A stretch of 64,000 nucleotides of DNA from Longispora fulva (GTDB taxonomy: Bacteria > Actinomycetota > Actinomycetes > Mycobacteriales > Micromonosporaceae): contig NZ_JADOUF010000001.1 of the NCBI RefSeq assembly GCF_015751905.1, positions 6,200,001 to 6,264,000 on the forward strand, in the 5' to 3' direction. Below the pieces are notes generated by a model. That model worked only from the letters and a program-made list of their open reading frames with translations. It had not been told where the DNA came from and searched no databases. Both the position numbers and the translations under genes were made by a program. This document shows, piece by piece, positions 1-64,000 of the stretch. Each line of letters begins with the position of its first letter. Position 1 is the stretch's first letter.

Positions 1-246
1 CGGGTGGGTGGAGAACGGCGCGTCCGGGAACGGCGGGATGACCGCCGCGCCCCGGCGGACCATCTCGGCGGCGATCTCGCGGTCCCGGAAGTGGCAGCCG
101 ACGAACAGGGTGTCGGCGAGGGCCACGCCGGACAGGTCGACGCCCGACAGGTCCAGGCCCTGCAGGGTCAGGCCGGACAGGCTGCCGTGCTCGACGTACG
201 GGGCGAGCTCGGCGAGGGACTCGATCTCATCGGGGCTGTAGGCCAT
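1..246 (-). CDS. LOG-family (Rossmann nucleotide-binding) protein, N-terminal part
   Basis: The gene runs off the left edge, and only about 82 N-terminal residues are visible. The start is the ATG at 246-244. The visible part has a short leucine-rich segment with pentapeptide-like spacing (GLTLQGLDLSGVDLSGV), then FVGCHF and a proline-rich turn ending VIPPFPDAPF. This resembles the N-terminus of actinobacterial LOG/TIGR00730-type Rossmann proteins, which carry a similar LGCP...VFPPVPDLPF stretch. The catalytic Rossmann domain would lie outside the window, so the assignment rests on this leader alone. The small acidic gene at 286-465 lies 39 nt upstream in the same direction and may be co-transcribed. 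Confidence 0.55.
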   Translation of the reverse strand, partial: MAYSPDEIESLAELAPYVEHGSLSGLTLQGLDLSGVDLSGVALADTLFVGCHFRDREIAAEMVRRGAAVIPPFPDAPFSTHP

Positions 247-285
247 GCCCACCATCATCCACGGCGGACGGTGCCCCGGCGCGGG

Positions 286-465
286 TCAGCCCTCGTAGTC
301 CTCACCGGCGTCGGGGATGAGTTGGGCCTGCTCGATCGCGTCGGCCTCGGGGGTCTCGATCCCGATCACCGGCTCCTCCTCGGGCAGCGTCTCCGCCTCG
401 AGGGACTCCTCCAGCACGTCGGACTCCTCCTGCGCGTCGAGATCCGAGATTTCGTCACGGGCCAT
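286..465 (-). CDS. small acidic hypothetical protein (59 aa)
   Basis: This 59-residue protein has a strongly acidic composition (roughly one third Asp/Glu), few basic residues, no membrane segment and no motif I recognise. The start is the ATG at 465-463. A TACTGT box ends 6 nt before this ATG on the same strand, so the mRNA is probably leaderless. It is divergent from fba and lies 39 nt upstream of the partial LOG-like gene, with which it could form an operon. Its codon use and third-position GC look like those of its neighbours. It probably is a real gene of unknown function. Confidence 0.6.
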   Translation of the reverse strand: MARDEISDLDAQEESDVLEESLEAETLPEEEPVIGIETPEADAIEQAQLIPDAGEDYEG

Positions 466-570
466 ATGCCCACAGTACGGGCCGAGCGCGACGGCGGGGT
501 GGCACTGCGGAATACTCCGGGTGGAGGGACAGCGCGGTCTCGCGTTTCGATCTAGACAAAAGGAGCAGTA

Positions 571-1596
<1,026 letters not shown>

Positions 1597-1612
1597 CACT
1601 CTTCCGCAAGGG

Positions 1613-1640
1613 GGCGCCGGTCGGCTGACCGGCGCCTTTT
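1613..1640 (+). terminator. intrinsic terminator of fba
   Basis: A perfect 10-bp GC-rich stem (1613-1622 with 1627-1636) with a GGCT loop is followed by TTTT. It lies 17 nt after the fba stop. Confidence 0.9.
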
Positions 1641-1772
1641 CGCGTCCCGGCGCGGTATCCGGGCTGGCCGGGTGCGGTCGGGACAGGCTCGGCCGGGCGG
1701 ACGCCTGGCGTGACGGCCCGGCTGGCGCTGGGCTGGGTGGCAGGTCAATCGACACCTCCCAGGGAGTACCCG

Positions 1773-2420
1773 ATGAAGGTTCTGCAGAAGTTCGCCCCCG
1801 TCGCCGCCGCACTGGCCCTCGCCGCCGGCCTGGTCGCCGGGATCGCCGGCGCCGCCAACGCCGCGGACGCCGGCTACCCGGACAAGGCCCCGGTGGCCGA
1901 GTCGCTCACCGAGGAGAGCTTCGACGCGGTGGCGGCCGAGGCGTCCAGCGCGGCGTCGGCGTTCGCGAAGAAGGCCGGCAAGGCCGGTCAGGCCGGCGAC
2001 CGCGCCTACGGCGTACCGGCATCGGTCACCGCCGCGCAGGCCATCCTCGAGTCCGGCTGGGGCAGGAGCACCCTGGCCAGCAAGTCGAACAACTACTTCG
2101 GCATCAAGTGCGTGAACAAGAAGCCGGGCCCGATCGCGAAGAGCTGCAAGGCGTACAGGACGAAGGAGTACGTCAACGGCAAACCCGTCTATGTCACCGC
2201 CTACTTCCGGGTGTACGCGAACATGTCCGACTCGTTCAAGGACCACGCGCTGTTCCTGAAGTCCAACAGCCGTTACAAGGCGTGCTTCGATGTGAAGGAC
2301 AACTCCTCGAAGTTCGCCCAGTGCCTGCAGAGCAAGGGCTACGCCACCGACCCGAACTACGCGAAGACCCTGATCAGCCTCATGAAGACCTACAAGCTCA
2401 CCCAGTACGACGTGCGCTGA
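1773..2420 (+). CDS. secreted glucosaminidase-domain peptidoglycan hydrolase
   Basis: This 215-aa protein starts with a Sec signal peptide (MKVLQKF, then an Ala/Leu/Gly core, with probable cleavage after GAANA near residue 30). The mature part has a glucosaminidase (FlgJ/LytG-like) domain, recognised by PASVTAAQAILESGWGRS with the catalytic-type Glu, then NNYFGIKC and the repeated YAxxL-type C-terminus. It probably cleaves the GlcNAc-MurNAc backbone of peptidoglycan outside the cell. The ATG at 1773 was chosen over upstream in-frame starts because it gives a clean signal peptide and has a GGGAG sequence 6 nt upstream. Four cysteines in the mature part could form disulfides. Confidence 0.85.
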   Translation: MKVLQKFAPVAAALALAAGLVAGIAGAANAADAGYPDKAPVAESLTEESFDAVAAEASSAASAFAKKAGKAGQAGDRAYGVPASVTAAQAILESGWGRSTLASKSNNYFGIKCVNKKPGPIAKSCKAYRTKEYVNGKPVYVTAYFRVYANMSDSFKDHALFLKSNSRYKACFDVKDNSSKFAQCLQSKGYATDPNYAKTLISLMKTYKLTQYDVR

Positions 2421-2487
2421 CGGTCACGGTGTGACGGGTGTCGCACGCGCCCGCGAGTTCTTCTCACGCCCCGGGTAACCTCGGGGC

Positions 2488-3216
2488 GTGAACCTCGCAG
2501 ACAAGACTCAGGCCGCCCTCGACGGCCTCGGATTCAACCCGCTCAACGCGAAGGACTGGCTTCAGGCCATGGGCCCGTTCGCCATGATCGGCGTCTGGTT
2601 CATCATGTTCGCCGAAACCGGCCTCCTGGTCGGATTCTTCCTGCCGGGTGACTCGCTGCTGTTCCTGGCCGGGGTCGCCTCCTCCGACGTGGCGCTCGAG
2701 ATCGTCGGCACCAAGATCTCACTGGTCGGGCTGCTGATCGGCGCGCCGATCGCCGCGATCGTCGGCGCGCAGCTCGGCCACCACCTGGGCGCGAGGTACG
2801 GGCGGAAGCTGTTCGAGAACCAGAAGTCCCGGCTGTTCCAGAAGCTGTTCAAGCCGGAGTACATCGAGAAGGCCGAGCACTACTTCACGAAGTTCGGCCC
2901 GAGCAAGGCCGTGGTGCTGGCCCGGTTCATCCCCATCGTGCGCACCGTGCTGAACCCGGTGGCCGGGATGCTGGGCATGCCGGCCCGGCAGTTCTTCGTG
3001 TGGAACGTGCTCGGCGGCGTGCTCTGGACCGACGGGATCATCCTCGGCGGCCACTTCCTCGCCAAGCAGATCCTCGACAGCATCGGCGTCGAGAATGTCG
3101 ACAAGTACATCCTGCCGTTCATCTTGGTGATCGTGTTGATCTCGATGATTCCGATCTTCATCGAGATCATCCGGAACCTGCGCGAGCGCAAGCGCGCCAA
3201 GGCGAATATCGGCTGA
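2488..3216 (+). CDS. DedA family membrane protein
   Basis: This 242-aa polytopic membrane protein belongs to the DedA/SNARE-associated family. Members are linked to lipid scrambling or flotation (undecaprenyl phosphate and phospholipid transport) and to membrane homeostasis. Family hallmarks are the ETGLLVGFFLPGDSLLFLAG segment near residue 45 and the ARFIPIVRTVLNPVAGM motif near residue 145, with conserved acidic and arginine residues. The C-terminus is basic and cytoplasmic. The start is a GTG. A TAACCT box (2476-2481) lies 6 nt upstream, which implies a leaderless mRNA. The convergent neighbour is the ArsR gene, separated by a bidirectional terminator. Confidence 0.92.
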   Translation: MNLADKTQAALDGLGFNPLNAKDWLQAMGPFAMIGVWFIMFAETGLLVGFFLPGDSLLFLAGVASSDVALEIVGTKISLVGLLIGAPIAAIVGAQLGHHLGARYGRKLFENQKSRLFQKLFKPEYIEKAEHYFTKFGPSKAVVLARFIPIVRTVLNPVAGMLGMPARQFFVWNVLGGVLWTDGIILGGHFLAKQILDSIGVENVDKYILPFILVIVLISMIPIFIEIIRNLRERKRAKANIG

Positions 3217-3222
3217 ACGCAC

Positions 3223-3261
3223 AAAAGAAGGAGGCACCCGATCCGGGTGCCTCCTTCTTTT
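3223..3261. terminator. bidirectional intrinsic terminator between dedA and arsR-type gene
   Basis: A perfect 18-bp stem (3223-3240 with 3244-3261) has a 3-nt loop, an A-run on the left and a T-run on the right. It can stop transcription from both convergent genes. Confidence 0.93.
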
Positions 3262-3269
3262 GTTTGTTA

Positions 3270-3647
3270 CTAGCGGGTCTTGCGGCCACCACGCTTGCGC
3301 GGCGGGGTCAGCAGCTCGGCGACAGCGCCGATCGCGGACGGCACCAGGCGGTAGAAGGCCCACACGCCGCGCTTCTCGCGCTCGAGGAGCTGGGCCTCCG
3401 TGAGGATGCGCAGGTGGTGGGAGACGGTCGGCTGGCTCAGCCCCAGGGGCGCGGTCAGGTCGCACACGCACGCCTCACCGTCCGGGGACGACTGGATCAG
3501 GCTCAGCAGGCGAAGCCGAGCCGGGTCGGCGAGCGCCTTCAGCACGCCAGCAAGGCGCTCGGCATCCGCACGCTCCAGAGGCTCGCCGGTGAGCGGCGAC
3601 AGGTTGGGCATCATTTTCTCGGCCACGGCGGCACCCACGTGCTTCAT
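3270..3647 (-). CDS. ArsR/SmtB-family metal-sensing repressor
   Basis: This 125-aa winged-helix repressor has the CVCDL motif (Cys60, Cys62) in the helix that binds metal or metalloid in ArsR-type proteins. It is followed by the recognition helix LGLSQPTVSHHLRIL. The family represses metal-resistance genes and releases DNA on metal binding. No transporter or arsenate reductase is adjacent, so the target may be its own promoter or a distant gene. The start is the ATG at 3647. The purine-rich GGAAGG directly abuts the ATG and is too close for normal initiation, so either leaderless translation or the internal ATG pair at residues 12-13 is possible. The operator-like palindrome at 3670-3683 lies just upstream. 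Confidence 0.9.
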   Translation of the reverse strand: MKHVGAAVAEKMMPNLSPLTGEPLERADAERLAGVLKALADPARLRLLSLIQSSPDGEACVCDLTAPLGLSQPTVSHHLRILTEAQLLEREKRGVWAFYRLVPSAIGAVAELLTPPRKRGGRKTR

Positions 3648-3665
3648 CCTTCCAACACTACTATC

Positions 3666-3690
3666 GATTTGAATAGATATTCACAAATCC
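3666..3690 (-). promoter_or_regulatory. probable ArsR operator inside its own promoter
   Basis: TGAATA-GA-TATTCA (3670-3683) is a perfect 6-2-6 inverted repeat of the ATA/TAT-rich type bound by ArsR/SmtB proteins. On the minus strand a TTGTGA -35-like hexamer and a TAGTAG -10-like hexamer, 17 nt apart, flank it. Binding would therefore block RNA polymerase. The intergenic stretch 3648-3850 is AT-rich and shows no other gene. Confidence 0.6.
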
Positions 3691-3850
3691 AGATCAGCGG
3701 CTTCTCGTTAGAGAATGCCACGCGGAGCGGTCATCGACCCTGTGTGTCGCCTCACGCTCATCTAGAGAGCTAACGACTGTCGGCCGATAGGTTGACGGCC
3801 TACTCACAGGAAACATCGTAAACCACCGATCTGGGTCAAGCCTATCCGGA

Positions 3851-4378
3851 TCAGGACAACCCTAGATCTTTCAGGGTGTACGCGGCGCGACAGTCCAGCC
3901 CAGCGGCCCGGATCGTGTCCCCGGCACCGCGGTCCACAATCAAGGCCACCCCGGCCACGACCCCACCGGCCTCGCGGACACCCTCCACCGCGGTCAGCGG
4001 GCTACCGCCGGTCGTCGAGACGTCCTCGACCACCAGCACCCGTTTCCCGGTGACGCTCGGACCCTCGATGCGCTGCTGCATACCGTGCGCCTTCGCGGCC
4101 TTGCGGACCACGAACGCGTCGATCGGCCGGCCGGGCGCGTGCATGACCGCGCCGGCCACCGGGTCGGCGCCCAGGGTCAGGCCACCGACGGCGGCGTAGT
4201 CCCAGTCGGACGTCAGATCGCGCAGCACGCGACCCACCAGCGGGGCGGCGGCGTGGTGCAGGGAGATGCGGCGCAGGTCCAGGTAGTAGTCGGCCTCCAG
4301 ACCGGAGGAGAGCACCACCTTGCCGTGCACGACGGCCAATTCCTTGATCAGCTGAAGCAGGTCGTCACGGTCGGTCAT
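3851..4378 (-). CDS. pyrE: orotate phosphoribosyltransferase
   Basis: This enzyme transfers phosphoribosyl from PRPP to orotate to make OMP, in de novo pyrimidine synthesis. The 175-aa protein has the PRPP-binding motif VLVVEDVSTTGGSP and the YYLDLRR segment near the N-terminus (residues 31-37) typical of actinobacterial PyrE. The Lys-containing catalytic loop is FVVRKAAKAHG. The start is the ATG at 4378-4376. It lies 10 nt downstream of the SDR gene in the same direction, so the two are probably co-transcribed. Confidence 0.95.
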   Translation of the reverse strand: MTDRDDLLQLIKELAVVHGKVVLSSGLEADYYLDLRRISLHHAAAPLVGRVLRDLTSDWDYAAVGGLTLGADPVAGAVMHAPGRPIDAFVVRKAAKAHGMQQRIEGPSVTGKRVLVVEDVSTTGGSPLTAVEGVREAGGVVAGVALIVDRGAGDTIRAAGLDCRAAYTLKDLGLS

Positions 4379-4388
4379 AGTGATGAGC

Positions 4389-5168
4389 TTACGTACCTGC
4401 GTCGCGCGACTTTCCCCGGGTGTCCCCTGCCAGGCGATACATCAGGGTCGACGGCAAGTGTCGCAGCAGGAACACCGACACCTTGTACTTCACGCTCGGT
4501 ATCGACACCAGCTTCCCGCGCCGGAAGTCCCGCAGTCCGTCGCGGACAACCTGCTCCGCCGAGAGCCATGACCACGACGGCTGGCCCTTCTTCGAGATGC
4601 CCGCCCGGTCGTGGAACTCGGTGTGGGTGAAACCGGGGCACAACGACATGACGTGGACCCCGCGCTTGCGCACCGACAACGCGATCGACTGGCTGAAGTT
4701 GGTGACCCACGCCTTCGACGACGAGTACGTCGAGCCGGGGGACAGCACGCCGAAACCCGCCACCGACGACACGTTGATGACCCCGCCCGAGCCCTGGGCG
4801 ACCATGTGCGGCAACGCCGCGTGCGTCAGACGGAGCACCGCCTCGACGTTCAGCCGGAGCATCCGGCGCTCGTCGGCGTAGTCCACCTTGACGAAGGACG
4901 TGTTCAGGCCGATGCCGGCATTGTTGACCAGCAGGTCGACGCCTTCGGCGAGCCGGTCGGCCACGGTGGAACAACCGGCCTCCTCCGCCAGATCCGCCGG
5001 CAGCACCTCGACGACTCTGCCGTGCTCCGTGCGGAGCCCCTCGGCGAAGGACTCCAGCCGGGCCGCGTCGCGGGCCACGAGCACCAGGTCGTAGCCGTCG
5101 TGGGCGAGCTGGCGCGCGAACTCCGCGCCGATGCCGGCGGTCGCGCCGGTGATGAGAGCGGTGGGCAC
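4389..5168 (-). CDS. short-chain dehydrogenase/reductase (DltE/YdfG-like)
   Basis: This is a classical SDR of about 259 aa that uses NAD(P)(H). It has the nucleotide-binding motif TGATAGIG, the NNAG motif (LLVNNAGIG) and the catalytic Ser...YxxxK set (SSVAGFG and YSSSK). The C-terminal part carries a basic region (KYKVSVFLLRHLPSTLMYRL). The substrate cannot be told. I prefer the GTG at 5168 as start because a TACGTT box ends 7 nt before it (leaderless). A TTG at 5177 in the same frame is an alternative. It is placed upstream of pyrE. Confidence 0.85.
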   Translation of the reverse strand: MPTALITGATAGIGAEFARQLAHDGYDLVLVARDAARLESFAEGLRTEHGRVVEVLPADLAEEAGCSTVADRLAEGVDLLVNNAGIGLNTSFVKVDYADERRMLRLNVEAVLRLTHAALPHMVAQGSGGVINVSSVAGFGVLSPGSTYSSSKAWVTNFSQSIALSVRKRGVHVMSLCPGFTHTEFHDRAGISKKGQPSWSWLSAEQVVRDGLRDFRRGKLVSIPSVKYKVSVFLLRHLPSTLMYRLAGDTRGKSRDAGT

Positions 5169-5202
5169 GCTGCTCAACGTAGCGTGCCCACCGTCGTTTG
5201 TC

Positions 5203-5805
5203 TTAGAACTGCTCCGTCGGGGGAATCCACTCCGCGACCGGCTTCTTGAAGTACGCGTTCGCGGCCGGCAGGGCCAGCATGATGATCGCCGCGAGCAGCG
5301 AGATCGCGATGAGCGCCTGGACGGTGACGCTCACCGGCACCAGCCAACCGGGCTGGGCGTCGAGCATCTTCGTGTAGGCGTCACGCTGGGCGCCCTCGGG
5401 GATCGAGTCCTTCAGGGCGCCCTGCAGGCCCACCGAACCGGCGCCGCAGACGCAGCACAGCGAGGCGATACCGGCGAACACCCAGGTCAGGATGCGGGCG
5501 ACCTGCTTGCCCTGCGAGGTGTAGAACGCCAGCGCGACGAAGCCGAGCGCGATGACGGCGTTGATGACGACGCCGACGACGCCGCCGATCTGCTGGAAGT
5601 TCTTCATGGGGCCGCCGCCGCCGGGCATCGACTTGTAGTACTCATCGGCTGCGGCCTTGAACTCGTCGTTCTGGCCGACGAGGCTGACCACCGCGTAGAT
5701 CAGGATCAGGAGGGCGACGATCGCCAACAGTCCGGACGCGGCCGTGACGACGCTGGGCCGCTGACGCGCGGGCTGAGCCGGCGGCTGCGAAGGAAACTGA
5801 GTCAT
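5203..5805 (-). CDS. four-helix membrane protein, unknown
   Basis: This 200-aa protein has a proline/glutamine-rich cytoplasmic N-terminus and four predicted membrane helices: about residues 22-44, 72-94, 105-127 and 154-180. It contains a CCVC cluster in the third helix. Proteins of this layout with a Pro-rich tail are common in actinomycetes, but I recognise no defined family or function. It lies between clpB and the SDR-pyrE unit, with 34 nt to the SDR start, and could be transcribed ahead of them. Confidence 0.75.
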   Translation of the reverse strand: MTQFPSQPPAQPARQRPSVVTAASGLLAIVALLILIYAVVSLVGQNDEFKAAADEYYKSMPGGGGPMKNFQQIGGVVGVVINAVIALGFVALAFYTSQGKQVARILTWVFAGIASLCCVCGAGSVGLQGALKDSIPEGAQRDAYTKMLDAQPGWLVPVSVTVQALIAISLLAAIIMLALPAANAYFKKPVAEWIPPTEQF

Positions 5806-5843
5806 AGGTGAACCGTAAAGGACTCGTACGACGGATGGGTCCC

Positions 5844-5874
5844 GCTGGGGAACGAGACGCCCTCCTTCCCCAGC
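5844..5874 (-). terminator. hairpin after clpB
   Basis: A 9-bp stem (5844-5852 with 5866-5874) sits 10 nt after the clpB stop. It lacks a clear U-tract, so it is a probable weak or hairpin-only terminator. Confidence 0.5.
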
Positions 5875-5883
5875 AGTAGGACG

Positions 5884-8469
5884 TTATCCCCGCGTGACCT
5901 GCAGACCGTTGGCCGTGGCGTCCACGAGCACCCGGTCGCCGTCGCGCAGCTCGCCGCCGAGCAGCGCCCTGGCCAACTGGTCGCCGATCGAGGACTGCAC
6001 GAGGCGGCGCAGCGGACGCGCCCCGTACAGCGGGTCGAAGCCGTGCTCCGCCAGCCAGGTCCGGGCGCCCTCCGACACCTCCAGGGTCAGCCGCCGGTCC
6101 GCGAGCCGCCGGGCCAGCACGTCGAGCTGGATGTCCACGATCGACTTCAGCTCGGCCAGGCTCAACGCGTGGAACACCACGATGTCGTCGAGCCGGTTGA
6201 CGAACTCCGGCTTGAAGGACGTCCGGACCGCCGCCATCACCTCAGCTTTCCGCTGCTCCTCGGACAGCGTCGGGTCGGCGATCGCGTGCGAGCCCAGGTT
6301 GGACGTCAGCACCAGGATCGTGTTGCGGAAGTCCACCGTGCGGCCCTGGCCGTCGGTGAGCCGGCCGTCGTCGAGCACCTGGAGCAGCACGTCGAACACG
6401 TCCGGGTGCGCCTTCTCCACCTCGTCGAGGAGCACGACGCTGTAGGGGCGGCGGCGGACGGCCTCGGTGAGCTGGCCGCCGGACTCGTAGCCCACGTAGC
6501 CGGGGGGCGCTCCGACAAGGCGGGCGACGGAGTGCTTCTCCGCGTACTCGCTCATGTCGATCCGGATCATCGCCCGCTCGTCGTCGAACAGGAACCCTGC
6601 GAGGGCCTTGGCCAGCTCGGTCTTGCCGACGCCCGTCGGGCCGAGGAACAGGAAGCTGCCGGTCGGCCGGTCGGGGTCGGCGATCCCGGCCCGGGCCCGG
6701 CGGACCGCGTCGCTGACCGCGCGGATCGCCTCCGGCTGGCCCACGACCCGTTCGGTGAGCGACTCCTCCATCCGGAGCAGCTTCGCGGTCTCGCCCTCCA
6801 GCATCCGGCCGGCGGGAATACCCGTCCACGCCTCGATCACCTCGGCGATGTCGTCGGCGGAGACCTCCTCCTTGAGCATCGCGCCGTCGCTCTGCAGAAC
6901 GGCCAGCTGGCGTTCCGCCTCGACGAGCTCGGCCTCCAGGGCCGGGATCCGGCCGTACCGCAACTCGGCGGCGCGGCCCAGGTCGGCGTCGCGCTCGGCC
7001 CGGTCGGCGGCGGCCCGCAGGTCCTCCAGCTCCTGCTTGGCCTCGGAGATGGCCGTGATGTGCGCCTTCTCGTTGCGCCACCGGTCGGACAGCACCGCGA
7101 GCTGTTCGCGTCGGTCGGCCAGCTCCTGGCGCAGCCGTTCCAGGCGCTCGGCGGAGGCGACGTCGGGCTCCTTGGCCAGCGCCATCTCCTCGATCTCCAG
7201 CCGGCGGACGATCCGCTCGATCTCGTCCACCTCGACCGGCAACGAGTCGATCTCCATCCGGAGCCGGGACGCCGCCTCGTCCACTAGGTCGATGGCCTTG
7301 TCCGGCAGGAACCGGTCCGCGATGTACCGGTCGGACAGCGTCGCCGCCGCGACCAGGGCGGCGTCGGTGATCCGTACCCCGTGGTGCACTTCGTAGCGCT
7401 CTTTCAGCCCCCGCAGGATGCCGATCGTGTCCTCCGGGCTGGGCTCGCCGACCACCACCGGCTGGAAGCGACGCTCCAGGGCCGGGTCCTTCTCGATGTG
7501 CTCCCGGTATTCATCGAGCGTCGTCGCGCCGACCATCCGCAGCTCACCACGGGCCAGCATCGGCTTGAGCATGTTGCCGGCGTCCATCGAGCCCTCGGCC
7601 TTGCCTGCCCCGACGACGGTGTGCAGCTCGTCCAGGAACGTGATCACCTGGCCGTCGCTCGACTTGATCTCCTCCAGGACGGACTTCAACCGCTCCTCGA
7701 ACTGGCCACGGTAGGACGCGCCGGCGACCATCGCGCCCAGGTCCAGCGACACGAGCCGCTTGTCCTTCAGGCTGTCGGGCACGTCCCCGGCCACGATCCG
7801 CTGCGCCAGCCCCTCGACGATCGCGGTCTTCCCCACCCCGGGCTCGCCGATCAGCACCGGATTGTTCTTGGTACGCCGCGACAACACCTGGATCACGCGC
7901 CGGATCTCCGCGTCCCGCCCGATGACCGGGTCCACCTTGCCGTCGCGGGCCTTGGCGGTCAGATCCAGCCCGTACTTCTCCAGTGCCTGGAACGTCTGTT
8001 CCGGGTCGCTCGACGTCACCCGACGGTCACCGCCCCTGATCTGCGGGAACGCTGCGATCAGCTGCTCGGCGTTGGCCCCGGCGCCCTTGAGCGTCGCCGA
8101 CACGTCGCCCCCGAGCTGGGCCAGCCCGGCGAGCAGGTGCTCCGTCGAGATGTACTCGTCCCCCAGCGGCTGGGCCACGTGCTCCGCGGCGTTGAGCGCG
8201 TTGACCACCTCGCGGGACAGGCTCGGCTCGGCGACCGTCGTGCCGTGCGCCGACGGCATCCGCTCCAGGGCCCGGGCCGCGGCGCGGCGGACGTCGGCCC
8301 CGTTGGCGCCGACCGCCCGGAGCAGGGCTGGCGCGGTCGAGCCGCCGGTGTCGAGCAGGGCCAGCAGCAGGTGCCAGGGCTCGACGATCGCGTGGCCCCG
8401 CTGGGTGGCGTCGGAGACGGCTGCGGAGATGACCTCGCGGCTCTTGGTGGTCAGGCGCTCAGCGTTCAT
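5884..8469 (-). CDS. clpB: ATP-dependent chaperone/disaggregase ClpB
   Basis: This is a Hsp100 disaggregase that works with DnaK/DnaJ/GrpE to pull apart protein aggregates in the cytosol. The 861-aa protein has a Clp N-domain (residues about 1-140), a first AAA+ module with Walker A GEPGVGKT (208-215), a coiled-coil middle domain (about 400-530), a second AAA+ module with Walker A GPTGVGKT near 605, and the C-terminal D2-small domain. The middle domain separates it from ClpC. The start is the ATG at 8469. A HAIR operator sits 3 nt upstream, which indicates HspR control. The divergent neighbour is an SDR gene. Confidence 0.97.
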
Positions 8470-8472
8470 GAG

Positions 8473-8493
8473 GTTGAGCCTATCCGACTCAAC
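8473..8493. promoter_or_regulatory. HAIR (HspR) operator of clpB
   Basis: Read on the minus strand the site is GTTGAGT-N7-GCTCAAC, against the HspR consensus CTTGAGT-N7-ACTCAAG. It ends 3 nt before the clpB ATG and overlaps a TAGGCT -10-like box 7 nt before that ATG. It also lies 22 nt upstream of the divergent SDR start, so HspR may influence both genes. Confidence 0.85.
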
Positions 8494-8515
8494 TCTGTCT
8501 GGCTAAGGTGATGCC

Positions 8516-9265
8516 ATGTCGAGCTGTCTGGTTACCGGTGCTGGGCGCGGCATCGGCCGCGCGGTCGCCGTCGCGCTGTCCACCGCCGGTCACAGCGTCG
8601 CCCTGACCGCGCGGAACGCCGCAGAACTGGCCGGGACCGCCGCGCTGTGCCCTGGGCCGACGCTGGCGATCCCGGCGGACATCACCTCCGCCGACGGGAT
8701 CGAGGGCGTGTTCGCGCAGGTCGAGAAGGAGTTCGGGCCGGTGGAGATCCTGGTCGCCAATGCCGGCGGGGCCAGTTCCTCGCCCCTGGCGAAGATCACC
8801 GACGAGGACTGGCAGGCGATGCTCGACCTCAACCTGACCGCGCCGTTCCGCTGCGTCCGGCGCGCGGTCCCGGCCATGGTCGACGGGGGGTACGGCCGGA
8901 TCGTCGTGATCGCGTCCGTCGCCAGCAAGGTCGGGGAGCCGTACATCGCGGCGTACACGGCGGCGAAGCACGGGGTGCTCGGGCTGGTCCGGTCTGCGGC
9001 GGCGGAGCTGGCCAGGACCGGGGTGACGGTGAACGCCGTGTGCCCCGGGTATGTGGACACCCCGATGACGGACCAGTCGGTGGCGGCGATCGTGGCGAAG
9101 ACGGGGCGCTCGGCGGCGGAGGCCCGCGAGATCCTGGCCCGCAAGCAGCCCACCGGGAAGTTGATCACGGTGGAGGAGGTGTCGGCCGCGGTGCTGTACT
9201 GCGTTTCGAACGGGGCCGTCACCGGGCAGGCGTTGAACGTGGACGGCGGGGCGTTGCAGTCCTGA
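8516..9265 (+). CDS. SDR family oxidoreductase (3-hydroxyacyl-CoA dehydrogenase-like)
   Basis: This 249-aa classical SDR has TGAGRGIG (residues about 7-14), NAGG, SVASKVG with the catalytic Ser, and YTAAKHG with the catalytic Tyr/Lys. It ends with the NVDGG motif near the C-terminus. The overall pattern is like FabG and 3-hydroxyacyl-CoA or 2,3-dihydro-diol dehydrogenases used in aryl-CoA pathways. The start is an ATG, with a TAAGGT box 6 nt upstream (leaderless). It is convergent with a RidA gene only 23 nt away. Together with the fused flavoprotein at 13502 it may serve aminobenzoyl-CoA or salicylyl-CoA degradation, but that is inference. Confidence 0.85.
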   Translation: MSSCLVTGAGRGIGRAVAVALSTAGHSVALTARNAAELAGTAALCPGPTLAIPADITSADGIEGVFAQVEKEFGPVEILVANAGGASSSPLAKITDEDWQAMLDLNLTAPFRCVRRAVPAMVDGGYGRIVVIASVASKVGEPYIAAYTAAKHGVLGLVRSAAAELARTGVTVNAVCPGYVDTPMTDQSVAAIVAKTGRSAAEAREILARKQPTGKLITVEEVSAAVLYCVSNGAVTGQALNVDGGALQS

Positions 9266-9288
9266 GGGGTGTCGCCCACGGCACCCCG

Positions 9289-9675
9289 CTACAGAACGGC
9301 GATTCCCTCGATCTCCACCAACGCCTCGACATCCCACAGCCGCGCGATCCCGATCCCGGCGGCCGCCGGGTACTCCTGCCCCGCGAGCCGCTTCCACACC
9401 CGCCCGAGTTCCCGCGCGTGCGCCCGGTAGTCCTCGACGTCCACGATGTAGATCGTCACCTTGGCCAGCTGGTCGGGCCGCCCACCGGCCGCCGCCAACG
9501 CGGTCAGCAGGTTGCCGAGCGCCTGCTCGAACTGTTCGACGATCCCGCCGGGCACGATCCGGCCCTCCTTGTCGAGGGCGGTCTGGCCGGCGAGGAAGAC
9601 CATCGTGCCGGTCCCCACGACCGCGTGCGCGAAGCCGCTCGGCGTGGCCAGCTCCGCTGGATTGATGCGTTTCAC
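9289..9675 (-). CDS. RidA family protein (enamine/imine deaminase-like)
   Basis: This is a trimeric RidA/YjgF-fold protein of 128 aa. Family members hydrolyse reactive enamines and imines, and some act in aromatic amine degradation. Visible are the FLAGQTALDKEGRIVPGGIVEQFEQALGN-type core and ENL-like positions, then VEIEGIAVL at the C-terminus. The expected Arg of the RidA active site (R...E in canonical RidA) is not clearly placed, so it may belong to a Rid1-7 branch without proven deaminase activity. The start is the GTG at 9675, with GAGGAAGG 6 nt upstream. The start codon lies inside a perfect parS palindrome. Confidence 0.85.
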   Translation of the reverse strand: MKRINPAELATPSGFAHAVVGTGTMVFLAGQTALDKEGRIVPGGIVEQFEQALGNLLTALAAAGGRPDQLAKVTIYIVDVEDYRAHARELGRVWKRLAGQEYPAAAGIGIARLWDVEALVEIEGIAVL

Positions 9676-9682
9676 GTGAAAC
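9669..9682. other. parS centromere site (ParB binding)
   Basis: GTTTCACGTGAAAC is a perfect 14-bp palindrome identical to the core of the bacterial parS consensus (TGTTTCACGTGAAACA). ParB loads here for chromosome segregation, and such sites cluster around oriC in actinomycetes. It overlaps the start codon and spacer of the RidA gene. No parA or parB gene is in the window. Confidence 0.85.
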
Positions 9683-9771
9683 CTTCCTCGGGGGCCGACT
9701 GGACCGGACTCAGGCCGCACTCCGTCGTCGCGGGCCCGGGACCGACCATAGATCACCGGATCCGGCCGGCT

Positions 9772-10989
9772 CTATCCCCGGCGCGCCTGGTACCCCACGT
9801 ACCCGGTCACGGCGAGCACGACCACGCACGGGATGAACCAGTGCATCAGCACGCCGCCAGGCGTGCCCCCGGTCAGCACGCTGAGCACCCGGATGCCGTG
9901 GGCGAGTTTCACGCCGATCGCGATGGCGCTGACCAGCAGTCCACCGGTGAGCACCGCCGTGGTCCGGTTGACCTCGCGCAGCCCGGCGCCCACGGTGGCG
10001 GCGGCCCCGATGGCGACCGCGATGATCGACCAGAGCGCGAACCGGGGCTTGCCGCCGACGTCGAGCGTGCCCAGCAGTCCGAGGAGGGTGACGGCCGGGC
10101 CGATCATGAGCAGCGGGCGACGGATCCGGTCGGGGGCCAGCACCGCGGCCACCGCCACCACGAGCCCGACCGCCCCGGCCACGGCGAACGCCGGGCCGAT
10201 CCTGATTCCCTGCAACTGAACCGTGAGCTGGACGCTCGTGCCCACCACGACGACACCGAGCAGCGCGACCCCGGCGAGCAGCGGGCCCCGGCTGCGGATC
10301 GACGCGTAGAGGGCGTAGCCGGCGAGGGCCGCCAGTGCCAGATACAAGATCATGAGGTCGGTCGGCGTGGTCGGACGAAGGGGCTGGAGCAGCGGGCCGA
10401 CAGCCGCGAACACCGCTAGCCCGCCGAGCAGGACCAGGAGCTGACCGGCCCCCGGGTCCACCGGCCGCTTCTTCACGTTCTCGAAGGGCGACGGGACCAG
10501 GCTGGTCAGGAAGCCGAGCACGGCGATCCAGAGGAACAGCTTGTCGTTGACGTTGGCTTCCAGCCACGCGCCGGCCAGCCCGGTGCAGAAGACCGCGCCG
10601 GCCCAGCACGCGGCGAGCACTGCGGCCCTCGGCCTGCGGGTCTTGGGGAACGGGGCGACGGCATGGGTGAGAACCGCCCCGAAGGCGACTGCGGCGGCGA
10701 GGAAGGGCAGGCCGTGCACGACCAGCTGCCCGAAGAACTCGACATTCGTGTACGCGTTCCCCAGCAGCACCGCGGCGGTCACCCCGAGCCCGGCCATGAC
10801 GGCCCACCTCGCCCAGCCGCGTTTCGCCAGCCACGCGCCCGCCACGACGCCGACCAGTATCCCGATCAGCGGTTCCTTGAGCCCGTCGACCCAGCGGGTG
10901 GTCGAGGCCTGCATGATCACCCGGGTGCCGACGCTGGCCGTCGCGGCCACGGTGACGCCGAGCGCGAGGTCGGTGAGCCGCTTGTCCAT
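9772..10989 (-). CDS. polytopic membrane protein, unknown
   Basis: This protein of about 405 aa consists almost entirely of hydrophobic helices, probably 12 or more membrane spans, with short polar loops. There are no transport-family signatures I recognise. The start is the ATG at 10989 (MDKRLTDLAL). A TAGCGT box 8 nt before it suggests an almost leaderless transcript. It lies 11 nt downstream of the fructosamine-kinase-like gene in the same direction and may be co-transcribed with it. It could be a permease or an integral structural protein. Confidence 0.75.
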   Translation of the reverse strand: MDKRLTDLALGVTVAATASVGTRVIMQASTTRWVDGLKEPLIGILVGVVAGAWLAKRGWARWAVMAGLGVTAAVLLGNAYTNVEFFGQLVVHGLPFLAAAVAFGAVLTHAVAPFPKTRRPRAAVLAACWAGAVFCTGLAGAWLEANVNDKLFLWIAVLGFLTSLVPSPFENVKKRPVDPGAGQLLVLLGGLAVFAAVGPLLQPLRPTTPTDLMILYLALAALAGYALYASIRSRGPLLAGVALLGVVVVGTSVQLTVQLQGIRIGPAFAVAGAVGLVVAVAAVLAPDRIRRPLLMIGPAVTLLGLLGTLDVGGKPRFALWSIIAVAIGAAATVGAGLREVNRTTAVLTGGLLVSAIAIGVKLAHGIRVLSVLTGGTPGGVLMHWFIPCVVVLAVTGYVGYQARRG

Positions 10990-11000
10990 GGCGCCAGACG

Positions 11001-11891
11001 CTACATGTACTGGCGGGTAGCGCGCAGCACCGCGGAGCGATATTTCACGCCGAACAGTGCCGTGTGCGCGAGGAGCAGGTGCAGTTGGTGCAGTGCGATC
11101 CGGTCCCGCCAGCCGTCGGCCAGCGGCCAGGCCTCGTGGTAGCTGGCGAGGATGGTCTCCAGGTGCGGGGCCCCGCCGAACAGGAACAGCGTGGCCAGGT
11201 CGGATTCGCGGTGCCCGCCGTACGCGGCCGGGTCGACCAGCCACGGGGTGTCGTCAGCGCCCCAGATGATGTTGCCGGGCCACAGGTCGCCGTGCAGCCG
11301 CGCCGGTGGCTCGTCGGGGGCCTCGATCCAGATCCCGGCGATCCGGGCGGCGTCCGTGGGGTCGAACGCGCCGTTGTCCACGGACAGCCGCAGGTACGGC
11401 AGGATCCGGCGCTCCAGGTACCAGGGGGCCCAGTCCTCCCCCGGCGTGTTGTCCAGGGCGAGGTTGCCCAGATACCCGTCGTCGGCTGCCCCGAACGTCG
11501 GCGCGCCGGCCCTGTGGGTCGCGGCCAGCTCTCGGCCGAACCGCTCGGCCGCCGCCGGGGTCGGCTTGCCGTGCTCGATCCACTCCATCAGCAACAGCTC
11601 GTCGGTCGCGGCGATCAGCTCGGGCACCGACACCCCGGAGCCGTCCCGGAGCCAGCGCAGCCCGCGCGCCTCGGCGGCGAACAGCCCCGGCGGCGCGGAC
11701 CGCCGCTCCTCGGTGGGCGACCCGGACACGCCGCCCGGCCAGGTCTTGAGCAGCAGGTCCGTCCCGTCGTCGAGCGTGATCCGCTCCGCCGAGCAGATCG
11801 AGCCCCCCGCGACGGGGGTGGTACGCAGCCGCTGGTGCGTCATGAACGTGAGCAGCAGGTGCGGGTTCGCGCGCAGGTAGGCCAGATCCAC
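11001..11891 (-). CDS. fructosamine kinase / aminoglycoside phosphotransferase-like protein
   Basis: This kinase-fold protein of about 296 aa has the catalytic loop HGDLWPGNIIW and the metal-binding LVDPAAYGGHRESDLA segment, characteristic of fructosamine-3-kinases. Those enzymes phosphorylate ketoamines for protein deglycation. An N-terminal ATP-binding stretch with LLLKTWPGG supplies the Lys. The family's usual length is about 290 aa, which supports the GTG start at 11891. An in-frame extension upstream lacks family-like sequence. The true substrate could be another small amine or sugar. The membrane-protein gene follows 11 nt downstream. Confidence 0.85.
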   Translation of the reverse strand: MDLAYLRANPHLLLTFMTHQRLRTTPVAGGSICSAERITLDDGTDLLLKTWPGGVSGSPTEERRSAPPGLFAAEARGLRWLRDGSGVSVPELIAATDELLLMEWIEHGKPTPAAAERFGRELAATHRAGAPTFGAADDGYLGNLALDNTPGEDWAPWYLERRILPYLRLSVDNGAFDPTDAARIAGIWIEAPDEPPARLHGDLWPGNIIWGADDTPWLVDPAAYGGHRESDLATLFLFGGAPHLETILASYHEAWPLADGWRDRIALHQLHLLLAHTALFGVKYRSAVLRATRQYM

Positions 11892-11961
11892 GCCCTCATA
11901 TTGCCCCAGGGAAACCCCCGATGGGCGAATCAGGGTGGGACGCGGGTGATTCCTGAGGCGC

Positions 11962-12630
11962 TCAGCTGAGAGGTACGGCCTCGAACACGGCCGGCACCAT
12001 CTGGGACCCGTCGTCATCCCAGCGCAGCAGCTCCACCTCGGTGATCAGAACCTCGCCGAGGTGGAGCCGCCGTCGTTCGCCGACCCAGTCCACGAGGCAC
12101 GCCGGCTCGGCGATCGGCGCGGCGAAGTGCACCAGGTTCGCGTACCAGATGGCACGGCGGAATCCCGCCTCGTAGTGCCCGTCGGCGCCCAGGGCCTCGC
12201 CGAGCCGGTCCTTGAGCAGCTCGGCGGTGTCGCCGTCGGCCTCGGCGCAGGCCATCACGCTGCCCGGGGTCAGGGTCAGCCCGGTGACCTCCAGCCGGAA
12301 GGGGCGCAGGCCCACGACGGCCTTGCGGAGCGCGTCGCCGACCCGGCCGACCATGGGGTCGCTGGCCGGGACGCCGGTGCGGTACGTCTCCAGGCAGCGC
12401 AGCGTGAAGTGTGAGGAGTGGGCGTTGCCGGTGGGCCAGTGGCCGGGGCCGGCCAGGGTGAGGGCTTCCGCTGCGACCGCGGCCATCCGGGCGGCGAGGG
12501 TGGGCGAGGGGCGGACCACGACGGACAGGCCCCAGGCCGGGCCGCCGTCGACCGGCGGGGTCTCGGTGTAGTGCTGGCCGGCGAGGACGGCCGTCCGGCC
12601 CTTTTCGTAGAGATCATCAAAGAGGGTCAC
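11962..12630 (-). CDS. 2H-phosphoesterase (2'-5' RNA ligase)-like protein
   Basis: This 222-aa protein has an HSSHFTLRCLE segment near residue 92, which fits the first HxT motif of the 2H-phosphoesterase/2'-5' RNA ligase superfamily. The expected second HxT motif would be at NLVHFAAP (about residue 167), where the Thr is replaced by Ala. The domain spacing fits the fold, but one catalytic position is degenerate, so it may be a binding protein or a weak enzyme. The start is the GTG at 12630, with a TAGGCT box 8 nt upstream. It lies 70 nt upstream of the fructosamine-kinase-like gene in the same direction. Confidence 0.6.
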   Translation of the reverse strand: MTLFDDLYEKGRTAVLAGQHYTETPPVDGGPAWGLSVVVRPSPTLAARMAAVAAEALTLAGPGHWPTGNAHSSHFTLRCLETYRTGVPASDPMVGRVGDALRKAVVGLRPFRLEVTGLTLTPGSVMACAEADGDTAELLKDRLGEALGADGHYEAGFRRAIWYANLVHFAAPIAEPACLVDWVGERRRLHLGEVLITEVELLRWDDDGSQMVPAVFEAVPLS

Positions 12631-12747
12631 GGCGGGCGAGCCTACCCCGGCGGCCCGTCCGGGGACTGCCCCGAGGAGGGCCGCCGCTGCCGGAGCAGAG
12701 ACGCGGCGTAACCGTCAGATCTGTGTGATCTTCATGAAGAGCGCGCC

Positions 12748-13413
12748 CTAGAGGGGGAGGTAGCGGCCGCCGTTGACGTCCAGGGTGATGCCGGTGATGT
12801 AGCTGGCGGCGTCGCTGGCGAGGAAGACGATCGGGTCGACGATCTCGCGGAGCTCCGGCATCCGGCCGAGCGCGATCGCGTCGAGCACGTCGGATCGCTC
12901 GCGGTCGCTCAGGCCGTCGAACATGCCCTGCAGCCGGCCGGTGAGGAACAACCCGGGCGCGACGGCGTTGACCCGGATGCCGCGCGGCCCGAGGTCCCGG
13001 GCGAACTTCCTGGTCAGCCCGCCGATCGCGGCCTTGGCGGCGGCGTAGGGCGCGCCGGTCACCGGCGAGGGCTGCCGGCCGCCGATCGAGGAGCAGGTGA
13101 CGATCGCGTCCCCCGGGGACATGTGCCGGGCGGCCTCGCGCACGCAATGCAGGGTGCCCTTGACGTTGACGTCGAGAACCAGATCAAGATCGTCTTCCGT
13201 GTACTCGTCCCGCGGCGTCCCCAACGACCCCCCGGCCAGCGCGATCAGCACATTGGGTCGGAAGTCGGCCATCAGCGCGGCCACCCCCGCCCGGTCACGG
13301 ACGTCGTGTTCGGGCAGGTCGGCGGACAGGACCGTGTCACCGAGCGCCTCGAATGCCGCGCACACCGCGCGTCCGATTCCGCCGTTTCCGCCTGTGACCA
13401 GCACTTTCCGCAC
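12748..13413 (-). CDS. SDR family oxidoreductase
   Basis: This 221-aa classical SDR has TGGNGGIG (nucleotide binding), SSIGG with the catalytic Ser, YAAAKAAIGG with the Tyr and Lys, and the C-terminal LDVNGGRYLPL. In the central motif LIALAGGSLG replaces NNAG, giving an unusual LAGG form. The start is the GTG at 13413 with a strong AAGGAGGA site 7 nt upstream. Further upstream in-frame starts have no such site. It is divergent from the fused flavoprotein gene (88-nt gap), so the two may share regulation. The substrate is unknown; an aryl-CoA ring-reduction product is plausible. Confidence 0.85.
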   Translation of the reverse strand: MRKVLVTGGNGGIGRAVCAAFEALGDTVLSADLPEHDVRDRAGVAALMADFRPNVLIALAGGSLGTPRDEYTEDDLDLVLDVNVKGTLHCVREAARHMSPGDAIVTCSSIGGRQPSPVTGAPYAAAKAAIGGLTRKFARDLGPRGIRVNAVAPGLFLTGRLQGMFDGLSDRERSDVLDAIALGRMPELREIVDPIVFLASDAASYITGITLDVNGGRYLPL

Positions 13414-13465
13414 AGCCGCTCCTCCTTCGACCCGGGTCCCGCCCGATGATGTGCATGTCGCAGCG

Positions 13466-13495
13466 TTGACGATCGTCGCGAAGACAGCATAACCT
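13466..13495 (+). promoter_or_regulatory. promoter of the fused flavoprotein gene
   Basis: TTGACG (13466-13471), an 18-nt spacer and TAACCT (13490-13495) form a good sigma-70-type promoter. The GTG start is 6 nt after the -10 box, so the mRNA is probably leaderless. The palindrome GACGATCGTC (13468-13477) overlaps the -35 box and could be an operator. Confidence 0.65.
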
Positions 13496-13501
13496 CGTGG
13501 G

Positions 13502-15763
13502 GTGCGTATCGCGGTCATCGGCGGCGGCCCCGGCGGGCTCTACTTCGCCGCGCTCGCCAAACAGCTCGACCCCACCCGGGAGATCACGGTCTGGGAGCGC
13601 AACGCCCCCGACGACACCTTCGGGTTCGGTGTCGTGTTCTCCGACGAAACCCTCAGCGGCATCGAGACGGCCGACCCGGCGTTCTACGCGTCCCTGGCCA
13701 GCGAGTTCGCCCGCTGGGACGACATCGACGTGCGGTACCGGGGCGAGGTCATCACCTCCGGCGGCCACGGCTTCGCGGCGGTCAGCCGTCGCCGGCTGCT
13801 GAACCTGCTGGTCGAGCGCTGCCGGGACCTGGGCGTCGTGCTGCACCACAGCACGGAGTTCCCGGGCGACCACGCCGCCTACGACCTGGTCGTCGCCTCC
13901 GACGGCGTCCACTCCGCCACCCGCAGAGCCCTCGCCGAGGAGTTCAGGCCGAGGTACGAGACCGGCGACTGCCGCTACATCTGGCTCGGCACCGACAAGG
14001 TCTTCGACGCGTTCACGTTCGACGTGCTGGAGACCGAGTTCGGCGTGATGCAGGCGCACGCGTACCCGTACGACGCGCACGGCTCCACCCTGATCATCGA
14101 GATGCGGTCGGACGTGTGGGCCCGGGCCGGGTTCACCGACGAGAACGCGATCGAGCGGATCGGCGCACTGTTCGCCGACCTGCTCGGCGGACACAAGCTG
14201 GTCAGCAACAACTCTCGGTGGATCGACTTCACGACCGTGGCCTGCGAGCGCTGGCAGTACCAGAACGTGGTGCTGCTCGGGGACGCCGCGCACACCGCGC
14301 ACTTCTCGATCGGCTCCGGGACGAAGCTCGCCATGGAGGACGCGCTGGCCCTGGCGGCGTGCCTGGCCGAGCAGCCGGACCTGGACCTGGCGCTGACCGC
14401 GTACGAGGTGGAGCGCAAACCCGTCGTCGTCTCCACCCAGCGCGCGGCCAGGGCCAGTCTCGACTGGTTCGAGAACCTCGCCGACTACGTGGGCCAGGAG
14501 CCGCTGCGGTTCGCGTTCAACCTGCTCACCCGGTCGCGGCGGATCACGTACGACAACCTGAGGCTGCGCGATCCGGAGTTCGTGGCCCGGGTGCAGGCCA
14601 GCGGCACCCCGCCGATGTTCGAGCCGTTCCGGCTGCGCGGGCTGGAGCTGCCCAACCGGATCATCGTCTCGCCGATGGACATGTACTCGGCCGTCGACGG
14701 CATGCCCAACGACTTCCACCTGGTGCACCTCGGGGCCAGGGCCCTGGGCGGGGCCGGCCTGGTGATGACCGAGATGGTGTGCGTGTCCGAGCCGGGCCGG
14801 ATCACCCTCGGCTGCACCGGGCTGTACACCGACGAGCAGGCCGACGCCTGGGCCAGGATCGTCCGGTTCGCCCACGACAACGGGGCGCGGATCGGCGTCC
14901 AGCTGGGGCACTCCGGCCGCAAGGGCTCCACGAGGCTCATGTGGGAGGGGATGGACGAGCCGCTCCCGGAGGACAACTGGGAGGTCGTCGGCCCGTCACC
15001 GCTGCCGTACGGCCCCGGAAGCGCCGTCCCGCGCGAACTGACCAGGGCGGACCTCGACGCGATCACGGCGGAGTTCGTCACCGCCGCCGCGCGCGCCGAC
15101 CGGGCGGGCTTCGACCTGCTCGAACTGCACTGCGCGCACGGCTACCTGCTGTCGTCGTTCCTGTCCCCGCTGGCCAACCAGCGCACGGACTCCTACGGCA
15201 CCGACCGGCTGAAGTTCCCGCTCGAGGTCTTCGACGCGGTCCGCGCCGTCTGGCCGGGCGAGAAGCCGATGTCCGTCCGGATCTCCGCGACCGACTGGCA
15301 CGCCGGCGGGGTGGACGCCGACGAGGCGGTCCGGATCGCCCGGGCGTTCGCCGAGCACGGGGTGGACGCGATCGACGTGTCGACCGGACAGGTGCTCGCG
15401 GCGGAGCGGCCGGCGTACGGCCGGTCGTACCAGACGCCGTACGCCGACAAGATCCGCAACTCGGTGCCGGGGCCGGCCGTGATCGCCGTCGGAGCCATCT
15501 CGTCCTACGACGACGTGAACTCGATCCTGCTCGCGGGCCGTGCCGACCTGTGCGCGATCGGCCGGGCGCACCTCTACGACCCGCACTGGACCCTGCACGC
15601 GGCGGCGGAACAGGACCACAGGGTCACCTGGCCGGCACCCTACCGGGCGGGGAGCCGAAAGCCGCAGACCGGGCGAACCGACGGCCCGAAACCGCGTCTG
15701 GAGTTGCTGCGCGGTAACGATTCGGGCACGCGGCACCAGCGTTGGCGACCTGAAATCTCCTGA
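13502..15763 (+). CDS. bifunctional FAD monooxygenase / old-yellow-enzyme flavoprotein (salicylyl-CoA 5-hydroxylase or 2-aminobenzoyl-CoA monooxygenase/reductase type)
   Basis: This 753-aa fusion has two flavoenzyme halves. The N-terminal half (1 to about 370) is a p-hydroxybenzoate-hydroxylase-like FAD monooxygenase with GGGPGGLYFA at residues 8-17 and LLGDAAHTAHFSIGSGTKLA around 260. The C-terminal half (about 375-720) is an old yellow enzyme with PNRIIVSPMDMYS, QLGHSGRKGS, ELHCAHGYLLSSFLSP and ISATDW. This architecture is that of 2-aminobenzoyl-CoA monooxygenase/reductase and salicylyl-CoA 5-hydroxylase, which dearomatise or hydroxylate CoA-activated benzoates. No aryl-CoA ligase or thioesterase lies in the window, so the substrate is open. 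It is divergent from an SDR gene. Confidence 0.88.
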   Translation: MRIAVIGGGPGGLYFAALAKQLDPTREITVWERNAPDDTFGFGVVFSDETLSGIETADPAFYASLASEFARWDDIDVRYRGEVITSGGHGFAAVSRRRLLNLLVERCRDLGVVLHHSTEFPGDHAAYDLVVASDGVHSATRRALAEEFRPRYETGDCRYIWLGTDKVFDAFTFDVLETEFGVMQAHAYPYDAHGSTLIIEMRSDVWARAGFTDENAIERIGALFADLLGGHKLVSNNSRWIDFTTVACERWQYQNVVLLGDAAHTAHFSIGSGTKLAMEDALALAACLAEQPDLDLALTAYEVERKPVVVSTQRAARASLDWFENLADYVGQEPLRFAFNLLTRSRRITYDNLRLRDPEFVARVQASGTPPMFEPFRLRGLELPNRIIVSPMDMYSAVDGMPNDFHLVHLGARALGGAGLVMTEMVCVSEPGRITLGCTGLYTDEQADAWARIVRFAHDNGARIGVQLGHSGRKGSTRLMWEGMDEPLPEDNWEVVGPSPLPYGPGSAVPRELTRADLDAITAEFVTAAARADRAGFDLLELHCAHGYLLSSFLSPLANQRTDSYGTDRLKFPLEVFDAVRAVWPGEKPMSVRISATDWHAGGVDADEAVRIARAFAEHGVDAIDVSTGQVLAAERPAYGRSYQTPYADKIRNSVPGPAVIAVGAISSYDDVNSILLAGRADLCAIGRAHLYDPHWTLHAAAEQDHRVTWPAPYRAGSRKPQTGRTDGPKPRLELLRGNDSGTRHQRWRPEIS

Positions 15764-15803
15764 TCTGGCACTATTCCCCCTCAGACAATCATCATCATCA
15801 CCG

Positions 15804-15829
15804 CGCGGGGGATAGCCTCGCCCCCCGCG
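15804..15829 (+). terminator. GC-rich hairpin after the fused flavoprotein gene
   Basis: An 8-bp stem, CGCGGGGG (15804-15811) with CCCCCGCG (15822-15829), lies 40 nt after the stop. There is no U-tract. It may act as a terminator, or as structure in the leader of the next gene. Confidence 0.4.
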
Positions 15830-15878
15830 ATCCGGCTAAGTTGTCGCCGCTGACTGGTGTTTTCGGAGAGGGGGAATC

Positions 15879-16310
15879 GTGAACGAGCAGGCCACATTCC
15901 ACGGCTTCGCGAACCCGGTCGACCCGACCGGCGCGGAGATGCGCGAGTGGGCCTACCACCCGGACTCGGTGTCGCTCGCCGGCCTGCCGCCCGACTGGGA
16001 CCTCCTGGTCGCCCAGGACTCGCTGATCCCGACGCTCTACGAGCTGGCCGCCGACGGTCAGTGCCCGGCGCGCCGGTTCGCGCTGCACTGCCTGTACATC
16101 TACACCGCCGACGCCGTGCGCACCGACTTCCGCGCGCACCCGAAGCGCAAGCTCAAGAAGCTGATCGACCGCGCCGGCTCCGAGTCCGACGAGCAGCTGC
16201 GGATGTGGGCGGCCAACGCGCAGGCCCTGATCAACAACCCGGACCTGTTCGACTACGCCGACTGGTGCCAGGGCGGCCTGGTCCGCAAGCCCCGCCGCCT
16301 CCTGACCTGA
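15879..16310 (+). CDS. conserved hypothetical protein (143 aa)
   Basis: This soluble, helical 143-aa protein has no signal peptide. Notable segments are LPPDWDLLVAQDSLIPTLYEL and FRAHPKRKLKKLIDRA, the latter being very basic. I do not recognise a family. The start is a GTG with GAGGGGGA 4-5 nt upstream, a convincing ribosome binding site. It is convergent with the next gene, with a gap of only 20 nt. Confidence 0.7.
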   Translation: MNEQATFHGFANPVDPTGAEMREWAYHPDSVSLAGLPPDWDLLVAQDSLIPTLYELAADGQCPARRFALHCLYIYTADAVRTDFRAHPKRKLKKLIDRAGSESDEQLRMWAANAQALINNPDLFDYADWCQGGLVRKPRRLLT

Positions 16311-16330
16311 CCGGGCCGGACCTACCGGGC

Positions 16331-16735
16331 CTACTTCCACTCCCACCATCGTCCGGTGGTCTTGCCGCTGTCGTCGACCTCGTACTCGAACGCGCAGCAC
16401 AGGCCGTTGAGCCGCGCGAACCTCGACGCCCCGGTCTCGTAGACCACGCTGCCCCGGTACTGGGTCACCCCGTTGGCCTGCTGCCCCACCCCGAACGCCG
16501 TCCAGGTGAGCATGTCGCCGTCCGGGGTGCTGACCACGCCCTGGCCGTGGCCGAGGATCGTCCCGTTCGGCCGCAGCTCCGCGGTGTAGGTGCCCATGTC
16601 CATCGCCGGCGCGTCCAGCAGCGTGCCGGAAGCCTGGAACGAGATCTCCAGCGTGGGCGGTCCGCCGTTGACGGAGCGCAGGACCCGGGTACCCGTTGTC
16701 TGGCCGAATTCCTCTCCCACCAGTTCACCCAACAT
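16331..16735 (-). CDS. beta-rich hypothetical protein (lipocalin / allene-oxide-cyclase-like barrel?)
   Basis: This 134-aa protein has alternating polar and hydrophobic strands and many glycines and threonines (for example TAELRPNGTILGHGQGVV and QYRGSVVYET). It has no signal peptide or catalytic motif. The strand-rich layout resembles small calycin-like barrels in actinomycetes, but that is a guess from pattern. It ends with a Trp-rich tail (GRWWEWK). The start is the ATG at 16735. Confidence 0.6.
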   Translation of the reverse strand: MLGELVGEEFGQTTGTRVLRSVNGGPPTLEISFQASGTLLDAPAMDMGTYTAELRPNGTILGHGQGVVSTPDGDMLTWTAFGVGQQANGVTQYRGSVVYETGASRFARLNGLCCAFEYEVDDSGKTTGRWWEWK

Positions 16736-16929
16736 CGTGAGTCACCCCCCGCTCGTGGAGTCCACTGACCCTTCGACCGTAGGCCGATCCACGGAAAACA
16801 TGAGGAAAATCCACAAAATCCATGACGGGTACGCGTGGGCCAGCCACGAGAGCGGGCGAGGCCTCGAACGGCCCCGCCCGACGCCGAGTCATGACGACGT
16901 CGGCGTAACCCCCACTCCTGGGTGGGGTT

Positions 16930-16948
16930 CCGGTGCTCTAGGCACCGG
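16930..16948 (-). terminator. hairpin after the MT0933-type gene
   Basis: A perfect 7-bp stem, CCGGTGC/GCACCGG, with a 5-nt loop lies 4 nt beyond the stop of the gene at 16953. A second C/G-rich hairpin adjoins it. There is no U-tract. The rest of 16736-16929 shows no gene. Confidence 0.5.
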
Positions 16949-16952
16949 ACAT

Positions 16953-17234
16953 CTACTTGTCCTTGTTGCCCATCTTGTTGATGGCGTCCTTGGCGGTCTC
17001 GGCACCCTTGTTGATCTGGTCCGAGTACTTCCCACCAGTCTTCTCGTCCGCCATGTTGGCGCCCTTGTCGATCATCTCGCCAGCTTTGCCGGCCATGTTG
17101 CCCATGGCGCCACCGGCCTTGTCCTTCATGTCGCCGGTCTGGTCCTGGGCGTTGTCCGTAGCTTCGGCAGCCTTGTCCTTGGCGCCGCCCACCACGTCCT
17201 CGACCTTCTTCTTGATGTCGTCAAAGATGCCCAT
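16953..17234 (-). CDS. MT0933/Rv0909-like antitoxin-family protein
   Basis: This 93-aa, highly hydrophilic helical protein is rich in Lys, Asp, Gly and Met. The segment DEKTGGKYSDQINKGAET matches the signature of the MT0933 antitoxin family (PF14013 type). In Mycobacterium the Rv0909 antitoxin sits next to a toxin gene, but none of the neighbours here looks like that toxin. It may be an orphan antitoxin or a stress-related CsbD-like protein. The start is the ATG at 17234. The gene lies 81 nt downstream of hspR in the same direction. Confidence 0.7.
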   Translation of the reverse strand: MGIFDDIKKKVEDVVGGAKDKAAEATDNAQDQTGDMKDKAGGAMGNMAGKAGEMIDKGANMADEKTGGKYSDQINKGAETAKDAINKMGNKDK

Positions 17235-17315
17235 CTGCTACCCCCCTGATACCGGCTTCAGGCCGTATTGCCCGATTTGCCAGCACTCATGAGTATAACT
17301 CTGAATAGCCGGGCG

Positions 17316-17726
17316 CTACCGTGATTCCGGGGACCGTCTCGGCCGCCAGACGACCAGCGCCGTCTCGTGGCTGGGCACCACCGCCCGGCGCGCGAACCCA
17401 GGATGCAACGCCGCGAACTCCGCCGCGCGCCGCTCCGACTCGGCCAGCGCGGCCTCGGTCGCCGCCAGCCGGTGCCGCAGCTCGTCGACCAGGTTCTCCA
17501 GGTCGATGATCCGCTTGATGCCGGCGAGATTCACGCCCTCTTCCTGGCTGAGCCGCTGGACCTCGCGGAGCACGTCCACGTCCCGCGCGCTGTACCGCCG
17601 GCCACCGCCGGGCGCGCGCCCTGCCTCGACCAGCCCCAGCCGGTCGTACTGCCGGAGGGTCTGGGGGTGCATCCCCGCCAGCCGCGCCGCGACGGAGATG
17701 ATCAGGATTTTCGCATGGGCGTTCAT
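17316..17726 (-). CDS. hspR: heat-shock repressor HspR (MerR family)
   Basis: This is a MerR-type autoregulatory repressor that binds HAIR sites and uses DnaK as co-repressor. The 136-aa protein has an N-terminal winged helix ([29 protein letters not shown]) followed by RRYS and an alpha-helical C-terminal dimerisation/DnaK-sensing part (about 75-115). Its ATG overlaps the dnaJ stop (ATGA), which indicates translational coupling. It is the last gene of the dnaK-grpE-dnaJ-hspR operon, and the HAIR sites at 21332-21403 and 8473-8493 are its expected targets. Confidence 0.95.
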
Positions 17727-18871
17727 GACCGCTCCCGCCGTCGCACCTCAGCATCCACCTTGCTCCGGTCCGCCGACGGTGTGGCCGCCGCGAACTCCGC
17801 GAGTGCCTTGCGCGCCTCCTCGGAGACGTCCTTCGGCACATCGACCTCGACGGTGACCAGCAGGTCGCCCGCCGAGCCGTCCCTGCGCCGGATGCCCTTG
17901 CCGCGCACCCGCAGGGTCCGGCCGCTCCGGGTGCCCGGTGCCAGGCGCACGGTCACCCCGCCGTCCAGGGTCGGCACCCGCAACTCGGTGCCCAGGGCCG
18001 CCTCCGGGAAGGTCACCGGCACGGTCAGCAGCAGATCGTCGCCCATCCGGCCGAACACGTCGTGCGGACGGACCCGGATCAGCACATACAGGTCGCCGGG
18101 CGCGCCGCCCCGTTCGCCGGGCTCGCCGCGCTCCTTCAGTCGGATCTTCTGCCCGTCGGCCACCCCGGCCGGGATCCGGACGTTGAGCGTGCGGGCCTTC
18201 GTCACGCCGCCGGTGCCGCCGCACTCGGTGCACCGGTCCTTCTCGTCCACGATCGAACCGACGCCCTGACAGTCCCGGCAGGGCTCGCTCATGCTGAACG
18301 CGCCCTCCGCCCGGGTCACCAGGCCGCGCCCGCCGCACGTGGGGCAGGTCCGCGGGGTGGTGCCGGGCTTCGCGCCGCTGCCGTGGCAGACGTCGCACGT
18401 CCCCGGCGAGCGCAGGGTCAGTGGCAGGGTCGCGCCGAGCGCCGCGCTGTCGAAGTCCAACATCAGCTCGGCCTCGACGTCGCGGCCCCGGGCCGGGCCG
18501 GTCCGCCGCCGGGCGGCCCCGCCGCCGAACAGGTTGCCGAACAGGTCGCCGAAGCCGCTGTTGCCGCCGCCGGTGAAGTTGCCGAAGTCCTGCGGGCCGC
18601 GCGGGCCGGGCCCGCCGCCCCGGAACGCCCCGCTGCCGAACAGGGAGCGCAGCTCGTCGTACTCCTTGCGCTTGGCGTCGTCGGAGAGCACGTCATACGC
18701 CTCCGACACGGACTTGAATCGGTCCTCGGCCTCCGCGTTGCCCGGGTTGTGGTCCGGGTGCAGTGACCGGGCCAGCGTCCGGTACGCCTTCTTGATCTCG
18801 TCGGCGGAGGCGCTCTTTGACACCCCGAGTACTGCGTAGAAGTCCTTCTCCAGCCAGTCCTTCGAACTCAT
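17723..18871 (-). CDS. dnaJ: chaperone protein DnaJ
   Basis: This is the Hsp40 co-chaperone that stimulates the DnaK ATPase. The 382-aa protein has a J domain with HPD at residues 38-40, a Gly/Phe-rich linker ([17 protein letters not shown]), and a zinc-binding domain with all four CxxCxGxG repeats ([32 protein letters not shown]). The C-terminal substrate-binding domains follow. It lies 19 nt downstream of grpE and overlaps hspR by 4 nt. Confidence 0.96.
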
Positions 18872-18890
18872 CGAGCGCCTCCCTCCGTCA

Positions 18891-19469
18891 CTATTCCGCG
18901 GTGTCTTCTTCGGCGGCGGGCTCCCCGACGGCCACCATCGCCGGCCGTAGGAGCTTCTCGCCGAGCAGGTAGCCCCGGCGCATCACGTCCACACAGGTCG
19001 CTTCGGTGACGTCCGGCGAGGTGAAGTGCGCGACGGCCTCGTGCAGCTTCGGGTCGAACGGGTCGCCCTTCTCGCCGAAGCCGACCAGCCCGAACTTCGC
19101 CACCGCCTGGGCCAGCTGCTCCGACATCGTGCCGAACGGCCCGACGAGGTCGCCGTGCTCGCGCGCCCGGTCGAGGTCGTCGAGGATCGGCAACAGGGCG
19201 GCGAGCACCGCACCGGTGGCCTGCTCAGCGACGACGCCGCGGTCGCGGTCGACGCGCTTGCGGTAGTTCGCGTACTCGGCGGTGACCCGCTGGAGATCCC
19301 GGGTGAGCTCGTCGAGGGCGTCCTGCGTGGAGTCCTCCTCCACGATCTCGACGGCGGGGGCCTCCGCGGCCGGCGCCGGAGCGCCGTCCGCGGAGATCCT
19401 GCGCTTGTCGCGGATCACGACCGGCTCATCCTCCTGGCGGTCCCCGCCGGTGGGCGAGGCCGCCATCAC
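18891..19469 (-). CDS. grpE: nucleotide exchange factor GrpE
   Basis: GrpE releases ADP from DnaK. The 192-aa protein has an acidic disordered N-terminus, a long coiled coil (about 50-100, [33 protein letters not shown] region), and a beta domain with the [23 protein letters not shown] signature. The start is either the GTG at 19469 (4-nt overlap with the dnaK stop) or the ATG directly after it at 19466. Either way it is translationally coupled to dnaK. Confidence 0.95.
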
Positions 19470-21313
19470 TTCTTCTTCTCGTCGTCGATGACCTCGGCGT
19501 CGACGACGTCCTCACCCTGCGCGTTGGCGTTCGGCGCGTCGTTCGGCGCGCCCGCGCCGGGGCCGGCCTCGCCGGCGGCCTGGCTCGCCGCGTACATCGC
19601 GGAGCCGGCCTCCTGGGAGACCTTCGACAGCTTCTCGGTCGCCGCCTTGATGGCGTCGATGTCCGTGCCGCCGAGGACGCCCTTGAGCTCGCCGAGCGCG
19701 TCGTTGATCTCGGTCTTCTTGTCCTCCGGGATCTTGTCGCCGTTCTCGGCGACGAACTTCTCGGTCTGGAAGACGAGCGAGTCGGCCAGGTTGCGGCTCT
19801 CCGCGTCGTCGCGGAGCTTCTTGTCCTGGTCGGCGTGCTCCTGCGCGTCGCGCATCATCCGCTCGATGTCGTCCTTCGGCAGCGCGGAGCCGCCGGAGAT
19901 CGTCATCTTCTGCTCCTTGCCGGTGCCCAGGTCCTTCGCGTGCACGTTCACGATGCCGTTGGCGTCGATGTCGAACGTGACCTCGACCTGCGGCACGCCG
20001 CGCGGGGCCGGCGGCAGACCGGTGAGCTCGAAGGTGCCCAGCGCCTTGTTGTACGCCGCGATCTCGCGCTCGCCCTGGAACACCTGGATCAGCACGGACG
20101 GCTGGTTGTCGGCGGCCGTCGTGAAGATCTCCGAGCGCTTGGTCGGGATCGTGGTGTTGCGCTCGATGAGCTTGGTGAAGATGCCGCCCTTGGTCTCGAT
20201 GCCCAGCGACAGCGGGGTCACGTCGAGCAGGAGGACGTCCTTGACCTCGCCCTTGAGCACGCCGGCCTGCAGCGCGGCGCCGACGGCGACGACCTCGTCC
20301 GGGTTGACGCCCTTGTTGGGCTCCTTGCCGCCGGTCAGCTCCTTGACGAGCTCGGTGACGGCGGGCATCCGGGTCGAGCCGCCCACGAGGATCACGTGGT
20401 CGATCTTCGCCAGCGGGATGCCGGCGTCCTTGATCGCGGCCTGGAACGGGGCCTTGCACCGGTCGAGCAGGTCCTGCGTCATGCGCTGGAACTCGGCCCG
20501 GGTCAGGGTCACGTCGAGGTGCAGCGGGCCGTCGGGGCCGGCCGTGATGTACGGCAGGTTGATCCCGGTCTGCGGGGTCGCCGACAGCTCGATCTTGGCT
20601 TTCTCCGCGGCTTCCTGCAGCCGCTGGCGGGCCATCTTGTCCTTGCCCAGGTCGATGCCGTGCTGACCCTGGAAGGTCTTGATCAGGTGCGCGATGATCC
20701 GCTCGTCCCAGTCGTCGCCGCCGAGGTGGTTGTCACCGGCGGTCGACTTGACCTCGACCACGCCGTCGCCGACCTCGAGGAGGGACACGTCGAAGGTGCC
20801 GCCGCCGAGGTCGAAGACGAGGATGATCTCGTCGTGCTTGTCCATGCCGTACGCGAGCGCCGCCGCGGTGGGCTCGTTGACGATCCGCAGGACGTTGAAG
20901 CCCGCGATCTCACCGGCCTCCTTGGTGGCCTGGCGCTGGGCGTCGTTGAAGTAGGCCGGGACGGTGATGACCGCGTCCGTGACCGGCTCCCCGAGGTACG
21001 CCTCGGCGTCGCGCTTGAGCTTCATCAGCACCCGGGCGGAGATCTCCTGGGCGGTGTAGGGCTTGCCGTCGATGTCGACTTTCCAGTCCGTACCGACGTG
21101 CCGCTTGACGGAGCGGATCGTCCGGTCCGGGTTGGTGACGGCCTGACGCTTAGCTACCTCGCCGACGAGAACTTCACCGTTCTTCGCGAACGCCACGATG
21201 GACGGGGTCGTCCTCGACCCTTCAGCGTTGGCGATCACTGTGGGCTCGCCGCCCTCCAGAACGCTCATGCATGAGTTCGTCGTTCCGAGGTCGATTCCGA
21301 CCGCACGTGCCAT
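19466..21313 (-). CDS. dnaK: chaperone protein DnaK (Hsp70)
   Basis: This is the ATP-dependent Hsp70 chaperone. The 615-aa protein has the phosphate-binding GIDLGTTNS at residues 6-14, the [14 protein letters not shown] signature near 175, [10 protein letters not shown] near 310, and the substrate-binding domain from about 365. The C-terminal lid has a Gly/Ala-rich tail ending DDEKKK. A GGGAGG site lies 8 nt before the ATG. It is the first gene of the heat-shock operon, with a strong promoter and two HAIR sites upstream. Its last codons overlap grpE. Confidence 0.98.
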
Positions 21314-21331
21314 GTTGATGTGCCTCCCGAG

Positions 21332-21350
21332 TTGAGTGAACCGGACTCAA
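21332..21350. promoter_or_regulatory. HAIR operator 1 of the dnaK operon
   Basis: TTGAGT-N7-ACTCAA is a perfect inverted repeat matching the core of the HspR consensus. It starts 19 nt before the dnaK ATG and overlaps the -10 box at 21349-21354. Confidence 0.92.
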
Positions 21351-21377
21351 TATTGCCAGACGATCGCCCACTGTCAA
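21349..21377 (-). promoter_or_regulatory. dnaK promoter
   Basis: On the minus strand, TTGACA (21377-21372) and AATATT (21354-21349) are separated by exactly 17 nt. The first is a perfect -35 hexamer for the principal sigma factor. HAIR 1 covers the -10 side and HAIR 2 lies just upstream of the -35. Confidence 0.85.
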
Positions 21378-21384
21378 ACCAGAG

Positions 21385-21403
21385 TTGAGTCACACCGACG
21401 CAA
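21385..21403. promoter_or_regulatory. HAIR operator 2 of the dnaK operon
   Basis: TTGAGT-N7-ACGCAA differs from the perfect HAIR core by one base. It is centred 53 bp from HAIR 1 and sits between the dnaK -35 box and the divergent GTPase gene. Confidence 0.8.
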
Positions 21404-21477
21404 CTTGGCAAGATCGGATACCGTGATTTCGGTGAAACAGGGTATGAACGAGGCACATCGACGCGGAAGATGAGGCT

Positions 21478-23178
21478 GTGACGGGCGCAGACCAGCTCGG
21501 GGCCACGCTGACAGAGCTGCGGGGCGCGGTCCGTGGTGCCCGCTTTCCCCTCCAGACTCCCGGTGCCGGCCACGCCCGCACCGTCGCGCACGACCTGTCC
21601 GAACAGCTCGACGACTACCTGCTGCCCCGGCTCGCCCGGCTCGACGCCCCGGTCCTGGTGGTGGTCGGCGGCTCGACCGGCGCCGGCAAGTCGACCCTGA
21701 TCAACAGCCTGGTCCGGGCCCCGGTGAGCGCCGCGGGGGTGCTGCGCCCGACCACCCGTTCCCCGGTGCTCGTGAGCCACCCCGCCGACAGCCAGTGGTT
21801 CCGGGGCTTCCATATCCTGCCGAGGATGTCCCGGGCGACGGGGATGGACACCGGGATGTTCCGGGCGATCCGGGACGAGGACGAACGGCCCAACCCTGCG
21901 GCCAACATCCACCTGGTCACGGCCACCGGGCTCACCCCGGGGCTGGCGTTCATCGACGCGCCCGACATCGACTCGCTGGTCGCCTCCAACCGCGAACTGG
22001 CCTCGCAGCTGTTCGCCGCCGCCGACCTGTGGCTGTTCGTGACGACCGCCGCGCGGTACTCCGACGCGGTGCCCTGGGAGTTCCTGCACGCGGCGAAGGA
22101 GCGCGACGTCGCACTCGCCCTGGTGATGGACCGGGTGCCGCCCGGCGCGGAGGCCGAGGTGACCGCGCATTTCGAGGAGCTGCTCGCCGAGCACGGCCTG
22201 GACGAGGAGCAGCTGTTCACGATCTCCGAGACGACGCTGGACTCCCACGGCCTGCTGCCCGAGGCGGTGATCCGGCCACTGTCGGAGTGGTTCGCGAAGC
22301 TGGCCGGCGACGCGGTCAGCCGGGCCGAGGTGGTCCGCCGGACCCTGGACGGCGCGGTGAGGTCGGTCCCCGACCGGGTCCGGACGCTGGCCGACGCCTC
22401 CGGGGAACAGGCGGCCGAGCGGGACCGGGTCAACGACGCGGTCGACGCCGCGTACGCCGACGCGCTCGACACCGTGCGCAAGGACCTGTCCGACGGCGCG
22501 TTGCTCAAGGGCGAGGTGCTGGCCCGCTGGCAGGAACTCGTCGGCACGGGTGAGCTGCTCCGCGCGCTCCAGGCCAGGGTGGGCCGCTGGCGGGACCGGC
22601 TCGCCGCGGCCGTCACCGGCCGCCAGGTGGCCGGTGAGCCGCTCCGCGAGGCCCTGACCAGCGGGGTGGCCGCCGTGATCACGGCCGCCGGGGTGGAGGC
22701 GGAGGACCGGGCCCGCGCGGCGGTGCCCGATCCCCCCGAGCCCGATCCGGTCACGTCCGCGCAGGCCGAGCGGCTGGTCAGGGACTGGCAGGCCGGGGTG
22801 CTGGAGCTGGTCCGAGTGGAGGGGGCGAGTAAGCGTGGGATGGCGCGGGTGGCCGCGTACACGGTGAACGCCACGGGTTTGTTGGTCATGATCGCGGTGT
22901 TCACGGCGACCAGCTTCATCCCGACCGGCGCCGAGGTCGGCGTGGCCGCCGGGACCACGGTCGTCGGTCAGAAGATCCTGGAGGCCATCTTCGGCGACCA
23001 GGCGGTCCGGACGCTGGCCGCGAAGGCCCGCAAGGACCTGCTGGCCAGGGTCGAGGCGCTCTACGCCGAGGACAGGGCCCGGTTCGTGCTCGACCCGCCG
23101 CTGGCCGTCCCCGGCGACCTGCGCGCGCTGGCCGACGACATCGACCGGGCCCGCGAGGCGTGGGGGACGCTCCGGTGA
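21478..23178 (+). CDS. dynamin-like GTPase, membrane-associated (first of pair)
   Basis: This 566-aa GTPase has the P-loop GGSTGAGKST (residues 64-73), a switch region with RPTTRSPVLV, and a G3-like DAPDIDS where most GTPases have DxxG. A helical middle region follows, and then two closely spaced hydrophobic segments between about 465 and 505 that could insert in the membrane. The layout is that of bacterial dynamin-like or YfjP-type proteins, some of which act in membrane remodelling and sporulation septation (DynA/DynB in Streptomyces). The start is a GTG with GGAAGA about 8 nt upstream. Its TGA overlaps the next gene's start. It is divergent from dnaK. Confidence 0.8.
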   Translation: MTGADQLGATLTELRGAVRGARFPLQTPGAGHARTVAHDLSEQLDDYLLPRLARLDAPVLVVVGGSTGAGKSTLINSLVRAPVSAAGVLRPTTRSPVLVSHPADSQWFRGFHILPRMSRATGMDTGMFRAIRDEDERPNPAANIHLVTATGLTPGLAFIDAPDIDSLVASNRELASQLFAAADLWLFVTTAARYSDAVPWEFLHAAKERDVALALVMDRVPPGAEAEVTAHFEELLAEHGLDEEQLFTISETTLDSHGLLPEAVIRPLSEWFAKLAGDAVSRAEVVRRTLDGAVRSVPDRVRTLADASGEQAAERDRVNDAVDAAYADALDTVRKDLSDGALLKGEVLARWQELVGTGELLRALQARVGRWRDRLAAAVTGRQVAGEPLREALTSGVAAVITAAGVEAEDRARAAVPDPPEPDPVTSAQAERLVRDWQAGVLELVRVEGASKRGMARVAAYTVNATGLLVMIAVFTATSFIPTGAEVGVAAGTTVVGQKILEAIFGDQAVRTLAAKARKDLLARVEALYAEDRARFVLDPPLAVPGDLRALADDIDRAREAWGTLR

Positions 23179-24755
23179 GGCCCCGTCCGCGCCCGGTGGC
23201 CCTGCCGTCGCGGCTCAAGGCGCTGCACCGGTTCGTCGAGGTGGTCGCCGACCGCCTGCCGGCGGCCGAGCTGGCTCCCGCCCGGGCGGTGCTCGAACGC
23301 GCCGGCCAGCGCCTGGACATGTCCCGGGAGCACACGGTGGTGACGCTCGCCGGGGCGACCGGCAGCGGCAAGTCCAGCATGTTCAACGCCCTCGCCGGCC
23401 TGGAGCTGTCCGACGTCGGGGTGCGCCGGCCGACCACTGCCAGGACCCAGGCCTGCGTGTGGGGCCCGGCCGGCTCCGGCGAGCTGCTGGAGTGGCTGCG
23501 GCTGCCGAGCTGGCACGCCAGGGAGACGGTGCTCGACGCCGACGAGCAGGCCGCGCTGCGCGGGCTGATCCTGCTGGACCTGCCGGACTTCGACTCCACG
23601 GCCGCCGCGCACCGCGAGGAGGCCGAGCGGCTGTTGGACCTCGTCGACCTGGTCGTCTGGGTGCTGGATCCGCAGAAGTACGCGGACAACCTGGTGCACG
23701 AGCGGTACCTGAGCAGGTTCCGCCGGCACCGCGACGTCACGGTCGTGGTGCTGAACAAGGTCGACACTCTGCCGCCCGACGGGGCCCGGACCTGCCTGGA
23801 GGACCTGCGCGGGCTGCTCAAGGAGCACGGGCTCGGCGCGGTGCCGGTGCTCGGCGCCTCGACCGTCACCGGCGAGGGGGTGGCGGAGCTGCGCGCCCAG
23901 ATCGAGAAGGCCGTCACCGGCAAGCGGGCGGCGACCAGCCGGCTCGGGGCCGACGTGGACACCGTCGCCGGCAGGTTGAGCGCCTTCGTGGGGCCGCCTG
24001 CGGCGGAGATCACCCCTCATCTGGTACGCCGGGCCAGCGCCGCCCTGGCCGCCACCGCCGGGGTGGACGCCGTCGCCGGGGCGGCCGGGGCCTCGTACCG
24101 GAAAAGGGGGGTCGCCGCGACCGGCTGGCCGCTCACCCGATGGTGGGGCAGGTTCCGCCGCGATCCGCTGAAGCGCCTGCACCTGGACCCGGTGGCCCGC
24201 ACATCGGTGCCGCCGCCGACCCCGGCCCGGCGCGCGGCGGCGACCCTCGCCGTCCGGGACCTCGCCGACCAGGCCAGTCAGGGCCTGCCCGAGCCGTGGC
24301 CGACGAGCGTGCGCGCGGCGGCCAGGGCCGACGAGGCCGACCTGTCCGACGCGCTCGACCGGGCCGTGGGCTCGACGGCCATCACGGCGCGCGACCCCCG
24401 GTGGTGGCGGTTCGTCGGGGCTCTGCAGTGGCTGCTGGCGTTGTGCGCGCTGGCCGGGGCGCTGTGGCTGCTGGCCCGGCTGGGGCTCGGCGCGCTCGGC
24501 ATCGACCTGCCACTGCCGAAGCAGGGCATCGTGCCGGTGCCTACTGTGCTGCTCGGCGCCGGGTTGCTCGCGGGCGTTCTGCTCACGGTCGTCACCCGGC
24601 CGTTGCTGGGGATCGGGGCGGCGCGTACCGAGCGCAGGGCCACGTCCGCGCTGCTCACGGCCGTGGACCTCGTCACGGAGGAGCACGTGGTGGCACCGGT
24701 TCGCGCCGAGCTGCGGTCCTACGAGGACGCGCGTAAGGCGCTGGAACTGCTCTGA
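23175..24755 (+). CDS. dynamin-like GTPase, membrane-associated (second of pair)
   Basis: This 526-aa GTPase has the P-loop GATGSGKSS (residues 60-68), RPTTARTQACVW as switch I, LLDLPDFDST as G3 and LNKVDTLP as G4. The full G4 motif makes it the more canonical partner. Two membrane helices lie near the C-terminus (about 420-445 and 460-485), followed by a coiled region. The start is the GTG at 23175, giving a GTGA overlap with the upstream stop; an in-frame GTG at 23160 is possible. Tandem dynamin-like proteins often form hetero-oligomers, which fits this coupling. Confidence 0.8.
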   Translation: MRPRPRPVALPSRLKALHRFVEVVADRLPAAELAPARAVLERAGQRLDMSREHTVVTLAGATGSGKSSMFNALAGLELSDVGVRRPTTARTQACVWGPAGSGELLEWLRLPSWHARETVLDADEQAALRGLILLDLPDFDSTAAAHREEAERLLDLVDLVVWVLDPQKYADNLVHERYLSRFRRHRDVTVVVLNKVDTLPPDGARTCLEDLRGLLKEHGLGAVPVLGASTVTGEGVAELRAQIEKAVTGKRAATSRLGADVDTVAGRLSAFVGPPAAEITPHLVRRASAALAATAGVDAVAGAAGASYRKRGVAATGWPLTRWWGRFRRDPLKRLHLDPVARTSVPPPTPARRAAATLAVRDLADQASQGLPEPWPTSVRAAARADEADLSDALDRAVGSTAITARDPRWWRFVGALQWLLALCALAGALWLLARLGLGALGIDLPLPKQGIVPVPTVLLGAGLLAGVLLTVVTRPLLGIGAARTERRATSALLTAVDLVTEEHVVAPVRAELRSYEDARKALELL

Positions 24756-24857
24756 CCGCGTCGGCCTCGTAGACGTTGTGCTTGCCGGAGGTCCACTGCA
24801 AAGGGTCGCATCCTATGAGGACTGAGCGGGATCCAGCAGCCCCGTTAGGCTGGCCCC

Positions 24858-25904
24858 ATGGCTGACATCTCCAGGTTCGGGTTCCTGAGACACCTGCGCG
24901 CCGCGCCCACCAGCTGGGTGCGGCAGCACTCGCGGGGCAGGGTCCGGCACGAGGGCGTGTCCCAGTCGTTCTACTTCCGCGCGCTGACCTCGGCGTTGTC
25001 GGAGGTGCCGGTCGACGACCGCGAGCTGCCCCTGCTGTTCCATGCGCGGACCAGCGACTTCGCCGACGTGACGGTGCAGGCCACGGTCACCTACCGGATC
25101 AAGGACCCGGCGCTGGCCGCCAACCGCCTGGACTTCTCCATCGACCCGGTGACCGGCGCGTGGCGGGCCCAACCGCTCGACCAGCTGGCCACGGTGCTCG
25201 CCGAGCTGGCCCAGCAGCCGGCGCTGGACCTGCTGATCGGCATGACCCTGACCGAGGCACTCAGCGGCGTCGGCCGGGTCCGCGGGATCATCTCTGCCGC
25301 GCTGGCCGACGACGCCCGGCTCGCCGAGCTGGGCGTGAGCGTGGCCAGCGCCCGGGTGGTGGCCATCCGGCCCGAGCCGGAGCTGGAGCGGGCGTTGCAG
25401 ACCCCGACCCGCGAGGCGGTGCAGGGCGAGGCCGACCGCGCGACGTACGAGCGCCGGGCGACCGCGGTGGAGCGCGAACGGGCCATCGCGGAGAACGAAC
25501 TGCAGAGCAAGATCGAGCTGGCCCGCCGCGAGCAGCAGCTCATCGAGCAGAAGGGCGCCAACACCCGCCGCCGCGCGGAGACCGACGCCGCGGCCGAGCT
25601 GGTCACGGTGCAGGCCAGGCTCGAGCGGGAGAAGGCAGTGGCGCTCGCCGCCGCCGACACCAGCCGGGTGACCACCGCCGCGGAGGCCGAGCGGGGCCGG
25701 CTGATCGCCGACGCCAACGCGGACGCGACCCGGGTGGTCGGGCTGGCCCAGGCGGAGGTCGAGGCGGCGAAGCTCGCGGCGTACCGGGACATGGACCCGG
25801 AGATCCTGCACGCCCTGGCCGTCCGCGAACTGGCCGGCCAGCTTCCCGAGATCGGGCAGCTCACGATCACCCCGGACCTGGTCTCGAAGTTCCTCGGCCG
25901 ATGA
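24858..25904 (+). CDS. SPFH/band 7 domain protein without membrane anchor
   Basis: This 348-aa protein has an SPFH (stomatin/prohibitin/flotillin) domain in about residues 25-185, then a long charged coiled coil (about 185-300, rich in Glu, Arg and Ala) and a short C-terminal domain. Unlike flotillins it lacks an N-terminal hydrophobic hairpin, so it may be cytosolic or bind membranes through partners. The start is an ATG 6 nt after a TAGGCT box (leaderless). It sits 101 nt upstream of the NAD-kinase-like gene in the same direction. Confidence 0.85.
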   Translation: MADISRFGFLRHLRAAPTSWVRQHSRGRVRHEGVSQSFYFRALTSALSEVPVDDRELPLLFHARTSDFADVTVQATVTYRIKDPALAANRLDFSIDPVTGAWRAQPLDQLATVLAELAQQPALDLLIGMTLTEALSGVGRVRGIISAALADDARLAELGVSVASARVVAIRPEPELERALQTPTREAVQGEADRATYERRATAVERERAIAENELQSKIELARREQQLIEQKGANTRRRAETDAAAELVTVQARLEREKAVALAAADTSRVTTAAEAERGRLIADANADATRVVGLAQAEVEAAKLAAYRDMDPEILHALAVRELAGQLPEIGQLTITPDLVSKFLGR

Positions 25905-26004
25905 CCCGGAGCGCCACGCGCACGGACAACCGCTGGTCCCGGAGCGGGCCCGGGGCCCGGAGCGCTGCGCGCTCGGACCGCCGCTCCCCGACGGGCCTCG
26001 GGCG

Positions 26005-26883
26005 ATGAACCCCCGGGTCGTGGTCGTATCCCGGCGCAGCGAGCTGGACGAGTTGCTCGGCCGGCACGGCACCCGAGGCGCCGCCGCCTACTTCCTGAAG
26101 CAGCGCGGCCGGGACCTGGTCGAGGTCGAGGCCCGGCACGCAGCGCTCCAGAAGGCGCTGACCAAGGTCGGGTCGGCGATCCCGGTGGACTGGCGGCGCG
26201 GCCGGGTGGTCCGCGAGGACCTGTCCCGGTTCCTGTTCGGGCCGGAGGACGTGGTGGTGGCGGTCGGGCCCGACGGCCTGGTCGCGAATGTCGCCAAGTA
26301 CCTCGACGGCCAGCCCGTGATCGGCGTGAACCCGGAGCCTGACCGCAATCCGGGGGTCCTGGTCCGGCACCCGGCCGGCGCGCTGCGGGCGCTGCTCCGG
26401 GACGGGCCGCGCACCGAGGACCGGGCGATGGTCAGCGCGACCCTGGACGACGGCGAGACCCTGATCGGCCTCAACGAGGTGTACGTCGGCCACGCCACCC
26501 ACCAGTCGGCCCGCTACGCGCTGCGCACCCCCGACGGCGGTACGGAACGCCAGTCGTCCTCAGGCATCGTGGTCAGCACCGGCACCGGGGCCACCGGCTG
26601 GTGCGCCTCGATCGTCGGCGACCGCTGGGCGGCCCCGGACCTGCCGGCCCCGGTCGACCCGGAGCTGGTGTGGTTCGTCCGCGAGGCGTGGCCGTCTCCG
26701 GGGACCGGGACGGAGCTGACCATGGGACTGGTGAGCGGGTCCGGGGTCCTCGAGGTCACCGGCGAGTCGGAGCGCCTGGTGGCGTTCGCCGACGGCCTCG
26801 AGGACGATCACCTCACCGTGGGGTGGGGGCAGCGGCTCACGATCGGGGTCGCGACCCGCCGGTTACGGCTCGTAGTGGGCTGA
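26005..26883 (+). CDS. divergent NAD kinase-like protein
   Basis: This 292-aa protein has an ATP-NAD kinase/diacylglycerol-kinase-like fold. The segment AVGPDGLVANVAKYL (GPDG at 88-91) stands where NAD kinases have GGDGT. The Asp is kept but the second Gly is Pro. The NE motif is present (LNEVY, Asn157-Glu158). SSGIVVSTGTGATGW (185-199) replaces the usual DGxxVSTPTGSTAY. These changes suggest an altered substrate or a non-enzymatic ligand-binding role. It follows the SPFH gene and probably shares its transcript. The short GC-rich gap between them has three CCGGAGCG repeats. Confidence 0.75.
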   Translation: MNPRVVVVSRRSELDELLGRHGTRGAAAYFLKQRGRDLVEVEARHAALQKALTKVGSAIPVDWRRGRVVREDLSRFLFGPEDVVVAVGPDGLVANVAKYLDGQPVIGVNPEPDRNPGVLVRHPAGALRALLRDGPRTEDRAMVSATLDDGETLIGLNEVYVGHATHQSARYALRTPDGGTERQSSSGIVVSTGTGATGWCASIVGDRWAAPDLPAPVDPELVWFVREAWPSPGTGTELTMGLVSGSGVLEVTGESERLVAFADGLEDDHLTVGWGQRLTIGVATRRLRLVVG

Positions 26884-26961
26884 GCAGCCCGCCGCCGGCG
26901 GCCCTCCCGATGCGCGGGGCCCCGGCTGGTGGTTCGCCAGGCCCCACCCGCCAGGTCGGCG

Positions 26962-27789
26962 TCACCGGCCCGCAGGTCCGACGCGCCACCCGCGGACCAC
27001 CTGGTGGGTGGCTGGCGGGCTGACGTGGTGCGCATCCACCGCGCCGACCCCGGTGCCGCCGCCCCGGTAGGTGGCACCGCCGGCCCGGTGGGTCACCGGC
27101 GCAAGCTGGTCCCAGGTCGGCGGCGGACTGACCTGCCGCCCGTGCTCAGGGCACAACGGGGCCCGGCTCGACTCCAGACCGAGGTGGGTGCCACCAGCGC
27201 CCAGGTGAGGGCGGCCTGAATGAGCGCCGAGGCGCAGGTGGGTGCGCCCCGGAACGACGCCGACGCCCTGGGTGCCCGGCGTGACGCCCACGCCCAGGAT
27301 GCTCACCGGAGCGACGCCAACACCCGGAGCAGCCCCCAGGCCCAAGCGCCCGGTCACCCCCTCGACCAGCGTCGGCGCGCCGAACCCGATCGGCGACAGC
27401 GACCCCGGACCGAGCGGATCCACCCGCACCGGCTGCCGGACCGGCGGCGACTGGACCGGCACCGCGCCCTCCGGCAGCTGCACGACCGGCACGCTGACGA
27501 CCGGCGGCACCTTCGCCGGGGGCCGCGCGCGCGACTTGGCCCCGTCGACCCGGGGCGGCACCGGCACGGTGACGGCCGGCGGCCGCTCGACGGCCACCGG
27601 CGGCTTCGGCACGGCGACCTGCGGCGGCCCGACCGTGATCACCATCGGACCGGGCGCCTCTGCGGCCAGGTACGGAGTGGTTGTGGAGTTTGTCCTGGTC
27701 TCATCGATACTCGATGCGCCGGCAGATATCACGACCGCGGTCGCCAGAGTGGCCACCGCGACGAGTCCCCCGACCGCGCGGATATTCAT
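26962..27789 (-). CDS. secreted proline-rich repetitive protein, unknown
   Basis: This 275-aa protein has a good signal peptide (residues 1-26, MNIRAVGGLVAVATLATAVV...). The mature part is Pro/Val-rich with PPV/PVP runs, then GVGV-x-PG-type repeats around 150-185, and a His/Gly/Pro-rich tail. It has no enzymatic domain. It is probably exported and extended, like a cell-wall or matrix protein. The start is the ATG at 27789 with GGGAGG 9 nt upstream. The C-terminal third has unusual composition and could include a frame change, so the exact end is less certain than the start. Confidence 0.6.
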   Translation of the reverse strand: MNIRAVGGLVAVATLATAVVISAGASSIDETRTNSTTTPYLAAEAPGPMVITVGPPQVAVPKPPVAVERPPAVTVPVPPRVDGAKSRARPPAKVPPVVSVPVVQLPEGAVPVQSPPVRQPVRVDPLGPGSLSPIGFGAPTLVEGVTGRLGLGAAPGVGVAPVSILGVGVTPGTQGVGVVPGRTHLRLGAHSGRPHLGAGGTHLGLESSRAPLCPEHGRQVSPPPTWDQLAPVTHRAGGATYRGGGTGVGAVDAHHVSPPATHQVVRGWRVGPAGR

Positions 27790-28141
27790 CCCCGTGCCTC
27801 CCTCGTGTCCTCCCTGGTACAGGATGACGTAATTGCAGGCTGTGCGCGATCCCTTACTTGACCGTTTTCTGATGTGGAGTTATCACACGTTCCACCGGAT
27901 ATGTTTGATTTATGGCGGCGCGGCGGACACGGAGAGCCATCCGCGAGTGTGGTCGCGCTCACCGACGTGCGATGCTTGCTCCTGACGGCACCGAGGCCCG
28001 AGGCGCACTACCGTGCGTAAACGGGCCTTTCGTGCCGGCGCTCCCGCCTCGTGTGCCCACCCGGTCTCACGCGGCAGACGTTCACGCTCCGGCGCGCCAC
28101 CCCTGCGTCGGCGCACCTCGCGAGGGAGAAGGGAAAACCGT
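27790..28141. other. intergenic region with divergent promoters and a long leader for the 2-oxoacid dehydrogenase operon
   Basis: This 352-bp region contains no convincing gene. On the plus strand TTGACC (27858-27863) and TATCAC (27881-27886) are 17 nt apart, giving a possible promoter and a leader of about 250 nt before the E1alpha ATG. GGGAGAAGGG lies 7 nt before that ATG. No known riboswitch pattern was seen in the leader. Confidence 0.45.
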
Positions 28142-29275
28142 ATGGCCGAGAGGGCCAACGCCAAGGCGAAAGCCGGACGCCGCAAGAGCGGCGAGCCGGA
28201 GTTCGTCCAGCTGCTCACCCCTGAGGGTGACCGCGTCGACCACCCCGACTACACGGTCGACTTCACAGACGACGAGCTCCGCGGCCTGTACCGCGACCTC
28301 GTCACCGTCCGTCGACTGGACGCCGAGGCGACCGCACTCCAGCGCCAGGGCGAGCTGGGCCTGTGGGCCGGGCTGCTCGGCCAGGAGGCAGCGCAGGTGG
28401 GAGCTGGGCGCGCGATGCGCCCGCAGGACATGGCATTCCCGACGTACCGGGAGCACGGCGTCCTGTACACCCGGGGGATCGACCCGATCATGCCGTTCGG
28501 CTTGTTCCGGGGCGTTGACCAGGGTGGCTGGGACCCGAACGAGTACAAGTTCAACATGTACACGATCGTGATCGGCGCGCAGACCCTGCACGCGGCCGGT
28601 TACGCGATGGGCATCAAGTACGACGGCAAGGTCGGCGACGACAACGGCGAGGCGGTGATCGCCTTCTTCGGCGACGGCGCGAGCAGCCAGGGCGACGTGA
28701 ACGAGTCGTTCGTCTTCGCGGCGGCGTACAACGCCCCGATCGTGTTCTTCTGCCAGAACAACCAGTACGCGATCTCCGAGCCCGTCGTCCGCCAGACCCG
28801 CGTGCCGCTCTACCAGCGCGCGCAGGGCTTCGGTTTCCCGGGCATCCGGGTCGACGGCAACGACGTGCTCGCGGTGCACGCCGTCACCAAGGCTGCGATG
28901 GACAACGCCCGGCGCGGCAACGGCCCGACGATGATCGAGGCGTACACGTACCGGATGGGCGCGCACACCACCTCCGACGACCCGACCCGCTACCGCCAGG
29001 GCGCCGAGGTCGAGGAGTGGAAGGCGAAGGACCCGATCCTGCGCCTCGGCCTCTACCTCAACAAGCGCGGCCTGACCGACGACGCGTTCCTCGCGGACGT
29101 CGAGAAGGAGGCCGGCAAGGTCGCCGTGCACCTGCGCGAGCGGGTGCTGGCTCTGCCGGACCCGGCCCCGGTGAGCATGTTCGACAACGTGTACGCGGGT
29201 GGCTCCCCGCTCCTCGACGCCCAGCGCGCCGAGTTCGTCGCCTACGAGGCCTCGTTCGAGGGGGGTAACCACTGA
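28142..29275 (+). CDS. 2-oxoacid (branched-chain or pyruvate) dehydrogenase E1 alpha subunit
   Basis: This is the thiamine-diphosphate-dependent decarboxylase subunit of a 2-oxoacid dehydrogenase complex. The 377-aa protein has the ThDP motif GDGASSQGDVNE...NN (VFFCQNNQYAIS), the phosphorylation-loop-like segment YRMGAHTTSDDPTRY, and a basic N-terminal tail. The start is the ATG at 28142, preceded by a clear ribosome binding site. A longer in-frame upstream extension is Arg-rich and unlikely. Branched-chain (BkdA) and pyruvate (PdhA) types cannot be separated by eye; length and actinobacterial context favour the branched-chain type. Confidence 0.93.
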   Translation: MAERANAKAKAGRRKSGEPEFVQLLTPEGDRVDHPDYTVDFTDDELRGLYRDLVTVRRLDAEATALQRQGELGLWAGLLGQEAAQVGAGRAMRPQDMAFPTYREHGVLYTRGIDPIMPFGLFRGVDQGGWDPNEYKFNMYTIVIGAQTLHAAGYAMGIKYDGKVGDDNGEAVIAFFGDGASSQGDVNESFVFAAAYNAPIVFFCQNNQYAISEPVVRQTRVPLYQRAQGFGFPGIRVDGNDVLAVHAVTKAAMDNARRGNGPTMIEAYTYRMGAHTTSDDPTRYRQGAEVEEWKAKDPILRLGLYLNKRGLTDDAFLADVEKEAGKVAVHLRERVLALPDPAPVSMFDNVYAGGSPLLDAQRAEFVAYEASFEGGNH

Positions 29276-30255
29276 TGGCCACCGAGACCCTGACCCTGGC
29301 GAAGGCCCTCAACACCGGGCTCCGCAAGGCCATGGAGGACGACCCGAAGGTCGTGCTCATGGGCGAGGACATCGGCAAGCTCGGCGGTGTCTTCCGGATC
29401 ACCGACGCGCTGCAGAAGGACTTCGGCGAGGACCGCGTCATCGACACGCCGCTGGCGGAGTCGGGCATCGTCGGTACCGCGATCGGCCTGGCCATCCGGG
29501 GTTACCGCCCCGTGGTGGAGATCCAGTTCGACGGCTTCGTGTACCCGGCGTACGACCAGATCGTCTCGCAGCTCGCCAAGATGCACTACCGGTCCAACGG
29601 CAAGCTGAAGATGCCGGTCGTCATCCGGATCCCGTTCGGTGGCGGCATCGGCGCGGTCGAGCACCACTCGGAGTCCCCGGAGGCGTACTTCGCGCACACC
29701 GCCGGCCTCAAGGTCGTCGCGTGCAGCAACCCGGCGGACGCGTACTGGATGATCCAGCAGGCGATCCAGAGCGACGACCCGATCGTGTTCATGGAGCCCA
29801 AGCGGCGCTACTACGAGAAGGCCGCCGTCGACCTGTCGGTGCAGCCCGGCCCGCTGTTCGCCTCGAAGGTGCTCCGCGAGGGCTCGGACGCGACGATCGT
29901 GGCGTACGGCCCGATGGTGAAGGTCGCCCTCGACGCGGCCACCGCCGCCGCCGAGGACGGCCGGTCGCTGGAGGTCATCGACCTGCGCAGCCTGTCCCCG
30001 CTGGACCTGGGCCCGGTGTTCGCGTCGGTCCGCAAGACCGGCCGGCTCGTCGTCGTGCACGAGGCGTCGCGCAATCTGGGCATCGGCTCCGAGGTGTCGG
30101 CCCGGGTCACCGAGGAGTGCTTCTACTCCCTGGAGGCCCCGGTGCAGCGCGTGACCGGCTACGACATCCCGTACCCGGCGTCGCGGGTCGAGGAGGAGTT
30201 CCTCCCGGACCTCGACCGGGTGCTGGACGCCGTCGACAAGTCGTTCGGGTGGTGA
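29275..30255 (+). CDS. 2-oxoacid dehydrogenase E1 beta subunit
   Basis: This is the second half of the E1 heterotetramer. The 326-aa protein is a transketolase-like pyrimidine-binding domain plus C-terminal domain. Diagnostic segments are VLMGEDIGKLGGVF, DTPLAESGIVGTAIG, PVVIRIPFGGGIGAVEHHSES and the C-terminal VQRVTGYDIPYP. The ATG overlaps the E1alpha stop by one nucleotide (TGATG), so the two subunits are translationally coupled. That fits their 1:1 stoichiometry. Confidence 0.95.
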   Translation: MATETLTLAKALNTGLRKAMEDDPKVVLMGEDIGKLGGVFRITDALQKDFGEDRVIDTPLAESGIVGTAIGLAIRGYRPVVEIQFDGFVYPAYDQIVSQLAKMHYRSNGKLKMPVVIRIPFGGGIGAVEHHSESPEAYFAHTAGLKVVACSNPADAYWMIQQAIQSDDPIVFMEPKRRYYEKAAVDLSVQPGPLFASKVLREGSDATIVAYGPMVKVALDAATAAAEDGRSLEVIDLRSLSPLDLGPVFASVRKTGRLVVVHEASRNLGIGSEVSARVTEECFYSLEAPVQRVTGYDIPYPASRVEEEFLPDLDRVLDAVDKSFGW

Positions 30256-30257
30256 GC

Positions 30258-31649
30258 ATGTCGCGGATCAAGCAGTTCAAGCTGCCGGACCTGGGCGAGG
30301 GCCTCACCGAGGGCGAGATCCTGACCTGGCTGGTCAAGGTCGGCGACACGGTCGAGCTGAACCAGCCGATCGTCGAGGTCGAGACGGCCAAGGCCGCCGT
30401 CGAGATCCCGTCGCCGTACGTCGGGGTCGTCACGCAGCTGTTCTTCGGCGAGGGCGTCACGGTCGAGGTCGGCGCGCCGATCATCGAGTACGACACCGAC
30501 CCGGGTGCCGGCGCGCTCCCCGAGGCCCCGGCCGCTCCGGCCGCCGCTGCCCCGGCCGCTGGTGCCAAGCCTGAGCGTGAGGCGAACCTGGTCGGCTACG
30601 GTCCCCGGACCGGCGCGGCGACGCGGCGGGCCCGGAAGGGTGGTGCCCCGGCCCACGCCCCGGCTCCGGCCCCGGTCGCGGTTCCCGTGGCGGCGGCGCC
30701 CGTGGCTCCGGCCCCAGCTCCCGTGGCCGTTGCTCCCGTGGTCGTCACCCAGCCAGCCGCCCTCAACGGCGCCGCGCTGCACGTCCTGGCCAAGCCTCCG
30801 GTCCGCAAGCTCGCCAAGGACCTCGGCGTGCCGCTCGCCGGGATCGTCGGCACCGGTCCGCAGGGCTCGATCACCCGGGACGACGTGCAGGCCGCCCTCA
30901 GCGCGCCCGCGACAACGGCCGCCCCGGTGCGCGTGACCACCACCGGCGGCGAGACCCGGATCCCGATCAAGGGCGTCCGCAAGCTCACCGCCGAGAACAT
31001 GGTCCGGTCGGCGTTCACCGCGCCGCACGTGACCGAGTTCCTCACCCTGGACGTGACCCGCGGGGTCAACGCCCTGGAGCGGCTGAAGAAGCAGCGCGAG
31101 TGGCGCGACGTGCGGATCTCCCCGCTGTTGCTCGTCATGCGCGCGGTGACGACGGCGCTCAAGCGGTACCCGATGGTGAACTCCTCATGGGACGAGGCCG
31201 CTCAGGAGATCGTGGTCAAGGACTACGTGAACCTGGGCATCGCCGCCGCCACCCCGCGCGGGCTGATCGTGCCGAACATCAAGGACGCCGGTTCGCTGTC
31301 GTTCCTGGAGCTGGCCGCAGCCCTCACCGGGCTGGTCGGCACGGCCCGGGACGGCAAGACGTCCCCGGCGGACATGTCCGGCGGCACGTTCACGATCACC
31401 AACGTCGGCGTGTACGGCGTGGACACCGGTACCCCGATCCTGCCCCCGGGCGAGTCGGCGATCCTGGCGTTCGGCGCGATCCGTGAGATGCCGTGGGTGC
31501 ACAAGGGCAAGGTGAAGCCGCGTCAGGTGACGACGCTGGGCCTGTCCTTCGACCACCGGATCATCGACGGCGAGCTGGGCTCGAAGTTCCTCGCGGACAT
31601 CGGCGCGTTCCTCGCCGACCCGGAGGCCGCCCTGCTGGGCTGGAGCTAG
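30258..31649 (+). CDS. 2-oxoacid dehydrogenase E2 (dihydrolipoamide acyltransferase)
   Basis: This is the core acyltransferase of the complex. The 463-aa protein has one lipoyl domain (residues 1-80, lipoyl-Lys45 in ETAKAAVEI), an Ala/Pro-rich hinge (about 85-175), an E1/E3-binding domain (VRKLAKDLGVPLAGIVGTG, about 180-210), and a catalytic domain ending with the active-site motif HRIIDG (433-438). The start is the ATG at 30258, 2 nt after the E1beta stop. No lipoamide dehydrogenase (E3) gene is nearby, so E3 must come from elsewhere. A strong terminator follows. Confidence 0.95.
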   Translation: MSRIKQFKLPDLGEGLTEGEILTWLVKVGDTVELNQPIVEVETAKAAVEIPSPYVGVVTQLFFGEGVTVEVGAPIIEYDTDPGAGALPEAPAAPAAAAPAAGAKPEREANLVGYGPRTGAATRRARKGGAPAHAPAPAPVAVPVAAAPVAPAPAPVAVAPVVVTQPAALNGAALHVLAKPPVRKLAKDLGVPLAGIVGTGPQGSITRDDVQAALSAPATTAAPVRVTTTGGETRIPIKGVRKLTAENMVRSAFTAPHVTEFLTLDVTRGVNALERLKKQREWRDVRISPLLLVMRAVTTALKRYPMVNSSWDEAAQEIVVKDYVNLGIAAATPRGLIVPNIKDAGSLSFLELAAALTGLVGTARDGKTSPADMSGGTFTITNVGVYGVDTGTPILPPGESAILAFGAIREMPWVHKGKVKPRQVTTLGLSFDHRIIDGELGSKFLADIGAFLADPEAALLGWS

Positions 31650-31658
31650 TAGTCAAGG

Positions 31659-31698
31659 TTGGGCCCCGGTGAGCGATCACCGGGGCCCAAACCTTTTT
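31659..31698 (+). terminator. intrinsic terminator of the 2-oxoacid dehydrogenase operon
   Basis: A perfect 14-bp stem (31659-31672 with 31677-31690) has a GCGA loop and is followed by ACCTTTTTG. Confidence 0.93.
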
Positions 31699-31790
31699 GA
31701 CGGTTACGCCGCGTCTCTGCCCCGCCAACGACGGCACTTCTGTGGCGAGGTCCCAGGGGCACGGCCCAGCACGGCGCAGTCCCCCGGAGG

Positions 31791-33641
31791 TCACCGCACC
31801 GGCGGCAGGATCACCGTCACGGTCCCGTGCGTCTCGTACGACCACCCCTCCGGCCGGTAGAACCCGCACTTGTCCACCGGCACGATCGTGCACACCACAG
31901 CGTCGGTCTCCCCGGCGGGAGTCGCCGGCCGGCTGTCCACCAGGCTCTGCAACGCCCGCATGTCCCGCCCCGGCAGCAGGAACCACCACGGGTACTCCCA
32001 CGAGTCGTTGTCCTCGGCGATCCCGATCACCCGCGCCCCGCCAACCCGTTCTGCCGCCCACTCGAAATCGGCCTGCCACAGTGGCCGGCGGGCGAACCGG
32101 CGCTGGCCCTCGTCGAGGGTGAGGAGTGAGTTCGCGCCGACGAGCCGGCGGGGCCAGCCGTATCCGACGGAGGCCAGGCCGAGCAGAAGCGCGAACGCCA
32201 CGACGGGCGCGGCGAGGACCGCCCGGCGCCTCCAGAGCGCCGCGAGGAGCAGCCCGGCGAGCGGAGCGCCGAGCACCAGCAGATACGCCGTCAGCCGGTT
32301 CCCCCACATCTGCCACTTGATCATGGACACGTGCAGCAGGGCCGCCGCGAGGAAGCAGCACGCGTAGATCCGGGCCGGGGCGCGCCGGACGAGCGCGGCG
32401 ACGACTCCGGCGAGCACCAGAAGGGCCTGGAGGGGGTAGGAGGACCTGTCCTCGTCGGGGTACCAGGTGATCTGCGGGAAGGCCGGGCCGAAGTTCGTGG
32501 CCGGGTCGTGGGGGTCGACGCCGAACCACCGGGCGAGGGTGAGGATGCCCTGGGCGAAGCCGACGGTCAACGGGTTGTCGAACAGGCTCTGCACGACCTT
32601 CAGCGCGTTGATCCCGATCGCCCCGGGGGTGTGCTTCCCCATGGTCACCGAGTCGCTCAGGTACGCGGGCCCGAGCACGTTCCCGAACTCCGCGTACGTC
32701 CGGGCGAGGAACGGTCCGACGAGCACCCCGGCGAGCGCGAGCACCCCGACCCCGGCGAGCACCGCGCGCACCGGTACCCGGCGCACCGCCACGATCCCCC
32801 AGACCAGCAGCACGGGAGCCGCCCCGAACAGCCCTGTCATCTTCGTGACCGCGACGAGCCCGGTGGCCAGCCCGAGCGGCACGACCGTGGCCAGGTCCCG
32901 ACCCCGGTCGAGGGCGACGGTGACGATCGCCGCGACCCACAACGCGGTGACCAGGTCGTTCTGGGTACTGCTCGCCTCCAGGGCCACGAGCGGCGCGCTC
33001 CCCACCACGACGGCGGCGAGGACCTGGGCGAGCCGCGCGCCGCCGAGCTGGGCCGCGATCCGGCTGGCCGCGACGGCACAGCCGACCGCGGCACCCCACT
33101 GCACGAGGTTGTGCAGCCGGTCGCCGCCGGTGAGCACCCGCAGGTGCAGCATCAGGTACTCGGCCCCCGGCGGGTACGTCACCTGGCGGTGGATCCGGAC
33201 CGCGAACACCTCGACGCTGTGCTGCTGGACCCAGTGTTCGATCCGGGGCAGGTGGTAGGTCATCGAGTCGAAGTTGTTCGGCGGATACGTCAGCGCGAGC
33301 ACGAGCGCGCCGAGGTAGACCGCGCCCAGCCCGGCGCAGGCCAGCGTCGTCGCCCGGTCGAGTCTGGGCAGCTCAGGCCGCCGGAAGGTCCGCCGGCGAG
33401 CCCAGGCGGCCACCCCGGCGAGCACCCCGCCGACTCCCCACAACCAGACGAAACCGCGTAACTCGAGGGCCTGGTACCTCGACAGCACCTCCACGCCCAC
33501 CACCGCGAACGCCCCCACCAGCACCGCCGCCCGGATCAGCGCGAGCCGGAACGGGGCGGTGACCTGCCCCTTCGACGGGTACGTCGCGACGACCGCGCCC
33601 GCGTACGCGACAGCGGGCAGCAGAGCCAGGAGACAGCGCAT
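31791..33641 (-). CDS. GT39/ArnT-like membrane glycosyltransferase
   Basis: This 616-aa polytopic protein (about 12 membrane helices) belongs to the dolichyl/polyprenyl-phosphate-sugar glycosyltransferase group (ArnT, PMT and GT39/GT83 relatives). The first extracytoplasmic loop has NNFDSMTYHLPRIEHWVQQH, the position of the catalytic acidic residue in this superfamily. The C-terminal soluble part (about 540-616) is extracytoplasmic. It probably transfers a sugar from a lipid carrier to a cell-wall or secreted acceptor. The start is the ATG at 33641. It is divergent from the 44-aa gene. Confidence 0.8.
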   Translation of the reverse strand: MRCLLALLPAVAYAGAVVATYPSKGQVTAPFRLALIRAAVLVGAFAVVGVEVLSRYQALELRGFVWLWGVGGVLAGVAAWARRRTFRRPELPRLDRATTLACAGLGAVYLGALVLALTYPPNNFDSMTYHLPRIEHWVQQHSVEVFAVRIHRQVTYPPGAEYLMLHLRVLTGGDRLHNLVQWGAAVGCAVAASRIAAQLGGARLAQVLAAVVVGSAPLVALEASSTQNDLVTALWVAAIVTVALDRGRDLATVVPLGLATGLVAVTKMTGLFGAAPVLLVWGIVAVRRVPVRAVLAGVGVLALAGVLVGPFLARTYAEFGNVLGPAYLSDSVTMGKHTPGAIGINALKVVQSLFDNPLTVGFAQGILTLARWFGVDPHDPATNFGPAFPQITWYPDEDRSSYPLQALLVLAGVVAALVRRAPARIYACCFLAAALLHVSMIKWQMWGNRLTAYLLVLGAPLAGLLLAALWRRRAVLAAPVVAFALLLGLASVGYGWPRRLVGANSLLTLDEGQRRFARRPLWQADFEWAAERVGGARVIGIAEDNDSWEYPWWFLLPGRDMRALQSLVDSRPATPAGETDAVVCTIVPVDKCGFYRPEGWSYETHGTVTVILPPVR

Positions 33642-33807
33642 AGCCGAAGACGCTAGCCCCTTTCGATAACCCTCCTGTCACCCAGCCGACACAATCGATT
33701 CGTAGGTCAAGTGAGGGAGGACACCTAAGAATCGGTGGCGTGGAGGCCTCTCTACAAGCTTTAATAGACAAGACGAAGAGACGCGCTACAGGGCGAGGCG
33801 ACTTAAG

Positions 33808-33942
33808 ATGAACAAGCTGATGGACAACTTCCGCAACCGCCGGGCCGCTCACCGCCGCGCTCGTGCCATCGAGCGCGCACTGCAGAACTGCCCCTCGCAG
33901 TCGCTGCGCGACGAGCTGCTGACGATCGCGAACCGCTACTAA
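33808..33942 (+). CDS. small basic helical protein (44 aa)
   Basis: The sequence starts MNKLMDNFRNRRAAHRRARAI and continues as an amphipathic helix ending LRDELLTIANRY. It is Arg-rich in the first half, with one Cys. The sequence upstream is AT-rich with a possible -10 (TTTAAT), and a purine-rich stretch precedes the ATG. A terminator-like hairpin follows at 33963-33994, so this looks like a separate transcription unit. I do not recognise a function. Its size and charge are like small actinobacterial regulatory or ribosome-associated proteins. Confidence 0.65.
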   Translation: MNKLMDNFRNRRAAHRRARAIERALQNCPSQSLRDELLTIANRY

Positions 33943-33962
33943 ACACGACTCCCTCTCGACCA

Positions 33963-33994
33963 AGTCCCGGCCAGGCCCACGCCTGCCGGGGCTT
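33963..33994 (+). terminator. hairpin after the 44-aa gene
   Basis: An imperfect GC-rich inverted repeat of about 14 nt per arm, AGTCCCGGCCAGGC against GCCTGCCGGGGCT, lies 20 nt after the stop. It has only a weak T-tract. Confidence 0.5.
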
Positions 33995-34114
33995 CGGTGT
34001 ATAAACCGTGGGTATCCGGTGCATGATCTCGCCGGGCCGGCACGGAGTCTCCTGGGACACCGCAGCGGCCCCGGGCTACGGTGGCTCCGGATCAACTGAC
34101 CTGAGGGAGACACC

Positions 34115-35596
34115 ATGACGTCCGAGGACCCGACCTCGGCCAACCGGCCGGCCGCGGACGACAGCGCCCGCGCGTCGGACGCCACCGCCTCGCTGCCGGC
34201 GGACGGCGGGCAGGCCCCGGCTGACGCACCGGCCGCTCCGGAGGCTCAGGCACCGACTCAGGCCGCTTCGGACGCCCAGGAATCTTCGACCACCCCGGCC
34301 GCTTCAGCCACGCAGCCTTCCTCGGCCGACCAGGCCGCGTCGGGCGCTGAGGTGTCCGCTGTCGCGGAGGTTCCCGAGGAGCCCACACAGGTCCAGCCCG
34401 CAGCCCCCACCGCCGCCCCGGCCGCCGAATCCCCGACCGTGAGCACCCCGGTCGCCGGAGTGCCCGCCACCGAGGCCTCCGACGTCACCGAGGTGCAGGC
34501 CACGGCCGCGTCGGTCGAGGCCGCCGCCGAGCCGCCCGTCACCGACGAGCCCACCGCTGTGGTCGCGACCCCGTCTCCCGCAGCGCCGGCGCCTGCCGAG
34601 AGTGCCGCTTCCCCGGTAGCCCCCGCGGCCCCCCACACGGCGGCAGAGGCCCCGACCACCGCCATGCCGGCCGCCCGCGTCGAGGAGGAGACGGTCAGCG
34701 TTCCGGCGTCCTCCTGGCCCGCCACCACCCCGGCCGAGGCCGCGCCGCCCACCGAGACCTGGGCTGCCACGGAGGCCACGACCTCCACGGAGCCCCTGGC
34801 CACCACGGAGCCCTTGCCTTCCACGGCGCCTCTGGCCACCGCAGGGGCTTCCATCCCTGCGGCCGATGAGGTCACCGCCGAGCAGGACGTGTGGACTCCG
34901 ACCGCCGCGGCCCAGCCCACCGGGACCCCGGCGGCACCGGCCGACGAGCAGACCGCGTGGCTGCCCGCGACCGACGCCACCGCAGCCATCGTCGACGCCG
35001 CCCCGGTCACCGCCGAGCAGCCCACCGCGCCGCCGGCCCCGACCCCGACCACCTACGGCACCTCGGTCACCCAGGAGCAGGACGCCCAGTCGCACAGCCC
35101 GGCCCCGGTCGAGCCGGCGACGGCGGTCTTCGGCCTCCCGGACGCGCCGACGGCTCCGGGGATGCCCCCGGCGGCCATCCCCGCCGCGTACGGCACCCCG
35201 ACGATCCCGCCGCCGAGCACCGCGACGTACGGCACCCCGGTGCAGCCGGCCGCGTACCCGCCCGTCGCCGTGCCGGAGCAGTACCAGCAGGCCGCGCCGG
35301 TCGTGAAGAAGCGCAAGGGGCTGAAGATCGCGGCCCTGGTCCTCGGGCTGGTGCTGCTGGCCGTCGGCGCCGCCGGCATCACGTACTGGGCGTTCGGCGG
35401 CACCGACTACTCGGTCGGCTCGTGCGTGGCCCGCAACGGCGACGAGGCCAAGCCGGCCAAGTGCGGGGCCAAGGACGCCTACAAGATCACGAAGTCGGTG
35501 AGCTCGCAGGAGCAGTGCGACTCGACCCAGCCCGTGGTCATCCTGACGAACAAGGACAAGAGCGAGAAGGTGCTCTGCCTCAAGCCGGCGAAGTAA
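34115..35596 (+). CDS. LppU/SCO3897-like protein with Ala/Pro/Thr-rich N-terminus and one membrane helix
   Basis: This 493-aa protein has a cytoplasmic, disordered N-terminal part (about 1-400) made of Ala, Pro, Thr, Glu and Val repeats. A short basic stop signal (KKRKGLK) and a single membrane helix (about 405-427) follow. The external domain of about 65 aa has four cysteines (Cys at SCVARNG, AKCGAKD, QCDST and LCLKPAK) and resembles the LppU domain. The N-terminal stretch is too repetitive for homology. A GAGGGAG site lies 6 nt before the ATG. The role is unknown; a structural envelope linker is plausible. Confidence 0.75.
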   Translation: MTSEDPTSANRPAADDSARASDATASLPADGGQAPADAPAAPEAQAPTQAASDAQESSTTPAASATQPSSADQAASGAEVSAVAEVPEEPTQVQPAAPTAAPAAESPTVSTPVAGVPATEASDVTEVQATAASVEAAAEPPVTDEPTAVVATPSPAAPAPAESAASPVAPAAPHTAAEAPTTAMPAARVEEETVSVPASSWPATTPAEAAPPTETWAATEATTSTEPLATTEPLPSTAPLATAGASIPAADEVTAEQDVWTPTAAAQPTGTPAAPADEQTAWLPATDATAAIVDAAPVTAEQPTAPPAPTPTTYGTSVTQEQDAQSHSPAPVEPATAVFGLPDAPTAPGMPPAAIPAAYGTPTIPPPSTATYGTPVQPAAYPPVAVPEQYQQAAPVVKKRKGLKIAALVLGLVLLAVGAAGITYWAFGGTDYSVGSCVARNGDEAKPAKCGAKDAYKITKSVSSQEQCDSTQPVVILTNKDKSEKVLCLKPAK

Positions 35597-35602
35597 CGAT
35601 TC

Positions 35603-35638
35603 AGCGCCCCACTGTTCCTTACCTCACAGTGGGGCGCT
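35603..35638 (+). terminator. intrinsic terminator after the LppU-like gene
   Basis: A perfect 13-bp stem (35603-35615 with 35626-35638) has a 10-nt loop and ends at the MFS promoter region. The T-tract is poor. Confidence 0.75.
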
Positions 35639-35681
35639 AAACCTCTGGCTTCTTGTCACACCCTGCGCGCAGACTGCGGGC

Positions 35682-36956
35682 ATGTTCCGTGCGTCGCTCC
35701 CCTCCCGCCCGGAGGCCCGCCGACTGCTGCTCGGCACCCTGTTGTCCACCGTCGCCCGCGGGCTGACCCTGCCGTTCCTGTTCGTCTACCTGCACGAGGT
35801 GCGTGGTCTGTCCGCCACGACGGTCAGCTTCGCCGTCGGCTGGATGGGCGTGCTCACCCTGGTCCTGGCCCCGCTGGGCGGTTCGCTGATCGACCGGTTC
35901 GGCGCGCGTCGCGTGCTGCTGCCGGGCTTCCTGATCGAGGCGGTCGGCGTGGGCTCGATCGCGCTGGTGCACGAGCCGTGGCACGCGTACCTGTCGATGA
36001 CCGGGGTCGCGCTCGGCGGCGCCGTGCTGTGGGCGGGCATGAACACCGTGATGACGAGCGTGACGAGCGAGTCGGAGCGGCAGAAGACGTTCGGGCTGAA
36101 CTTCACGCTGGTCAACCTGGGCATCGGCATCGGCGGCCTGATCTCCGGCGTGATCGTCGACGTGGCGCACCCGTCGTCGTTCGAGCTGGTCTACGTGCTC
36201 AGCGGCATCGGCAACCTCATCCCGGCGATCATCCTGCTGACCATGCCGCACATCGGTCACCGGTTCGTGAAGCCCAAGGACCAGGGCGAGACCGCCCAGG
36301 GCGGCTACCTCACGGTGCTGGGGGACAAGCCGTTCCGCCGCCTGATCGCCCTGAGCCTGGTCCTCGCTATCTGCGGCTACGCGCAGATGGAGATCGGCTT
36401 CACGGCCTTCTCGAGTACGGTGGCGCACGTCTCCCCCAAGGTGATCGGCGCGGCGTTCGCGTGCAACGCGCTGACGATCGTGTCGGTGCAGCTGCTCGTG
36501 CTCCGCTGGCTCGAGGGTCGCAGCCGGGCGATGGGCCTGGCCGGCACCGGGCTGCTGTTCGCGGCCTCCTGGGCGGTGCTCGGCTTCTCCGGGCTGGTGC
36601 CCGGCACCGTCGCGGCGGCCGGCGGGGTGCTCACCTGCGCGGTCATCTTCTCGCTGGGCGAGACCATGATGTCCCCGGTGATGCCGGCGATCACGAACGC
36701 GTTGGCGAAGCCGGAGCTGCGGGGCCGGTACAACGCGATGGGTTCGATGGTCTTCGGGGTCAGCGGCGTGATCGGCCCGGTCAGCGCCGGACCACTGATC
36801 GGCGGCGGGCACGCCGCGGTGTGGGTGGGGCTGGTCGTCGGCGGGTCGCTCGTGGCGTCGGGGTTGGCCGTGTCGCTGCGCCCGCTGCTCACTGCGGCGC
36901 AGGACGGCCGTGAGCTGGCCCCGGCCGAACCGGAACTGGCTACAGTCGAGGCATGA
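35682..36956 (+). CDS. MFS transporter
   Basis: This 424-aa major facilitator superfamily protein has 12 predicted helices. The loop 2-3 motif GGSLIDRFGARRVL (G-x-L-x-D-R-x-G-R-R type) is present near residue 68, and a charged central loop (HRFVKPKDQGETAQG) separates the halves. The family exports drugs or metabolites. Its stop overlaps the start of the thioredoxin-NHL gene (ATGA), so they are co-translated. Confidence 0.88.
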   Translation: MFRASLPSRPEARRLLLGTLLSTVARGLTLPFLFVYLHEVRGLSATTVSFAVGWMGVLTLVLAPLGGSLIDRFGARRVLLPGFLIEAVGVGSIALVHEPWHAYLSMTGVALGGAVLWAGMNTVMTSVTSESERQKTFGLNFTLVNLGIGIGGLISGVIVDVAHPSSFELVYVLSGIGNLIPAIILLTMPHIGHRFVKPKDQGETAQGGYLTVLGDKPFRRLIALSLVLAICGYAQMEIGFTAFSSTVAHVSPKVIGAAFACNALTIVSVQLLVLRWLEGRSRAMGLAGTGLLFAASWAVLGFSGLVPGTVAAAGGVLTCAVIFSLGETMMSPVMPAITNALAKPELRGRYNAMGSMVFGVSGVIGPVSAGPLIGGGHAAVWVGLVVGGSLVASGLAVSLRPLLTAAQDGRELAPAEPELATVEA

Positions 36957-38839
36957 CACGACGTGAGGCCCGGGTCCGGGCGCCCCAGTTGCGTGGCCGG
37001 GGCTGGCTGAACACCGGCGGCGACGCCCTGACCCTCGCGGACCTCCGCGGCAAGATCGTGCTGCTGGACTTCTGGACGTTCTGCTGCGTGAACTGCCTGC
37101 ACGTCCTCGACGAGCTGCGCCCGCTGGAGGAGAAGTTCTCCGACGTGCTGGTCGTGATCGGCGTGCACTCGCCGAAGTTCGAGCACGAGAAGGACGCGGC
37201 GGCGGTCGCGGCGGCCGTCGAGCGGTACGGCGTGGCCCACCCGGTCCTCGACGACCCCGAGCTGATCACGTGGCAGAACTACGCCGCGCGGGCGTGGCCG
37301 ACCCTAGCCGTCGTCGACCCCGAGGGTTACCTCGTGGCCTCGATGGCCGGCGAGGGCCACGCCGAGGGGCTCGACCGGCTGCTGACGCAGCTCGTGGTCG
37401 AGCATGAGCGGAAGGGGACCCTGCACCGGGGCGACGGGCCGTATGTCGCGCCGCCGCCGCCGGAGACCGCGCTGCGGTTCCCGGGCAAGGCGATCGTGAT
37501 CCCGGCCGCCCGCCGCGCCGGTGGGGCCGCCCCGACCACGACCGCCGTGGCCACATCCGCGCACGCCGCGCCGTCGCCGGGCCAGGGGGCGGACACCCTG
37601 CTCGTCTCCGACTCGGCCAACCACTCACTTGTCGAGCTCGCCGCCGACGGCGAGACCGTGCTCCGCCGGATCGGCGTCGGCCAGCGCGGCCGGCTGGACG
37701 AGCCGGCGCAGTTCAACGAGCCCCAGGGCCTGTGCCTCCTCCCGCAGCAGGTCGCGGCGATCGCCGGGTACGACGTCGTGGTCGCCGACACCGTCAACCA
37801 CCTGCTCCGGGGAGTGAGACTCTCCGACGGCCACGTCACCACGGTCGCCGGAACGGGCCGGCAGTGGCGCGGCTCCCTCGACCACCTGGCCCACGACGCG
37901 CGGGCGGTGGACCTGTCCTCCCCGTGGGACGTCGCCTGGTTCGACGGCCGGGTCGTCATCGCCATGGCCGGCACCCACACGCTGTGGTGGTACGACCCGG
38001 TGAAGCGCACCGCCGGGCTGTACGCCGGCACGACGGTGGAGGCCCTGCGCGACGGCGCCCTCGCCGACACCTGGCTCGCCCAGCCGTCGGGCCTGTCCAC
38101 CAGCGCGGACGGTCACCGGCTGTGGCTGGCGGACGCGGAGACGTCGGCCCTGCGGTACGTCGAGGACGGCGTCCTGCACACCGCCGTCGGTCAGGGGCTG
38201 TTCGACTTCGGCCACGTGGACGGGCCGGCCGCCACCGCGTTGTTCCAGCATCCGCTCGGGGTGGCGGCACTGGCCGACGGGACGGTGGCGGTCGCGGACA
38301 CGTACAACGGCGCGCTCCGGCTCTATGACCCGGTGTCCGGGACCGTGAGCACCCTGGCGACGGACCTGGCCGAGCCGAGCGACGTGCTCGTGGTCGACGA
38401 CGAGCTCGTGGTCGTGGAGTCCGCGGCGCACCGGCTGACCCGGCCGGTCGTCGGCGGGCTGAACGTCGCCGGCTCACGGCTCCGGGTCGAGCGCCCGGTG
38501 ACCGACCTGGCCCCGGGCCCGGTCGAGTTGCGGATCGTCTTCGAACCGGCGCCCGGTCAGAAGCTGGACGAGACGTACGGTCCCTCGACCCGCCTGGACG
38601 TGTCGGCGTCCCCCGCCTCGCTGCTGGTCGACGGTGCGGGGGTCACGACGGACCTGACCCGGAAGCTGCTGCTGGCCGAGGGCGACGGGGTGTTGCAGGT
38701 GGTGGCGCAGGCCGCGACGTGCGACGCCGAGGCGGAGAACCCGGCCTGTCACCTGACCCGGCAGGACTGGGGCGTCCCGATCAGGGTGGTCGAGGGCGGC
38801 GCGACCCACCTGGCCCTGGTGCTGCGCGGCCTGGACTGA
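36953..38839 (+). CDS. thioredoxin-like protein with NHL repeat propeller (NHLRC2-like)
   Basis: This 628-aa protein has an N-terminal thioredoxin/AhpC-like domain (about 1-150) with WTFCCVNCLHVLDEL, a Cys-Cys-x-x-Cys site in place of the usual CxxC. An NHL-type beta-propeller (about 190-520) follows with several LxLP...VADTVNHLLRGV-like blades, and a C-terminal beta domain has a second small Cys-containing segment. The layout matches the NHLRC2 family. No signal peptide is seen, so it is probably cytosolic and redox-active. It is coupled to the MFS gene through a 4-nt overlap. Confidence 0.88.
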   Translation: MTRREARVRAPQLRGRGWLNTGGDALTLADLRGKIVLLDFWTFCCVNCLHVLDELRPLEEKFSDVLVVIGVHSPKFEHEKDAAAVAAAVERYGVAHPVLDDPELITWQNYAARAWPTLAVVDPEGYLVASMAGEGHAEGLDRLLTQLVVEHERKGTLHRGDGPYVAPPPPETALRFPGKAIVIPAARRAGGAAPTTTAVATSAHAAPSPGQGADTLLVSDSANHSLVELAADGETVLRRIGVGQRGRLDEPAQFNEPQGLCLLPQQVAAIAGYDVVVADTVNHLLRGVRLSDGHVTTVAGTGRQWRGSLDHLAHDARAVDLSSPWDVAWFDGRVVIAMAGTHTLWWYDPVKRTAGLYAGTTVEALRDGALADTWLAQPSGLSTSADGHRLWLADAETSALRYVEDGVLHTAVGQGLFDFGHVDGPAATALFQHPLGVAALADGTVAVADTYNGALRLYDPVSGTVSTLATDLAEPSDVLVVDDELVVVESAAHRLTRPVVGGLNVAGSRLRVERPVTDLAPGPVELRIVFEPAPGQKLDETYGPSTRLDVSASPASLLVDGAGVTTDLTRKLLLAEGDGVLQVVAQAATCDAEAENPACHLTRQDWGVPIRVVEGGATHLALVLRGLD

Positions 38840-38887
38840 TCGGAAGGTGTGCCGAGCGGCCCGCGCCACGGCGGGCCGCCGCCAGGA

Positions 38888-38903
38888 CCCGCGCTATCGC
38901 GGG
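38888..38903. terminator. hairpin between the NHL and SixA-like genes
   Basis: CCCGCG-CTAT-CGCGGG forms a perfect 6-bp stem. A related larger GC-rich inverted repeat begins about 30 nt to its left. Both lie in the short convergent gap and lack T-tracts. Confidence 0.45.
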
Positions 38904-38914
38904 CCGCCGCCCGA

Positions 38915-39406
38915 TCAGCCCCGCGAGACGTGTGTCGCGGTCACCGGGGCGGTCCGGGCTCCCAGATCCGCCCACGGCCCCGCCTGCGCGTGCACGCTGA
39001 ACGACGCCGTCCGCATCCTGTCCCCGCCCTCCGGGTCCAGCAGCGCCGCCAACAGCTCCAGCGTCGGGTTGTGCCCGATCACCAGCACCGTCGCGACGGT
39101 CACGGTCCGCAACAGCTCCAGCAGCTCCCACGGCCCGCCGGAGTACAGCTCCTCGACGTAGGCCACCTCGGGAGCCTCGGTCAGCGCCCCGGCGACCTGG
39201 TGCCAGGTCTCCTTGGTCCGGCGCGCGGGCGAGCACAGCACGAGCTGCGGGGCGATGCCCTGCTCGGCGAGCCAGGCTCCGGCGGCGGCCGCGTCGACCA
39301 GGCCACGTTTGGTGAGGGAACGCTGCTGGTCGGGCAGAGCACCCGGGTCCTCGGCCTTGGCATGCCGCAACAGGACGAGTGTGCGTTCCGATGTGGAGGT
39401 GGACAC
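38915..39406 (-). CDS. histidine phosphatase (SixA-like)
   Basis: This 163-aa member of the histidine-phosphatase superfamily has the LLRHAKAE motif (catalytic His15), the CSPARRTKET arginine motif, and IGHNPTLELL with the second catalytic His. SixA-type proteins dephosphorylate phospho-His or small phosphate esters, and the substrate here cannot be inferred. The start is the ATG at 39406. It is convergent with the thioredoxin-NHL gene. Confidence 0.9.
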   Translation of the reverse strand: MSTSTSERTLVLLRHAKAEDPGALPDQQRSLTKRGLVDAAAAGAWLAEQGIAPQLVLCSPARRTKETWHQVAGALTEAPEVAYVEELYSGGPWELLELLRTVTVATVLVIGHNPTLELLAALLDPEGGDRMRTASFSVHAQAGPWADLGARTAPVTATHVSRG

Positions 39407-39435
39407 GCGTTCAGGTTACCGGGCAGAGGCGGCGG

Positions 39436-40113
39436 TTAGGCGTAGAGCGCGAAGTACACCGCGATGTGGTGGCAGAGGGCCGCGACCAGGGTGCACGCGT
39501 GGAAGAACTCGTGGTGGCCGAACGTGTCGGGCCACGGATTCGGACGTTTGAGGGCGTAGAGGATGCCCCCGACGGTGTACGCCGCCCCGCCGACCGCCAG
39601 CAGCACCAGCACGGTGACGCCCCCGGTGCTCAGGAACGTCGGCAGCGCGAAAACCGCGACCCAGCCGAGGGCGAGGTAGAGCGGGACGGCGAGCCAGCGC
39701 GGCGAGTCCGGCCAGGCCATCTTGAGCGCGACGCCGAGCAGGGCCCCGCCCCAGACCACGGACAGGATGACGGTGGCGGTGCTTCTGGGGAGCAGGAGCA
39801 CGCTGAACGGCGTGTACGTGCCCGCGATGAAGACGAAGATCATGGAGTGGTCGAGCCGGCGCATCATCTTGTAGCCCCGGTGGGTCCACCAGCGCCGGTG
39901 GTAGAGCGCGCTGACCCCGAAGAGGCCGCAGATCGTCAGGCAGTAGATGACGGTGGCCACGAAGGGCGCCCAGCCGGGTCGGGCGGCGGCGAGCGAGGAC
40001 AGCACGATGCCGCACACGATGGCCGTGAAGAAGGCGTAGACATGCAACCAGCCCCGGGCTCGGGGCTTGTGGAAGATGAACCGCTCGGCAGGCGGGCTGA
40101 CCTGAGTCGTCAC
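39436..40113 (-). CDS. haemolysin III / PAQR family membrane protein
   Basis: This 225-aa protein has seven predicted membrane helices. The metal-binding motif positions of the PAQR/HlyIII superfamily are visible in SALYHRRWW (helix 2-3) and DHSMIFVFIAGTYTP (helix 3), with HHEFFHACTLVAALCHH at the C-terminal end. Family members are linked to adiponectin-receptor-type hydrolase folds. The true activity in bacteria is unclear. The start is the ATG at 40113. Confidence 0.9.
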   Translation of the reverse strand: MTTQVSPPAERFIFHKPRARGWLHVYAFFTAIVCGIVLSSLAAARPGWAPFVATVIYCLTICGLFGVSALYHRRWWTHRGYKMMRRLDHSMIFVFIAGTYTPFSVLLLPRSTATVILSVVWGGALLGVALKMAWPDSPRWLAVPLYLALGWVAVFALPTFLSTGGVTVLVLLAVGGAAYTVGGILYALKRPNPWPDTFGHHEFFHACTLVAALCHHIAVYFALYA

Positions 40114-40169
40114 CTCTCCAGGCTACGGCTCCGTAGGTTAACGACAAACGTGCGTTCTCTAACAACCTT

Positions 40170-40200
40170 CCGGGCACACCGGTCACCCCGGCGTGCCCGG
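40170..40200 (-). terminator. hairpin after the Tat lipoprotein gene
   Basis: An 8-bp stem, CCGGGCAC (40170-40177) with GTGCCCGG (40193-40200), has a 15-nt loop with internal pairing. It starts 8 nt beyond the stop and lacks a U-tract. Confidence 0.5.
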
Positions 40201-40207
40201 ATCCGGG

Positions 40208-40456
40208 TCAGCGGGTCGGCGAGGGGGTGCCGGCACGGTGCGTCGGGCTCGCGCCGCCGTGGGTCGGCAGCGGGGCGCGGGTCGACGTGGGAGCGTGGGT
40301 GGCCGGGTAGGTCCGGCTGGGCGTGCGGCTCGGCGTCGGGGACGGGTCGGTGTGGTTGGTACGGGTGCGGACCCGCGACCGCCCCTTGCAGCCCGTCAGC
40401 GTGGCGGTGCCGACCGCCGCGAGGCCGAGCGTCTGGAGGAGGTGACGACGATTCAT
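40208..40456 (-). CDS. small Tat-exported lipoprotein, unknown
   Basis: This 82-aa protein has a twin-arginine motif (NRRHLLQTLGLAAVG) and a lipobox (LTGC, modified Cys near residue 23). The mature part is a Thr/Pro/Ser/Arg-rich extended segment (TPSRTPSRTYP). It is probably anchored to the outer face of the cytoplasmic membrane. The start is the ATG at 40456; a GTG at 40477 is in frame. The upstream gap (40457-40638) is AT-rich and carries a perfect inverted repeat, ATCAA-N3-TTGAT (40585-40597). Confidence 0.65.
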   Translation of the reverse strand: MNRRHLLQTLGLAAVGTATLTGCKGRSRVRTRTNHTDPSPTPSRTPSRTYPATHAPTSTRAPLPTHGGASPTHRAGTPSPTR

Positions 40457-40638
40457 GATGCGGTTCGTGCCTTTCACAGAGGGTTGTGCGCGCGGAGTAC
40501 TGATGCGCCGCGATCAGCCTGCCAAACGCCACTTGCACCCCACTGACATCCCGCTGTACGCCGGTCAAACCCCCCAAAACCAAGATCAATATTTGATTAC
40601 GCCGCGTCACCGGGCCGGCGCGCGGCGGCCGGACCGCG

Positions 40639-41523
40639 TCAGCGGTGGAACGCAGCCAGGTCGAGCCCGGCCAGCCGCTCGGGGTCGACCAGCACGTCGA
40701 TGTTGACGATCCGTCCGTCCAGCACGGTGAACGCCATGACGGACAACGTCCGCCCCTCGGTGGCCACCACGACCCCGGCGGCTCCGTTCACCAGCGCCGG
40801 CCGCACGAACGGCACGAGCCGGCTGAACGTGACCGCCTGCGAGGCCACGGTGCGTGCCCCGGCGTAGACCACCGTGTGCTGGGCCCGCGCCGCGCCGCCG
40901 TCGGACCGCAGCACGACGTCGGGGTCCAGGACGGCGACGAGCGCCTCGAAGTCGCCGTTGCGGGCCGCGCCGAAGAACGCGTCGACGACCACGCGCTGCC
41001 GGCTGAGGTCCGGGTCGGGGGCCGGGGCCTGGCCCTGCACCCGGCGGCGGGCCCGGCTGGCGAGCTGCCGGGTCGCGGCCGGGGTCTTCTCGATCATCGT
41101 CGCGATGTCCTCGAACGGGACGGCGAACATGTCGTGCAGCACGAAGGCGAGGCGCTCGGCCGGCGCCAGCGTCTCCAGCACGACCAGGAGCGCCAACCCG
41201 ACCGCGTCGGCCAGCAGCGCCTCCTGTTCCGGGTCGACTCCGTCCTCGCGGCTGATGATCGGGTCGGGCATGTGCACCTCGAGCGGGTCCTCGCGGCGCT
41301 GCTCACGGGAGCGCAGCACGTTCAGGCACACCCGGGCCACGACCGTGGTCAGCCAGCCGGCGAGGTTCTCGACGTCGCTGGTGTCGGCGCGATTGAGGCG
41401 CAGCCAGGCCTCCTGGACCGCGTCCTCGGCCTCGCTCACCGAGCCGAGCATCCGGTACGCGACCGCCCGCAACCTGGTCCGGTGCTCCTCGAACCGCTCC
41501 GTGAGCCACGCCTGCTGGTCCAC
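40639..41523 (-). CDS. ECF41-type RNA polymerase sigma factor (SigJ-like) with SnoaL-like C-terminal domain
   Basis: This sigma-70-family factor of about 294 aa has region 2 (RLRAVAYRMLGSVSEAEDAVQEAWL), region 4 (PAERLAFVLHDMFAVPFEDIATMI) and a C-terminal SnoaL/NTF2-like domain (about 190-290) that regulates activity in ECF41 proteins. The conserved C-terminal signatures appear as SDGGAA and VDPERL, in place of the usual DGGGR and NPDKL. No adjacent oxidoreductase/decarboxylase partner gene, usual for ECF41, is seen. The start is the GTG at 41523 with AAGGA 10 nt upstream; a GTG at 41541 is possible. Confidence 0.85.
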   Translation of the reverse strand: MDQQAWLTERFEEHRTRLRAVAYRMLGSVSEAEDAVQEAWLRLNRADTSDVENLAGWLTTVVARVCLNVLRSREQRREDPLEVHMPDPIISREDGVDPEQEALLADAVGLALLVVLETLAPAERLAFVLHDMFAVPFEDIATMIEKTPAATRQLASRARRRVQGQAPAPDPDLSRQRVVVDAFFGAARNGDFEALVAVLDPDVVLRSDGGAARAQHTVVYAGARTVASQAVTFSRLVPFVRPALVNGAAGVVVATEGRTLSVMAFTVLDGRIVNIDVLVDPERLAGLDLAAFHR

Positions 41524-41684
41524 CGTGTCACATTCCTTCACCGCGAGGGGTCACCGCTGTTGATCAACTAGAACCTAGCTGATCCGACCGGGAGCGGCAG
41601 CCCCCGTCCGAGGAACGCTGAGAAGGACGGGCTGGCCACGGTGGCCGGCGCGTGCCGGGCGGGGCGCGCGGCGTACCCGGAAAA

Positions 41685-41723
41685 GAGTCGGCCCCCGCAC
41701 GGGGTCTGTGCGGGGGCCGACTC
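41685..41723 (-). terminator. intrinsic terminator of the acyl-CoA dehydrogenase gene
   Basis: A perfect 16-bp stem (41685-41700 with 41708-41723) has a 7-nt loop. Read on the minus strand it is followed by TTTT, 14 nt beyond the stop. Confidence 0.93.
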
Positions 41724-41736
41724 GGATTTCGGGGTC

Positions 41737-43575
41737 CTAGAACGCGTCCTCGGACAGGTCCATCAGGTCGCCGTTGGCGTTCTCGAGGATCTTCCGGTCC
41801 GAGGTCAGACGCGGGAGCACCTCGCGGGCGAAGAAGCGCGCGGCGGCGACCTTGCCCTGGTAGAACGGGTCGGTCGGGTCCTCGTTGAGCTTGCCCAGGG
41901 CGATCTCTGCCTGGCGCTGGAGCAGCCACGCGACGATCAGGTCGCCGACGGCGAGCAGCAGGCGGCGGGAGTGCAGGCCGACCTTGTACAGCTCGGTCGG
42001 GGTCTGCTGCGCCTCGCCCAGGAAGCCGCCGAGCACGGCGACCATGCCCTGCACGTCACCGGCCGCCTTGGCGAGCGCGGCGCGCTCCTCCTTGAGCTGG
42101 CCGTTGCCCGCGCCGGACTCCAGGAACGCCTGGATCTCGCCGGCGACCGTGGCCAGGGCGACGCCGCCGTCCTTGACGACCTTGCGGAAGATCAGGTCGA
42201 GGCTCTGGATGGCCGTGGTGCCCTCGTAGAGCGTGTCGATCTTCGAGTCGCGGACGTACTGCTCCAGCGGGTAGTCCTGCAGGAAGCCCGAGCCGCCGAA
42301 GATCTGCAGGGACTCGTGCCCGAGCAGCTCGTACGCGCGCTCGGAGCCGCAGCCCTTGACCAGCGGGAGCAGCAGGTCGTTGACCCGGGTGGCCAGCTCG
42401 GCCGCGTCGGCGTCGCCGTCGGCCTCGGCCAGCTTGACCTTGTCCTGCCACTGCGCGGTGTAGAAGACCAGGGCGCGCAGGCCCTCGGAGTAGGACTTCT
42501 GCAGCATCAGGGAGCGGCGGACGTCCGGGTGGTGGGTGATCGTGACCCGGGGAGCGGCCTGGCCGGGGTTGGTCAGGTCGGCACCCTGTACGCGCTGCTT
42601 GGCGTAGTCCAGCGCGTTGAGGTAGCCGGTCGACAGGGTCGCGATGGCCTTGGTGCCGACCATCATCCGGGCGTACTCGATGATGAGGAACATCTGGCGG
42701 ATGCCGTCGTGGATGTCGCCCATCAGCCAGCCCTTGGCCGGCTCGTTCTCGCCCAGGGTCAGCTCGCACGTGGTGGAGACCTTGAGGCCCATCTTGTGCT
42801 CGACGTTGGTGACGTACGCGCCGTTGCGGCCGGTCAGCTCACCGGTCTCGGCGTCGAAGAAGTGCTTCGGAACGACGAAGAGCGACAGGCCCTTGGTACC
42901 GGGGCCACCGACGCCCTCGACGCCCACCGGGCGCGCGAGCACGTAGTGGATGATGTTGTCGCTCAGGTCGTGCTCGCCGGAGGTGATGAAACGCTTCACG
43001 CCCTCCAGGTGCCACGAGCCGTCGGGCTGCAGGTACGCCTTCGTCCGGCCGGCGCCCACGTCGGAACCCGCGTCGGGCTCGGTGAGGACCATCGTGGCGC
43101 CCCACTGCTTCTCGACGAAGAGCTTGGCCCACTCCTTCTGCTCCGGGGTGCCCTCGCGGAAGAGGGTGTGCGCGAAGCTCGGGCCGGCCGCGTACATCCA
43201 GATGGCCGGGTTCGAGCCCAGGACCATCTCGGCGATCGCCCACCACAGGGTGCGCGGCGCGTTGGTGCCGCCGAGGCCCTCGGGCAGGTCGAGCCGCCAG
43301 AACTCGGAGTCCATCATCGCCTTGAACGACTTCTTGAAGGACTCGGGCAGCAGCGCGGTGTTGGTGGCCGGGTCGAAGACCGGCGGGTTGCGGTCACCGT
43401 CGAGGAAGCTGGCGGCGAGATCCTCGCGCGCGAGCCGCTCGACTTCGGCGAGGATGCTGTGGGCGGTGTCGCGGTCCAGCTCCGAGTACGGTCCGGTGCC
43501 GAGCACATCGCCCAGGCCGAACACCTCGAACAGGTTGAACTCAAGGTCCCGCAGATTGCTCTTGTAATGCGTCAT
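41737..43575 (-). CDS. long acyl-CoA dehydrogenase (FadE5-like)
   Basis: This FAD enzyme catalyses the first dehydrogenation of beta-oxidation and passes electrons to ETF. The 612-aa length matches the FadE5 subgroup of actinobacteria, which has an extra C-terminal domain. Motifs are [13 protein letters not shown] (162-174, FAD/substrate), [15 protein letters not shown] and [13 protein letters not shown] with the probable catalytic Glu451. The start is the ATG at 43575 with GGAGCGG upstream. Two TTAC-N6-GTAA-type operators and a perfect CRP-type palindrome lie upstream, so a TetR-like repressor and a cAMP/CRP-type factor may control it. Confidence 0.93.
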
Positions 43576-43607
43576 CGGTACCGCTCCCCGGTGGCCTCAG
43601 AGTCATG

Positions 43608-43645
43608 TTACTTCCCGGTAACTTAAGTATATTACCTGGGAGTAG
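43608..43645. promoter_or_regulatory. paired palindromic operators at the acyl-CoA dehydrogenase promoter
   Basis: TTACTTCCCGGTAA (43608-43621) and TTACCTGGGAGTAG (43632-43645) share a TTAC-N6-GTA(A/G) core. They flank a TATACT -10 hexamer on the minus strand (43631-43626). Together they form one larger imperfect inverted repeat. The same core occurs at the EtfD-like gene (53979-53992). Confidence 0.7.
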
Positions 43646-43666
43646 CCTCATCCCGGGGAGTATTCG

Positions 43667-43682
43667 TGTGATGCGCATCACA
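43667..43682. promoter_or_regulatory. perfect CRP/GlxR-type binding site
   Basis: TGTGATGCGCATCACA is a perfect 16-bp palindrome and an exact match to the CRP/GlxR consensus TGTGA-N6-TCACA. It lies between the acyl-CoA dehydrogenase (start 43575, minus) and the plus-strand micropeptide unit (43786). Confidence 0.75.
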
Positions 43683-43785
43683 GTTATTCGAGGGTGACGG
43701 CAACCCGACAGAGCGTCACCCATTGACGGGAGTGCTCGTTTCCTACTCAAACACGGTGACATGAGTCGATCGGGAGGCGAGCGAG

Positions 43786-43845
43786 ATGCTGAAGAGAATG
43801 AAGCGCATCTTCACTGGGCGCTACCGCGGCCGCCACCGCGCATAG
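43786..43845 (+). CDS. candidate micropeptide (19 aa, very basic)
   Basis: The predicted 19-residue peptide is MLKRMKRIFTGRYRGRHRA, with 9 Lys/Arg/His among 19 residues. GGGAGGCGAGCGAG before the ATG contains a good ribosome binding site (GGAGG, 8-9 nt spacing). A -35-like TTGACG lies at 43723-43728, but the -10 box is unclear. A true intrinsic terminator starts 20 nt after the stop, so a short transcript of about 150 nt is likely. It may be a coding mRNA, a regulatory RNA or both. An inverted repeat, GGGTGACG (43692-43699) with CGTCACCC (43714-43721), lies just upstream. Confidence 0.45.
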   Translation: MLKRMKRIFTGRYRGRHRA

Positions 43846-43864
43846 CGCGCTGGGGGGAAACAGA

Positions 43865-43896
43865 GGGGTCCGGGCTACGCCACCCGGGCCCCTTTT
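43865..43896 (+). terminator. intrinsic terminator of the micropeptide/sRNA unit
   Basis: A 10-bp stem (43865-43874 with 43883-43892, one G-U pair) is followed by TTTT on the plus strand. It cannot serve the convergent minus-strand gene, which ends further right. Confidence 0.85.
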
Positions 43897-43981
43897 CCAC
43901 ATCGCGAGCGGGCCACCAGCACCGGCACGGCAGGTCCCGGCACCGCCCGCCCCGGGTGCCGCACGCTCTCGCGCGTGACGC

Positions 43982-45088
43982 CTAGTTCTCCCCGACCGCC
44001 CAGCTCGGCGTCGCGGGCTCCACCGGCGGCCGGGTCGCCGTGTACTCCAGCAGCACCATCGCGATGTCGTCGTCCAGCACCCCGTGCACCCAGTCGAGCA
44101 GCGCCGTCTCCAGCGAGGCCAGCCCGTCGGCGACCGTGCCGTGCCCGAGCAGGCCCCACGCGCGCTCCTGGATCGGGAAGAACTCCCCGGCCCGGCGCGC
44201 CTCGGTCAGGCCGTCGGTGTACAGCAGCAGCCGGTCGCCCGGCTCCAGCCGCTCGACCCGGGGCGGCGGGGCCGGCATGAAGCCCAGCGGCGGCGCGGGG
44301 GCCGGCGGGTCCAGTGAGATGACCTGGCCCCGGCGGAGCAGCAGCGGCGGCGGGTGGCCGCAGTTGACCACCGTCAGGGTGCCGCCGCGCTCCTCGATGA
44401 CGGCGGCGGTGACGAAGTCCTCGTAGCCGACGGAACGGGAGACGGCGCGGTCCAGGTCGGAGACGATGGCGCGCAGGTCGGAGCGCTCGTACGCGACGTG
44501 GCGGTAGGAGCCGAGCACGCCGCTGGCCAGTCGGACGGCCTCCAGGCCCTTGCCCCGGACGTCGCCGATCAGCAGCCGGGTGCCGTACGGGGTGTCGAGG
44601 GCCTCGTACAGGTCGCCGCCGATGTCGGCCTCGGCGCTCGCGGAGACGTACCGGCCGGAGATCGCCAGGTTGCCGGACTGGGGGCCGATCGGGCGCAGGA
44701 TCGCCTGCTGGGCGACCGAGGCCAGGTGGGTCAGCGTCGCGAGCTGTTCGAGCTGCCGGCCGCGGAACCGGGCGACCCCGATCCCGATCCCGGTGCTCAG
44801 GCACACCGCGAACAGCTGGATCATGACCGCGGCGTGCCACTGGTCCGGCGTCGGCGCGACGGCGAAGGCGACGCCGACCCCGACGCAGGCCGCCCCGGTG
44901 ATCAGGACGGAGCGCCAGCCGGCGAACGCCGCGGCGAGGAGCGGCGGCAGGGAGAGCAGGCCGAGATAGTCCGGCCTCGGGCCGTCGGCGATCTCGATGA
45001 TGATGATCAAGGCAAGCAGCACAAATGCCGCACCCAGACCGGCGCGTGCCTCCGGTCTGGGTGTGCGACGGGTCTGCTGCAGTGACAT
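43982..45088 (-). CDS. membrane PP2C/SpoIIE-type protein phosphatase
   Basis: This 368-aa protein has four or five N-terminal membrane helices (about 18-120) and a C-terminal PP2C/SpoIIE phosphatase domain. Motifs are AEADIGGDLYEA (metal-binding Asp), IGDVRGKGLEAVRLA, VNCGHPPPLLL, LLYTDGLTEAR and LDDDIAMVLL. Such enzymes typically dephosphorylate anti-anti-sigma factors. No partner kinase or STAS protein is in the window. The start is the ATG at 45088. It lies 86 nt downstream of the RlpA-like gene in the same direction. Confidence 0.9.
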   Translation of the reverse strand: MSLQQTRRTPRPEARAGLGAAFVLLALIIIIEIADGPRPDYLGLLSLPPLLAAAFAGWRSVLITGAACVGVGVAFAVAPTPDQWHAAVMIQLFAVCLSTGIGIGVARFRGRQLEQLATLTHLASVAQQAILRPIGPQSGNLAISGRYVSASAEADIGGDLYEALDTPYGTRLLIGDVRGKGLEAVRLASGVLGSYRHVAYERSDLRAIVSDLDRAVSRSVGYEDFVTAAVIEERGGTLTVVNCGHPPPLLLRRGQVISLDPPAPAPPLGFMPAPPPRVERLEPGDRLLLYTDGLTEARRAGEFFPIQERAWGLLGHGTVADGLASLETALLDWVHGVLDDDIAMVLLEYTATRPPVEPATPSWAVGEN

Positions 45089-45174
45089 AGCCTCTCCGCG
45101 GCGAGGAACGTGGTCTCAGCATGCCTCGCTGAAGCGGGCACCAGAAGAGCTTTCTGGTCAGACCCGCCGGACGT

Positions 45175-45813
45175 TCAGCCCAATATTTCCCACTTGGCTG
45201 ATTTCAGTACACCCTGGGACTTCGGTGCGATCGCTCCGAATGCCCCGGCGGAGAGGTCAATGCACCGATCTCCGGAGTACGGACCCCGGTCGGTGATCCG
45301 CACGATGACCGACTTGCCGTTGGCCGGATTGGTGATCCGGACCTTCGTGTTGAACGGCAGCGACCGGTGGGCCGCGGTCATCGCGTTCGGGTCGAACTTC
45401 TCGCCGTTGGCCGTGGTGCCGCCGTCGAAACCGTCGCCGTCGCCGTAGTACGACATGGCGCAGCTGCCGGAGCTCGTCACGCCCGCCGGCGGAACGGCCT
45501 TCGTGGTCTTCGGCGCCACCGGCTTCGGGGTCGGACTGGCGGAGGGCGAGGGGCTGGCCGACGGGGAGGCCGAGGGGGACGGCGAAGGCGAGGCCGACTC
45601 GCTCGGCCGCTGGGCGCGGTCGGCGCGCTCGGCGATCTCGCGGGACGAGGAGGCGTTCGTGGTGGCCGGGGAGGATGTCAACTGGACGGTGGCGAAGCCG
45701 ACGCCGACCAGGATTCCCAGGACCGCCGTGCCGGTGATGATCTGCAACCGGCGCGACTGGAAGAGCGGGTTCTTAGGAGCTGGGTCTTCTTTTACGGCTT
45801 GGTGGCCGGTCAA
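45175..45813 (-). CDS. RlpA-like double-psi beta-barrel protein with membrane anchor
   Basis: This protein of about 212 aa has one N-terminal membrane helix (about residues 25-47), a Ser/Pro-rich linker with SPSPSPSASPS-type repeats, and a C-terminal RlpA-like domain (CAMSYYGDGDGFDGGTTANGE, FNTKVRITNPANGKSVIVRITDRGPY, DLSAGAFGAI). It probably acts on peptidoglycan outside the cell. The TTG at 45813 is preferred because GGGAAGG lies 9 nt before it. A GTG at 45858, without a binding site, would add 15 residues. Confidence 0.8.
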   Translation of the reverse strand: MTGHQAVKEDPAPKNPLFQSRRLQIITGTAVLGILVGVGFATVQLTSSPATTNASSSREIAERADRAQRPSESASPSPSPSASPSASPSPSASPTPKPVAPKTTKAVPPAGVTSSGSCAMSYYGDGDGFDGGTTANGEKFDPNAMTAAHRSLPFNTKVRITNPANGKSVIVRITDRGPYSGDRCIDLSAGAFGAIAPKSQGVLKSAKWEILG

Positions 45814-45997
45814 GAGGTGAACCTTCCCTAGACGACAGGACCTGGCGACCGTAGACACACAGTCACCAGTAGCTCAACTGGACGGACCCCAATTTGGTAA
45901 CCTTGTCCGGTTAAATAGCTGGTCGGGCCGGGGGTGGGGTCGGCTGATCGGCCCAGTGATTACTACCCTTAGTCGTATTTGGTGCACAATTTGCTAC

Positions 45998-46732
45998 GTG
46001 CACTTCAGACACCTCGCGGCCGCTGCCGGCCTGCTGCTCGTCGCCCTGAGCTCGGGTTCCGCCGTGGCCGAGGGGGATTCCTGGGTGCCGATCGCGGAGT
46101 ACCGGATCAATGTGGCCACCGCCGACACCGACGGTGACGGGCTGACCCTCAAGGACGCCAGCGGGCACGGCCACGACCTGTCGACGCACACCGCCAGGGG
46201 CGGTGCGATCACGCTGCTCCGCGACGGCGACCGGCCCCGGCTGCGGTTCCCCGCGCCGTGCACCGGCTCGTGCCCGCACGCGATCCTGGAGGGCGGGACC
46301 GTGGCCGAGGACCTCAACCCCGGAGCGCGTCGAATCAGGTTCGGCGCGACGTTGCGGATGTCGCCCGACGAGACGACCGAGGGTTCCAACGTCCTGCAGA
46401 AGGGGTACTCCCTGGAAGGCAGCCAGTACAAGCTGCAGGTGGACGGCTTCGAGGGCCACCCGAGTTGCGTACTCGTCGGATCGGGTCCGATCTGGCTCGT
46501 CTACTCCCGGGTCGGCGTCGCGGACAGCCGCTGGCACGACGTGCTGTGCGAGCGGGACGGCGGGGAGCTGACCATCTCGGTGGACGGCGCGGTCACCGGC
46601 CGGATCGACGTGCCGGAGCACCTGAGCGTCACGAACGACGAGCCGCTCCGGCTGGGCGGCAAGGGGACCAGCGCGAACAACGACCAGTTCTCCGGGGAAC
46701 TGGCCGCGGCGTTCGTGTCGGTGGCGGACTAG
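45998..46732 (+). CDS. secreted LamG/concanavalin-A-like protein
   Basis: This 244-aa protein has a signal peptide (VHFRHLAAAAGLLLVALSSGSAVA, starting at the GTG at 45998). The mature domain is a jelly-roll of the LamG/concanavalin A type. Segments such as YRINVATADTDGDGLTLKDASGHGHDL, LQKGYSLEGSQYKLQVD and LTISVDGAVTGRI are typical. Two cysteine pairs are visible. It probably binds a polysaccharide or glycan outside the cell; no catalytic residues were seen. It ends 4 nt from the convergent dcd stop. Confidence 0.75.
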   Translation: MHFRHLAAAAGLLLVALSSGSAVAEGDSWVPIAEYRINVATADTDGDGLTLKDASGHGHDLSTHTARGGAITLLRDGDRPRLRFPAPCTGSCPHAILEGGTVAEDLNPGARRIRFGATLRMSPDETTEGSNVLQKGYSLEGSQYKLQVDGFEGHPSCVLVGSGPIWLVYSRVGVADSRWHDVLCERDGGELTISVDGAVTGRIDVPEHLSVTNDEPLRLGGKGTSANNDQFSGELAAAFVSVAD

Positions 46733-46736
46733 CCGG

Positions 46737-47315
46737 TCAGCTCGTCGACCAGGTGCGCCAGTTCTTCCACGACCGGCTCGGGGTCGGGCCGCGCTGGCCC
46801 TGGTAGCGCGAGCCGTAGATCTCCGAGCCGTACGGGTGCTCCGACGGGCTGGACAGCTTGAAGATGCACAGCTGGCCGATCTTCATCCCCGGCCACAGCT
46901 TGATCGGCAGGTTGGCCACGTTGGACAGCTCCAGCGTGACGTGCCCGGAGAAGCCCGGGTCGATGAACCCGGCCGTGGAGTGGGTGAGCAGCCCCAGCCG
47001 GCCGAGGCTCGACTTGCCCTCCAGCCGCCCGGCCAGGTCGTCGGGCAGTGTGACGGCCTCCAGGGTGCTGCCGAGGACGAACTCCCCCGGGTGCAGCACG
47101 AACGGCTTGCCGTCCTCCACCTCGACCAGCTCGGTCAGCTCGTCCTGCTGGATCGCCGGGTCGATATGGGTGTACTTGTGGTTGTTGAACACCCGGAACA
47201 TCCGGTCCAGGCGCACGTCGATGCTGGACGGCTGGACGAGGGCCGGCTCGAACGGCTCCAGGCCCATGCGGCCGGACTTGAGCTCGGACACCAGGTCGCG
47301 GTCGGAGAGCAGCAT
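46737..47315 (-). CDS. dcd: dCTP deaminase
   Basis: This enzyme deaminates dCTP to dUTP (or directly to dUMP in bifunctional forms) for thymidylate synthesis. The 192-aa protein has the dUTPase-like fold, with [43 protein letters not shown] and the C-terminal nucleotide-covering tail [14 protein letters not shown]. The start is the ATG at 47315, with a TACCCT box 7 nt upstream (leaderless). Its upstream region holds an 11-bp inverted repeat and an SOS-box-like site. Confidence 0.95.
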
Positions 47316-47340
47316 GAGGTCGAGGGTAGTCGGGCCGGCC

Positions 47341-47383
47341 GTGCCGCCGGCATCCACCCATTGGCACGAGTGGCCGGCGGCAC
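47341..47383. repeat. 11-bp inverted repeat between dcd and the PNPOx gene
   Basis: GTGCCGCCGGC (47341-47351) and GCCGGCGGCAC (47373-47383) are perfect reverse complements with a 21-nt spacer. It could form a hairpin in the divergent promoter region or be an operator. Confidence 0.7.
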
Positions 47384-47411
47384 GGGCGCGAGCAGGGTGT
47401 CGCTGTGCGCG

Positions 47412-47427
47412 TAGAACACATGTTCGA
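47412..47427. promoter_or_regulatory. SOS-box-like (LexA) site
   Basis: TAGAACACATGTTCGA matches the actinobacterial LexA consensus TCGAAC-N4-GTTCGA except for one base. It touches the TAGAAT -10 box (47428-47433) of the PNPOx gene, and lies about 100 bp upstream of dcd on the other strand. Confidence 0.5.
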
Positions 47428-47439
47428 TAGAATGTGCCC

Positions 47440-47919
47440 ATGACCACGTGGTCCCAGTTCTCCGCGTCCGATCCCGCGCTCGCCGCCTCGATCGCCGCCC
47501 TGCTGCACCAGTACGGGCCAGGAATGGCCTACCTCGCCACCGTCCGCCCCGACGGCGGCCCCCGCCTGCACCCGGTCTCCCCCGTCATCACCGACGAAGG
47601 GCTCTACTGCTTCCTGGTCGACTCCCCGAAACGCCGCGACCTCGAGCGCGACGGCCGCTACGCCCTGCACTCCTACCCGTCCGAGGAGGTCGACGACGAG
47701 GCGTATCTGACCGGCGTGGCCACTCCGGTGCTCGACGTGCCGCTGATGCGTCGGCTGGCGTCCACGTACGACGCCGCGCCGCACGGCAACTGGAAGCTCT
47801 TCGAGTTCACGGTGGAGGTGGCGATGCTGGCGACGTACCGGAGCCGGGGCGGTTGGCCTCCGGAGTACCGGTCGTGGCGGGCCCAGGAAAGCGGAAGAGT
47901 GGCGGATCGGGTACAGTAG
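47440..47919 (+). CDS. pyridoxamine 5'-phosphate oxidase-like flavin-binding protein
   Basis: This protein of about 159 aa has the split-barrel FMN-binding fold of the PNPOx-like family. Visible are [20 protein letters not shown], the flavin-binding [15 protein letters not shown], and [13 protein letters not shown]. Many relatives bind F420, haem or FMN and are not true PNPOx, so the substrate is open. The ATG at 47440 lies 6 nt after a TAGAAT box (leaderless). A GTG at 47434 is in frame. tRNA-Gly follows 8 nt after the stop. Confidence 0.85.
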
Positions 47920-47927
47920 CTCCGCTG

Positions 47928-48001
47928 GCGGGTGTAGCTCAATGGCAGAGTTTCTGCTTCCCAAGCAGACGGCGCGGGTTCGATTCCCGTCACCCGCTCC
48001 A
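47928..48001 (+). tRNA. tRNA-Gly (anticodon CCC), CCA encoded
   Basis: This 74-nt cloverleaf has a 7-bp acceptor stem (GCGGGTG with CACCCGC), an anticodon stem TCTGC/GCAGA with loop TTCCCAA (anticodon CCC), and a T-arm GCGGG-TTCGATT-CCCGT. The 3' CCA is genome-encoded. It sits 8 nt after the PNPOx-like gene and is followed at once by a terminator, so it could be read from the same transcript. Confidence 0.96.
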
Positions 48002-48005
48002 CGTG

Positions 48006-48035
48006 AAAGGCCCCGACCAGTTGGTCGGGGCCTTT
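48006..48035 (+). terminator. intrinsic terminator after tRNA-Gly
   Basis: A perfect 14-bp stem (48006-48019 with 48022-48035) begins 4 nt after the tRNA CCA. The right arm ends in CCTTT. Confidence 0.9.
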
Positions 48036-48122
48036 ACCCGTCGGACCGGCGGCCTCGTCAGGCCCGGGTCGCATCGCAGGTCGCAGCGCCTTGGGGGGAA
48101 TCCGCTGTGACCGGCCGGGCGA

Positions 48123-48293
48123 TTACTTCTTGCGCTTCTTCGCGGAGGACTGCGACGCACCGGCCGACACGGACTCGCGTAAGGCGTGCCTGCCCGGCTT
48201 CGTGTTCAGGTCTTCGTACTCGGGGCCGTATGCCGAGCTGTCGGAGTCGGCGAACGCGTCGCCTCCCGGACCGATGTAGCTGTGCTTGCCCAT
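48123..48293 (-). CDS. small hypothetical protein (56 aa)
   Basis: This 56-aa protein has an acidic, Gly/Ser/Asp-rich middle (GGDAFADSDSSAYGPEYEDL) and a very basic tail ending KKRKK. It has no membrane helix or domain I recognise. GGAGGTCACG directly precedes the ATG at 48293, a strong ribosome binding site. It is probably real and disordered. It lies between the tRNA terminator and the DUF1707 gene. Confidence 0.6.
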   Translation of the reverse strand: MGKHSYIGPGGDAFADSDSSAYGPEYEDLNTKPGRHALRESVSAGASQSSAKKRKK

Positions 48294-48412
48294 CGTGACC
48301 TCCGCGGGGTTCGGAACGGAATCTCCTAGAGAGTGCCAGAGCCGGCGACTCCAGGTAACCCCCAAATTCCTTTGCGTGACAACTACCGACGAAAGTCGGA
48401 GCGGGGGTTGAC

Positions 48413-49015
48413 TTATCTGCCGAGGAGCTCTCGGGCCCATCGGGGCAGAACGCCCTTCTTCTCCAGGCCGGCGCTGCGCACCTTCACGTCGCCCATGACC
48501 ACGGTCAGGTGGATCCGGATGGTCGGCGTGCCGGGCAGCTTCGGCACCGGGGCCAGCTTGAGGCTGCGCTCGCCCATGATGACCGAGCCGTACAGCTCGA
48601 CGTCGACGCCCTCGGGCACCGTGATGGTCAGCTCGCCCATCACACAGGTGCCCTTGATGTCCACGACCCCGTCGGACAGCGCCTCCTGGCTCAGCGCCAC
48701 CTCGCACAGGTCGAGCTTCATGTCGCCCATCAGGACGAAGATCTTCAGGTACCGCGAGAGGTTCCACCGGCCGGACCTGTGGTTCTCGCCCATGATGGTG
48801 CGGATGTTGGTCTCGGCGACCGAGCGGGACTCCCCGACGATGGGCTGGCGCATGGCCACCACACCGTCGAGCGCCTTGACCAGCTCCTCGTGCTCGTCGG
48901 CAGCCCACACCGCGCCCACCCGGACGCTGAACTCCTCGAGACTGATCCGGCCTTCGCCGCAGGCTCGCTGCAGCGCCTCCGCCGCCGGTGCGCGTTCGAG
49001 ATCAGTGATGCCCAT
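48413..49015 (-). CDS. DUF1707 domain protein with LiaF-like beta domain
   Basis: This 200-aa protein has an N-terminal DUF1707 domain (SHOCT-like: LERAPAAEALQRACGEGRISLEEFSVRVGAVWAA) and a C-terminal repetitive beta domain of LiaF/DUF2154 type (VVDIKGTCVMGELTITVPEGVDVELYGSVIMGE). MGE/MGD motifs recur about every 20-30 residues. It is probably a membrane-stress-related cytoplasmic protein. The start is the ATG at 49015, 7 nt after a TACCGT box (leaderless). Confidence 0.85.
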   Translation of the reverse strand: MGITDLERAPAAEALQRACGEGRISLEEFSVRVGAVWAADEHEELVKALDGVVAMRQPIVGESRSVAETNIRTIMGENHRSGRWNLSRYLKIFVLMGDMKLDLCEVALSQEALSDGVVDIKGTCVMGELTITVPEGVDVELYGSVIMGERSLKLAPVPKLPGTPTIRIHLTVVMGDVKVRSAGLEKKGVLPRWARELLGR

Positions 49016-49070
49016 GCGGGGAACGGTACGCACGGTGGCATCGTGACGTCAACATGATGTCAGCGATCCG

Positions 49071-50063
49071 CTACGCGGAGATCGTGGGGTGGGTGCCGAC
49101 CACGGCGTTCAGGACGTCGTCCAGCGTCACTATGCCCAGCGGCCGGCCACCGTCGGCGACGAGCACGATGTGCCGGTGCTCGCGGCGCATCTGCAGGAGC
49201 AGCTCCGCGAGCGTGACGCCCGGGGCGACCAGGGGCAGCGGGCGCAGCATCGGCGGGCTGGACACTCCCAGCACGTCCTTGACGTGCACGAACCCGAGCA
49301 CCTCGCCGGCATCGTCCACCACCGGGAACCGGGACCGGCGGGTCCTGGTGGCCAGCGGCTCCAGCTCGGCCGCCGTGATCGACGGCTCGACGGAGACCAC
49401 CTGTGACCAGGTCCGCATCGCGTCGGCGGCGGTGCGCTGGTGCAGCGCGAGCGCGCCGGTGATCCTGGCATGCTCCTCGGCGTCGAGCAGGCCCTCGGTC
49501 CGCGACTCGGCGACGAGGCCCGCGAGCTCCTCGGCGGTGTAGATGGTCTTCACGGCGTCGGCGGCCTCGATCCGCCAGATCCGCAGCACCTGACGCGCCG
49601 CCCACTTCAGCGCCACCAGCAGCGGCTTGAGAGCCAGGCAGAACACCAGCATCGGCGGGCCGAGCCACATCACGGCCTGCTCGGGGCCGGCGAGCGTGAT
49701 GTTCTTCGGCACCATCTCGCCGAGGATCGTGTGCAGGAAGACCACGACGACCAGAGCCAGAACGAAAGCCGTCGGGTGTACGGCGTTGTCCGGCAGCCCC
49801 ACCGCGTCGAACGGCGACTCCAGCAGATGGGCCAGGGCCGGCTCGGCGACGGCGCCCAGGCCGAGCGAGCAGATCGTCACGCCCAGCTGCGCGCCGGCGA
49901 TCATCAGCGGGAGCTGCCGCATGGCCGACAGCGCCCACCTGGCCACCCGGGACTTCTCCGCCATCGGTTCGAGCATCGTGCTCCGCGAGGCGATCAGCGC
50001 GAACTCCGCAGCGACGAAGAACGCGTTGCCCACCAGCAGGATCACGGTCAGCAGGAGGTTCAC
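49071..50063 (-). CDS. CNNM/HlyC-CorC family membrane protein with CBS domains (second of pair)
   Basis: This 330-aa protein has a CNNM-type membrane domain of three to four helices (1 to about 160, with FFVAAEFALIASRSTM and LGEMVPKNITLAGPE), then a CBS pair (about 200-330, SRFPVVDDAGEVLGFVHVKDV and HIVLVADGGRPLGIVTLDDVL). It lacks the C-terminal transporter-associated domain. The family is proposed to transport or sense divalent cations such as Mg2+. The start overlaps the stop of the longer paralogue (GTGA), so they are probably made together as a pair. Confidence 0.9.
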   Translation of the reverse strand: MNLLLTVILLVGNAFFVAAEFALIASRSTMLEPMAEKSRVARWALSAMRQLPLMIAGAQLGVTICSLGLGAVAEPALAHLLESPFDAVGLPDNAVHPTAFVLALVVVVFLHTILGEMVPKNITLAGPEQAVMWLGPPMLVFCLALKPLLVALKWAARQVLRIWRIEAADAVKTIYTAEELAGLVAESRTEGLLDAEEHARITGALALHQRTAADAMRTWSQVVSVEPSITAAELEPLATRTRRSRFPVVDDAGEVLGFVHVKDVLGVSSPPMLRPLPLVAPGVTLAELLLQMRREHRHIVLVADGGRPLGIVTLDDVLNAVVGTHPTISA

Positions 50064-51346
50064 GCTTCCTCGCCGTCCTCGTCCTCGGAGGCCGGTGGGT
50101 GCACCTTGACCTGTTCGATGCGGTGCTTGTCCATCTCGGTGACCGTGAACTCCCAGCCCTCGTACTCGACGCGCTCGCCGACCTGGGGGAGGTGGCCGAG
50201 TTGGGCGAGGAGGAAGCCGGCCAGCGTCTCGTACGGGCCGTCGGGGAGGGTGAAACCGGTCTGCTCCTGGACCTCGTCCTCGCGGAGCACGCCGGAGACG
50301 GTCTCGGAGACCACCGGGGCGGCCAGCTCGCGCCGGTCGTGCTCGTCGACGATCTCGCCGACCAGCTCCTCGACCAGGTCCTCGATGGTGACGACGCCGT
50401 CGGTGCCGCCGTACTCGTCGACGACGATCGCGAGGTCGGAGTCGCCGCGCCGCAGCTCGTCGAGGACGGCGTCGAGGTCGAGGGACTCGGGGACGAAGAC
50501 CGGCTCGCGGGCGACGTTGCGGACCCGGACGAAGGCGCGGTGTGCCGGGTCGATCGCCAGGGCGTCGGCGATGGTGGCGACACCGACGACCTGGTCGAGG
50601 GTGTCCACGTACACCGGGAATCTGCTTCTGCCCGTCTCCCGGACCCGGTTGATCATGTCGGCGACCGTGGCGTCTGCGGCCAGGGCCACGACGTCGACCC
50701 GGGGGGTCATCGCCTCGGCTGCCCGCTTGTCCCCGAACCGGATCGTCCGGCGGAGCAACGCCGCCGTCTCCGAGTCCATCGCGCCGGCTTTGGCCGACAT
50801 GGCCACCAGCAGACCCAGCTCCTCGGGTGAGCGGGCGCTGGCCAGCTCCTCCTGGGGTTCGATGCCGAGCCGGCGGACCAGGAAGTTCGCCGAGCCGTTC
50901 AGGATCCGGATCAGCCAGCCGAAGACCCGCGAGAACTGCCGCTGGCCGGCGGCGGTGGCCCGGGCGATCGGCATCGGCTTGGCCAGCGCGGCGTTCTTCG
51001 GGACCAGCTCGCCGAACAGCATCGAGAACAGGGTCGCGATGCCCAGGGCGACGCCGGTGGCGACCCCGTCGTTGCTGATCACCGGGTGGATCAGGTGGGC
51101 GATGGCCGGCTTGGCGAGATACCCGCTGAGCAGCGCGGTGATCGTGATCCCGAGCTGCGCGCCCGACAACTGGAACGAGAGGTTCCGCAGCGCCTTCTGC
51201 ACGGTCTTCGACTTGCGGTCGCCGGCGGCGGCCTGCTGCTCGATGAGGCCCCGGTCGACCGTCACGAGCGAGAACTCTGCGGCAACGAAGAACGCACTTC
51301 CAACCGTGAGCAGCACAAAAGCGACTAACGGCAGTAGATCGCCCAC
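50060..51346 (-). CDS. CNNM/HlyC-CorC family membrane protein, full length (first of pair)
   Basis: This 428-aa protein has the CNNM membrane domain (FFVAAEFSLVTVDR, FGELVPKNAALAKP), a CBS pair (SRFPVYVDTLDQVVGVATIADA, DLAIVVDEYGGTDGVVTIEDL) and the CorC_HlyC C-terminal domain (LPDGPYETLAGFLLAQLGHLPQVGERVEYEGWEFTV). It is the longer and probably ancestral partner of the shorter gene downstream, and the two overlap by 4 nt. A role in Mg2+ or other ion homeostasis is likely. Confidence 0.92.
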   Translation of the reverse strand: MGDLLPLVAFVLLTVGSAFFVAAEFSLVTVDRGLIEQQAAAGDRKSKTVQKALRNLSFQLSGAQLGITITALLSGYLAKPAIAHLIHPVISNDGVATGVALGIATLFSMLFGELVPKNAALAKPMPIARATAAGQRQFSRVFGWLIRILNGSANFLVRRLGIEPQEELASARSPEELGLLVAMSAKAGAMDSETAALLRRTIRFGDKRAAEAMTPRVDVVALAADATVADMINRVRETGRSRFPVYVDTLDQVVGVATIADALAIDPAHRAFVRVRNVAREPVFVPESLDLDAVLDELRRGDSDLAIVVDEYGGTDGVVTIEDLVEELVGEIVDEHDRRELAAPVVSETVSGVLREDEVQEQTGFTLPDGPYETLAGFLLAQLGHLPQVGERVEYEGWEFTVTEMDKHRIEQVKVHPPASEDEDGEEA

Positions 51347-51385
51347 TGAATAATCACCCCTCGGAGGATGATCCTACCGGGAGCC

Positions 51386-51829
51386 TCAACCCGTGACCTT
51401 GAAGTCCTTGCGTGCGACCTCGGTGGCCGTCTGGCTTTCGATCCGGAACAACCGCAGCGTGTGCTCGCCGACCGGTAGCACGGCGTCCACCGAGCCGGAC
51501 TTCAGACAGCCGACGAGGTCGGTGAGCCCGGCGATCGGCGGGACGTCCGAGTCCGTCTTCGTGACGCTGATCTTCTGGTTCGCGTCGACGGCCAGCTCGG
51601 CCGCCCCGACGGTCACGGCGTAGCGACCCTCGGGGCCGGTGGCGGCCCAGTACACCTTAGTGCCCTTGGCGATCTGGTCGCCGAGCGTCGTCAGGGACGG
51701 CTTGACGCAGTCGGCGGCCGGCTTCCAGGTGTCGTGCTTGCGCGGCGTCAACAGGATCGCCGCGACGAGCACGAGGAAGACGCCCAGGAAGACGGCGTAC
51801 TTGGGACGCTTCAGATACTGGGGGATCAT
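51386..51829 (-). CDS. single-helix membrane-anchored protein downstream of the EtfD-like gene
   Basis: This 147-aa protein has one N-terminal membrane helix (about 12-32, KYAVFLGVFLVLVAAILLTP) and an external soluble domain with two cysteines (ADCVKPS and VGCLKSG). I do not recognise the domain. The ATG overlaps the EtfD-like stop (ATGA), so it is translationally coupled and may be an accessory subunit or assembly factor of that oxidoreductase. This role is inferred from coupling only. Confidence 0.75.
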   Translation of the reverse strand: MIPQYLKRPKYAVFLGVFLVLVAAILLTPRKHDTWKPAADCVKPSLTTLGDQIAKGTKVYWAATGPEGRYAVTVGAAELAVDANQKISVTKTDSDVPPIAGLTDLVGCLKSGSVDAVLPVGEHTLRLFRIESQTATEVARKDFKVTG

Positions 51830-53952
51830 GACGTCCTGATCGACCTGAGCAGCACCGTTGCCACGTCCACGACCTCCACCGTCTCGGCGGCGTCGCCGGA
51901 GGCCTTCTTTCCGGTCACGCCGTCGCCGAGCATAGTGAAGCAGAACGGGCAACCGACGGCGATGGTCTGCGCCCCGGTGGTCAGGGCCTCCTCGACCCGT
52001 TCGATGTTGATCCGCTTGCCGATCGTCTCTTCCATGTACATCCGCGCGCCGCCGGCCCCGCAGCAGAAGGACCGCTCGGTGTTGCGCGGCATCTCGGTCA
52101 GCTCGCCGGCCCCGAGCGCCGCACCGAGGACCTCGCGCGGCGGCGAGTAGACCTTGTTGTGCCGGCCCAGGTAGCACGGGTCGTGGTAGGTCAGGCCGCC
52201 CTCGATCGGCACCACCGGCTTGAGCTTGCCGGTGGAGACGAGGTGGCTGAGCAGCTCGGTGTGGTGCACGACCTCGAACCGGCCGCCGAACTCCGGGTAC
52301 TCGTTGCCGATCGTGTTGAAGCAGTGCGGGCAGGTCGCGACGATCTTCTTGACCCCGGCCTCGTTCAGCGTCTCGACGTTCTGCTGGGCGAGCATCTGGA
52401 ACAGGAACTCGTTGCCGATCCGGCGCGCCGGGTCACCGGTGCAGCCCTCGCCGTTGCCGAGGATCGCGTAGGACACGCCGGCCTCGTGCAGCAGGGTCGC
52501 GACGGCCCGGGTGGTCTTCTTGGCCTTGTCCTCCAGGGCGCCGGCGCAACCGACCCAGAACAGGTACTCGAACTCGGTCTCGCCGTCGACCCGGGGCACC
52601 TCGAAGTCGAGGCCCTTGGTCCAGTCCTCCCGGGAGTTGGGGTTCGCGCCCCACGGGTTGCCCTTGCTCTCCAGGTTCTTCAGCATGACGCCGGCCTCGC
52701 TGGGGAAGCTCGACTCGATCATCACCTGGTAGCGGCGCATGTCCACGATGTGGTCCACGTGCTCGATGTCGACGGGGCACTGCTCGACGCACGCGCCGCA
52801 CGTGGTGCACGACCACAGCACGTCGGGGTCGATGATGCCGCCCTCCTCCTCGGTGCCGACGAGCGGACGGCCGGCCTCCTTGAGCGAGGCGGCCAGCCCG
52901 AGGGCGTCGATCTTCGAGTGGTCGTCGGGGCTGCCGGCGAGCAGGTAGGGCGCCTTGGCGTACGCGTGGTCGCGCAGCGAGGTGATCAGCAGTTTCGGGG
53001 ACAGCGGCTTACCGGTGTTCCACGCCGGACACTGCGACTGGCAGCGCCCGCACTCGGTGCAGGTGCTGAAGTCGAGCAGGCCCTTCCAGCTGAACTCCTC
53101 GATCTTGGAGACGCCGAACAGGTCCTTGTCCGGGTCGGCCTCCTCGAAGTCCAGCGCCTTGCCGTCGGACATGACGGGCTTGAGCGCGCCGAGCGCGGTG
53201 CGCCCGTCGGCCTCCCGCTTGAAGAAGATGTTGAAGAACGCCGCGAACCGGTGCCAGGCCACGCCCATCGTGAGCTTCTGCGAGATCACGATGAAGAACA
53301 CCCAGGAGACAACGATCTTGATCAGGGCGACGATCGTGACGACCGTCAGGGCGCCCTTGGCGGGCAGCAGGTTGCCGATGCCGTGCGAGATCGGGGTGGC
53401 CCACACCGGGTAGTCGAAGTGGCCGGCCGCGTGCTTGAAGCCCCGGATCAGGAAGATGCAGACGCCGATCGCGGTGATGGTGAACTCGACGTAGTAAGCC
53501 TGGCCCATCGCCGAGCCCCGGAACCGCGACTGCGGCCGACGGCGGTGCACCTGGCGGATCACGATCAGGGTCACGATGCTGATGAGGAGCGCCGTCGCGA
53601 TGAACTCGATGAACAGCCCGTAGGGCGCCCAGCCGCCGATCAGCGGCAGCTCGAACTTCGGCTGTACCACCTCGCCGAACGCCTCGGCCAGGGTGAGCGC
53701 CAGGGTGCCGAAGCCGATGAAGACGAACCAGTGCGCGATGCCGACGGTCGTCCACTTCAGCATCCGGGTGTGCCCGAGGGTCTCCTTCAGCATGTTGGCG
53801 AGCCGCTGCGCGAAGGGCTTCGACCGGGTCGGGTCGGGCTGCCCGAGTTTTATGATCTTCACCATCGACCCGACAGAACGGGCAAACAGAGCAATTGCCA
53901 CCACGGTCACCAGGACCGCGAGGATCGTGGCCACGATCTGCGTGACTCCCAT
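51826..53952 (-). CDS. EtfD-like membrane Fe-S oxidoreductase (ETF to menaquinone)
   Basis: This 708-aa protein has an N-terminal membrane domain of about five helices similar to the nitrate reductase gamma/b-type cytochrome group. Two 4Fe-4S motifs follow (CTECGRCQSQCP and CTTCGACVEQCP, around residues 305 and 385). Two cysteine-rich CCG domains come next, with ATCPHCFN, YHDPCYLGRHN and SFCCGAGGARM. The layout matches Mycobacterium EtfD (Rv0338c type), which passes electrons from ETF, loaded by acyl-CoA dehydrogenases, to menaquinone. The TTAC-N6-GTAA operator upstream matches that of the acyl-CoA dehydrogenase gene. Confidence 0.9.
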   Translation of the reverse strand: MGVTQIVATILAVLVTVVAIALFARSVGSMVKIIKLGQPDPTRSKPFAQRLANMLKETLGHTRMLKWTTVGIAHWFVFIGFGTLALTLAEAFGEVVQPKFELPLIGGWAPYGLFIEFIATALLISIVTLIVIRQVHRRRPQSRFRGSAMGQAYYVEFTITAIGVCIFLIRGFKHAAGHFDYPVWATPISHGIGNLLPAKGALTVVTIVALIKIVVSWVFFIVISQKLTMGVAWHRFAAFFNIFFKREADGRTALGALKPVMSDGKALDFEEADPDKDLFGVSKIEEFSWKGLLDFSTCTECGRCQSQCPAWNTGKPLSPKLLITSLRDHAYAKAPYLLAGSPDDHSKIDALGLAASLKEAGRPLVGTEEEGGIIDPDVLWSCTTCGACVEQCPVDIEHVDHIVDMRRYQVMIESSFPSEAGVMLKNLESKGNPWGANPNSREDWTKGLDFEVPRVDGETEFEYLFWVGCAGALEDKAKKTTRAVATLLHEAGVSYAILGNGEGCTGDPARRIGNEFLFQMLAQQNVETLNEAGVKKIVATCPHCFNTIGNEYPEFGGRFEVVHHTELLSHLVSTGKLKPVVPIEGGLTYHDPCYLGRHNKVYSPPREVLGAALGAGELTEMPRNTERSFCCGAGGARMYMEETIGKRINIERVEEALTTGAQTIAVGCPFCFTMLGDGVTGKKASGDAAETVEVVDVATVLLRSIRTS

Positions 53953-53978
53953 GTGCTGCTCACCCTCCGCGCGACTTA

Positions 53979-53992
53979 TTACCCGCGAGTAA
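53979..53992. promoter_or_regulatory. palindromic operator upstream of the EtfD-like gene
   Basis: TTACCCGCGAGTAA has perfect TTAC/GTAA half sites with a 6-nt centre. It lies 27 nt before the ATG in the promoter region and has the same form as the sites at 43608-43645. Confidence 0.65.
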
Positions 53993-54097
53993 TATTAGCC
54001 ATCCCGGAGTCACCATAGCCGCCAGCGGGCCGGAAATTCCTCGCGACGCCCCCGTTCGGTACCGTCACCCCTGCTGAGCTGGGCCGTTGACCACCAC

Positions 54098-54529
54098 GTG
54101 GATCAATTCTCCCGTACGGTGCTCCCCGCGGCAGCCGAGTCCGGCATCCGCAGCATCGTCCTCACCATGCACATGCCTGCCTTCCGGCGCTGCATCGACC
54201 ACGACGACACGGTTTTCCTCGTCACCGGGTGCCAGCGGCCCGAGGTGTCCCTGACCCGGGAGTACCTGCTGCTCCTGACCCGCCAGCGGCTCGTCGTCAC
54301 CCGGCAGTCCCGGCTGACCGGCCGGGTCCAGGTGCACCTGGACGCCCCGCTGTCGGACCTCGACGACGTGGTCTGGCGGACCAACGAGCGGGGTTCGGCG
54401 GTCGAGTTCGCCGTCACGACGGGCGACACGCGGCACAGGTTCTTCATCAACCGCGGTCGCTCCCGCCAGCTCTGGCGGGTGAATGCCCAGTTCAGCGGGC
54501 TTTTCGCTCCGGTGCCAATTACGGTTTAA
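54098..54529 (+). CDS. hypothetical protein, possible PH-like domain (143 aa)
   Basis: This 143-aa protein has no signal peptide or membrane helix. The region 50-140 alternates strands (YLLLLTRQRLVVTRQSRLTGRVQVHLD...EFAVTTGDTRHRFFIN), like bacterial PH-type domains used for membrane or peptide binding. The start is the GTG at 54098; its ribosome binding site is weak. It precedes the two-component genes by 56 nt in the same direction but has no known link to them. Confidence 0.6.
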   Translation: MDQFSRTVLPAAAESGIRSIVLTMHMPAFRRCIDHDDTVFLVTGCQRPEVSLTREYLLLLTRQRLVVTRQSRLTGRVQVHLDAPLSDLDDVVWRTNERGSAVEFAVTTGDTRHRFFINRGRSRQLWRVNAQFSGLFAPVPITV

Positions 54530-54585
54530 CCCGACTCGCACAGTGGCGTTACAGGATCTGGCTTCTGATCAGGCACGATGTGCCA

Positions 54586-55296
54586 ATGGGTACCGACACG
54601 CCTGGAAAAGGACTCGTGCTCGTCGTAGACGACGAGCGACCGATCGCTGACCTGGTGCGGTTGTACCTGACCCGGGAGGGATTCGGCGTCCACACCGAGT
54701 ACGACGGGGAGGCCGCCCTGGCCGCGGCCCGCCGGATGCGCCCGATCGCCATCGTGCTCGACATCGGCCTGCCCGGCATCGACGGCCTGGAGATCTGCCG
54801 TCGACTGCGCGAGGAGGGCGACTGGACCCCCGTCCTGTTCCTCACCGCGCGCGACGACGAGGTCGACCGCGTCGTCGGGCTCGAACTGGGCGGCGACGAC
54901 TACATCACGAAGCCGTTCAGCCCCCGGGAGCTGGTCGCGCGGATCCGCACCGTGCTGCGCCGCACCGAGGGCCCGCCGAGCGCCGACAAGATCCGCCAGG
55001 TCGGCGGGGTCCGGCTCGACAACGAACAGCGCCGGGTCTACTCGGCCGGCGTCGAGATCGCGCTGACCCCCACCGAGTTCGAGTTACTGGCCCGGCTGAT
55101 GAGCCGGCCCGGCCGGGTGTTCAGCCGGGAGGAGCTGTTGGCCTCCGTCTGGGGGTACGCGGCGCTGGCCGGCACCCGCACCGTCGACGTGCACGTCGCC
55201 CAGGTCCGCGGAAAGCTCGGTGACGCGAGCCCGATCCGCACGGTCCGGGGGGTGGGTTACTCGGTCGAGGGTGGCGCGGAGAGCGCCGAGTCGTGA
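54586..55296 (+). CDS. OmpR/PhoB-family response regulator
   Basis: This 236-aa regulator has a receiver domain (VLVVDDERP with acidic residues near 15; phosphoacceptor Asp59 in VLDIGLPG; the switch Lys in YITKPFSPREL) and a C-terminal winged helix (about 135-230) with LTPTEFELLARLMSRPGRVFSREELL. The start is the ATG at 54586; a GTG 6 nt upstream is also in frame. It overlaps the sensor kinase gene by 4 nt (GTGA), so the two form a co-translated pair. The target genes and the signal are unknown. Confidence 0.95.
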   Translation: MGTDTPGKGLVLVVDDERPIADLVRLYLTREGFGVHTEYDGEAALAAARRMRPIAIVLDIGLPGIDGLEICRRLREEGDWTPVLFLTARDDEVDRVVGLELGGDDYITKPFSPRELVARIRTVLRRTEGPPSADKIRQVGGVRLDNEQRRVYSAGVEIALTPTEFELLARLMSRPGRVFSREELLASVWGYAALAGTRTVDVHVAQVRGKLGDASPIRTVRGVGYSVEGGAESAES

Positions 55297-56618
55297 CACT
55301 CCGCAGTTCCGGACTGACCGCGCGGGCGATGCTCGTCACCTGCACGGTCGCCATCATCGCCGTGGTGGTCACGGCACTGGTGGCGCTCCCGCTCGGCCTG
55401 CGGGCCGCGCAGAGTGAGGCCCGGGGCAAGCTGGAGTCCAAGACCGAGATCGCCACGGCCATGCTCGGCACCGCGCCGGGACAGCTGCAACAGCAGAACA
55501 TCGTCCGCCGGCTGCGGGCGAGCCGGATCGACATCGTGCTGATCCTCGACGGCAAGCCCGACCGGCCGGGCCTGCCGCTGGACGTGATCAGCGACGTCAG
55601 CATCGGCAAGATCGTCGACTGCGAGACGGTCGTGTTCCAGGGCCGCCGGGTGATCGCCGACGGCCGGCCGCTGAGCACGCCGGGCGACGCGATCATCCTG
55701 ATGGAGCCGGCCGTCACCAGCACATCGAACGCCGTGTGGGGCCGGCTGTGGCTCGCGCTCGGCGCCGGGCTGCTCGCCGGCCTGGTCGCAGGCTTCATGC
55801 TGGCCCGCCGGCAGGCGAAACCGATCCGGGACGCCGCTTCCGCCGCCCGGCGGATGTCGGCCGGCGACCGGGGCGTGCGGCTGCCCGTCGAGCCGCCCGA
55901 CGAGGTCGCCGACCTGGCCCGGGCGCTCAACGATCTCGCGGCGGCGCTGGCCACCAGCGAGGGCCGACAACGCGACTTCCTGATGTCGGTCTCGCACGAG
56001 CTGCGCACCCCGCTGACCACCATCCGGGGGTACGCGGAAGCGCTCTCCGACGGCGTGATCTCCGACGACGGCACCTTCGGGGCCGGGCGCACGATCCTCG
56101 CGGAGGCCGACCGGCTCGACCGGCTGGTGTCCGACCTGCTGTCCCTGGCCCGGCTGGAGGCGGCCGACTTCCCGGTGGAGCTGGTGGCCGTCGAGCTGGG
56201 CTCGCTGGTCCAGGCGACGGCGGAGGCGTGGCGGCCCCGATGCGTGGAGGCCGGGCTGGACCTGCGGGTGGAGCTGCCGTCGGAGCCGGTTCTGGTGAGT
56301 ACAGACCCGGGGCGGTTGCGGCAGGTCGTGGACATCCTGGTGTCCAACGCCGTGCGGGCCCTGCCGACGGGCGCGCCGCTCGTCCTTGCCGCCCGGTACG
56401 ACGTCGTGGAGGTGCGCGACGGCGGGCCGGGGCTCGCGGACGAGGACCTGGCGGTGGCGTTCCACCAGGGGGTGCTGCACGAGAAGTACCGGGATGTGCG
56501 GCCGGTGGGGTCGGGGCTCGGGTTGGCGCTGGCGGCCCGGCTGATCGGGCGGATGGGCGCGAAGATCGAGGCGGGGCACGCCCCCGAGGGTGGCGCGCGC
56601 TTCACGATTCGCTTCTAG
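55293..56618 (+). CDS. membrane sensor histidine kinase
   Basis: This 441-aa kinase has an N-terminal membrane helix (about 12-38), an external sensor domain of about 110 residues, a second helix (about 148-172), a HAMP linker (about 173-222), a HisKA domain with the phospho-accepting His235 in FLMSVSHELRTPLTT, and an HATPase domain with an N box and a G box (VRPVGSGLGLALAARLI). It is coupled to the response regulator upstream. The sensed ligand cannot be inferred. Confidence 0.94.
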   Translation: MTLRSSGLTARAMLVTCTVAIIAVVVTALVALPLGLRAAQSEARGKLESKTEIATAMLGTAPGQLQQQNIVRRLRASRIDIVLILDGKPDRPGLPLDVISDVSIGKIVDCETVVFQGRRVIADGRPLSTPGDAIILMEPAVTSTSNAVWGRLWLALGAGLLAGLVAGFMLARRQAKPIRDAASAARRMSAGDRGVRLPVEPPDEVADLARALNDLAAALATSEGRQRDFLMSVSHELRTPLTTIRGYAEALSDGVISDDGTFGAGRTILAEADRLDRLVSDLLSLARLEAADFPVELVAVELGSLVQATAEAWRPRCVEAGLDLRVELPSEPVLVSTDPGRLRQVVDILVSNAVRALPTGAPLVLAARYDVVEVRDGGPGLADEDLAVAFHQGVLHEKYRDVRPVGSGLGLALAARLIGRMGAKIEAGHAPEGGARFTIRF

Positions 56619-56623
56619 CGAGG

Positions 56624-56667
56624 CTGCCCCGGCCTCCAGCGGGGAGGTGCCGCTGGAACCCGGGGCA
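56624..56667. terminator. long hairpin between histidine kinase and esterase genes
   Basis: An outer 9-bp stem (CTGCCCCGG with CCGGGGCAG) and an inner 8-bp stem (TCCAGCGG with CCGCTGGA) form one long hairpin in the convergent gap. It lacks a T-tract. Confidence 0.6.
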
Positions 56668-56695
56668 GGTGTCGCCGTAACCGTCTGATCTTGGT

Positions 56696-58249
56696 TTAGT
56701 AGACCCGGGAACCGATGAAGTCGCTGTGGTTGTAGCCGGCCGGGGTCGGGAAGTTGCGGGACTCCAGCGACCACTTCTGGGTGCCGTTGCAGGTCGCGAG
56801 GCGGGCCCATGAGCCGTTGGCGGTGCCGTCGAACGCCGCGCACAGGTCCGACCGGCTGGCCGGGTGGATGCCGTTGGCGTCGATGGTCCACTGCTGGTTG
56901 GTTCCGAGGTGGCAGTCCCACAGGATGAGCTTGGTGCCGACGGCGAGGGTGCCGCCGGAGGCGTCGACGCACCGGTCCTGGTTGAGTTCGATGTGCAGGG
57001 CCCTGGTGGCGGTGTCGTACCAGAAGCCCTGGTTGCGGCCGCCGTGGCAGGGCCAGGACAGCAGTTGGGTGGCGTAGCGCGAGTTGTAGGCCTCGGCGTC
57101 GAGGCACTGGCCGTTGGCGACGAGCTGCCGGAACTCGAACAGGCCCGGGTAGATCGTGCCGTGGTTGGTGTTGCCCGGGTCCACACAGGTCGCCGTCTGC
57201 AGGCCGGAGTTGTAGAAGGCGCTCATGCACTCGGCGAACGCGCCGTGCCCGCTGTAGTTCGGGTGCGCGGACTGGCGGGCGGCGTTCTCGTCGAAGATGT
57301 TGCCGTTCTCGATGTAGATGCCCCGGGCCCAGGGAGCCTCGGTGCACACCTCGTGGCCGTGGAAGAGCCGGCTGGCGTCGAGGTACATGACGCCGGTGTT
57401 CTGAGCGGCCTTGCGCTCGGCGGACTCGAAGATCGGCACGGCCTTGTTCCGGCCGAACGCCGCGTCGGCGAGGTAGATGGTGCAACCGCCGGCGTACCAG
57501 CCGGGGAAGTTGGGGTTGTCCTCGACGTCGGGGCTGATCGGGGACGGGTACCCCATCAGGGAGAGCTTGTAGTCACTGGCCAGGTAGCCGGCGTTCGTCA
57601 TGGTGGTCTTGATGCTGTTGACCGCCATCTCGACCTCCTGGCGGGTGTGCTCGGCCCGGGCGTTCCACGCGTCGGTGTACGTCGGCCAGCACACGCCCTG
57701 GAAGAAGATCCGCTTCTTGGCGCAGTCGGTGGCGACGGGGCCGAACTCGATGTTGCCCGAGCCGTTGGCACCGACGACCACCCAGACCAGCTTGATCTTC
57801 GTGTTGCGGGCCTTGATGGCGAGGTTGTCGCCCTGGTTGAGTTCCTGCCACTGGTGGGTGCCGCCGTAGACCAGGTCGGAGGGCTGGCCGCCAGAGCAGG
57901 CCACGTTGTAGCGCACGTCGACCGGGATGGTCAGCCGCCAGACGGCCTGGTCCACGGACCGGTCGCACCAGTTGCCGTCCTGGTGGGTGCCGGGCTCGTA
58001 GTTGCCGACTCCCTCACCCGAGATCTCGCTGTCGCCCATCGTGATCACGCCGGTCTTGCGCGAGTCGATGGGCTTGATGGCCGGGTTGCCGTAGAGGGCG
58101 GAGGCCTCGGTGGCGCGCTGCGCCTCGAGATTCGCCGGGAGGGGCTGGATGTCCGGGCGGGTGTCCACTGCGGCCTGACCGGGGGCGGCGAGGGCCGCTG
58201 CCGTCAGAAAGCCGACTGCGATCGCAGCCAGGCGGGGCTTGAGGCGCAT
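56696..58249 (-). CDS. secreted SGNH esterase with ricin-type lectin domain
   Basis: This 517-aa protein has a Sec signal peptide (1-27). The catalytic domain (about 60-365) is SGNH-type: GDSEISGEG (72-80, nucleophile Ser74), a VGANGSGN oxyanion segment (Asn162) and HPNYSGHG (His329). The C-terminal domain (about 370-500) is a ricin B beta-trefoil with three QxW-like repeats (NQGFW, NQQW, TQKW). It probably degrades an acetylated or lipid-ester polymer while bound to polysaccharide outside the cell. The start is the ATG at 58249. A TTAC-N6-GTAA palindrome lies 28 nt upstream. Confidence 0.9.
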   Translation of the reverse strand: MRLKPRLAAIAVGFLTAAALAAPGQAAVDTRPDIQPLPANLEAQRATEASALYGNPAIKPIDSRKTGVITMGDSEISGEGVGNYEPGTHQDGNWCDRSVDQAVWRLTIPVDVRYNVACSGGQPSDLVYGGTHQWQELNQGDNLAIKARNTKIKLVWVVVGANGSGNIEFGPVATDCAKKRIFFQGVCWPTYTDAWNARAEHTRQEVEMAVNSIKTTMTNAGYLASDYKLSLMGYPSPISPDVEDNPNFPGWYAGGCTIYLADAAFGRNKAVPIFESAERKAAQNTGVMYLDASRLFHGHEVCTEAPWARGIYIENGNIFDENAARQSAHPNYSGHGAFAECMSAFYNSGLQTATCVDPGNTNHGTIYPGLFEFRQLVANGQCLDAEAYNSRYATQLLSWPCHGGRNQGFWYDTATRALHIELNQDRCVDASGGTLAVGTKLILWDCHLGTNQQWTIDANGIHPASRSDLCAAFDGTANGSWARLATCNGTQKWSLESRNFPTPAGYNHSDFIGSRVY

Positions 58250-58276
58250 CGACGAACTCCTCTCGAAACGTGCGTG

Positions 58277-58290
58277 TTACCGCACGGTAA
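58277..58290. promoter_or_regulatory. TTAC-N6-GTAA palindrome upstream of the esterase gene
   Basis: TTACCGCACGGTAA has perfect TTACC/GGTAA half sites. Its arms resemble those at 43608, 43632 and 53979, but the inner bases differ, so it may be unrelated. Confidence 0.35.
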
Positions 58291-58428
58291 TGCCCGGGAG
58301 GATGAATGTGAATACTTCTCAATATCGATGGCATGCGATGTGTCTAAAACTAGCAATAACCCATATCGGGTACGAATGACGGGCGGTACTCGACAACAGT
58401 CCATGTCGTCCGTAAGCTGGGGTACAGA

Positions 58429-58472
58429 GACGCCGCACCGCCTTCTTCCCCCGTGGAAGGCGGTGCGGCGTC
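58429..58472. terminator. very strong hairpin between the esterase and membrane-protein genes
   Basis: A perfect 17-bp stem (58429-58445 with 58456-58472) has a 10-nt loop. The T-rich side (CCTTCTTTA) is on the plus strand, while the minus-strand gene that ends at 58484 meets the hairpin without a T-run. Confidence 0.75.
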
Positions 58473-58483
58473 CCTTCTTTACG

Positions 58484-59701
58484 TCAGCTCTTCGGCGGGG
58501 TGACCTTCACCGTGTTGTTGGTGAAGTTGGTGTCCCGCCAGATCGAGCCATTGGCGCCACCCTTGCCGACGTTGATCCCTACCTCCGCCTCGGCGGCGGT
58601 CGTCGTCCCCGTGACCTTGAGGACCAGGGTGACCGTCGCGCCCGACGCCAACGACGTCGCGGAGCACTCCGCCGGCTGCACGTTCGTCTCCCGCACACAT
58701 CCCGTCGCCGACACGATGTCCATCCCGCTCAGGTAGACGAAGAACGGCGCGGCCACCGGACCCTTGTTGTGCACCTTGACGGTGAGGGTGCCGTCGGGCG
58801 TGGTGCTCGCGGACTCGATCGCGAGATCGGTGAAGTGCGGGTTCAGCGGGAACCGGGTGGGCCCGCCCGTCTGCCGGAACGCACCGTCCTTCCAGGTGTA
58901 CGTTCGCCACTGCCGCTGCGGAGTCTCCTCGTTGAACCCGCAGCAGCCGGCGGCGTCGGCCACCTCGACCCGGACCGCACCCTCCGGCGTGGCCTCGATC
59001 CCGCGGACGGCCGCGACCCGGTCATCGGTCAACCCGACCTGTGTTGTGGACGCGGCGGTCGCGACCACCAGCCCGACCGTTTCGATGGCGCCGTCGGGGT
59101 TCTTGTGCACCGCGATCACCTCAAGGTCACCCCCCTGCTGGCCACAGAAGACCGTGACCAGGGTCTCGGTCGAGCCGTCGTGGTCGACGTCGGTGTAGGC
59201 GAGCCGGTCGGTGACCAGCCTGAGCCCCGCGCTCTGCGCGCTCGAGAAGCCGACCGGTCCGTTGTAGCCGGCGGTGAACGTGACCGGGCCGGTAGCGCAG
59301 TACTTCGCCCAGTTGCCGGCGGGATTCCACGCCTGGATGTCGAGCGTGGCGTTGTCCAGATCCGCCTTGGTCAGCTGAACCCCTGCGGCCTTGCTGGCGC
59401 TCGGGGAAGGGGTCGGGGACGGGCTCAGGCTCGGGGACTCGGTCGGGGTGGCCGAAGCCGTGCCGCCCGGGATGGCCGGCGGTGGACCGTGCGGGTCGCC
59501 GGTCAGGGTCGCGTACGCCGCCACGGGCGCGGCCATCACTGTCAGCGCCAGCACCCCGAGGGCGATGTTGCGCACCTTGCGCTGGTGGCGCACGGTGGCG
59601 CGGACCGCGTCCGTACCGGCCGGGGCGACGTCGTCCATGCTCTCCGCCCGGAACGCGGCGAACGCGCCGTGCAGCCTGGCCTCCTGGTCGAAGTCGGTCA
59701 T
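58484..59701 (-). CDS. membrane protein with external beta domains, candidate anti-sigma partner
   Basis: This 405-aa protein has a short cytoplasmic N-terminus (about 45 aa), one membrane helix (about 46-68), a Pro/Ser/Thr-rich linker (about 75-105) and a large external domain. The external part has an FG-GAP-like segment (TDVDHDGSTETLVTVFCG), and its C-terminal part resembles a CARDB/DUF11 adhesion-type domain (LTVKVHNKGPVAAPFFVYLSG). The ATG follows the SigE-family sigma gene directly (TAGATG). A membrane partner in this position is often an anti-sigma factor, but no known anti-sigma domain is visible. Confidence 0.75.
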   Translation of the reverse strand: MTDFDQEARLHGAFAAFRAESMDDVAPAGTDAVRATVRHQRKVRNIALGVLALTVMAAPVAAYATLTGDPHGPPPAIPGGTASATPTESPSLSPSPTPSPSASKAAGVQLTKADLDNATLDIQAWNPAGNWAKYCATGPVTFTAGYNGPVGFSSAQSAGLRLVTDRLAYTDVDHDGSTETLVTVFCGQQGGDLEVIAVHKNPDGAIETVGLVVATAASTTQVGLTDDRVAAVRGIEATPEGAVRVEVADAAGCCGFNEETPQRQWRTYTWKDGAFRQTGGPTRFPLNPHFTDLAIESASTTPDGTLTVKVHNKGPVAAPFFVYLSGMDIVSATGCVRETNVQPAECSATSLASGATVTLVLKVTGTTTAAEAEVGINVGKGGANGSIWRDTNFTNNTVKVTPPKS

Positions 59702-60208
59702 CTAGTTCTCCTGCTCTGTGAGGTGGGCGGCCAGGGCGGTACGGCCCCGGTGCAGCCAGGACTTGACCGTGCCCTCGGCGGCGCCGAGCACGACGGCGAT
59801 CTCCGTGATCGGCATGTCGGCCAGGTAGTGCAGGACGACCGCGCCGCGCTGCTTCTCCGGCAGCTTGGCCAGCGCGGCGGCCAGGGCCACCCGGTCGGGG
59901 CTGGGCGCGGAGACGTGCTGCTCACGGTGCTTGCGGAGGAAGTTCGCCGCCGTGCGGGCTTTCCGCCAGCGGCTGGTGGCCAGGTTCCAGGCGACCTTGC
60001 GGACCCAGGCGACCGGGTCCTCGTACGCGGAGATCTGCTTCCACCGGCTGAACGCCCGACAGAAGGCCTCCTGGACGAGTTCCTGCGCCTGGCCCATGTC
60101 CCCGGCGTACGCGTACAACTGGACGGTCAGGCTGTGGAAGTGCGCCGCGTACAGCGCCTCGAAGTCGTTGCCGCCCACCGAGGTGGGCGGTGCGGCTCGC
60201 ACCATCAT
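59702..60208 (-). CDS. SigE-family ECF RNA polymerase sigma factor
   Basis: This 168-aa sigma-70-family factor of the actinobacterial SigE group has region 2 (FEALYAAHFHSLTVQLYAYAGDMGQAQELVQEAFCRAFSRW) and region 4 (LPEKQRGAVVLHYLADMPITEIAVVLGAAEGTVKSWLHRGR). It lacks regions 1 and 3, as ECF factors do. The start is the ATG at 60208. The membrane protein gene begins at its stop codon with no gap, so co-expression is certain and regulation by that partner is plausible. Confidence 0.92.
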   Translation of the reverse strand: MMVRAAPPTSVGGNDFEALYAAHFHSLTVQLYAYAGDMGQAQELVQEAFCRAFSRWKQISAYEDPVAWVRKVAWNLATSRWRKARTAANFLRKHREQHVSAPSPDRVALAAALAKLPEKQRGAVVLHYLADMPITEIAVVLGAAEGTVKSWLHRGRTALAAHLTEQEN

Positions 60209-60294
60209 CGTTCGTGTTCTCCCCGGTCAGGTCCTCGTGACGGCAGCAACACGTCCGACCCGGAGCGAAGGTTGCAGTCGACTACGGTGGCGTC

Positions 60295-60726
60295 ATGGAC
60301 GACATCGACCGCCGGATCGTACGGGCACTCAGCGAGGACGCGCGGCAGTCGTACTCGGAGGTCGGCGCGCTCGTCGCCCTGTCCGCGCCGGCGGTGAAGC
60401 GCCGGGTCGACCGGCTGCGGGCCACCGGGGTCATCAAGGGGTTCACGGCGATCGTCGACCCGGCGGCGCTGGGCTGGACCACCGAGTCGTTCGTGGAGCT
60501 GTTCTGCACCGGGCGGACCACGCCGGCGCAGCTCGCCGAGGCGGTGCGCCGGCATCCGGAGGTGGTCGAGGCCTACACGGTCTCCGGCGAGGCGGACGCG
60601 CTCGTGCACATCCGGGCCGCGGACATCGCGCACCTGGAGCAGGTGTTGGAACGGCTGCGGGGCGAGCCGTTCGTCACGTCCTCGCGGTCGATGATCGTGC
60701 TGACCCGGCTGGTGGATTCGGTCTGA
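60295..60726 (+). CDS. Lrp/AsnC-family transcriptional regulator
   Basis: This 143-aa protein has an N-terminal winged HTH (IDRRIVRALSEDARQSYSEVGALVALSAPAVKRRVDRL) and a C-terminal RAM (ligand-binding) domain, VEAYTVSGEADALVHIRA. It probably senses an amino acid and controls amino-acid or central-metabolism genes. The start is an ATG 6 nt after a TACGGT box (leaderless). The neighbours give no clear target. Confidence 0.92.
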   Translation: MDDIDRRIVRALSEDARQSYSEVGALVALSAPAVKRRVDRLRATGVIKGFTAIVDPAALGWTTESFVELFCTGRTTPAQLAEAVRRHPEVVEAYTVSGEADALVHIRAADIAHLEQVLERLRGEPFVTSSRSMIVLTRLVDSV

Positions 60727-60802
60727 GCCAGGCCGGGCGGCCGGGCCGGACGAGGGGCCGGGCCCGGCGGCTGGCCGCCGGGCGACGGCCACGCGGGCCC
60801 GG

Positions 60803-61840
60803 CTAGAGGTACATCCCCGTGCGCTCCTCGCCACTCGCCGGCTTGTGCGGCACGTCGCCCTCGCCGAAGAACCGCTTCCCGCCGAACTCGCCGTGCAGCC
60901 GGTCGTCCAGCTCGTCGGCCAGGCCCATCATCACCTGCACGGCCAGCATGAGGTGCGTGGGCTGGAAGTCGCGGCCGAACACCGGGACGGAGGCCCAGAC
61001 GGTGTTGTCCGTGCAGTACAACCGGCCGATGGGCATCCGGCGGGTCAGCTGGGCGAGGCGCTCGTAGAGCTTCGCGTCCGGGGAGACCTCGGTGAGCACC
61101 GGCGAGTACACGTCCACGACGGCCGGGTTCTCGTGCACCTTGACGAAGACCATGGCAGAGCCGGCGCGCACCCCGATCTCGCCCTCCTCGTCGATCTCCA
61201 GCTTGTCGGGCTCCGTCTTGAGCAGGGCCGCGACGACCGTGCGCACCTTGTCGGCCAGCGGCAGCGCGGAGGCCACCTCCATCGCCTGGGACAGCACGGC
61301 GTCCTGGCCGGCGGACTCCACCTCAGGCACCGTCGGCGTGGGCCGGGCCGTGGCCAGGGTCGACGGGCCGGCCGGGGCGGCCTCGATGGCCTCGTTCAGC
61401 GGGCGGACGGTGTACGTGAGGAACGCCGGGTGCGGCGCGCCGTACACGTCGCGCATGGTGCGGCTGAGCAGGGCCGCGAGCTGTGGGCCCTCGGTGGCCG
61501 CAGCGTGCAGGCCGAAGTTGCCGTCGGAGCCGTCGATGACGCCCGGCGGCGACCAGCCCAGCTCGATCATGTGGCCGACGGCGGTGCGGTCCAGCCGGTA
61601 CCCGTCGGGGAGGTTGGCGTTTCCGACCGCGTAGCCGGTCATCTGCTTGTCGGAGCCGATGACGACGTTGATGTCGTAGATCGCCTCGCCGGTGCCGGAA
61701 GCTGTCGGGTCCAGGGTGAGGTCGAGGCGCACGTCAGCCGGCAGGGTCGGCAGCGCCCGGGCCAGTGCCCTGGTGAAGTCCTGCCACGCTGCGGTGACCT
61801 TGGCCTTGAGGTCCACGGTGTCGACGTCGTCGTAGAGCAT
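60803..61840 (-). CDS. YbjN/T3SS-chaperone-like (TY-Chap) protein
   Basis: This 345-aa protein has two parts. The N-terminal half (about 1-165) has a beta-alpha layout with MIELGWSPPGVIDG. The C-terminal half (about 200-335) resembles YbjN and type III secretion chaperones (VFVKVHENPAVVDVYSPVLTEV...YERLAQLTRRMPIGRLYCTDNTVWASV). This matches the TY-Chap family of actinobacteria, thought to bind peptides. The start is the ATG at 61840, 7 nt after a TATGGT box (leaderless). An upstream ATG at 61852, in frame, is an alternative. It is divergent from the molybdoenzyme gene with only 31 nt between starts. Confidence 0.7.
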   Translation of the reverse strand: MLYDDVDTVDLKAKVTAAWQDFTRALARALPTLPADVRLDLTLDPTASGTGEAIYDINVVIGSDKQMTGYAVGNANLPDGYRLDRTAVGHMIELGWSPPGVIDGSDGNFGLHAAATEGPQLAALLSRTMRDVYGAPHPAFLTYTVRPLNEAIEAAPAGPSTLATARPTPTVPEVESAGQDAVLSQAMEVASALPLADKVRTVVAALLKTEPDKLEIDEEGEIGVRAGSAMVFVKVHENPAVVDVYSPVLTEVSPDAKLYERLAQLTRRMPIGRLYCTDNTVWASVPVFGRDFQPTHLMLAVQVMMGLADELDDRLHGEFGGKRFFGEGDVPHKPASGEERTGMYL

Positions 61841-61871
61841 GGGCCCAACCATAACGACTAGTCTCGGGGTC
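61841..61871. promoter_or_regulatory. 31-bp divergent double promoter
   Basis: On the minus strand TATGGT lies 7 nt before the ATG at 61840. On the plus strand TAGTCT (61859-61864) lies 7 nt before the ATG at 61872. The two -10 boxes are only 5 bp apart, so the two -35 regions would lie inside the opposite gene. Confidence 0.5.
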
Positions 61872-64000
61872 ATGGCCAAGAAAGCTCCCCGTGACGATGT
61901 CGGCGATCGTGACCTGCGAGTCGGCACGCCGAAACGGGTAGCCGCGGGGATACCCGCCGTGGTCGCGAGCATGAGGGCCGCGGTCGGCGAGATGGGGGTC
62001 CGGCGCACGGCGCTGACCCTGCTCAAGGTCAACCAGAAGTCCGGTTTCGACTGCCCCGGGTGCGCGTGGCCGGAATCTGCCGGGCACCGCACGCCGTTCG
62101 AGTTCTGCGAGAACGGCGCGAAGGCTGTCGCCGAGGAGGCCACCCTGCGCAGGGTGACGCCCGAGTTCTTCGCCGAGCACCCCGTGGCCGAGCTGGACGG
62201 ACGCTCCGACTACTGGCTCGGCCAGCAGGGCCGGCTGACCCACCCGATGGTGCTGCGTCCCGGCGACACCCACTACCGGCCGATCTCCTGGCCGGACGCG
62301 TTCGCGTTGACCGCCTCGACCCTGCGCGGCCTGGACACCCCGGACGCTGCCGCCTTCTACACCTCGGGCCGGACCAGCAACGAGGCGGCGTTCCTCTACC
62401 AGCTGTTCGCGCGCGCCTTCGGGACGAACAACCTGCCCGACTGCTCGAACATGTGCCACGAGTCCTCCGGTACGGCGCTGAACGCGACCATCGGGATCGG
62501 CAAGGGCTCGGTGACCCTGGACGACATCCACCGGTCCTCGCTGATCGTCGTCGTCGGGCAGAACCCGGGCACGAACCATCCCCGGATGCTCACCGCGCTG
62601 GAGACCGCCAAGCGAAACGGCGCGCGGATCATCGCGGTGAACCCGCTGCCGGAGGCCGGGCTGCTGGCGTTCAAGAACCCGCAGAAGGTGTCCGGGGTGG
62701 TGGGGTCGGCGACGACGCTGGCGGACCAGTACCTGCAGATCCGGGTGGGTGGGGACCTCGCGCTGTTCCAGGCGCTCGGCACGCTGCTGCTGCCGCACGC
62801 CGACCGGGAGTTCATCGCGGCCCACACCACGGGCTTCGACAGCTACGCGGCCAATGTGGCAGAGGTCGACTGGGCGGTCACCGAGGAGGCCACCGGGCTG
62901 ACCCGGGCCGAGATCGAGGAGACGGCGGCCATGTTCGCCGCCAGCGACGCGACGATCGTGTGCTGGGCGATGGGCCTCACCCAGCACCGGGACGCCGTCG
63001 CCACGATCCAGGAGGTCGTCAACGTCCAGCTGCTGCGCGGCATGATCGGCAAGCCGGGGGCGGGGCTGTGTCCGGTCCGGGGCCACTCGAACGTGCAGGG
63101 CGACCGGACGATGGGCGTGTGGGAGCGGGTGCCCGCCTGGGGTCCGGCGCTCGGGAAGGAGTTCGGTTTCCGGGTACCGGCGGAGACCGGCCACGACACC
63201 GTCGAGACCATCCGGGCGATGCGCGACGGTCAGGTGAAGGTGTTCGTGGGCATGGGCGGCAACTTCGCGGCTGCCACCCCGGATACCGTGGCCACCGAGG
63301 CGGCGCTGCGCACGTGCGAGCTGACCGTGCAGATCTCCACGAAACTCAACCGGTCGCACACGGTCACCGGGAAGACCGCGCTGATCCTGCCCTGCCTCGG
63401 GCGCACCGAGGCGGACCCGGCCGGGTTCGTCACCGTCGAGGACTCGATGAGCTGCGTGCACGCGTCCCGGGGCTCGTTGCCGCCCGCCGCGCCGACGCTG
63501 CTGTCCGAGGTGGCGATCGTCAGCCGGCTCGGGGCCGCGACCCTGGACGACACGATCCCGTGGGAGTCCTTCGAGCACGACTACGCGGCCGTCCGGGCCC
63601 GGATCGCCCGGGTGGTCCCCGGCTTCGCGGACTTCGAGAACCGGCTCGGCGGGGCCGGGTTCACCCTGCCGCACCCGCCGCGCGACTCGCGGTCGTTCGA
63701 CACTCCGGACGGCCGGGCCCGGTTCACGGTCAGCCCGCTGACCTCGATCGAGGTGCCCGAGGGGCGGCTGCTGATGCAGACGTTGCGGAGTCACGACCAG
63801 TACAACACGACGATCTACGGGCTCGACGACCGTTACCGGGGCATCACGGCCGGGCGCCGGGTGGTGTTCGCGCACGCCGAGGACCTGGCCGAACACGGAC
63901 TGGCCGACGGCTCCATGGTGGACATCGTCAGCGAGTGGCCGGACGGGGAGCGGCGGGCGGAGGGGTTCCGGGCCGTGGCGTACCCGACGGCCCGCGGCTG
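61872..64000 (+). CDS. FdhF/YdeP-family molybdopterin oxidoreductase, partial
   Basis: The gene runs off the right edge, and about 709 residues are visible. It belongs to the FdhF/YdeP family of bis-MGD (molybdopterin) enzymes related to formate dehydrogenase alpha subunits. GFDCPGCAWPE near residue 55 is the family's N-terminal Cys motif, and SNMCHESSGTALN, VVVGQNPGTNHPRML and GMGLTQHRD-like segments follow. The C-terminal molybdopterin-dinucleotide-binding domain starts near residue 630. YdeP-type proteins are linked to acid resistance, and their substrate is unknown. The ATG has a TAGTCT box 7 nt upstream (leaderless). Confidence 0.9.
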   Translation, partial: MAKKAPRDDVGDRDLRVGTPKRVAAGIPAVVASMRAAVGEMGVRRTALTLLKVNQKSGFDCPGCAWPESAGHRTPFEFCENGAKAVAEEATLRRVTPEFFAEHPVAELDGRSDYWLGQQGRLTHPMVLRPGDTHYRPISWPDAFALTASTLRGLDTPDAAAFYTSGRTSNEAAFLYQLFARAFGTNNLPDCSNMCHESSGTALNATIGIGKGSVTLDDIHRSSLIVVVGQNPGTNHPRMLTALETAKRNGARIIAVNPLPEAGLLAFKNPQKVSGVVGSATTLADQYLQIRVGGDLALFQALGTLLLPHADREFIAAHTTGFDSYAANVAEVDWAVTEEATGLTRAEIEETAAMFAASDATIVCWAMGLTQHRDAVATIQEVVNVQLLRGMIGKPGAGLCPVRGHSNVQGDRTMGVWERVPAWGPALGKEFGFRVPAETGHDTVETIRAMRDGQVKVFVGMGGNFAAATPDTVATEAALRTCELTVQISTKLNRSHTVTGKTALILPCLGRTEADPAGFVTVEDSMSCVHASRGSLPPAAPTLLSEVAIVSRLGAATLDDTIPWESFEHDYAAVRARIARVVPGFADFENRLGGAGFTLPHPPRDSRSFDTPDGRARFTVSPLTSIEVPEGRLLMQTLRSHDQYNTTIYGLDDRYRGITAGRRVVFAHAEDLAEHGLADGSMVDIVSEWPDGERRAEGFRAVAYPTARG

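Follow-up and report, generated by a model that had tools for sequence, protein, structure and literature searches.

The 64-kb stretch of the Longispora fulva genome analysed here (the window) contains genes for a FadE5-like acyl-CoA dehydrogenase, an EtfD-like membrane iron-sulfur oxidoreductase and a secreted protein, each preceded by at least one palindromic site of the form TTAC-N6-GTAA (Table 1). Pfam searches bore out the gene identities given in a preliminary description of this DNA, with Acyl-CoA_dh domains in the first protein and, as expected for EtfD, CCG and 4Fe-4S domains in the second; both names are given by resemblance, and none of the equivalog models searched named either protein. 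The two sites said to flank the -10 box of the FadE5-like gene, and the perfect palindrome said to lie in the EtfD-like promoter, were all confirmed. The preliminary description had further proposed an operator shared by these two genes, and while the sites proved real, more than two genes belong to the set and a third perfect site in the window, at 58277, had been missed; the 14 bases of this site recur 5′ of a GDSL lipase gene at another place in the genome. The expectation that such palindromes should be rare at this base composition was right: three perfect TTAC-N6-GTAA palindromes occur in the window, whereas shuffled sequences had a mean of 0.03 and a maximum of 1 (0 of 100 shuffles reached 3), and TTAC-N6-GTAR gave seven strand matches, equivalent to four distinct sites (shuffle mean 0.07).

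Table 1. Genes, putative operators and possible promoter elements in the window, and the candidate regulator gene elsewhere in the genome.
Feature	Position	Strand	Remarks
FadE5-like acyl-CoA dehydrogenase, 612 aa	41737..43575	-	Pfam Acyl-CoA_dh domains
Proximal operator TTACTTCCCGGTAA, perfect	43608..43621	.	FadE5-like promoter, 32 nt 5′ of ATG
TATACT, possible -10 box	43626..43631	-	Exactly between the two FadE5 operators; by resemblance only
Second operator TTACCTGGGAGTAG, one outer mismatch	43632..43645	.	FadE5-like promoter, 24 bp from the TTACTTCCCGGTAA operator
EtfD-like membrane iron-sulfur oxidoreductase, 708 aa	51826..53952	-	Pfam cysteine-rich CCG and 4Fe-4S domains
Operator TTACCCGCGAGTAA, perfect	53979..53992	.	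EtfD-like promoter, 26 nt 5′ of ATG
TAATAT, possible -10 box	53992..53997	-	Adjoins EtfD operator with 1-base overlap; by resemblance only
Secreted protein	56696..58249	-	Pfam Ricin_B_lectin; N-terminal part SGNH-hydrolase-like by eye
Operator TTACCGCACGGTAA, perfect	58277..58290	.	27 nt 5′ of the secreted ricin-B-lectin protein gene
TetR-1, TetR-family protein	G000:C1:8498596-8499231		2.25 Mb from the window

Across the whole genome TTAC-N6-GTAA was found at 20 places, compared with 2 for the reversed pattern, and the six-base spacer stood out with 20 of the 49 matches obtained across spacers of 2–12. The variable-spacer pattern was as frequent in its reversed control (63 matches) as in the forward direction (49), and TTAC/GTAA pairs in general are therefore not enriched, the enrichment being limited to the N6 class. 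A start codon lay within 250 nt of 42 of 48 sites, and only two of 48 were inside open reading frames when sites within 30 nt of a reading-frame end were set aside (6 of 50 with no such margin). The genes 3′ of the sites include those for thiolases, acyl-CoA dehydrogenases, EtfB, EtfD, FabG4/FadA2-like proteins and a crotonyl-CoA carboxylase/reductase, and the genome-wide search called for in the preliminary description found enrichment at beta-oxidation genes: by Pfam, acyl-CoA, beta-oxidation and ETF families made up 17 of the 49 first genes that follow a site compared with 2 of 40 neighbouring genes, with family labels assigned by hand and not blind, short-chain dehydrogenases counted on both sides, and six of the 55 first genes left out (one encoding 50 residues, the other five lying at sites whose position 5 is G or A). 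Both positive control genes belong to operons led by site-bearing genes. Site-bearing genes without a clear lipid role include those for a malic enzyme, a GTPase and a thermolysin, and unrelated genes follow some of the N6 sites whose fifth base is G or A.

The operator was also present 5′ of the EtfD orthologue at 21 of the 26 loci counted, a figure that leaves out four loci (L113–L116) in which the match fell short of the protein start as well as the EtfD genes of G085 and G043, and 5′ of FadE5 orthologues in 28 of 30 loci, seven of the 30 having an operator pair 24–25 bp apart; the N-terminal piece was used for G139 and G122 in this comparison. Stretches of the same size taken within each of these 56 EtfD and FadE5 genes gave no matches. 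This recurrence upstream of orthologues in other families, together with the enrichment, supports at the sequence level the dispersed lipid-degradation regulon that had been proposed.

The regulator had been predicted to be a TetR-type protein encoded outside the window, and a candidate gene (TetR-1) with a putative operator in its own promoter was found 2.25 Mb away, among SCP2, acyl-CoA dehydrogenase (ACAD), FabG4-like and FadA2-like genes. TetR-1 scored 65.1 bits with TetR_N (PF00440; cut-off 24) and 95.3 bits with TetR_C_46 (PF21943; cut-off 27), and its AlphaFold2 model (mean pLDDT 89.8) has nine helices in an all-helical fold with an N-terminal helix-turn-helix. At the loci of the 80 named relatives closest to it, the operator stood 5′ of the TetR-1 gene itself in all 47 outside Streptomycetaceae, in none of which any of six control palindromes was found; tandem copies were spaced 16 bp. 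Within Streptomycetaceae it preceded TetR-1 in 5 of 33 loci and was absent altogether from 7 of 33, and it lay 5′ of the neighbouring FadA2-like gene in every one of the 10 loci in which this gene was detected. At the sequence level, and as expected of a TetR-type repressor of fatty-acid degradation, a palindromic operator is seen both in the candidate regulator's own promoter, save for 28 of the 33 Streptomycetaceae loci, and in beta-oxidation promoters. In a sample of the class the N6 operator preceded TetR-1 in only 7 of 30 loci (0 of the nine f17 loci), not counting the matches of two loci (L080 and L081) in which nothing but a hairpin repeat matched. Because this repeat was seen around TetR-1 in those two loci, the 73 and 109 motif copies in genomes G012 and G031 are probably the same repeat, and both genomes were dropped before the count of site excess. 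An excess of at least five sites was found in 23 of 28 genomes with TetR-1 and 16 of 118 without, uncorrected for kinship and with presence defined as at least 118 bits (30 of 148 genomes), a border that was a choice, the next matches scoring 106, 105 and 103 bits.

FasR of Mycobacterium tuberculosis is the nearest characterised relative of TetR-1 by sequence (81 and 78 bits) and by fold (TMq 0.73–0.76), the likeness being to an acyl-CoA-sensing TetR protein with an SKP-x-x-Y recognition helix. FasR is described as an activator of the fas-acpS operon (PMC7382501), whereas the set studied here is degradative. TetR-1 reached 99.4 bits with the FasR equivalog NF053731, below the cut-off of 330, and a separate FasR-like gene is present in the same genome. 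The TetR-1 model also resembles Bacillus FadR, which, like FasR, was solved with acyl-CoA and is, by its entry titles, a TetR-type regulator of fatty-acid degradation; the score with its equivalog NF053878 was 50 bits (cut-off 200). Bacillus FadR is a single repressor acting on many beta-oxidation operons, the same logic as proposed here, through an operator that differs from TTACY-N4-RGTAA, and KstR and KstR2 are TetR repressors of large dispersed lipid-catabolism (cholesterol) regulons in actinomycetes whose operators likewise differ. Scores with the KstR (NF033703; 35.5 bits, cut-off 280) and mycofactocin regulator MftR (TIGR03968; 33.6 bits, cut-off 224.9) equivalogs were also below threshold. 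The closest solved structure, 3f1b (TMq 0.81; 48% identity at 167.8 bits), is of a TetR-like protein from Rhodococcus sp. RHA1 that is probably a TetR-1 orthologue; its entry title names no function and we know of no operator for it. MadR (Rv0472c) and SCO3201 are, like the TetR-1 candidate, actinomycete TetR regulators tied to lipid metabolism, but their sites are given as TCTGTGxxxxxxxGT (PMC8872791) and TGGCAGATTCTGCCA (PMC7324645), unlike the operator here. In genomes G043 and G070, from the same order, TetR-1 lies approximately 7–8 kb from FadE5. This spacing fits the order of Rv0238 to Rv0244c in M. tuberculosis, and on this synteny TetR-1 may correspond to Rv0238. The latter belongs to a set of five TetR regulators reported to be conserved across the mycobacteria examined, without exception (PMC4482099). 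Our literature search found no paper on a TTACY-N4-RGTAA operator.

It is very improbable that the shared palindromes are an effect of chance or base composition. The variable-spacer counts (49 against 63) and the unrelated genes that follow some N6 sites having G or A as the fifth base speak for such an effect, but it is contradicted by the shuffles, reversed patterns, site positions, orthologue conservation and control palindromes, which refute chance as a general explanation; individual sites may still be due to it. A TetR reader of the KstR2 type, whose gene and that of a short-chain dehydrogenase diverge from one promoter (L055), is more improbable still. In L. fulva a TTAC-type site lies 17 nt from the start of this TetR gene, but the same promoter holds ATCAAGCGCTTGCT, which fits the KstR2 site. 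Orthologues were found at E≤1e-35 in 32 of 148 genomes, and neither site occurred in any of 29 orthologue loci; with its TTAC-type site confined to the L. fulva genome, this protein was rejected as reader.

We consider it unlikely, but far less so, that the regulon is real and read by another, more widely conserved protein, with TetR-1 no more than one gene under its control or a partner that joined later in certain lineages. Genomes scored as lacking TetR-1, among them the single-contig genomes G117 and G146, retain the operators: the EtfD operator was present in 9 of 10 such genomes compared with 12 of 16 TetR-1-positive ones, and the FadE5 operator in 12 of 12 compared with 16 of 18. As the operators are kept as often without TetR-1, TetR-1 is not the reader everywhere and another protein must read them in TetR-1-negative lineages. 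A second TetR protein, TetR-2 (G000:C1:5662123), has a very conserved DNA-binding domain and is widespread, with matches at E≤1e-12 in 119 of 148 genomes, some of them FasR-like, and its gene in G146 has TTACTCGTCGGTAA upstream. Against this, TTACY-N4-RGTAR was found upstream in none of 28 other TetR-2 loci and none of nine FasR-like loci (two of these loci have G-type variants), the palindromes near TetR-2 in L. fulva are of another, TACGG-N4-CGTA-like type, and no alternative regulator with its own operator was found near the sites of G061 or G117. Both TetR-2, as a class-wide reader, and the FasR-like genes were rejected on these counts. A profile of the DNA-binding domain made for the purpose detected, near operators in TetR-1-negative genomes (L089–L206), no TetR gene just 3′ of a site except the TetR-2 copy (L168).

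The explanation that we favour, and hold to be likely, is that a chromosome-wide regulon for fatty-acid degradation has TTACY-N4-RGTAA as its operator, with TetR-1 as the most likely reader in L. fulva. From the observed sites, their excess, placement and conservation and their association with TetR-1, we infer binding, repression and ligand as follows. When acyl-CoA is lacking, a TetR-1 dimer would sit on the palindrome, over or next to the core promoter, and would block RNA polymerase, while also occupying its own promoter. Long-chain acyl-CoA would free TetR-1 from the DNA, and beta-oxidation enzymes, ETF, EtfD and some enzymes of acetyl-CoA assimilation would then rise together. More tentatively, and with the balance tipped slightly against it, TetR-1 might be the general repressor of fatty-acid degradation throughout much of the Actinomycetes, equivalent in function to FadR and linking beta-oxidation with ETF and EtfD, with the ethylmalonyl-CoA enzymes and with secreted esterases, in an operator network older than its reader in which some lineages swapped the repressor and kept the sites.

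A 2017 paper on Streptomyces beta-oxidation calls the regulatory signals and genes of fatty-acid catabolism in these bacteria undescribed (PMC5539140). EtfD is reported to be essential for beta-oxidation in mycobacteria, and, of the factors acting on its transcription, the passages of that report used here name iron (IdeR) and peroxide alone (PMC8593149). If true, our reading would supply a named candidate repressor for actinomycete fat degradation together with an operator and a predicted regulon, and would account for the coordination of acyl-CoA dehydrogenase with ETF and with EtfD, the membrane carrier; because oil-storing actinomycetes are used in biotechnology, a switch for fat breakdown would also be of practical value.

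Pattern searching recovered exactly three perfect TTAC-N6-GTAA operators in the window, plus one more when GTAR was permitted (see table); dinucleotide shuffles of the window averaged 0.03 perfect sites, and none of 100 reached three. The sites that the preliminary description had reported at the acyl-CoA dehydrogenase-like (FadE5) and membrane carrier-like (EtfD) genes are therefore real, although it had overlooked the third perfect site, 27 nt 5′ of a gene for a secreted ricin-B-lectin protein. The FadE5 pair is spaced 24 bp apart with TATACT exactly in the middle, and the EtfD operator starts on the final base of TAATAT. We also noted that TTACCGCACGGTAA, the operator at this third site, recurs 5′ of a different secreted protein gene, the two targets being a ricin-B/SGNH-like protein and a GDSL lipase; the remaining upstream sequences look dissimilar.

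Coordinates of operators, genes and associated elements (window positions, genome G000 positions or fetched loci, L)
Feature	Position	Remark
FadE5-like gene	window 43575-41737	named by resemblance
FadE5 operator, perfect	window 43608-43621	
FadE5 operator, GTAR form	window 43632-43645	
EtfD-like gene	window 53952-51826	named by resemblance
EtfD operator, perfect	window 53979-53992	
Third perfect operator	window 58277-58290	TTACCGCACGGTAA
Second TTACCGCACGGTAA operator	L019:5058-5071	5′ of GDSL lipase gene
TetR-1 gene	G000:C1:8498596-8499231; L058:2597-3235	candidate regulator
TetR-2 gene	G000:C1:5662123	second TetR
DUF6230 gene	L047:2706-3311	Pfam; operator present
PucR/hydrolase operators	L024:2603; L035:2617	between PucR-type HTH gene and divergent secreted hydrolase gene
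Hairpin repeats	L080:1353 (G031); L081:1338 (G012)	centred on TTACTGCGCAGTAA
Palindromes of another type	L207:2059-2087	CTACGGGACCGTAG, TTACGGTGGCGTAG
KstR2-like palindrome	L055:2412-2473	ATCAAGCGCTTGCT; adjoins TTAC-type site, between TetR_C_24 TetR gene and SDR gene

Across the source genome, a single contig of 8.68 Mb in which the window occupies G000:C1:6200001-6264000, we counted 20 matches to the perfect pattern versus 2 to the reversed control, and TTACYNNNNRGTAR gave 30 forward and 24 reverse matches versus 4 and 3. The weaker CTACYNRYNRGTAG matched 11 times versus 4 for its control, with 0/11 inside an ORF (more than 30 nt from its ends). When spacers of 2 to 12 were allowed, N6 accounted for 20 of 49 places and each other spacer for at most 6 by manual count (binomial p 3e-9, assuming equally likely spacers). 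The reversed control gave 63 places over the same spacers, thus the enrichment is confined to the N6 class and does not extend to TTAC/GTAA pairs as such.

Regions were fetched around all 48 distinct places matching the perfect pattern or TTACYNNNNRGTAR, and genes were predicted by a small caller based on codon usage, for which the window served as training set. A gene start lay within 250 nt of the site in 42/48 cases; four sites had none, and two fell within ORFs at over 30 nt from either end. Pfam was run on 49 of 55 first genes and on 40 random neighbouring genes as controls, and assigned acyl-CoA, beta-oxidation or ETF families to 17/49 versus 2/40 (Fisher p 0.0005, with labels given after the results were seen), bearing out the enrichment that the preliminary description had set as a test. 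These 17 comprise three thiolases, two acyl-CoA dehydrogenases, ETF beta, EtfD, 3-hydroxyacyl-CoA dehydrogenase, MaoC, HpcH/HpaI lyase, acyl-CoA mutase, crotonyl-CoA carboxylase/reductase, SCP2, two SDR/FabG4-type reductases and two DUF4442 products that are probably hotdog proteins. NCBIfam cut-offs were passed by the crotonyl-CoA carboxylase/reductase (622 vs 379 bits), the mutase domain (430 vs 304), one thiolase (763 vs 580), the FabG4-like protein (673 vs 410) and the FadA2-like protein (791 vs 539). Because crotonyl-CoA carboxylase/reductase, mutase, MaoC and lyase all have sites, the data suggest that the ethylmalonyl-CoA route may be part of the regulon. Sites also precede GDSL lipase and class-2 lipase genes, two further SGNH-like secreted proteins identified by eye (window 58249 and L367), and some genes without an obvious lipid role. 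An operator likewise accompanies a DUF6230 gene and, by eye, a similar-looking gene in another family at L198, a hint that DUF6230 proteins may function in lipid metabolism. Separately, two operators lie beside PucR-type genes (see table).

Conservation was assessed in 30 genomes picked from 148 of the class (17 with TetR-1, 13 without); an EtfD gene could be identified in 28 of these and a FadE5 gene in 29. A site of the form [CT]TAC-N6-GTA[AG], with at least one outer end T or A and at most 300 nt upstream, was present at 21/26 EtfD and 28/30 FadE5 loci, compared with 0/56 same-size control stretches within these genes. The spacing of the window's FadE5 pair was matched, at 24-25 bp, in 7/30 loci; the remaining pairs were spaced 21, 27, 27 and 59 bp.

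TetR-1 has TetR_N and TetR_C_46 domains. Its gene carries two operators 16 bp apart directly upstream and is divergent from an SCP2/acyl-CoA dehydrogenase/FadD-like operon, and one more site lies in the FabG4/FadA2 divergent promoter 3 kb away. TetR-1 matches of at least 118 bits occur in 30/148 class genomes, 7/30 loci having the N6 operator upstream (two hairpin matches left out) and f17 loci 0/9. Genomes with TetR-1 showed an excess of at least five perfect sites in 23/28 cases versus 16/118 without, kinship ignored. A scan of named genomes, queried with 19 aligned TetR-1 proteins, gave 561 relatives, of which the best 80 were retained; most of these come from Micromonospora, Pseudonocardiaceae genera and Streptomyces, and many are close kin. 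Within these 80, grouped into families by ourselves, the operator lay between -200 and +13 of TetR-1 in 47/47 non-Streptomycetaceae and 5/33 Streptomycetaceae loci; six control palindromes gave 0/47 and at most 2/33. Tandem operators 16 bp apart were found in 18/47 non-Streptomycetaceae loci, and with one core mismatch allowed the 16 bp offset was seen 64 times versus once each for 15 and 20. Where a FadA2-like gene was recognised, a site lay within 300 nt upstream in 10/10 Streptomycetaceae and 13/35 other loci; no operator was found in 7 of the 33 Streptomycetaceae loci. By eye, palindromes of similar type with 5-base spacers precede some distant TetR-1 genes (L080, L082, L085, L088, some f13 and f35 loci). 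The hairpin repeat centred on TTACTGCGCAGTAA is probably the source of 109 and 73 motif copies in G031 and G012, respectively.

Genomes counted as TetR-1-negative keep their operators (EtfD 9/10, FadE5 12/12), so TetR-1 is not the sole reader in the class. Three of them (G146, G117, G061) were surveyed over 58 regions around sites, where site-bearing genes by eye included thiolases, etfB, acyl-CoA dehydrogenases, enoyl-CoA hydratases, FabG4/FadA2 and acyl-CoA synthetase, along with genes without a clear lipid role. As alternative readers, TetR-2 had an operator upstream in 0/28 loci, its G146 copy being the exception, and FasR-like genes in 0/9; no other candidate was found among TetR genes near operators of TetR-1-less genomes. 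At L207 two palindromes of another type, 15 bp apart, lie 5′ of a desaturase-like gene followed by TetR-2, possibly a second lipid switch.

The AlphaFold2 model of TetR-1 (pLDDT 89.8) is nearest, in order, to 3f1b (Rhodococcus RHA1, 48% identity), M. tuberculosis FasR and Bacillus FadR, and the protein scores below the FasR, FadR, KstR and MftR family cut-offs. Since acyl-CoAs of C16 and longer free FasR from DNA (PMC7382501), a long-chain acyl-CoA would be the natural guess for the TetR-1 ligand.

The open literature searched, including by motif sequence, yielded no published account of this operator, and in a paper on FasR (PMC7652896) fadE5, Rv0338 and the word "regulon" are absent. The operator shared by FadE5 and EtfD is real, as its genome-wide excess and conservation attest, and on sequence grounds a dispersed lipid-degradation regulon is supported, with TetR-1 as its likely candidate regulator in the Longispora fulva lineage. 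The system belongs to a known kind, the TetR-type fatty-acid regulon, and is unusual in its breadth.
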